23,562 nucleotides of DNA from a virus. The stretch spans positions 1-23,562 of the IMG/VR virus record IMGVR_UViG_3300010885_012372. The stretch is one strand, 5' to 3'. Positions 1 to 23,562 of the stretch are shown in pieces; position 1 is the stretch's first letter, and each line of letters starts with the position of its first letter. A program made the translations under genes and the position numbers. The notes below the pieces were generated by a model. It made no database searches and was not told where the DNA came from. It was given only the letters and a program-made list of their open reading frames with translations.

Positions 1-67
1 CTGCTTTCAAAACCCGCTTGCGAAACAAGGGGTTAGCCAGTGCTTTTGCGTATGGATTCTTGCTCAT
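1..67 (-). CDS. Small basic conserved phage protein, N-terminal fragment
   Basis: A leftward gene starts at the ATG read from 67 down and leaves the window after 22 codons. It reads MSKNPYAKALANPLFRKRVL and continues. The N-PYAKAL-FRKRV pattern resembles short basic proteins I recall from T4-like marine phages, whose function is unknown. A Shine-Dalgarno-like GAAAGGGG lies just upstream on the minus strand, and a sigma-70-type promoter is at 98-125. The gene is divergent from the one at 238. Only the first third or so of the protein can be judged, so the coding call rests on the start signals and the familiar N-terminus. Confidence 0.6.
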   Translation of the reverse strand, partial: MSKNPYAKALANPLFRKRVLKA

Positions 68-97
68 TTTTAACCCCTTTCTCTTCAACATAGTGCT

Positions 98-125
98 ACT
101 ATATACCCAAATTGGGTTCAGTCAA
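98..125 (-). promoter_or_regulatory. Leftward sigma-70-type promoter
   Basis: On the minus strand a TTGACT -35 box (120-125) and a TATAGT -10 box (98-103) are separated by 16 nt. The other early promoters here use the same spacing. The spacer holds an inverted repeat, ACCCAA (105-110) and TTGGGT (112-117), a possible operator. GGGTT (114-118) can also pair with AACCC (124-128) across the -35 box. It would drive the small basic protein that leaves the left edge. Confidence 0.6.
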
Positions 126-133
126 CCCCAGAT

Positions 134-154
134 TTGTAACAGAATTTGTTACAA
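134..154. promoter_or_regulatory. Inverted repeat between divergent promoters (operator-like)
   Basis: TTGTAAC (134-140) and GTTACAA (148-154) form a perfect 7-bp inverted repeat with a 7-nt centre. It lies between the leftward promoter at 98-125 and the rightward promoter at 184-211. The position suggests a repressor or activator site for the divergent pair. It could also be chance in AT-rich intergenic DNA. No binding protein can be named. Confidence 0.35.
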
Positions 155-183
155 TTTTCCTGGAATTTTGGTGCCATTTTGGG

Positions 184-211
184 TTGACGATATGGGTATA
201 GGTGCTATTAT
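184..211 (+). promoter_or_regulatory. Sigma-70-type promoter, copy 1 of a duplicated cassette
   Basis: A TTGACG -35 box (184-189), 16-nt spacer and TATTAT -10 box (206-211) precede the gene at 238. TGC immediately before the -10 gives an extended -10 (TGnTATTAT). The downstream part, including the GAGGAG ribosome binding site, is identical to that at 508-544. Confidence 0.7.
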
Positions 212-238
212 GTATTATAGGGAATGAGGAGAGCACTA
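202..238 (+). repeat. 37-bp promoter/RBS repeat, copy 1
   Basis: Positions 202-238 are identical to 508-544. Each copy contains the extended -10 box, the initially transcribed region and a GAGGAG Shine-Dalgarno, and ends within a few bases of the start codon. Each is preceded by TTGACG at the same distance. The cassette was probably duplicated together with, or in front of, a small gene. Confidence 0.85.
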
Positions 239-477
239 TGTCCAAGCAGTCCAAACACTTCTTAGTTGTTAACCCTTATCTTACATACCTTGCATTTGCC
301 CAGCGTCTTACTCCGCAAATGTATGCAAACTTTGTAACAGATATGCAACAAATAGAGGGTGTGTTAGAGGAAGTTGTAATCGTTCCTTACACGCAAAAGT
401 TGCAACGCACCCTTAAAGCCCAATATGCTGCGTATTATTCCCAGCAAAATTATGTCCCATATCTTCACCTAAACTAG
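238..477 (+). CDS. Unknown early protein, 79 aa
   Basis: The start at 238 is chosen because GAGGAG lies 6-11 nt upstream. An in-frame ATG at 202 lies inside the promoter -10 region and is unlikely to be used. The protein begins MSKQSKHFLVVNPY and is rich in Tyr and Gln, with alternating hydrophobic residues and no signal peptide or membrane segment. I do not recognise the family. Its own strong promoter, small size and place next to other small genes fit an early host-takeover protein, which is inference from context only. Confidence 0.75.
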   Translation: MSKQSKHFLVVNPYLTYLAFAQRLTPQMYANFVTDMQQIEGVLEEVVIVPYTQKLQRTLKAQYAAYYSQQNYVPYLHLN

Positions 478-489
478 TAAAAATATCAG

Positions 490-517
490 TTGACGCTTTG
501 GGTGCCTGTGCTATTAT
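490..517 (+). promoter_or_regulatory. Sigma-70-type promoter, copy 2 of the duplicated cassette
   Basis: A TTGACG -35 box (490-495), 16-nt spacer and TATTAT -10 box (512-517) with TGC before it repeat the arrangement at 184-211. It drives the gene at 545 and probably the small genes after it. Confidence 0.7.
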
Positions 518-544
518 GTATTATAGGGAATGAGGAGAGCACTA
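508..544 (+). repeat. 37-bp promoter/RBS repeat, copy 2
   Basis: This is the perfect copy of 202-238, ending one base before the start codon at 545. The distance from the GAGGAG site to the ATG is one base longer than in copy 1. Confidence 0.85.
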
Positions 545-817
545 ATGCTTTACAATGACAGCAACATTAGCGACCCCCGAGTTGGCGGTGTGCGTATTGG
601 TGATCGTGTGCGTTGGACCAGTGCTGCTGGTGTGCTGCGTGGTGAGGTTGTTAGTATGTGCTTGGCGCTTAACAGTGCTGGCACCTTAGTTCCGTGGGTT
701 GATATCCAGTATACTAACTTCCGTGGTCTTGTTAAGACCATTCGACTCTGCGGCAGTGATGACCATCTTAAGATGCTTCGCTTCCGTGTTAACTTCCGTG
801 ATAAGGAGATGGCATAA
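545..817 (+). CDS. Small SH3/Tudor-like unknown protein, 90 aa
   Basis: The start at 545 follows the GAGGAG site at 532-537; an in-frame ATG at 530 overlaps that site and is rejected. The sequence has GVRIGDRVRWTS, a turn, RGEVVSM, a loop, VDIQYTNFRG and LVKTIRLCG. This series of short beta strands with a Gly-Asp-Arg-Val start is typical of small SH3-like or Tudor-like barrels. That fold guess is inference and the binding partner is unknown. The last base of the stop codon is the first base of the next start (TAATG), so the next small gene is translationally coupled. Confidence 0.7.
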   Translation: MLYNDSNISDPRVGGVRIGDRVRWTSAAGVLRGEVVSMCLALNSAGTLVPWVDIQYTNFRGLVKTIRLCGSDDHLKMLRFRVNFRDKEMA

Positions 818-924
818 TGTCTACTGCTGACCTGTTTATCCTCTTTGGGCCTTTCCTCGTTCTTGTTTTGGGAATGGTCATTGCGTTTGGCATCCATCAC
901 TACAACACTATACGGGGTAACTAA
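817..924 (+). CDS. Tiny single-pass membrane protein, 35 aa
   Basis: This 35-codon frame overlaps the upstream stop by one base (TAATG) and has GGAG at 806-809 as ribosome binding site. The protein begins MSTADLFILFGPFLVLVLGM, continues with a hydrophobic run to about residue 27, and ends HHYNTIRGN. It would be one membrane helix with a short basic tail. Coupled translation and the good hydrophobic pattern support a real gene. Phage membrane microproteins of this size may act on the host envelope or in lysis timing, but nothing here decides the role. The next start at 926 lies one base after its stop. Confidence 0.55.
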   Translation: MSTADLFILFGPFLVLVLGMVIAFGIHHYNTIRGN

Positions 925-925
925 C

Positions 926-1138
926 ATGACTGACCGTAGCGAACAGGCAATCAAAGATCTCGTTATTTCTTACAGCGCCTATATGAGCGCCATCAAGGAA
1001 CGAAAGGATTATGCTATTGTCACTTGGGCACGGTGTTTGCTTGACGATCAGGAGCGTACGGGCGTTGAGATGATCGGCACCCAGCGTCTCCGGGAGAGCA
1101 TTAAGCATTGGGAGCCTGAACTGGAAGGACATTATTGA
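926..1138 (+). CDS. Unknown small helical protein, 70 aa
   Basis: The start at 926 is chosen because it follows the stop of the membrane microprotein by one base. An upstream in-frame ATG at 845 would overlap that gene almost entirely. GGGG at 914-917 is a weak ribosome site. The protein begins MTDRSEQAIKDLVISYSAYM and looks mostly alpha-helical, charged and soluble. I do not recognise it. It is the last gene before a new promoter at 1139. Confidence 0.6.
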   Translation: MTDRSEQAIKDLVISYSAYMSAIKERKDYAIVTWARCLLDDQERTGVEMIGTQRLRESIKHWEPELEGHY

Positions 1139-1166
1139 TTGACAACGGCTATATAGGCTGTATGCT
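1139..1166 (+). promoter_or_regulatory. Sigma-70-type promoter for the 398-aa gene
   Basis: A consensus TTGACA -35 (1139-1144), 16-nt spacer and TATGCT -10 (1161-1166) begin at the end of the previous gene. An AGGAGA ribosome site follows just before the ATG at 1187. Confidence 0.65.
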
Positions 1167-1186
1167 AATCATATAGGAGATCTGCT

Positions 1187-2383
1187 ATGGCTGAAGCAAA
1201 AGCAAAACCCACTGCTAAAAAGTCCCTGCTCAAGGGCGCACCAAAGAAGAAGACTGTGACTCGCACACCTCGCTTCTTGGATGAGAAGTATACTGGTCCT
1301 GAACCTAAATGGGCAGGCAGTGAGTCTTGGGATGACGAGAAGATCAGCAAAAATTGGTGGGCTGGTATCCACTATTACAACTATCACAATAGTTGTGGCG
1401 ATCTTGTAAAGTATGTCAGCCAGTATGGCACCAGCAAGTGCAACTGGACCAAGCAGGATGTCCAAGCCTTCAATGAAGTCGAGGAATGGCGTGTGGGCTT
1501 TACACTGGGTAAGGTCTGTAAGATGCTGATGATGGGTGCTCCTCTGCGTGAGGACACAAAGACTTGGATTGATGCTGAGTTTACAAAGATCCTAACGCTG
1601 GGTCATGAGCGGTTGTCTGCTAAGAAGGCAGCAGATAAAGGCAATGTCGTTAAGATGACGATCCAAGATCGTATGCGTGAGAAATTTGGCGAGATCATCG
1701 GTGAAATCGAAGGATGGTACGATGATTGGGATGCAGGCAAGGAAATGCCTGATATGGTCAAGTGGATGCGTGATCAGAACGTGCCACAGCAGTTCGTCAA
1801 TCAGATCGCAGAAGTGTTTACTCCACGTATGGAAGAACTGCTTGCTGCTAAGAGCAAGACAGCAGATGAACAGTTGAAGGAAGGCTATCGTCACATTGAC
1901 AAAGCTAAACTCAAACATCTCAGCGAGTTCTATAGCCGGCTAACTGATGCTCTCGAGACTTATGGTGCTGTTAAGAAAGCAGTGCGTAAGGCTCGTGTCA
2001 AGAAGGCTCCTAGCAGAGAAAAGATGGTCAGTAAGGTCAAGTATTGTGTCGAGAACAAAGAACTGAATCTTGTCAGTGTCAACCCAGTGGACATCATGGG
2101 TGCTAAGGAGTTGTGGATCTACAACATCAAGACACGCAAGATGGGCAAGTATGTTGCTGCCGCAGATGCAGGTCAGTTGGGCATTAAGGGTAGCACAATT
2201 CTTGGATTTGATAATAAGAAGTCAGTTGCTAAGACGCTGCGTAAGCCTGCTGAACAGTTGAAGAACTTTGCCAACAGTGGTAAGATCGCACTGCGTACTT
2301 TCCTTGAGGATATTAAAGCAGTGCCAATCGAGTTAAATGGTAGACTGTCAGCAGATATTGTGCTGCTTAAAGCAAGCAAGTAA
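1187..2383 (+). CDS. Unknown basic protein, 398 aa
   Basis: The frame has its own promoter (1139-1166) and an AGGAGA site. The N-terminus (about residues 1-30) is Ala/Lys-rich, with several KK and KKK clusters (AKAKPTAKKSLLKGAPKKKT), suggesting nucleic-acid or membrane-surface contact or a disordered tail. Residues about 30-110 contain many aromatic residues (KNWWAGIHYYNYHNSCGDLV). The middle is helical and charged, and residues about 270-295 are again rich in Lys/Arg (KKAVRKARVKKAPSREK). The C-terminal third has beta-type segments (ELWIYNIKTRKMGKYV). I do not recognise a family with a known function. By eye its GC content is higher than that of the late genes. Strong signals suggest high early expression. 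Confidence 0.85.
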   Translation: MAEAKAKPTAKKSLLKGAPKKKTVTRTPRFLDEKYTGPEPKWAGSESWDDEKISKNWWAGIHYYNYHNSCGDLVKYVSQYGTSKCNWTKQDVQAFNEVEEWRVGFTLGKVCKMLMMGAPLREDTKTWIDAEFTKILTLGHERLSAKKAADKGNVVKMTIQDRMREKFGEIIGEIEGWYDDWDAGKEMPDMVKWMRDQNVPQQFVNQIAEVFTPRMEELLAAKSKTADEQLKEGYRHIDKAKLKHLSEFYSRLTDALETYGAVKKAVRKARVKKAPSREKMVSKVKYCVENKELNLVSVNPVDIMGAKELWIYNIKTRKMGKYVAAADAGQLGIKGSTILGFDNKKSVAKTLRKPAEQLKNFANSGKIALRTFLEDIKAVPIELNGRLSADIVLLKASK

Positions 2384-2390
2384 CTGAATA

Positions 2391-2423
2391 GGTCATCGCA
2401 CTAATAAATAATGTGCGATGACC
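2391..2423 (+). promoter_or_regulatory. Perfect 11-bp hairpin covering the neck-gene start codon
   Basis: GGTCATCGCAC (2391-2401) and GTGCGATGACC (2413-2423) are perfect reverse complements with an 11-nt AT-only loop (2402-2412). The 3' arm includes the ATG at 2418-2420. No T-run follows, so it does not look like an intrinsic terminator. The loop holds a late-promoter-like box. RNA read through from upstream would hide the start codon, while RNA starting near 2416 would lack the 5' arm. Confidence 0.75.
2403..2410 (+). promoter_or_regulatory. T4-late-like promoter box (AATAAATA)
   Basis: This matches T4 late consensus TATAAATA at 7 of 8 positions. With T4 spacing (box at -13 to -6) the transcript would start near 2416, two bases before the ATG of the neck gene. 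It lies in the loop of the hairpin at 2391-2423. Confidence 0.5.
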
Positions 2424-3170
2424 ACTTTACAAGAAGCAAAAAATGAAATTTTTGACTATGTTCGTTATTCACTAGGTGAAGGACTAGTTGATGTTGAACT
2501 CGACCCTATCCATTATGAAACTGCAATAAAACAAGCGTTGGCACGTTATCGCCAGCGTAGTAGCAACTCAGTTGAAGAGAGTTACAGTTTCCTAGAACTT
2601 CAGATGGATACTAACACGTATACTCTTCCAAAAGAAGTTGTTAGTGTTCGAAATTGTTATAAGAGAAACATTGGTTCTAATAGTGGCACTGCTAGTCAGT
2701 ATGAACCATTCGAAGCAGGCTTTGTCAACTTCTACATGATCCAAAGCGGTCGTGTAGGAGGTCTTGCCACTTATGCTTTCTATAGCATGTTTCTTAAAGA
2801 AGCAGCAAAGATGTTTGGTGGATTTCTGAATTTCACATTCAATACTGTAACTAAACAATTAACTATCATGCGCCGTCCCAGAGCAGACAAAGAAACCATT
2901 CTACTTTGGACTGAAAACTATAAGCCTGATCTTACAATATTAAGTGATGTTTACAGTAATCCATGGCTTAAAGATTACACTCTTGCGCTTTGTATGCGTA
3001 TGTTAGGGCAAGGTCGCGGTAAGTTTAGCAGCATCGTTGGGCCGCAAGGTGGAACAACACTAAATGGTGCTCAGTTACTAACTGACAGCCAAGCAATGAT
3101 TGATAAGTTAGAACTTGAGATTTCAAACAGCATGACAGGGGAGACTCCTGCGTGGTTTGTTATTGGCTAA
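2418..3170 (+). CDS. gp13-like neck (head-completion) protein
   Basis: The 250-aa protein starts with a helical segment matching the gp13-type pattern YVRYSLGEGLVDVELDP, then ALARYRQRS, then a strand with YTLPKEVVSVRNCYKR. The C-terminal part has WLKDYTLALCMRMLGQGRGK, a Gly/Thr-rich TTLNGAQLL and a final helix DSQAMIDKLELEI. This order matches T4-like (cyanophage-type) neck protein gp13, as I recall it, though T4 gp13 is longer. Such proteins join the filled head to the tail. The start at 2418 has no Shine-Dalgarno and is inside a hairpin; another ATG at 2411 is in a different frame. The next gene starts 11 nt after its stop. Confidence 0.7.
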   Translation: MTTLQEAKNEIFDYVRYSLGEGLVDVELDPIHYETAIKQALARYRQRSSNSVEESYSFLELQMDTNTYTLPKEVVSVRNCYKRNIGSNSGTASQYEPFEAGFVNFYMIQSGRVGGLATYAFYSMFLKEAAKMFGGFLNFTFNTVTKQLTIMRRPRADKETILLWTENYKPDLTILSDVYSNPWLKDYTLALCMRMLGQGRGKFSSIVGPQGGTTLNGAQLLTDSQAMIDKLELEISNSMTGETPAWFVIG

Positions 3171-3181
3171 ATGAGGATCAA

Positions 3182-3622
3182 ATGCGTTTACACGAAATAG
3201 CTTCGACATTCTATCATGGCAGCATGGATGAGTTGCCTGTAGGCACAGTGTTAACTCCTCGTGACAATTATGAACAGACATGGGGTAACACGGATTTTTA
3301 TTCTGCCTTAGAACGCTATCGTCCATCTAACATGTTAGGTCATCGTCAAGGTGTATTCATGTGTCATGACCCTGATGATGTTGACTTAGCAGGCGGCGGA
3401 ACTGAGTGGTTGTTTACAGTTGTACCATTGGGCCCAATTCAAAAACATGATCTTAATTGGGGATCAGAAGTTAGTATGTTGATCAGTGATGGCTACAATG
3501 TTGATAGCCCAGAAGTTAAAAATGCTGCTGAAAAATATTGGGCAGGGGTTCCTCATTATAATGAATCAGTATGGGAATACCTAACACCGTCTGCTAAAAT
3601 CACAGCAGTTGAGGAATATTGA
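3182..3622 (+). CDS. ADP-ribosyltransferase-like protein (Arr-type fold)
   Basis: The ATG at 3182 is chosen because GAGG lies 7 nt upstream. The 146-aa protein begins MRLHEIASTFYHGSMDELPV, then GTVLTP, VFMCHDPDDVDLAGGG, EWLFTVVPLGPI and KHDLNW. The FYHG opening, L-x-GT-LTP, a VxM/VY-like strand followed by an aspartate/alanine helix, and a V-x-P-x-GPI-x-x-x-DLN tail follow the layout of rifampin ADP-ribosyltransferase (Arr) and related small ART folds. His12 would be the first catalytic residue; the Tyr and Glu positions are not clear, so activity is unproven. T4 also carries ADP-ribosyltransferases (Alt, ModA, ModB). The MRLHEI start resembles the head-targeting peptides of other proteins in this window. 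Confidence 0.5.
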   Translation: MRLHEIASTFYHGSMDELPVGTVLTPRDNYEQTWGNTDFYSALERYRPSNMLGHRQGVFMCHDPDDVDLAGGGTEWLFTVVPLGPIQKHDLNWGSEVSMLISDGYNVDSPEVKNAAEKYWAGVPHYNESVWEYLTPSAKITAVEEY

Positions 3623-3653
3623 TTCCTCACAGTTTTTCTGTTAGAGTGTTTTT

Positions 3654-4265
3654 ATGATTGTAGGAATTATTGGACTTATTAACAGTGGCAAGAGCACAAT
3701 TGCCAACATCCTTGTGGAAGATTATGGCTTCATTAAAGTATCATTTGCGGACAGTCTTAAAGACTCTGTCTCAGCTATATTTGGTTGGTCTCGAGAACTC
3801 CTGCAGGGCGATACTGAAGAGAGCCGTCTGTGGCGAGAACAAGTAGACACATATTGGTCTAATGTTATGCAACATCCTGTAACGCCTCGCTGGGTTCTAC
3901 AGCATATTGGCACAGATGTTATGCGTGATCACTTCCATAAAAATATCTGGGTTCATAGTCTTATGAAGAGAGCAAACGATCCTTCTAAAAATTACGTTAT
4001 CAGTGATGTACGTTTTCGAAATGAAGTTGATGTAATTCTAAGCCAACAAGGTGCAATTTGGGAAGTTCAGCGCCCACCATTGCCCAAATGGTACAGTGAG
4101 CAGTTCAGTGACTATGAAGAACTTAGACTGTATATGACAGTATATCATCCTGAGATTCACAGTAGCGAATGGGAATGGAGACTTGTAAAACGTAATCATA
4201 TTATTCGTAATGTTGGATCTTTACAGGATCTTAAAAACAAAGTCTCAGCAATTATATCCCAATAG
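3654..4265 (+). CDS. Deoxynucleoside monophosphate kinase (gp1-like)
   Basis: The 203-aa protein opens with MIVGIIGLINSGKSTIANIL, a P-loop GLINSGKS at residues 7-14, followed by FADSLKD (about 31-37), an arginine-rich helix region (EESRLWREQVD), WVLQHIGTDVMRD (80-92), and VISDVRFRNEVDVI as the strand carrying the base-stacking and phosphate-binding residues. This is the order seen in T4 gene 1 dNMP kinase, which phosphorylates dGMP, dTMP and hydroxymethyl-dCMP to supply phage replication. T4 gp1 is 241 aa, so this one is somewhat short. The substrate range cannot be judged. The ribosome site is weak. In T4 gene 1 also lies near head-completion genes. Confidence 0.8.
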   Translation: MIVGIIGLINSGKSTIANILVEDYGFIKVSFADSLKDSVSAIFGWSRELLQGDTEESRLWREQVDTYWSNVMQHPVTPRWVLQHIGTDVMRDHFHKNIWVHSLMKRANDPSKNYVISDVRFRNEVDVILSQQGAIWEVQRPPLPKWYSEQFSDYEELRLYMTVYHPEIHSSEWEWRLVKRNHIIRNVGSLQDLKNKVSAIISQ

Positions 4266-4299
4266 AACCCGTACAAACACCCTGGTTTTAGGGCTAATC

Positions 4300-4307
4300 G
4301 CTAAATA
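4300..4307 (+). promoter_or_regulatory. T4-late-like box before the sheath gene
   Basis: GCTAAATA contains the TAAATA core and matches the late consensus at 6 of 8 positions. It is 29 nt before the sheath ATG, and an AAAGGA ribosome site lies between. Confidence 0.4.
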
Positions 4308-4336
4308 TTATTAACCTACTAAAAGGATATGATAAT

Positions 4337-7300
4337 ATGGCAAACAGTTTAGTTTCACCAGGTGTGCAAGTTACAGTAATCGATGAGAGTAATTATGCTC
4401 CAACTGCCGTTGGAACAATTCCTCTTATTATCCTAGCAACTGCACAGGATAAAATGAATGCTTCTGGGTTAACAGCAGATGCAACTACTAAAGAAAATGC
4501 AGGAAAAGTTTATAATATAGGTGATCAGCGATCACTTGTAAGTAAATTTGGACTTCCAATTTTCCCGAATGATCACAGCGGAAATAGAATGTATGGCGAC
4601 GAGCGTAGCGAATACGGCTTGTGGGCCGCACATAATGTACTCGGAGCAATTAGCAGTGCTTATATTGTTCGTGCCGATATCGACCTTGCACAACTTGAAC
4701 CCAGTCATGCTAGACCAACTGCACAAGCAGCAGGTGGCACATTGTGGCTTGATTCTGCAATTAGTCGTTGGGGCGTGTTTGAATGGGATGCTGATAATCA
4801 AGTATTTGTTCAACAGAAAATTACATACCTAACAGATCTTGCTACTCAGATATTAAACAATCGTCCTAGAAATAGTTATGGCAATCTCGGCGACTATGCA
4901 ATTGTTGGATCATTGACAACTAATCCTCTCTACTACAAGAGTTATGACGGGCACTGGGTACTAGTAGGAACTAGTAATATAACTGCAGGATATCCTAGTT
5001 CGTGGTATACTTCACAGCCAGCAGTCACCGGCACAACTGCAAATGTTAGCAATATCACTCCTGGGCACACTGTTGTAATCAATGGTGTTACTGTTACTGC
5101 TAGTGGATCAACTGATGATTCGTTTGTTGCAAATATCAATGCTGCAAATATCGCAGGCATCAGTGCTAGAGTTAATCCTACGTCTCAAACTGTTCACATT
5201 TATGTTGACACTACTGCTAAGAGCAACGGTTCGGTTGTTGACGGAAAGATGCATCTTGTCAATGGTACCAATGGTTCAACAGGCGAGGGCACAATCTTAA
5301 CACGATTGGGTCTAATCGCAGGCTATTATGCTGGATTAACAGTACAGTTTAGCAAGCATAGTACAGTTCCTCAATGGAAGAACTTCCAAACTGTTCCTCG
5401 TCCTTCAGGAAGCGTGTGGATCAAGACAACAAACTTTAACTATGGTGCAAATATTGCAACTTATCGTCGTAATTCAGTAACTGAGAATTGGGATCTAGTA
5501 CCAAACTTATTGTTTGCAAACGATGCAGAATCTCTTGCAACATTAGATCCAACAAGAGGTGGTCTGGGTATTGCGAAGAATAGTTTGTATACACAATATG
5601 GTGTAAATGGTCTTACTAGCAATACAAATTCTGGTGTTGTTAATGCTGGTCCTGTAACTTATCAGACTCTCACACGTTATGCCACTGGACCAACAGTTGT
5701 TACATCATTGGTTGCAAATCCAACATTAACTACTGGCGATTCATTTACTATTAGTGCAAGTCAAATTGGTACATCTACCTTAACTAATGTTGCAACTATT
5801 ACTGTTGGAGCAAGTGGTACTGCTAGTACTACATATGGTATTTCTCAGTTGATCAATGGTGTGCCTGGATTAAACGGATTAGTAACTTCTAGCATCGACA
5901 GTTTAGGTAGACTTGTTTTAACTCACAATCAGGGTGGAGTTATCTACCTCGACGATGTAACTAACACTCCGTTGTCAGTTTTAGGAATTAACACTGATAT
6001 TATTAATGTTAGACTTGATTATGCTGGTAAGTTAGTTGTTAGCAACTGGATTGAAATTCCAACTGGTGGAATTATTCAACAGGGGTATGAACCAACTTCT
6101 GTGCCAGACAATGGTATCCTTTGGTATTCGGATGCTATAGAAGCTGACATTTTAATCAATGTCAATCATGTATGGAAAGGCTATAGAAATGCAGTTCAGG
6201 ATGCAAGAGGCTATAATCTTTCAAATACTGATCCATTAGGTCCAATCTTTAGCCCAAGCAAGCCGGATATGCAATCAACAGATCCAGTAACTGGCGCAGG
6301 CGGTGCTGCACTAGTATACGGTGATCTTTGGATCGATACTAGTGATATGGAAAATTATCCTCAACTCTATCGTTGGGAAAGTGTACAAGGAACTGATCAG
6401 TGGATTCAAGTTGATACTAGCGACGCATCGAGCGAAAGTGGTGTTGTATTTGGCGATGCTCGTTGGGATGATGATGGAGCACATGATATTTTCTTAGATG
6501 AAGTTGTGCCAATTAAAACTATGTTGACCAGCAATTATATAGATCTCGATGTTCCAGATCCTGCATTGTATCCACCGGGATGCTTGCTATTCAATACACG
6601 TCGTAGTACGTTGAATGTTAAGAAGTATGTTCAAAATTACTATACTGTAGAGAGTTTTCCAAGAGTATCTCTTCCATCCACAAAAGATACTTGGCAGTCA
6701 TATAGTGGTAAGCAATATAATAATGTTCCATTCTTTGGTCGTAAGGCACAGCGAAATGTCGTTGTAAGTGCAATGAAGGAAGCAGTTGATCTCAGTACAG
6801 ATCTTCTTGAAGAGGGTAGACCATTTAATCTATTGTGTGCTCCTGGTTATCCTGAACTATTGTTAAATCTAAAAGAACTCAATGATAACCGTAGAAATAC
6901 AGGATTTGTTATTGGTGAAGTTCCTCTTGGTCTCGCTGCTGATCAAACAACAGTTGAAAACTACTTGATTGATGCACTAGGCACTGGATTAGATGGCGAA
7001 GATGGTATTACAATCGGTGACCCATACTGTGCTGTATTCTATCCAGGTGGTGCAACAGTTAATGCATTAGATGGTATTGGTTCTGTAGTAGTACCAATGA
7101 GTGCATTGATTCTTAAGACCATGATCTTAAGTGATCAGAATAGTGAACTATGGTTTGCTCCTGCTGGCAATACTCGTGGTGCTGTTGACGCAATTGCAAT
7201 TGGATATGTTGATCGTAACAACTTCAATGCATTTGTAAGAACTGGTACTCCACAAGGTATGCGTGATCTACTATATAGAAATGATATCAATCCTGTAACG

Positions 7301-7711
7301 TATTTCCCACAGGTTGGATACATTAACTATGGCAACCGTACACGTCAGAAGGCTGCTACAGCACTTGATCGTATTAATGTTGCACGTCTAGTTGCTTACC
7401 TACGTGAAAGACTAGAACAGATTGTTCGTCCATTGGTATTTGAGCCCAACGATAAGATTACTCGTGATAAGGCAAAGGCAATTTGCGATCAGTTACTAAA
7501 CGATGTTGCTGGACGTCGTGGTGTTTATGACTTCTTAGTTGTTTGCGATAGAACTAATAATACTAATGCAACTATTGATCGTAATGAACTACACATTGAT
7601 ATTGCGATCGAACCTGTTAAGGCAGTAGAATTTATCTATATTCCAGTACGTGTAAAAGCCACTGGACAGTTAGCAGCAGGTAATCTTGCTCCTTCAATAC
7701 CAATTAAGTAA
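4337..7711 (+). CDS. Tail sheath protein (gp18-like), oversized with inserted domains
   Basis: The N-terminus (MANSLVSPGVQVTVIDESNY and the strand APTAVGTIPLIILAT) and the C-terminus (residues about 800-1110: KAQRNVVVSAMKEA, RINVARLVAYLRERLEQIV, AIEPVKAVEFIYIPVRV) are typical of the contractile sheath core that also forms the beta-strand handshake between rings. T4 gp18 is 659 aa; this is 1124 aa. The extra length is mid-protein. Residues about 235-329 and 457-551 look like two related beta-rich modules (TPGHTVVINGVTV...NIAGISARVNP and TTGDSFTISASQI...GLNGLVTSSID), each ending LxxLG(L/I). They would sit on the outer surface of the sheath. An AAAGGA ribosome site precedes the ATG. A strong hairpin follows. 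Confidence 0.95.
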   Translation: MANSLVSPGVQVTVIDESNYAPTAVGTIPLIILATAQDKMNASGLTADATTKENAGKVYNIGDQRSLVSKFGLPIFPNDHSGNRMYGDERSEYGLWAAHNVLGAISSAYIVRADIDLAQLEPSHARPTAQAAGGTLWLDSAISRWGVFEWDADNQVFVQQKITYLTDLATQILNNRPRNSYGNLGDYAIVGSLTTNPLYYKSYDGHWVLVGTSNITAGYPSSWYTSQPAVTGTTANVSNITPGHTVVINGVTVTASGSTDDSFVANINAANIAGISARVNPTSQTVHIYVDTTAKSNGSVVDGKMHLVNGTNGSTGEGTILTRLGLIAGYYAGLTVQFSKHSTVPQWKNFQTVPRPSGSVWIKTTNFNYGANIATYRRNSVTENWDLVPNLLFANDAESLATLDPTRGGLGIAKNSLYTQYGVNGLTSNTNSGVVNAGPVTYQTLTRYATGPTVVTSLVANPTLTTGDSFTISASQIGTSTLTNVATITVGASGTASTTYGISQLINGVPGLNGLVTSSIDSLGRLVLTHNQGGVIYLDDVTNTPLSVLGINTDIINVRLDYAGKLVVSNWIEIPTGGIIQQGYEPTSVPDNGILWYSDAIEADILINVNHVWKGYRNAVQDARGYNLSNTDPLGPIFSPSKPDMQSTDPVTGAGGAALVYGDLWIDTSDMENYPQLYRWESVQGTDQWIQVDTSDASSESGVVFGDARWDDDGAHDIFLDEVVPIKTMLTSNYIDLDVPDPALYPPGCLLFNTRRSTLNVKKYVQNYYTVESFPRVSLPSTKDTWQSYSGKQYNNVPFFGRKAQRNVVVSAMKEAVDLSTDLLEEGRPFNLLCAPGYPELLLNLKELNDNRRNTGFVIGEVPLGLAADQTTVENYLIDALGTGLDGEDGITIGDPYCAVFYPGGATVNALDGIGSVVVPMSALILKTMILSDQNSELWFAPAGNTRGAVDAIAIGYVDRNNFNAFVRTGTPQGMRDLLYRNDINPVTYFPQVGYINYGNRTRQKAATALDRINVARLVAYLRERLEQIVRPLVFEPNDKITRDKAKAICDQLLNDVAGRRGVYDFLVVCDRTNNTNATIDRNELHIDIAIEPVKAVEFIYIPVRVKATGQLAAGNLAPSIPIK

Positions 7712-7719
7712 TTAAAACA

Positions 7720-7747
7720 GAATAGAGGCCCTACGGGGCCTCTATTC
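7720..7747 (+). terminator. 12-bp hairpin with UACG tetraloop after the sheath gene
   Basis: GAATAGAGGCCC (7720-7731) and GGGCCTCTATTC (7736-7747) pair perfectly around TACG, closed by C-G. This gives C(UACG)G, a member of the very stable UNCG tetraloop class. No T-run follows, so it may act as an RNA 3'-end stabiliser or attenuator between sheath and tube rather than as a full intrinsic terminator. Confidence 0.7.
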
Positions 7748-7781
7748 ACGGATACACCCCGAAAAAATATTCGTCTAAGAC

Positions 7782-7789
7782 TATAAATA
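7782..7789 (+). promoter_or_regulatory. T4 late promoter (TATAAATA) for the tail tube gene
   Basis: This is a perfect match to the T4 late -10 consensus. The predicted start, about 7795, gives a leader of roughly 14 nt holding the AGGAG ribosome site. Confidence 0.75.
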
Positions 7790-7808
7790 ATTACAACAGG
7801 AGTTAACG

Positions 7809-8432
7809 ATGGCTGTTGCATCTTTATTAAAAATGACAGTACCTCTAGATACAGATCAGAGTAGCAATACTCAAGGCTTACTAATGCCTAAACTAAAGTA
7901 TCGTTTTAGAGTTACATTCTTAAACTTTGGCGTAACTAATCCTTCAACTGAACTTTCAAAGCAGGTGATGGATTTTACTCGCCCCAACTTAAACTTTAAT
8001 CCAATCACACTTGATGTATATAACAGCAAGATGTACTTACAAGGGAAGCCAGAATGGCAACCATTGACAGTTAATCTTCGTGATGACACAAATGGTGCAG
8101 TGAGTGCATTGGTTGGTGAACAAATTCAGAAGCAGTTTGATTTTGCTGAACAAGCAAGTGCATTTGCTGGTGTTGATTACAAGTTTCAGACTATCTTTGA
8201 AGTGCTTGACGGTGGTAATGGAAATATTCAACCAAATGTGCTTGAAACTTGGGAAATCTACGGTTGCTTTATCAGTGAAGTGAATTATAATAACTTCGAC
8301 TATAAAGACAATGAGCCTGCAACAATTACTATGTCAATACGTTATGATAATGCCTTACAGACCCCACTCGGTACTGGTGTAGGTACATTTGTTGATAGAC
8401 CAGTAAACACTAACGCCACTGCTACTGGCTAA
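7809..8432 (+). CDS. Tail tube protein (gp19-like)
   Basis: The 207-aa protein follows the sheath gene, as in T4, where genes 18 and 19 are adjacent. It reads MPKLKYRFRVTFLNFG, then QVMDFTRPNLNF, ITLDVYNSK, WQPLTVNLRDD, QTIFEVLDGG, LETWEIYGCFISEVNYNNFD and ATITMSIRYDNAL. This is the pattern of strands of the T4-like tube protein, with the FRV-F strand, the central beta strands and the late IY-GCFI-EVNYNNFDY region. T4 gp19 is 163 aa; the N-terminal 27 residues and a short tail account for the difference. It forms the inner tube through which DNA passes. The start has an AGGAG site and a perfect late promoter. Confidence 0.88.
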   Translation: MAVASLLKMTVPLDTDQSSNTQGLLMPKLKYRFRVTFLNFGVTNPSTELSKQVMDFTRPNLNFNPITLDVYNSKMYLQGKPEWQPLTVNLRDDTNGAVSALVGEQIQKQFDFAEQASAFAGVDYKFQTIFEVLDGGNGNIQPNVLETWEIYGCFISEVNYNNFDYKDNEPATITMSIRYDNALQTPLGTGVGTFVDRPVNTNATATG

Positions 8433-8440
8433 AGGTAACT

Positions 8441-10027
8441 ATGGTTAATTGGAGTCCGATAGGTTCCAGAAAAGATAATAACTACGTGCGGGATTATAGA
8501 CATGCCGCACGTATTTTTCGTAGTAACGATTTTAGCAGAGCCCCAAAAAGTAAATTTAGTTTTTATGTTAGGATACTACTTAATCCCAATGCTGAAAATA
8601 CATATGGAAAAGTAAATGCCGATGCTACTTCGATTGAGTTGAACTATCTGGTTAAAAATATCGAATTACCGAAATTTGAAATTGAAGTTCAAGATTTAAA
8701 TCAGTACAACAGAAAAGTGTTAATACAAAAACAAATTAAATATAATCCTGTGACTATTAAGTTTCATGATGACAATATTGGAAATTTAAGAAAATTTTGG
8801 GCAGGATATTATTCATTCTATTATAATGATACTAGATATGATGATGCCAACTATAAGATTGATGACAAATATCTACAGACAAAATCAAATCGTTGGGGAT
8901 ATGATACTGGAGTCAAAATTCCATATCTAGATAAGATAGAAATCTATAGCATGTATCATACCGATAGCACACAGGTAATAACTTTAGAAAATCCTATCAT
9001 TAGTTCATTTTCACATGATTCACATGATTATAGTGAGAATACTGGTATAATGGAAGCATCAATGACATTCCACTATACAGGTGTGATATATGCAGGTAAA
9101 GTTGATGCAAAAACTGGGATACCGGGTTTTGGCCAAGCATCGCCTGAAACATATGATACTATCGAAAGTCCAATCGCTCCTGGTGCTGCTACCTACAACA
9201 TAGATACAAAGACTGGATTGTCATATGACAGCACAACGTCTGAACGAACTCCAGAAAATCTGTCAGGTTTGGGACAAAAGATTTATAGTCCTGCAACACA
9301 GAATGCTGAATATAATTCTAATCCTGTAAATACTCCATTTTTAAATAACAGTCAAATAACTTCGCTTGGTGCGTCTACTACAAAAAATCCTTCTTCTTCT
9401 GGATTTTCATTCCCAACCCCTGCAACTACAACTGCGCCGAGTTTAAATTATGGATCAATAAGCAATACAAATTCTGATGGTACATTATCTACAAGCAGTG
9501 GTCAAGCAGTTTATTCCCCTGCACAGGTAGGTAGTTTATACACTCCAAATAGTTGGCAAGATACATTATACAACCAAGGATATACACAAGATCAAATAAA
9601 TGCTGCAAGTTTATACATTGCACAGGCAAATTTAGGTCCTTCGTATAATTTAATATCGATTGCACAACAGTACATTACTAATCCAAATTCTGTGGGAAAT
9701 TACAACTATGGACAGTCTAGTTCAGTTTCAGTTCAGATAAATTTTGCAAACCCTGTAGTTAGTACTCAGCCAGTTTATAATGGATCGGGTTGGCAAAATA
9801 TTTTACAAAACAAAGGATATTCTTCCTCAGATATTGCATTGGCTCAGAGTTATCTAAATAGCATTAACCTTAGTTCTGCTGTAGCAATTGCAACTGTAGC
9901 AGAAAATTATCTTATCAATACTAAATTACAAGGTATATCGTCGATATCTCCAAGCATTACAATCAATCCTGCTAGTTTAACTACAGTAATAATAGATCCA
10001 ACAACTGGTGTGCCTGTTGCAATATAA
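8441..10027 (+). CDS. Second tube-like structural protein with a repeat-bearing C-terminal extension
   Basis: Residues about 35-220 follow the tail-tube layout: FSFYVRILLNP, LNYLVKNIELPKFEIEVQDL, YNPVTIKFHDDNIGNLRKFW, DKIEIYSMYH, ITLENPIISSFSHDSHDYSE and ASMTFHYTGVIYAG. The remaining 300 residues are Ser/Thr/Asn/Pro-rich and contain two related modules of about 44 residues (370-413, SWQDTLYNQGYTQDQINAAS; 449-492, GWQNILQNKGYSSSDIALAQ). In T4, gp48 and gp54 also have tube-like folds and cap or start the tube on the baseplate, so it may be a tube initiator or a decorated tube subunit. AAAGG precedes the ATG. Placement beside the tube gene supports a tail role; the exact role is unproven. Confidence 0.72.
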   Translation: MVNWSPIGSRKDNNYVRDYRHAARIFRSNDFSRAPKSKFSFYVRILLNPNAENTYGKVNADATSIELNYLVKNIELPKFEIEVQDLNQYNRKVLIQKQIKYNPVTIKFHDDNIGNLRKFWAGYYSFYYNDTRYDDANYKIDDKYLQTKSNRWGYDTGVKIPYLDKIEIYSMYHTDSTQVITLENPIISSFSHDSHDYSENTGIMEASMTFHYTGVIYAGKVDAKTGIPGFGQASPETYDTIESPIAPGAATYNIDTKTGLSYDSTTSERTPENLSGLGQKIYSPATQNAEYNSNPVNTPFLNNSQITSLGASTTKNPSSSGFSFPTPATTTAPSLNYGSISNTNSDGTLSTSSGQAVYSPAQVGSLYTPNSWQDTLYNQGYTQDQINAASLYIAQANLGPSYNLISIAQQYITNPNSVGNYNYGQSSSVSVQINFANPVVSTQPVYNGSGWQNILQNKGYSSSDIALAQSYLNSINLSSAVAIATVAENYLINTKLQGISSISPSITINPASLTTVIIDPTTGVPVAI

Positions 10028-10030
10028 ATA
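10023..10030 (+). promoter_or_regulatory. T4 late promoter (TATAAATA), leaderless arrangement
   Basis: This is a perfect late box overlapping the stop codon of the tube-like gene. With T4 spacing the transcript would start at 10036, the A of the next ATG, leaving no room for a Shine-Dalgarno. Confidence 0.65.
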
Positions 10031-10035
10031 ATAGC

Positions 10036-10395
10036 ATGGCAACAACTTCAAGTCTACCAAATACTACAACTGAAACTCAGAAATTTTTTAATACCTCCAA
10101 TGGTAAGCAGTTCACGGTTGACTCTAATACATATAATCAAATATACAATTTTTTTAGAAGTAGAAGTACTTCTGATCTATCGGCACAACAGTTAACTCAA
10201 TATCTGATCATCATGACTTATAATAATAAATTAAATTCATTGGCAATTATTAATCAATTAGCAACTGATACCACGAATGATATTAAATCACTTGTTATCA
10301 CATTTTTTAATGGCACAAGAGATGCTTATAGTAAACTGGGTTTTTCTAATGCTAGTATAACCAACTATTGGGTAGATAGGAATATTATTGCGTGA
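10036..10395 (+). CDS. Conserved-looking phage protein of unknown function, 119 aa
   Basis: The protein begins MATTSSLPNTTTETQKFFNT and has a helical middle (YNQIYNFFRSR, LTQYLIIMTYNNKLNSLAII, IKSLVITFFNGTRDAYSKLGF), ending YWVDRNIIA. The LPNT-ETQKFF start and RNII end resemble a small protein I recall near tail and head-completion genes in T4-like marine phages, but I cannot give it a function. It has no Shine-Dalgarno; a perfect late box ends 5 nt before the ATG. Its TGA overlaps the GTG start of the gp4 homologue, so the two are translationally coupled. Confidence 0.75.
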   Translation: MATTSSLPNTTTETQKFFNTSNGKQFTVDSNTYNQIYNFFRSRSTSDLSAQQLTQYLIIMTYNNKLNSLAIINQLATDTTNDIKSLVITFFNGTRDAYSKLGFSNASITNYWVDRNIIA

Positions 10396-10844
10396 GCAAA
10401 TATTCCCAAGGAAAATTTACATTAAAAAATCCTGAAAAATATGCAGGTAAAGGTGCTCCCACATATCGCAGCAGTTGGGAGTGGGCTTTCATGAATTTCT
10501 GCGACAATCATCCTGCTGTAGTTAACTGGGCAAGTGAATCAATACATATACCTTATTTTAATCCATTTACAAAAAAGAATACGATATATGTTCCTGATTT
10601 TTTTGTGATGTATCAAACAAAAGATGGTAAACAAAGGGCTGAACTTGTTGAAATTAAACCTAGCGGCGAAGTAATGGAAACGGTAGGAAAAGGACAACGC
10701 AATCAAGCAATGGCAGTACTGAATCATTTTAAATGGGATGCTGCTCGTAAATGGTGTGCTAGTCAAGGAATGACTTTTAGAGTAGTCACAGAAGCAGACA
10801 TGTTTCATAACCCTAAAAAAACTAAGAAATTTAAAACTAGATAA
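10392..10844 (+). CDS. Head-completion protein with PD-(D/E)XK nuclease fold (gp4-like)
   Basis: At 150 aa it has the same length as T4 gp4 (150 aa) and shares its motif order: GKFTLKNPEKYAGK, TYRSSWEWAFMNFCDNHPAV, VNWASESIHIPYFNP, YVPDFFVMY, AELVEIKP and a C-terminal KWCASQGMTFRVVTE. The nuclease core is Glu30, Asp69 in VPDF, and Glu87-x-Lys89 in VEIKP, as in TnsA/PD-(D/E)XK enzymes. T4 gp4 (synonyms 50/65) completes filled heads before tail joining. The GTG at 10392 is preferred because it overlaps the upstream TGA (GTGA) and gives the full conserved N-terminus. All expected catalytic residues are present. Confidence 0.88.
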   Translation: MSKYSQGKFTLKNPEKYAGKGAPTYRSSWEWAFMNFCDNHPAVVNWASESIHIPYFNPFTKKNTIYVPDFFVMYQTKDGKQRAELVEIKPSGEVMETVGKGQRNQAMAVLNHFKWDAARKWCASQGMTFRVVTEADMFHNPKKTKKFKTR

Positions 10845-10852
10845 TTATTATT

Positions 10853-11290
10853 ATGAATAAAAAATTAGAAGATCTGTTTGATCTACCTGAAGTAAACAGC
10901 GAAGACATATCTAAAGAAGATATCAAGAATGCTATTGCAAATGCTAGTAGCATAGAAGCAACTTTACCTGTTGAGCCTGAGAATACAACAGATAAAGAAT
11001 TAGATGATATTACTACGAGAGCATTAGAAAGTTTCGATAGTTTGATGAGTCTTGGTATGAATACAGAACCTCGTTTTAGTGCTCCTATTTTTGATAGTGC
11101 AAGTAAGATGTTAGGTCACGCTGTCACTGCTAAACTAGGCAAAGCACAGAAGAAACTAAAAGAAACTGAACTTAAGATGCGTTTAATGAAACAGATGGCT
11201 GATAAAAAAGAAGATGATCCTGGCATTGCTGTAGAAGCAAAGGTTTGGGACAGAAATGCATTGATTGCTAGTCTGTCGGGTAAAACATAA
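10853..11290 (+). CDS. Probable small terminase subunit (gp16-like)
   Basis: The 145-aa protein starts MNKKLEDLFDLPEVNSEDI, an acidic LFDLP-type N-terminus. A long central helical region follows (ALESFDSLMSLG, ASKMLGHAVTAKLGKAQKKL, ETELKMRLMKQMADKK), then a short tail (WDRNALIASLSGKT). T4 gp16 (164 aa) has the same plan: an acidic LLDISDLP start, a coiled-coil core forming the ring, and a short hydrophobic tail. Sequence identity looks low, so this is a call by architecture and context. It would recognise DNA and stimulate the gp17 motor. In T4 genes 16 and 17 are adjacent; here gp17 lies 6.5 kb downstream. No clear Shine-Dalgarno is seen before the ATG. Confidence 0.62.
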   Translation: MNKKLEDLFDLPEVNSEDISKEDIKNAIANASSIEATLPVEPENTTDKELDDITTRALESFDSLMSLGMNTEPRFSAPIFDSASKMLGHAVTAKLGKAQKKLKETELKMRLMKQMADKKEDDPGIAVEAKVWDRNALIASLSGKT

Positions 11291-11293
11291 ATA
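11286..11293 (+). promoter_or_regulatory. T4-late-like box (CATAAATA)
   Basis: This matches the late consensus at 7 of 8 positions and overlaps the stop of the gp16-like gene. The predicted start at about 11299 leaves a leader of about 16 nt with AAGGA before the ATG at 11315. Confidence 0.55.
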
Positions 11294-11314
11294 CATCATA
11301 AGGATCTAAGTATA

Positions 11315-11893
11315 ATGAGAGCTTTCAGTGATTATCTCGTAGAGAGTACTAAGAAATACATGTTCCGTGTTAGGATTGCTACTGAACTAAGCAAAGAAAA
11401 CATGAGCAGATTAGAAGCAGTATTACAGAAATACGATTGTGATGGAATTAGTGAGCCAAAGCGTTTGCCAATACAACAAAAAGCATTTGGATTTGAGCAT
11501 CTAGATAATCCTGAAGTTTATATTGTTGATGTTGTCACGAACTATCCTTGTACTCCTATTGAATTACAAGCAGCATTTAATACAGCAGGCATACCATCAA
11601 GTTTGGTAATGGTAACAACACCAAATCAAGAAGTTTTAGTTGCACCTATTGCAAGCGAAGCAGACGATGGAAAAGCAATTCTAGACAAAGATCTTCCAAA
11701 AAATACTTACCCTCAGGTTCTTGCTGATTTAGAAACAGCATTGTCAAATAGGGAACCTAACAAGTATCAATATACATATGCTGCTAAAAAAACCAGCACT
11801 GGTAAGACTTCAAACGACTTGCCTCAAGGCACAACAAGCCCAATTGGTACCAAGCAAAATAAATTACCAACCTCTAGAAATATTAAGAAATAA
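11315..11893 (+). CDS. Probable head-associated protein with targeting-like N-terminus, 192 aa
   Basis: The first ten residues, MRAFSDYLVE, then S, match the plan of T4 internal-protein targeting peptides (MKTYQEFIAE in IPIII): a basic start, aromatic residue and (I/L)-x-E prohead-protease site. Cleavage would be after Glu10. The next part (YMFRVRIATELSKENMSRLE, AVLQKYD, IPSSLVMVTTPNQEVLV) looks like a compact alpha/beta domain of about 100 residues, and the last 60 are disordered and Lys/Thr/Ser-rich. I recall similar proteins next to prohead genes of T4-like marine phages, with no assigned function. AAGGA precedes the ATG. It is followed 12 nt later by another probable head-interior gene. 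Confidence 0.65.
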   Translation: MRAFSDYLVESTKKYMFRVRIATELSKENMSRLEAVLQKYDCDGISEPKRLPIQQKAFGFEHLDNPEVYIVDVVTNYPCTPIELQAAFNTAGIPSSLVMVTTPNQEVLVAPIASEADDGKAILDKDLPKNTYPQVLADLETALSNREPNKYQYTYAAKKTSTGKTSNDLPQGTTSPIGTKQNKLPTSRNIKK

Positions 11894-11905
11894 GGAATCT
11901 AACCC

Positions 11906-12688
11906 ATGCAAATGATTGATGTACTAACAAAATTAAGAGAGATTGCAGATCGCAGTCCAGAAGAGATTGGTCGTGCGATTGCTGCTGCTGAAAAGATGAG
12001 CGGACAAGCCCCAGTTTCTGAAGCCTCAGAAGCACAGAAAGCCGCTCGTGAGAAGTTTAAAAACATGCTCAAGGGTAAGAAGGACGACGATAAAGATGAG
12101 GACAAGGGCGAAGATAAGAAGACTGATTCAAAAGGTAAGAAGCCAGATTATCTAGACTTTGATAAAGACGGCGATAAGAAGGAGCCGATGACTAAGGCTC
12201 TCAAGGACAAGGAAGATAAGAAAGTTGACGAGGATGTACAGATCACACTAAGCGGTAGCGATGCTGTACTTGCTGAAATCTTAAAACTTGCTGGTCAAAT
12301 TGGCGCTAAGACAACTAAAGGTGCAGACGCTGGACCATCTATGCCAGGTAGCCCCGGTGGAATGCCTGCTTTGCCTCCTCCCTCATCACCAAGCGGAATG
12401 CCTTCCTCGGGACCGATCCCAAGTTTAGCCAGTATGTTAGGTGACAAGCCTGATCACATGGATGGACCAATGGGCGGACCTGATCACATGGACGGACCAA
12501 TGGGCGGTGACATGGAAGATGAAATACTAGGTGATTCTTTTAATGCTGCTACAACAACTCCAAACCCAACTACAATGGGTGTAAGTTCTGCTGTACCATC
12601 AGGCAATGATCTTGCAAAGCCGAAGGTTACTACCCCAATGACTTCACCAGGTAATAACCCATTGCACACTGCTATATCATTTGACTAA
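11906..12688 (+). CDS. Low-complexity, probable prohead/scaffold-type protein, 260 aa
   Basis: The protein has a helical N-terminus (MIDVLTKLREIAD), an Ala-rich helix to about residue 50, then a Lys/Asp-rich segment with DYLDFDKDGDKKEPM (81-95) whose D84-x-D86-x-D88-G resembles a calcium-binding loop. A short strand and helix (VLAEILKLAGQIGA, about 121-134) and a Pro/Gly/Met-rich tail with two tandem PDHMDGPMGG units follow. Such mixed charge and disorder are common in phage scaffold or internal head proteins. The position next to the head-targeted gene fits, but the role is inferred. AAGGA lies 9 nt before the ATG at 11906. A strong hairpin follows the stop. Confidence 0.65.
   Translation: MQMIDVLTKLREIADRSPEEIGRAIAAAEKMSGQAPVSEASEAQKAAREKFKNMLKGKKDDDKDEDKGEDKKTDSKGKKPDYLDFDKDGDKKEPMTKALKDKEDKKVDEDVQITLSGSDAVLAEILKLAGQIGAKTTKGADAGPSMPGSPGGMPALPPPSSPSGMPSSGPIPSLASMLGDKPDHMDGPMGGPDHMDGPMGGDMEDEILGDSFNAATTTPNPTTMGVSSAVPSGNDLAKPKVTTPMTSPGNNPLHTAISFD
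12449..12508 (+). repeat. Two tandem 30-bp units coding PDHMDGPMGG
   Basis: The units 12449-12478 and 12479-12508 differ by only two bases and each encodes the same ten residues. They look like a recent in-frame duplication inside the disordered tail of the scaffold-type protein. Confidence 0.85.
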
Positions 12689-12690
12689 GA

Positions 12691-12720
12691 AATTATCCCC
12701 AATTTAGAATGGGGATAATT
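12691..12720 (+). terminator. 10-bp hairpin between the structural and accessory blocks
   Basis: AATTATCCCC (12691-12700) and GGGGATAATT (12711-12720) are perfect complements around a 10-nt loop. It starts 3 nt after the previous stop. The sequence after it is AT-rich but lacks a real T-run, so termination may be partial. It marks the boundary between late structural genes and the accessory block. Confidence 0.65.
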
Positions 12721-12736
12721 ATACTTAGAGGTAGTG

Positions 12737-14122
12737 ATGAAAAACAATTTTGACGAAAGTAAACTTCAATTTGAAGTAAAAAAGAAATTAGACGCTATCG
12801 GACCTGGGATGTGTGTATCCAAATGGAAAGAAGCGTCTATTTTATTGGAAAGCGGGCACAATCATAGTTGTCCACATCCAAATACTCATAAAACTCCACT
12901 CGAAGAACTAATAAACAATCCCAGTGCATTACACAACACAGTTTATAAAAAGGCTGTGCGTAAGCAAATGCTCGAGGGTATCAGACCTCACGAATGTCAT
13001 TATTGTCATAAAATGGAAGATGCACTGAATAAAGAAGGTGACTATTCCGACAGAGTAAATTTTAGTATGTGGGAATTTAGGAATGATCCTGCTATCATTG
13101 AAAAGATAGTCGAAGCAGGATATGAAGATGATGCTGTTCCCAGTAGGTTAGAAGTTAGTTTTTCTAATACCTGTAACTTCAAATGTAGTTACTGCTGCGC
13201 CGCTACAAGTTCAAGTTGGATGAAAGAAATAGAAAAACACGGCCCTTTTCCTGTTTCTACTAATACCGGAAACACCATCGAAAGCACTGTGCATGAAGAT
13301 AAGATGCCAATACCACCAGATCAATTTAATCCATATATCGATGCTTTCTGGAAATGGTGGCCGGACATATACAATAAGTTAAAGCAATTTAGAGTTACTG
13401 GCGGCGAACCGTTATTAAGCCCGCATACGTTCAAAGTAATAGATTACATAAACGAATTTCCTAACATTGATTTAGAATTAGGAATTAATAGTAATTTAGG
13501 TGTTCCAACAAAAATAATCGACCGTTTCATCGATAAAGTAAACGAAATAACATCTAACAATAAGATAAAATCTTTTTATGTTTGGACAAGTTGTGAATCA
13601 TATGGTAAACAAGCAGAGTATATACGAGACGGCTTAGTCTATGAAGACTGGATCAACAATGTTCGACGAATTTTAAACGAAATACAAAACTCAAATGTAA
13701 GAGTTATGACAACTTACTGTGCTATGTCTGTTATATCATATAAAAGATTTCTTGAGGATGTTTATGCATTAAAAGCAGAATTTCCTAATAGGGTATTACT
13801 AGACACGCATACATATCTAGAAAGTCCAATTTATTTGGCTGTTGATATTCTTACTAAAGATTTTATGCCCTACTTTGAAGAACAAGTAGAATTCATTGCA
13901 GAAAAACTTAAGGTTAATCTTGCTACTACGCATGAACTCTTTAGAGCACGTAGACAACTTCAATATTTTCAATACAAGTTAGATAATCCTCGTAAGGATA
14001 TTGCAGTCTTAAGAAAAGATTTTGCAATCTTCGTAGATGAACATGACAAGCGTCGAGATACTAACTTTCTAGAAACATTTCCTGAGATGAAGGACTTCTA
14101 TAACTTTTGTAAAAATGGGTAA
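12737..14122 (+). CDS. Twitch-domain-type radical SAM protein
   Basis: The 461-aa protein has the radical SAM cluster site C146-x3-C150-x2-C153 (SNTCNFKCSYCC) and the SAM-binding TGGEPLLS (about 221-228). The N-terminal region has Cys26 (GPGMCVSKW), Cys45 (SCPHP), then ALHNTVYKKAVRKQMLEG, and Cys87/Cys90 (HECHYC). This layout, with extra cysteines before the core and SSSWMKEIEKHG after the cluster, matches radical SAM proteins named for a twitch domain that I recall from marine phages and metagenomes. The N-terminal cysteines could hold a second Fe-S cluster. The substrate is unknown; no precursor peptide is obvious. The ATG at 12737 is preferred over GTG at 12734 because AGAGG is 5 nt upstream. 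Confidence 0.85.
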   Translation: MKNNFDESKLQFEVKKKLDAIGPGMCVSKWKEASILLESGHNHSCPHPNTHKTPLEELINNPSALHNTVYKKAVRKQMLEGIRPHECHYCHKMEDALNKEGDYSDRVNFSMWEFRNDPAIIEKIVEAGYEDDAVPSRLEVSFSNTCNFKCSYCCAATSSSWMKEIEKHGPFPVSTNTGNTIESTVHEDKMPIPPDQFNPYIDAFWKWWPDIYNKLKQFRVTGGEPLLSPHTFKVIDYINEFPNIDLELGINSNLGVPTKIIDRFIDKVNEITSNNKIKSFYVWTSCESYGKQAEYIRDGLVYEDWINNVRRILNEIQNSNVRVMTTYCAMSVISYKRFLEDVYALKAEFPNRVLLDTHTYLESPIYLAVDILTKDFMPYFEEQVEFIAEKLKVNLATTHELFRARRQLQYFQYKLDNPRKDIAVLRKDFAIFVDEHDKRRDTNFLETFPEMKDFYNFCKNG

Positions 14123-14125
14123 ATA
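14118..14125 (+). promoter_or_regulatory. T4-late-like box, leaderless arrangement
   Basis: GGTAAATA contains the TAAATA core (6 of 8) and overlaps the radical SAM stop codon. With T4 spacing the RNA would start at 14131, the A of the next ATG. Confidence 0.45.
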
Positions 14126-14130
14126 ATACT

Positions 14131-14484
14131 ATGAGAGCAAAAGAATTCATCTCCGAAACTTTAGCAAAAGCACATGCTGAGCAAATTGCTGCAATGAGTC
14201 CTAGTATGGTATTACATGATATGGATCCTGGCTACGAGTACTACAGATTTATGAGCATTGTAGCTGGGGATGATGAATCTACAATGAATCCAAAACACGA
14301 ACATTTTAATGCAACTCCTTTTGCTCTGGCATATACCCCTGAAGAACACGAAATGTTAATTCGTGGATTAAAAAGATTAGGTAAAAAACATAAAAAAGTA
14401 GCGAAAGATAAAAGTGGAGAGCACGACGAAGTTCATAGTGTAAGCCCTGTATCTAAAATTAAGAAAAACAAATACGGGGTATAA
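14131..14484 (+). CDS. Small head-targeted-type protein, paralogue 1 (117 aa)
   Basis: It begins MRAKEFISE then T, a near-copy of T4 internal-protein targeting peptides, with a prohead-protease-type site I-S-E after residue 9. The body has GYEYYRFMSIVAGDDESTM, then LAYTPEEHEMLIRGLKRLGK and a basic C-terminus ending SPVSKIKKNKYGV. The same plan recurs in the genes at 14487 and 15835: targeting peptide, Y-x-x-x-RF segment, YT-x-EE helix, then SPV followed by basic residues. That basic tail could bind packaged DNA. The function after delivery is unknown. The next paralogue follows 2 nt after its stop, indicating tandem duplication. Confidence 0.75.
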   Translation: MRAKEFISETLAKAHAEQIAAMSPSMVLHDMDPGYEYYRFMSIVAGDDESTMNPKHEHFNATPFALAYTPEEHEMLIRGLKRLGKKHKKVAKDKSGEHDEVHSVSPVSKIKKNKYGV

Positions 14485-14486
14485 AA

Positions 14487-14849
14487 ATGAGAGCGAATGA
14501 ATTTATAAAAGAAGACGAAAATGATTTCTCAGACTCAGCAAAGTCTGCTATGCCCAATGGTACAGTTTGGCCAGATCTCGATAACAGTAGCCCATACCAT
14601 GCGTTTAGATTTGGTGTTGCATTAGCAGGTAGTCCTGACAAAACAATGCCTAAAAATGGTCCAACAGGTCAGAAAATGGTAACTGTTGCTTATACAAAAG
14701 AAGAGCAGGATATATTAAAACAAACTGGGAAAAGAATGGGATTCAAATCAAAGCACATTGCTAATCCTCCAAGTCAAGAAACTAGCGATGTTTTAAAGGC
14801 AAGCCCTGTACCTCATAATAGTGGAAAGAAAATTAAAAGACGCTCTTGA
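14487..14849 (+). CDS. Small head-targeted-type protein, paralogue 2 (120 aa)
   Basis: It begins MRANEFIKE then D, again a targeting-like peptide with an I-K-E site. The body has SSPYHAFRFGVALAGSPDKT, VTVAYTKEEQDILKQTGKRMG and the tail SPVPHNSGKKIKRRS. The order of segments matches paralogue 1 at 14131 and is closest to that of the copy at 15835 (YHMYRFGVAMSKAP, VPYSDEEIEIVKRAGKTIG, SPVVHNTGKRKK). It probably arose by duplication and diverged fast. No better ribosome site is visible than GGGG 8 nt upstream. Its TGA overlaps the ATG of the next small gene. Confidence 0.75.
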   Translation: MRANEFIKEDENDFSDSAKSAMPNGTVWPDLDNSSPYHAFRFGVALAGSPDKTMPKNGPTGQKMVTVAYTKEEQDILKQTGKRMGFKSKHIANPPSQETSDVLKASPVPHNSGKKIKRRS

Positions 14850-15055
14850 TGGATGAACTCGAAAAACTTAAAAAACTTGCTGGTATTAAGACAGAAAGTT
14901 ATGGTCAAGTAACTAGCGAACGTGCCACGCATTTTCGTCAAATCGAGCGAGAACAAAATATACAACCCGGCACAGACGAATGGTTTCAATTATGGTTTAG
15001 TAAACCTTTGCTGACTGGAGAAATGCCAGTGGGTTTTCGATCTAGACGTAAATAA
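14849..15055 (+). CDS. Small KLAGI-motif phage protein, 68 aa
   Basis: The ATG at 14849 overlaps the TGA of the previous gene, so translation is coupled; a TTG one codon earlier is less likely. The protein begins MDELEKLKKLAGIKTESYG, an amphipathic helix ending in the KLAG motif shared by four other sites in this window. The second half reads NIQPGTDEWFQLWFSKPLLT and ends GFRSRRK. The IQPGTDEWF-LWF pattern looks familiar from marine T4-like phages, but I know no function. The N-terminal helix may be a prohead-targeting or assembly peptide by analogy with the others, which is inference. Confidence 0.65.
   Translation: MDELEKLKKLAGIKTESYGQVTSERATHFRQIEREQNIQPGTDEWFQLWFSKPLLTGEMPVGFRSRRK
15047..15054 (+). 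promoter_or_regulatory. T4-late-like box before the SGNH-like gene
   Basis: CGTAAATA has the TAAATA core (6 of 8) and overlaps the preceding stop codon. The ATG at 15071 lies 16 nt later, with AAAGGA between. Confidence 0.4.
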
Positions 15056-15070
15056 ATCAAAAAGGACAAC

Positions 15071-15805
15071 ATGAGAATAGGTTTTTATGGCGATAGTTTC
15101 TGCGAAAACTATCCAAGTTATAGTGAATGGGATACTTATCTAAAACAAATTGCAGATAATTATGGCATTGAACGCAAGCAAATAGTGAATTTTGGATTTG
15201 GCGGTTCTAGCATATGGGATACAATATTAATACAATTTGGATTTCATAATGCTTTTTCAATTGAGGATAGAACTTTTCCGGATGTGATGGTATTTGTCTG
15301 GACGGATGCCAGCAGGTTATTCAATAGGACCATTAGATCATTGAATATGAGTAGTACTTTTAATTCAGAAAAAATAGCAAGTCAGTATAAAGATAGCGCG
15401 GATATCATCGACGCAGCACAAAAATATTATACACATTTAGCAGATTTTATTAAGGAAGATTTTGCATATAATGCTGCATTAAGATATTTTGATCAAGAAG
15501 TATTATCTAACATATCTCATAGATGTAAAATTATACATCTCTGGTCCTTCTTTAAACCTAGCATGGAACTTTCCTCATATGACAGTAACAATTATTATTA
15601 TAGATGGAAGAATGGTATGGAAATAAGACCTGCTCTAATAAAACTTAGTTTATTAGGAATGGACAAAAATAAAGCGAGAGAAACTATGGGTTCAGATAAA
15701 AGAATAAATCATCTAGATGGCGATTATAAAAATTCTCTTTTAGCAAACACCATAATATCTGCTATCGATAATTACGAAAATGGTAAACTAATAACATATC
15801 TATAG
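15071..15805 (+). CDS. SGNH/GDSL-like hydrolase, 244 aa
   Basis: The first block is MRIGFYGDSFCENY with Gly7-Asp8-Ser9, the nucleophile block of SGNH hydrolases. The second is VNFGFGGSSIWD (39-50), supplying an oxyanion glycine. A strand VMVFVWTDASRLF (72-84) takes the place of the GxND block, but the usual Asn is replaced, so catalysis may differ. Near the end, RINHLDGDYKNSLLAN (211-226) supplies the candidate catalytic His214. Family members hydrolyse esters, often on sugars or lipids. In a phage this could modify surface polysaccharide or a virion protein, but no carbohydrate-binding part is seen. AAAGGA precedes the ATG. It sits between two members of the head-targeted paralogue family, splitting the array. 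Confidence 0.65.
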   Translation: MRIGFYGDSFCENYPSYSEWDTYLKQIADNYGIERKQIVNFGFGGSSIWDTILIQFGFHNAFSIEDRTFPDVMVFVWTDASRLFNRTIRSLNMSSTFNSEKIASQYKDSADIIDAAQKYYTHLADFIKEDFAYNAALRYFDQEVLSNISHRCKIIHLWSFFKPSMELSSYDSNNYYYRWKNGMEIRPALIKLSLLGMDKNKARETMGSDKRINHLDGDYKNSLLANTIISAIDNYENGKLITYL

Positions 15806-15813
15806 CATAAATA
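15806..15813 (+). promoter_or_regulatory. T4-late-like box (CATAAATA)
   Basis: This matches the late consensus at 7 of 8 positions, directly after the SGNH-like stop. The predicted start at about 15819 leaves a leader of about 16 nt with TAGGA before the ATG at 15835. Confidence 0.55.
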
Positions 15814-15834
15814 TTTCTGAGTAGGAATATTTAG

Positions 15835-16197
15835 ATGAGAGCCAAAGAGTTTATCAATGAACAAGAGCGCGATGTGAGTGGAGAACATTATTTTCCCTTG
15901 CCAAAACCTACTGCTGTGATTGTTCCAGATGCAAGTCAAAACTTCTATCATATGTATCGTTTTGGTGTTGCTATGAGCAAAGCACCTGAAGAAAATATCA
16001 ATATGGATGATCAAACTAATATTGCTGATAAACTTGAAATTGTTCCTTATTCCGATGAAGAAATAGAAATAGTTAAACGTGCAGGCAAAACTATAGGAGC
16101 AACACCAAAATTTATTAGTAATAAGGGAACAAAAGAAGAAAATGGGGGAAATATTGTTAGTCCAGTAGTTCATAATACTGGTAAAAGAAAGAAATGA
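15835..16197 (+). CDS. Small head-targeted-type protein, paralogue 3 (120 aa)
   Basis: It begins MRAKEFINE then Q, differing from paralogue 1 at a single position in the first nine residues, and has the I-N-E prohead-protease-type site. The body has NFYHMYRFGVAMSKAPEEN, EIVPYSDEEIEIVKRAGKTI and the basic tail SPVVHNTGKRKK. It is clearly the third member of the family at 14131 and 14487. It has its own late box and ribosome site. The serine hydrolase gene starts at the base after its stop codon, so the two are probably co-translated. Confidence 0.75.
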   Translation: MRAKEFINEQERDVSGEHYFPLPKPTAVIVPDASQNFYHMYRFGVAMSKAPEENINMDDQTNIADKLEIVPYSDEEIEIVKRAGKTIGATPKFISNKGTKEENGGNIVSPVVHNTGKRKK

Positions 16198-17250
16198 ATG
16201 GACATAAAAATATTTAAAAATATGGCCAGAGTCGCTGGCGGTAATGCATGTCTTTCTAAAAATTATAAACTACAACCCTCACATAATCCTCTTATATTAA
16301 CTAATAGATCCCCTGCAGAAAACGAATCTGCTATTTGCAATAGTTTTGATGATCTGTTTCGAAAAAATCCCTGTTTAAGTTTAATCGTATACAATAAAGG
16401 TAACATAATTTATGAAAATTATAGAAAACCTGCTTCAGAATCGTGTCCATTATTCTCTTGGTCAATGAGCAAAAGTTTAATTGCTTTTACGTTGGGATAC
16501 TTGTTGTCCGAAGGGATAATCGAAAACTTAAATGATACGGGATCGAAATACAGTAAGGATTTAGATGGTACTGTATTTGGAGAAACTAGTTTAAGAAATA
16601 TGTTAACTATGTCTAGTGGAGTAAGACGCAGCAAAGAAAATGGGAATCAATCTTTAACTGAGTGGCATGATATGACCAATGGCAGTTACTCCACGGTGGA
16701 TCATTTAAAAATTTATGGTAAAAAAGAAATGGAGCCTGGGCATTCTTTTAATTATAGTGGAACGGATACAGAAGCCATTTGTAATATAATAGATAATAAT
16801 GGTGGATTTTTAAATTATTTTGAAAAGTATATATGGCAACCTTCACAATGTGAAAACATGGGTTACTGGATGTTAGAAAAAAATGATAGGGCTGTAGCCC
16901 AAGCAGGATTTAGTGCTGTAGCAAGAGATTGGATTAGAATTGGTTTACATACAATTAGAGAATTAAAAAGTTCAAATACTATTGTTAGAAACTATATGAA
17001 AGAAGCAACATCGCCTCAGATTAGAAATAATAATATCCATGGAAATACTACATTAAGATATTATGGATATCAAACTTGGATAGGAGATTTTAACAAACAA
17101 ACCTCCTATTGGTTATGTGGTATGTCTGGAATACGATTGGGTATAGACCCAGTTAACGATAAGATCGTTTATGTTTGTTCTTATGACAGTACTAGTGATT
17201 ATGTAAAGCAAATATATAGAACATTCAATGATTTCCAGAACTTAATTTAG
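16198..17250 (+). CDS. Beta-lactamase-fold serine hydrolase (class C/NylB-like)
   Basis: The 350-aa protein shows LFSWSMSKSLIAFTLGYLLS with Ser89-x-x-Lys92 (the SxxK nucleophile pair), a DLDGTVFGETSLRNMLTMSS helix, and GHSFNYSGTDTEAI with Tyr186 as the second motif. WLCGMSGIRLGIDP near the C-terminus takes the place of the usual HxG or KTG strand. The set and spacing match the PF00144 beta-lactamase/esterase family, including 6-aminohexanoate-dimer hydrolase (NylB) and related amidases. No signal peptide is seen, so it would act in the cytoplasm or virion, and there is no reason to call it an antibiotic-resistance gene. It begins directly after the paralogue 3 stop and overlaps the convergent HNH gene by 9 bases. 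By eye it is AT-rich, suggesting an acquired gene. Confidence 0.78.
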   Translation: MDIKIFKNMARVAGGNACLSKNYKLQPSHNPLILTNRSPAENESAICNSFDDLFRKNPCLSLIVYNKGNIIYENYRKPASESCPLFSWSMSKSLIAFTLGYLLSEGIIENLNDTGSKYSKDLDGTVFGETSLRNMLTMSSGVRRSKENGNQSLTEWHDMTNGSYSTVDHLKIYGKKEMEPGHSFNYSGTDTEAICNIIDNNGGFLNYFEKYIWQPSQCENMGYWMLEKNDRAVAQAGFSAVARDWIRIGLHTIRELKSSNTIVRNYMKEATSPQIRNNNIHGNTTLRYYGYQTWIGDFNKQTSYWLCGMSGIRLGIDPVNDKIVYVCSYDSTSDYVKQIYRTFNDFQNLI

Positions 17251-17751
17251 GAATGGGATCCAACTTGGGTGTTTAATTTCGTAATTATGACTTTTACGCC
17301 GCGCTGACAACTGCCAATAATCAGGTTTAAATGGTTCTCTAATTGGCTTTTGATAGTTGTCCTTTTTCTCTTGATTGCAGGGCACACAAGCAGCAACACA
17401 ATTTTCCCAATTGGTCTTCCCACCCTTAGCACGAGGGATTACATGGTCAATTGTCAGTTCATGATGATCACATGTCTCGGCACAGTATTGACACTGGTAC
17501 AGATCACGTAGATACATGTTGATACGGCTAAATCTAACACCCTTCTTGAAGGCATGATAATCTTTAGTTATTGCAAGTGCTGGGACCATTAGTGTGGTGC
17601 TGGGGCTATGGACCACCCAATCATCGTAATATTCGATGACTTCGATTCGCTCCATGAACTGGAGCTTGATAGCCTGTTGCCAATTAATAACAGACAGCGG
17701 TAACCAACTAAGGGGCTGCCAGTTAGCATTGAGAATTAGAGTTGCTGACAT
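17242..17751 (-). CDS. HNH endonuclease with zinc ribbon, 169 aa
   Basis: Read leftward, it begins MSATLILNANWQPLSWLPLS and has CQYCAE (Cys87, Cys90), LTIDHVIPRAKGGKTNWENC (the HNH core with Asp102-His103 and Asn117) and ACVPCNQEKKD (Cys122, Cys125). The four cysteines would hold one zinc. The N-terminal LN-x-x-WQPL-W segment is typical of a free-standing HNH family found in bacteria and phages. Possible roles are homing, DNA packaging help or host-DNA cutting. It is on the opposite strand to its neighbours and by eye has a higher GC content than the accessory genes, suggesting separate origin. A TGTAAATA late-type box ends 6 nt before its ATG. Confidence 0.88.
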   Translation of the reverse strand: MSATLILNANWQPLSWLPLSVINWQQAIKLQFMERIEVIEYYDDWVVHSPSTTLMVPALAITKDYHAFKKGVRFSRINMYLRDLYQCQYCAETCDHHELTIDHVIPRAKGGKTNWENCVAACVPCNQEKKDNYQKPIREPFKPDYWQLSARRKSHNYEIKHPSWIPFLN

Positions 17752-17757
17752 CGCTTT

Positions 17758-17765
17758 TATTTACA
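17758..17765 (-). promoter_or_regulatory. Leftward T4-late-like box (TGTAAATA)
   Basis: On the minus strand it matches the late consensus at 7 of 8 positions. The predicted start at 17752 is one base before the HNH ATG. Confidence 0.5.
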
Positions 17766-17812
17766 CTTTGAGTTTACCTATATTCTATTGTAACTTATTA
17801 GATTATTTTGTC

Positions 17813-17820
17813 AATAAATA
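17813..17820 (+). promoter_or_regulatory. T4-late-like box (AATAAATA) for the large terminase
   Basis: This matches at 7 of 8 positions. The predicted start at about 17826 leaves a 17-nt leader, in which no clear Shine-Dalgarno is seen. Confidence 0.5.
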
Positions 17821-17842
17821 TATGTAACCAAATGTTTGACAT

Positions 17843-19399
17843 ATGAGCGGTGTAGACGAACTAATTAAAAAACCATTTACGAAGATGGCATATACTCTCG
17901 AAGAGATAATTCATCTTCAGAAGTGTGCTGATCCTATAACTGGTCCCATGTACTTTATGGAGAATTTCTTCTATATACAGCATCCCTTGCGTGGTCGTAT
18001 TAAGTTTGTGCCTTTTGATTATCAGATTGAACTAATCGAAAATTATCACAATAATCGTTTCAGTATCAATATGTTGGGCAGACAGATGGGCAAGACTACT
18101 TGTGCTGCTGGATATTTGGTTTGGTTTGCTATGTTTATTCCAGACTGTACTATACTTATTGCTGCGCACAAGTACACAGGTGCACAGGAAATCATGCAGC
18201 GTATTCGTTATGCTTATGAAAGTGTTCCAGACTTCATTAGATGCGGTGTTACAAGTTATAACAAGGGCAGCATCGAGTTCGATAATGGTAGTCGCATTGT
18301 TAGTGCTACAACGACTGAAACTACCGGTCGTGGCATGAGTATCTCACTGCTATATTGCGATGAGTTTGCCTTCGTCAGGCCTACTATTGCCCGTGAATTT
18401 TGGACATCTATTAGTCCTACGCTATCAACTGGTGGTAAAGCAATTGTTACTAGTACTCCAAACAGTGATGAAGACCAGTTTGCTACTATTTGGAAAGTTG
18501 CTAACCAAAAGTTTGACGATTATGGTAACGAAACTCCTCTAGGTAAAAATGGCTTTGCTCCGATCATGTTCCCGTGGAATAGACATCCTGAACGAGATAC
18601 AACTTGGGCAGATCAAGAACGTGCAAGTATTGGCATTGATAGATTTAGACGCGAGCATAATTGTGAATTCATTATCTTCGACGAAACACTTATTGCTCCA
18701 AGTAAATTAGCAACTATGGAAGGTGTTAATCCAATTGAAAAACAAGGTCAAGTTCGATGGTATGAAAAACCTGTTAAAGGTCATGTTTATGGTGTGGCCC
18801 TTGACCCTAGTTTGGGTACTGGCGGCGACCCAGCTGCTATACAAGTATGGAATTTTACTACAATGAAACAAGTTGCTGAATGGCAGCACAATTTAACAGT
18901 TATTCAGCGACAAGTTGCTATAATGAGTGAGATATGTAGGTATATCTTAGAAATAACCGAAGACCCTGCAAACTTATACTACAGTGTAGAGAATAACACC
19001 ATTGGCGAAGCATCGCTCAATGCAATAGCTGATATAGGTGAAGAGATGATTGCTGGTAATTTTCTAAGCGAACCTAGAAACGGCGGCCCAATGAGATACC
19101 GCAAAGGATTCAATACCAGTCATCGAAGTAAAATTGCTGCTTGTGCTAAGATGAAACTATGGGTTGAAACAGATAGGATGACGGTTAGAAGTAAAGGTCT
19201 GATCAGTGAACTTAAGAACTTTGTTGCAATAGGCAATACTTATAAAGCAAAAATCGGCGAAACAGATGATTTAGTAATGTCAACATTGTTAATCATTAGG
19301 ATGTCGATGATGCTTAGACAATATGATGCTGATCTAAGTGAAAATTTAACAGATACATTGGACGATGTTATAGAACCAATGCCATTTATGATAGTTTAA
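17843..19399 (+). CDS. Large terminase subunit (gp17-like), ATPase and nuclease
   Basis: The 518-aa protein has the full packaging-motor set. These are Walker A GRQMGKTT (79-86; T4 has SRQLGKTT), Walker B LLYCDE with Asp173 and catalytic Glu174, and coupling motif STP (204-206). The RNase-H-type nuclease triad is Asp321 in ALDPSLGTGGD, Glu383 in YSVENN and Asp475/476 in ETDDLVMS. T4 gp17 is 610 aa, so this is a shorter version, missing mainly N-terminal sequence. It pumps DNA into the prohead and cuts the concatemer. The ATG at 17843 has no Shine-Dalgarno. The gene ends overlapping the convergent leftward gene by 4 bases. The putative small subunit lies far upstream, unlike T4. Confidence 0.96.
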   Translation: MSGVDELIKKPFTKMAYTLEEIIHLQKCADPITGPMYFMENFFYIQHPLRGRIKFVPFDYQIELIENYHNNRFSINMLGRQMGKTTCAAGYLVWFAMFIPDCTILIAAHKYTGAQEIMQRIRYAYESVPDFIRCGVTSYNKGSIEFDNGSRIVSATTTETTGRGMSISLLYCDEFAFVRPTIAREFWTSISPTLSTGGKAIVTSTPNSDEDQFATIWKVANQKFDDYGNETPLGKNGFAPIMFPWNRHPERDTTWADQERASIGIDRFRREHNCEFIIFDETLIAPSKLATMEGVNPIEKQGQVRWYEKPVKGHVYGVALDPSLGTGGDPAAIQVWNFTTMKQVAEWQHNLTVIQRQVAIMSEICRYILEITEDPANLYYSVENNTIGEASLNAIADIGEEMIAGNFLSEPRNGGPMRYRKGFNTSHRSKIAACAKMKLWVETDRMTVRSKGLISELKNFVAIGNTYKAKIGETDDLVMSTLLIIRMSMMLRQYDADLSENLTDTLDDVIEPMPFMIV

Positions 19400-19668
19400 C
19401 TTTCGTGACTCATCGCAGGAAATGGCGGTTCTCCGTGCTCTTTGTAATGTTTATATAATACACGATTGCTTAGTATCTCAACCCATAAATCATTCTTAGG
19501 TTTGTTTAATTCCCAAAAATTGAATGTCATATGACTTTGTACTGGACGAATAAAGAATGTTTTTTCTTCGGGAATGATCATAATTTGGCTAGTTGTACGC
19601 ATTTGTTTTCTATCATGTGCAGTTCGTAATACGTTTAATTGTGGGTTGTCGACATATGTTCCAGCCAT
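19396..19668 (-). CDS. Unknown small leftward protein, 90 aa
   Basis: It begins MAGTYVDNPQLNVLRTAHDR and has IMIIPEEKTFFIRPVQSHMT followed by FNFWELNKPKNDLWVEILSN. It looks like a small alpha/beta protein without a membrane segment or signal peptide. I do not recognise it. It starts 4 nt after the stop of the leftward Ntn-hydrolase gene, so the two probably form one transcript. AGGAT is a weak ribosome site. Its end overlaps the gp17 stop by 4 bases. Confidence 0.65.
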   Translation of the reverse strand: MAGTYVDNPQLNVLRTAHDRKQMRTTSQIMIIPEEKTFFIRPVQSHMTFNFWELNKPKNDLWVEILSNRVLYKHYKEHGEPPFPAMSHES

Positions 19669-19672
19669 GCCG

Positions 19673-20278
19673 TCAATTATATCCTGCGGCTCTTGCTTTA
19701 TTGACTATTGATTGAGCAATTTTACGTCGACTTTCACTTGAAATTCGACTAGCAGTTTGATTATTATCAATTCCACGTTGATACCCTGCCCAATCTACCC
19801 ATATGCCGTGATTAGTTCTTGTTATAGTTTTATCTTTAGGTATTTCATGAATTATATATTCATAATCTTCTGCGGCATATCCACCTGGCTTCCAAGCACC
19901 TTCTAGTAGATAACAGGTATCGCGATCAAATATAAGTGTATTGCCAGTTAGTTTTTGTTTTATTAAACTCATCGCTGCGGCTTTAACATTAGGATAAGCA
20001 AGTGCTCGTTTAATCTTAATTCCATCTTTACTTGGTTTCTTAGATCTTTTGGTAATTTCTTTTTCGTCATCCATTACCATGAGACTAGCACTTAAAATAG
20101 CAACACTGCCGCTATTAAATCCTTCGCTATACTGTGTAATATCATCCCAGAATAGCATAACTTCTACACCATCTTTCTGTATTCTTTTAAAACTAATCTC
20201 AGGAATGTAATTACGGTCACGGTTTTTAACCCCAACCCACCCTATACCTTCGAAATATTTGGCTGCTACAACACACAT
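19673..20278 (-). CDS. N-terminal-nucleophile (Ntn) hydrolase-like protein, 201 aa
   Basis: The protein begins MCVVAAKYFEGIGWVGVKNR. After methionine removal Cys2 becomes the N-terminal nucleophile, as in choloylglycine hydrolase and acyl-CoA:6-aminopenicillanate acyltransferase relatives. Other family-type positions are Arg20-Asp21 (NRDRN), Asn55 (EGFNSG), Asn156 in TRTNHG, and Arg178 in ASRIS. These match the Cys-Arg-Asp-Asn-Asn-Arg set of the family in order. Such enzymes cleave or transfer amide bonds, but the substrate here is unknown; it may be a phage protein or a host quorum-type amide. A perfect leftward late box ends 4 nt before the ATG, so it is probably expressed late and leaderless. 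A 90-aa unknown gene follows in the same direction. Confidence 0.78.
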   Translation of the reverse strand: MCVVAAKYFEGIGWVGVKNRDRNYIPEISFKRIQKDGVEVMLFWDDITQYSEGFNSGSVAILSASLMVMDDEKEITKRSKKPSKDGIKIKRALAYPNVKAAAMSLIKQKLTGNTLIFDRDTCYLLEGAWKPGGYAAEDYEYIIHEIPKDKTITRTNHGIWVDWAGYQRGIDNNQTASRISSESRRKIAQSIVNKARAAGYN

Positions 20279-20282
20279 GAAG

Positions 20283-20290
20283 TATTTATA
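20283..20290 (-). promoter_or_regulatory. Leftward T4 late promoter (TATAAATA)
   Basis: This is a perfect late box on the minus strand. T4 spacing puts the start at 20277, inside the first codon of the Ntn-hydrolase gene. It is back-to-back with the rightward box at 20305-20312 in a 38-nt gap between two start codons. Confidence 0.7.
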
Positions 20291-20304
20291 GATTCAATAA
20301 TAAA

Positions 20305-20312
20305 ACTAAATA
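20305..20312 (+). promoter_or_regulatory. T4-late-like box before the 770-aa gene
   Basis: ACTAAATA has the TAAATA core (6 of 8). T4 spacing puts the start at 20318, within the ATG at 20317, again a leaderless arrangement. Confidence 0.45.
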
Positions 20313-20316
20313 CAGT

Positions 20317-22629
20317 ATGGCAGGCATTGAACAAGCAGCAAACGACTTATTTTTTAAGTTAAGAAATCGTTTCCCCCGTATAACAATGGGGGATGAGGAC
20401 AGCAACGCGACAACTAATCCACCTGATGCAAGATTCTTTAATTTTGATTACGAAGAGAATGAAATCAAATTTGGAAATGTAACAGCAAGTTTAGTAGACA
20501 GCGAGAACCTTAAAGTTTACTTCAGTCAAGATATTAGCAAATATATGGACCGAGAGGAAAAGCAAGGTTGGTATAAATTTCTTAAAGAATTAAGACGATT
20601 TGCTAAAAGTCATTTGCTAGGATTAGATGTCAGAGACATCACCAAAGATATACTTACTCATGAGGATTTGAAATTCGTGTCAAACCAAAACAAAGAAAAG
20701 TCCCGTAAATCTCAGATTGGCGAAAGCAAGATATTATGGGCACGTCGTGGCAAGGTAAGCGAAGGCAACCTTAACAATGTAAAGATTCATGTTGTACACA
20801 GCGAACGTATGATTGAAAATACAAATAATAGATTATTAAAAGTTGATAGAATTTTCCTTGTCAATGAATCGGGGGAGAAGTTCCTATTACCATTTAATAG
20901 TCTCATGGCTGCTAAAGCAATGGCAAACCATGTTGGCAGAGGTGGAACACCATATGACAGCAATGGCAGACTTATTAGTGATGCAGTGATGGAAATGTCA
21001 AATCTTCGTCGTTTTGCTAGTGCTACACGTCGCAAGACTTTTGAAAGCGAAGACGCTGTTCATGTAATCGAAGCAGCAGCAGCAATTAAAGAAAGTTTAA
21101 AGCGTGGTTTGTTCCGTTTAGCAAACAATAGCCGATTCGATGAGAATCTTGAAGATTTAAGTAAAATATTGGCAGAACAAGATGACATTGACGACATTAA
21201 GCCAATGTTTGTTCAACAGGTTTACAATGAAAATTTAGATAATTGGATCAACAGCGCCGCTAAGGCCTACAAACAATATAAGGGAAATATTATGGAAGCT
21301 CTAAGAGAATCGGCCGGCGCAGTGTCATCAAAATTAAAAGATCCCGATTTTAAACTAGTATTAAAAGATGATCCTTCAGAAGATAGACTAATTGCTAGTA
21401 GCAAGTATACTGATGGTCGTGCTTTACTACGTCGAATTTTAGGAACTATATCAGATCGTATTGGCATGGAAGATAGCGAAATTGCAAATTGGGCAAGCCA
21501 AATCGGTCAAGATATAGAAGAAGGCAAGGCATCAAGAGAAGACATGCAAATTGCTCTTCAGTTGGCAAAGCGTTATCAAGATGATCTTAAGAAAATACAC
21601 GATGATAAGTCATACTCAAAAGAAGTTCGTGTTGCTGCATTTGGCAAGAAAAAAGATCTTTATGGCAAAGTAAAAGATGAATCTATGGAATTTGAAAATT
21701 ATGTTAATGGCATTGGTGAAGAAGAAATGCTTGTTAATGACAAAACTGACGAATGTGGAATGGAAGTAGATGATATGAGTGATGGAAGCATGAGCCCAAT
21801 GAGTAATATGCATCAGCCAAACGGCCAAGACGGCAAAGTAAATGTAAGTACAAATTCAAGCAGCGATGGGCATAAGTCTATTAATGTATCAGCAGACGGA
21901 AAAGCAGCAACTGAATTGGCTCAAATTTTGAAGATGGCAGGGTTAGGCCCAGTAGTTGGCGGTAATGATGCAGGTCATGGCGAAATAGAAATTTCACAAC
22001 AAAGTATGGAAGATGAATCAATTGAAGAAGGTCCAACATCATCACCTATGGATAGAGTACAGCAGCGTGTGGCAAGTAGAGATACAGGCAATACAGCAAT
22101 TGAAAGAGTAAGTGAAAGAGTATCATCACGTAGTCCTATTGAAAAAGTCAGCGAAAGAGTTGCTGCTAGAACTTCAAAAGAACCTGTTGCTGAAGAAGGC
22201 GATGAAGATAATGGCTTGCCAAACAAAAGCAAGTGGGAATATGATAAAGAAGGCGATATGGCAAAAGATCAAATCCATTCAATCGTTAGACATGCAGAAG
22301 AACTTGAACATTCCTTAGGGGATGATGAAAATCTTCCTGAATGGGTGCAGGAAAAGATGGCTCAGATTAAAGGCATGATGACTAGTGTAAGTGATTATAT
22401 GTTGACACAGCATGAACGTGGTGCAGAAGATCGCACAGGCAAAGAAGGTATTCATGGCGATGACATGGAAGAAGGCAATGAATTTTCAGGTGCATTAGCA
22501 AAGGCAAAAGCATCTCATCAGGATAAATTTGAAGTTGATGGTAAAGAATATCCTGTTAAAGAAGGTATTGATGTAAATACAATCAATGATAGTTTGGCTC
22601 TTATGAAAAAATTAGCAGGATTAAGATAA
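20317..22629 (+). CDS. Large mosaic, probable head-associated structural/scaffold protein, 770 aa
   Basis: Residues 1-460 look folded and mostly helical (MAGIEQAANDLFFKLRNRFP, FLKELRRFAKSHLLGLDVRD, LLKVDRIFLVNESGEKFLLP, DGRALLRRILGTISDRIG). The rest is a chain of short modules: an acidic Met/Ser-rich linker; INVSADGKAATELAQILKMA with a KMAGL motif; three Arg/Val repeats from about residue 577 (MDRVQQRVASR, IERVSERVSSR, IEKVSERVAAR); DENLPEWVQEKMAQIKGMM (about 671-690); and NEFSGALAKAKASHQDKFEV. The C-terminus is SLALMKKLAGLR. Several modules look familiar from unrelated proteins of marine myoviruses. I infer a role in head assembly or as an internal protein, but no T4 homologue is certain. 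The start lies 4 nt after a late box, with no Shine-Dalgarno. Confidence 0.75.
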   Translation: MAGIEQAANDLFFKLRNRFPRITMGDEDSNATTNPPDARFFNFDYEENEIKFGNVTASLVDSENLKVYFSQDISKYMDREEKQGWYKFLKELRRFAKSHLLGLDVRDITKDILTHEDLKFVSNQNKEKSRKSQIGESKILWARRGKVSEGNLNNVKIHVVHSERMIENTNNRLLKVDRIFLVNESGEKFLLPFNSLMAAKAMANHVGRGGTPYDSNGRLISDAVMEMSNLRRFASATRRKTFESEDAVHVIEAAAAIKESLKRGLFRLANNSRFDENLEDLSKILAEQDDIDDIKPMFVQQVYNENLDNWINSAAKAYKQYKGNIMEALRESAGAVSSKLKDPDFKLVLKDDPSEDRLIASSKYTDGRALLRRILGTISDRIGMEDSEIANWASQIGQDIEEGKASREDMQIALQLAKRYQDDLKKIHDDKSYSKEVRVAAFGKKKDLYGKVKDESMEFENYVNGIGEEEMLVNDKTDECGMEVDDMSDGSMSPMSNMHQPNGQDGKVNVSTNSSSDGHKSINVSADGKAATELAQILKMAGLGPVVGGNDAGHGEIEISQQSMEDESIEEGPTSSPMDRVQQRVASRDTGNTAIERVSERVSSRSPIEKVSERVAARTSKEPVAEEGDEDNGLPNKSKWEYDKEGDMAKDQIHSIVRHAEELEHSLGDDENLPEWVQEKMAQIKGMMTSVSDYMLTQHERGAEDRTGKEGIHGDDMEEGNEFSGALAKAKASHQDKFEVDGKEYPVKEGIDVNTINDSLALMKKLAGLR

Positions 22630-22640
22630 GGAATTATAAA

Positions 22641-22868
22641 ATGAGCGATACATTAAACTTAATGAGAAAACTGGCTGGATTAGAAACTTCAGAAATTACC
22701 GAAGCTAGTATGGATCCCGAACAGATGCGTAAGATTGTAGCCATGGCTCGTCAAATTCAAGATGACGCTGAATATATTGCATCATCTGTGTCAGCAGGTA
22801 AACCTATCAATCCAAATTTAGTTAAGCAGATTGAAGGCAATCTAATGGCAATTAAACAATCAATGTAA
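22641..22868 (+). CDS. Small KLAGL-motif protein with prohead-protease-type site, 75 aa
   Basis: It begins MSDTLNLMRKLAGLETSE, followed by ITEAS: a KLAGL helix and then an I-T-E site with Ala next, the preferred form for T4-type prohead protease (gp21) cleavage. The remaining 54 residues form an amphipathic helical protein (MRKIVAMARQIQDDAEYIAS). The N-terminus closely resembles the last residues of the preceding 770-aa protein (SLALMKKLAGLR), suggesting a copied module. AAGG lies 10 nt upstream. It is the last gene before the terminator at 22906. It may be an internal head or core peptide, inferred from motifs only. Confidence 0.7.
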   Translation: MSDTLNLMRKLAGLETSEITEASMDPEQMRKIVAMARQIQDDAEYIASSVSAGKPINPNLVKQIEGNLMAIKQSM

Positions 22869-22905
22869 ACTTAATATAGACTTACTCAAAATAATACATT
22901 AAATT

Positions 22906-22940
22906 AGCAACATGCCTGATAAACATGTTGCTTTTTTATT
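22906..22940 (+). terminator. Intrinsic terminator
   Basis: AGCAACATG (22906-22914) and CATGTTGCT (22924-22932) pair perfectly around a 9-nt loop and run directly into six T's (22932-22937) and more AT. This is the best rho-independent terminator in the window. It separates the late transcript from gp32. Confidence 0.9.
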
Positions 22941-22969
22941 GACTCTAGATAGGCGATCATGTATAAATA
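22939..22969 (+). promoter_or_regulatory. Overlapping sigma-70 and T4-late promoters for gp32
   Basis: A TTGACT -35 (22939-22944), 17-nt spacer and TATAAA -10 (22962-22967) form a good sigma-70 promoter. The same -10 is part of TATAAATA (22962-22969), a perfect late box. One site could therefore serve gp32 early and late, with starts near 22975. Confidence 0.7.
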
Positions 22970-22974
22970 ACTAT

Positions 22975-23010
22975 GACGTTGAGAGTAGTTGCTCTCAACG
23001 GTCAGGCAAC
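22975..23010 (+). promoter_or_regulatory. Leader hairpin with possible H-type pseudoknot (gp32 control element)
   Basis: CGTTGAGAG (22977-22985) pairs with CTCTCAACG (22992-23000), giving a 9-bp stem with loop TAGTTG. Loop bases GTTG (22988-22991) are complementary to CAAC at 23007-23010, which would make an H-type pseudoknot. It starts at the predicted 5' end of the mRNA and is followed by an AT-rich stretch with the AAAGGA ribosome site. T4 gene 32 is autoregulated by gp32 binding that nucleates at a leader pseudoknot. Confidence 0.6.
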
Positions 23011-23026
23011 ATAAAGGAAAATTAAA

Positions 23027-23562
23027 ATGGCAAGTTTGGCAGAAATTAGGGCAAAGTTAGCAGAGATGGAAAACCGCAGTAGTGGTAATTCCAATAGCGG
23101 AAGAGATAATAGTGTTTATGCACACTGGAATATTCCAGAAGGCACAACAGCAAGAATCCGCTTTCTCCCCGACGGGGACAATTCAAACATGTTTTTCTGG
23201 GTAGAGCGGGCAATGATCCGACTCCCATTTGCTGGCATCAAGGGGCAGCCTGGCAGCAAGCCAGTTATCGTACAGGTTCCATGCATGGAAATGTATAACG
23301 AAACATGTCCCGTTCTTACAGAAGTACGCACATGGTTTAAGGACAAGAGCCTTGAAGACATGGGTCGCAAGTATTGGAAGAAGCGTGGATATATCTTCCA
23401 GGGATTTGTTCGTGAATCACCCATGAGTGAGGACAGTGTTCCTGAGAATCCAATTCGCAGGTTTGTGGTGTCCCCCAGCATCTATCCTGTGATTACCGCA
23501 GTGTTGAAGGACACTGAGGTTGAAGAGATGCCTACTGATTATGATCGTGGCTTGGATTTCTC
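23027..23562 (+). CDS. Single-stranded DNA-binding protein (gp32-like), N-terminal part
   Basis: The frame begins MASLAEIRAKLAEMENRSSG, matching the basic N-terminal segment with which T4 gp32 binds cooperatively to itself (STAELAAQMAKL in T4). It is followed by AHWNIPEGTTARIRFLPDGD, the first strand of the OB fold, FFWVERAMIRLPFAGI, VPCMEMYNETCPVLTEVRTW with two cysteines suited to the zinc site, YWKKRGYIFQGFV and FVVSPSIYPVITAVL. T4 gp32 coats single-stranded DNA in replication, recombination and repair. AAAGGA sits 9 nt before the ATG. The gene leaves the window after 178 codons, so the acidic C-terminal tail is not visible. By eye its GC content is higher than that of the late genes. Confidence 0.9.
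   Translation, partial: MASLAEIRAKLAEMENRSSGNSNSGRDNSVYAHWNIPEGTTARIRFLPDGDNSNMFFWVERAMIRLPFAGIKGQPGSKPVIVQVPCMEMYNETCPVLTEVRTWFKDKSLEDMGRKYWKKRGYIFQGFVRESPMSEDSVPENPIRRFVVSPSIYPVITAVLKDTEVEEMPTDYDRGLDF

Follow-up and report, generated by a model that had tools for sequence, protein, structure and literature searches.

The internal proteins of phage T4 are the classic case of proteins that are packed into a phage head by means of a short address peptide, and T4 Alt is an ADP-ribosyltransferase that is packaged and injected. To our knowledge, most internal proteins of the T-even phages still have no assigned function. For IPIII of T4, the first ten residues are enough for targeting to the head, with residues 4 and 7 weighing most in targeting and residues 8 and 10 in cutting, and the T4 protease gp21 cleaves after (L/I)-x-E (PMC9026906). 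IPIII also purifies together with the gp22 core and has an effect on the morphogenesis of the head (PMC9026906), and Ip1, Ip2 and Ip3 of T4 are inhibitors of GmrSD restriction enzymes, each of a different one (PMC12373910). Between T-even phages, internal proteins show strong variation (PMC3012670, PMC9026906). In SPN3US and phiKZ, a gp21-related protease cuts head proteins behind a glutamate, at A-X-E or S-X-E sites (PMC5694885).

Here we describe three genes, A, B and C, from the window, by which we mean the whole stretch of DNA that was analysed: an entire IMG/VR record of 23,562 bases, which is a fragment of an uncultured, T4-related jumbo myovirus. Their products start with MRA-x-EFI-x-E, and we consider it very likely that this tag is a capsid-targeting sequence and that A, B and C are processed internal head proteins. 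Like T4 IPI, IPII and IPIII (MKTYQEFIAE or MKTFKEF...TITE), they carry a short N-terminal EFI-x-E peptide with an (L/I)-x-E site, are small, occur several to a genome and belong to phages that encode a gp21-type protease. In contrast to the T4 proteins, their peptide falls one residue short of MKTYQEFIAE and has no aromatic residue at position 4; unlike T-even internal proteins, A, B and C are also syntenic, and PHROG, PDB and fold searches with their bodies recovered no relative of known function. The propeptides of SPN3US and phiKZ head proteins are mostly far longer than the 10-residue tag, and their cut motif is different.

The three tagged genes, their family and their genomic setting

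The genes and tags in question, together with two landmarks of the surrounding gene block, are as follows.

10392..10844, plus strand: head-closure protein (PHROG 218, E 1.2e-40), part of the structural gene block
14131..14484, plus strand: gene A, 117 aa, paralogue group A, tail KIKKNKYGV, paralogous to B and C
14131..14157, plus strand: tag A, MRAKEFISE, gp21-type cut predicted after E9
14487..14849, plus strand: gene B, 120 aa, paralogue group B, basic tail HNSGKKIKRRS, paralogous to A and C, modelled with AlphaFold2
14487..14513, plus strand: tag B, MRANEFIKE, gp21-type cut predicted after E9
15835..16197, plus strand: gene C, 120 aa, paralogue group C, basic tail HNTGKRKK, paralogous to A and B
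15835..15861, plus strand: tag C, MRAKEFINE, gp21-type cut predicted after E9
17843..19399, plus strand: large terminase, which ties the fragment to the T4-related jumbo phages

The closest terminases are those of Pseudomonas jumbo phages in the PA5oct/Paride group (53% identity), followed by Phosso, Atu_ph07 and GAP32, and PA5oct gp291 to gp280 have the same gene order as the window. Structural and other genes of the window comprise an Ad2 connector, a dNMP kinase, a tail sheath, two tail-tube proteins, the head-closure protein and the large terminase. Between the structural block and the terminase the window holds extra genes, namely a radical-SAM gene, the three tagged genes, a small protein gene, a weakly GDSL-like gene, a beta-lactamase-family gene and an HNH gene. 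The radical-SAM gene (12734-14122), the weakly GDSL-like gene (15071-15805) and the beta-lactamase-family serine hydrolase gene (16198-17250) are interspersed among the tagged genes; of these three, just the beta-lactamase-family serine hydrolase was found at the corresponding place in the close relative L004. The HNH endonuclease gene (17242-17751, minus strand) lies just upstream of the terminase, a position that is kept in ten related loci. The family sits amid head, neck and tail genes, at two syntenic positions.

The original prediction had read MRAKEFISE, MRANEFIKE and MRAKEFINE at the starts of open reading frames 14131, 14487 and 15835, and its coordinates proved correct, with all three frames on the plus strand. 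A, B and C are true paralogues over their full length (B/C 37%, E 6e-22; A/B 35%, E 8e-15; A/C 27%, E 5e-07). The common body plan that had been proposed for them holds for R41-F42, Y69, E72-E73 and S106-P107-V108, which are invariant in all three, but the basic tail that was part of it is clear in only two of the three: the net charges of the last 25 residues are +4, +4 and +1. Predicted isoelectric points are 9.6, 8.0 and 6.3 (family median 8.15), and the mature length would be about 110 residues.

A search of viral contigs yielded at least 287 relatives. With a profile of the body only, 192 distinct members were identified in the set of loci searched, 168 with the strict tag and 17 with a looser one; the share of 168 in 192 is too high, since the tag formed part of one seed of the search and of one subsequent scan. 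Among paralogues that had not been used as search seed, 39 of 47 carry the strict tag, and of the 16 members reached only via the terminase, nine have the strict tag, four another head-type peptide and three neither. Genomes commonly encode two to four divergent paralogues. Orthologues of gene A occur in L004, L006, L008, L012, L024, L025, L047 and L069, and the order A-B-C is kept in at least seven other loci (L006, L008, L012, L024, L025, L047 and L069). The identities between orthologues of A, B and C (36-62%) lie in the range of the neighbouring structural proteins. Order and identities being kept across loci, A-B-C looks like a conserved component, and rapid body change as in the T-even internal proteins was not found among close relatives. 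The conserved order is no less compatible with a conserved component inside the head than with an anti-restriction gene that changes fast.

No match was obtained in isolated phages by tblastn with five family members, and a profile search found no family member in the more distant jumbo phages PA5oct, Phosso, Atu_ph07 and GAP32. In contigs of bacterial and archaeal genomes there were 43 matches to the pattern, and none of them was a relative. Judged by sequence comparison, A-B-C is a real, widespread protein family, undescribed in the libraries searched. An in-frame fusion of the family domain with a nucleotidyltransferase-like protein occurs twice (L070:4526-5818 and L150:8905-9717), with MRAQEFIKE at the junction in L150 and RAIAE-GG in L070, both of which are possible internal protease sites.

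The N-terminal peptide as a putative head address

In the 79 related loci, a regular expression for the tag matched the starts of 103 out of 1,321 genes and none of 7,341 internal methionines, and in 17 records the tag DNA pattern gave 26 matches as compared with none for the reversed pattern. Codon usage within the tag covers all four alanine, five arginine, both phenylalanine, both glutamate and all three isoleucine codons; as synonymous codons vary at each conserved position past Met1, the peptide and not the DNA is the conserved unit. Information averages 3.4 bits per position over residues 1 to 9 and amounts to 0.8 bits at residue 10 and 0.5 bits at residue 11. E9 is followed by alanine, serine, glycine or threonine in 48% of cases, a modest preference for small residues. 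Cleavage after E9, as predicted for example in the tag-bearing peptide MRAKEFISETLAK, is very probable, and in some close relatives members of group A start with MRLFEFSKSL, which has no (I/L)-x-E site. The MRA form of the tag retains the phenylalanine and lacks an aromatic residue at position 4 (T4 numbering); both T4 targeting aromatics (4 and F7, T4 numbering) are found in a further gene of the window described below and in family members of L263 and L266.

The same tag heads at least 84 distinct proteins outside the family, at least 82 of which fall into at least 33 clusters in an all-against-all BLAST, carried by phages of which not every one is typed as T4-related. Recognised bodies include GH19 proteins, some of them also with LysM, GNAT acetyltransferases, an ADP-ribosyltransferase, a ParB-N protein and kinase-like proteins, and two further tagged proteins have HExxH motifs, which were spotted by eye. 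The ADP-ribosyltransferase-domain protein (L207:6640-7242, E 9.5e-13) represents the same kind of cargo as T4 Alt; in contrast to A, B and C it stands outside the family, and the comparison with Alt is by type of domain. Candidates for packaged tagged enzymes are L207:6640-7242, L090:1501-2829, L105:1501-2289, L107:991-1527, L112:1501-2391 and L024:11999-12499, which comprise the ADP-ribosyltransferase, a LysM and GH19-like lysozyme, two HExxH proteins, a DUF5591 protein and a GNAT.

Conversely, bodies of the family can carry other head-type peptides. They start with MKTFLEYLAEA in L266, where the body is 55% identical to a family member of L047, and with MKTFLDYLAEA in L263, where the next paralogue starts with MKINEIIIEG. 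In T4 (NC_000866), IPII and IPIII start with MKTYQEFIAEA and gp24 with MAKINELLRES. The T4-like form of the peptide was found at 31 gene starts in the family loci as against none of 10,174 internal methionines, and most of these 31 belong to the family of a fourth tagged gene of the window, which was absent from the three listed in the original prediction. This gene and a small gene next to gene B are located as follows.

11315..11893, plus strand: fourth tagged gene, in T4 register, MRAFSDYLVE-S, 192 aa (PHROG 14802, virion structural protein, E 1.8e-5)
14846..15055, plus strand: small gene, 69 aa, starting with MDELEKLKKLAGI, adjoining gene B, present in 23 of the 79 family loci

The peptide of the gene at 11315 matches the T4 register exactly, with aromatic residues at positions 4 and 7, leucine at 8 and glutamate at 10, and its orthologues start with MKTYKDYLFES, MKTFTEYLTES, MKNFKDYLAES and similar peptides. 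The orthologues also include PA5oct gp282 and the phrog_14802 virion structural proteins, at the corresponding place in the structural block. PA5oct differs from the window in the absence of the A-B-C family and in the N-terminus of gp282, MKSFRDYYDAS, which is without an x-x-E site. The record of gp282 carries an ESI-MS/MS note; tag-like N-termini occur in two of the 93 PA5oct proteins with such notes and in one of the other 305, an enrichment that is not significant, and the notes do not amount to a clean virion list because metabolic enzymes are among them.

Relatives of the small gene bear LxxLAGI, MKIRDIITE or MRASEF N-termini on one and the same body. Since MKIRDIITE or MRASEF can take its place there, the LxxLAG(I/L) motif may be a second head-targeting signal. 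It was observed at the N-termini of small proteins, such as those of window genes 14846-15055 and 22641-22868, and also at the C-termini of the scaffold-like protein and of a virion structural protein, and in the window at the C-terminus of 20317-22629; scaffold genes with the motif lie beside gp21 in L118, L119, L121 and L122.

A gp21-type protease (Peptidase_S77) was detected in seven of the 17 records that carry the family, among them all five longer than 200 kb; the 14 control genomes had none. The original prediction had proposed looking for a gp21-like protease elsewhere in the genome, and the window itself is a fragment that ends short of the corresponding region. Where the neighbours were read, the genes that follow the protease gene are a scaffold-like one and that of the major capsid protein, and the capsid precursor contains RKYLAE-A or RKYLSE-S, possibly a similar cut site. 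In summary, the proposal of a T4-like targeting peptide is strongly supported by the modularity of the tag, its exchange on the same body, the drop in conservation past E9 and the gp21-type protease, and the assignment of the first nine residues as a putative variant of the T4-type capsid-targeting signal is well supported in silico.

Bodies and C-terminal tails

An AlphaFold2 model based on 144 relatives shows helices at residues 36-48 and 71-84; residues 1-10 and the last ten are modelled with low confidence, most of the body with high confidence. A fold search with it gave no match in the PDB and, in BFVD, one uncharacterised phage protein of equal size (A0A6J5KNQ7, E 3e-5); no relative of known function was recovered for the bodies in PHROG, PDB and fold searches. 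Two weak matches were judged to be due to chance, namely a lone marginal S-layer match in the PDB sequence profiles (E 0.0023) and a Myb-like Pfam match on gene A (20.3 bits versus a cut-off of 24.4), the latter because it is absent from B and C.

As to the C-terminal tails, paralogues at the same locus, in which body similarity is hardly detectable, have the same tail type in 83% of pairs as compared with 33% of pairs between loci at equal body similarity, figures to which shared ancestry of the whole clade contributes and for which the tail types were named by eye. These tail types were found on 183 family ORFs and on just three other ORFs. It follows that the C-terminal tail tracks the genome and not the body, a pattern that would be accounted for by gene conversion at the 3-prime ends or by selection through a single common partner. 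Divergent paralogues within a genome have a tail type in common (FKGY, KNKYGV, NSGK or NW), for example in L036, L039, L064, L066 and the window, and orthologues in other genomes differ.

Possible roles in the head and in the host

We propose that A, B and C reside inside the head of a T4-related jumbo phage as internal proteins, in which MRA-x-EFI-x-E would carry the precursor into the prohead core and the gp21-type prohead protease would then cut after E9. The mature protein of about 110 residues, with a compact helical body and a flexible, often basic tail, would stay in the head with the DNA and, at infection, exit with the DNA like the T4 internal proteins. We regard packaging of A, B and C into the head as highly likely, and their ejection into the host as fairly likely.

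As to the function of the mature body, the notion that it is a conserved internal head component binding DNA or the core comes close to an even chance, and it is the one to which we lean slightly. A lesser but substantial possibility, and one that is compatible with a head component, is that the packaged and processed bodies are host-takeover or anti-defence proteins that act in the new host cell, e.g. by inhibiting restriction or another early defence. There is a precedent in T4 Ip1 to Ip3, anti-restriction proteins with such peptides (PMC12373910), and the tag also heads plausible effector enzymes such as the ADP-ribosyltransferase, GNATs, kinase-like proteins and GH19 lysozymes; the divergent paralogues, commonly two to four per genome, would likewise suit injected effectors. 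However, the retention of the A-B-C order in at least seven other loci, at identities like those of structural neighbours, argues against such a role, as does the lack of a homologue of known function for the bodies. It is also possible, with a slightly lower probability, that the tag binds the prohead core and that the proteins serve in assembly or DNA condensation only, with no ejection. The conserved synteny and copy set would agree with this, and so would the association of IPIII with the gp22 core and its effect on head morphogenesis (PMC9026906) and the tail type shared by paralogues of one genome, as if they had one common partner. Yet many tagged enzymes have no obvious role in assembly, and the family is absent from at least four isolated jumbo relatives and is thus not generally essential.

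Much less probable are explanations in which the tag has no part in targeting. Tandem duplication copies any N-terminus, and since A, B and C are paralogous, their common start might simply be a relic of duplication or a feature of translation initiation; this is very unlikely, as unrelated bodies bear the tag, all synonymous codons are used, conservation ends at E9, and other head-type peptides substitute for the tag on the same body. A pure artefact of paralogy or of start codons was rejected on account of the unrelated tagged bodies, the codon variation and the placement of the tag (103 versus 0). Lower still, and hardly credible, is the idea that the tag is a leader peptide and that A, B and C are precursors modified by the neighbouring radical-SAM protein. 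In the window, the radical-SAM gene immediately precedes gene A, but a match to radical-SAM was found in just 5 of the 79 family loci, and the body modelled by AlphaFold2 is a folded domain, not a short core peptide. This idea was rejected, L004 being without a radical-SAM match beside its tagged genes.

If, as we propose, the tag is a head address, it would provide a sequence rule for cargo in uncultured giant phages, and the question of which proteins are injected would become a search problem. The occurrence of the tag on dozens of unrelated proteins would offer a way to list the probable packed and delivered cargo of these phages, and it already points to enzymes that are candidates for host takeover (ADP-ribosyltransferase, kinase-like, acetyltransferase, lysozyme and protease-like proteins); the tag peptide could also be used to bring foreign proteins into the heads of jumbo phages. 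More speculatively, an exchangeable head address (MRA-x-EFI-x-E, MKT-F/Y-type or MKIN-type) might load a broad arsenal of injected effectors in uncultured T4-related jumbo phages, in which A-B-C would represent a new class and the genome-matched tail would imply a second, genome-specific docking step.
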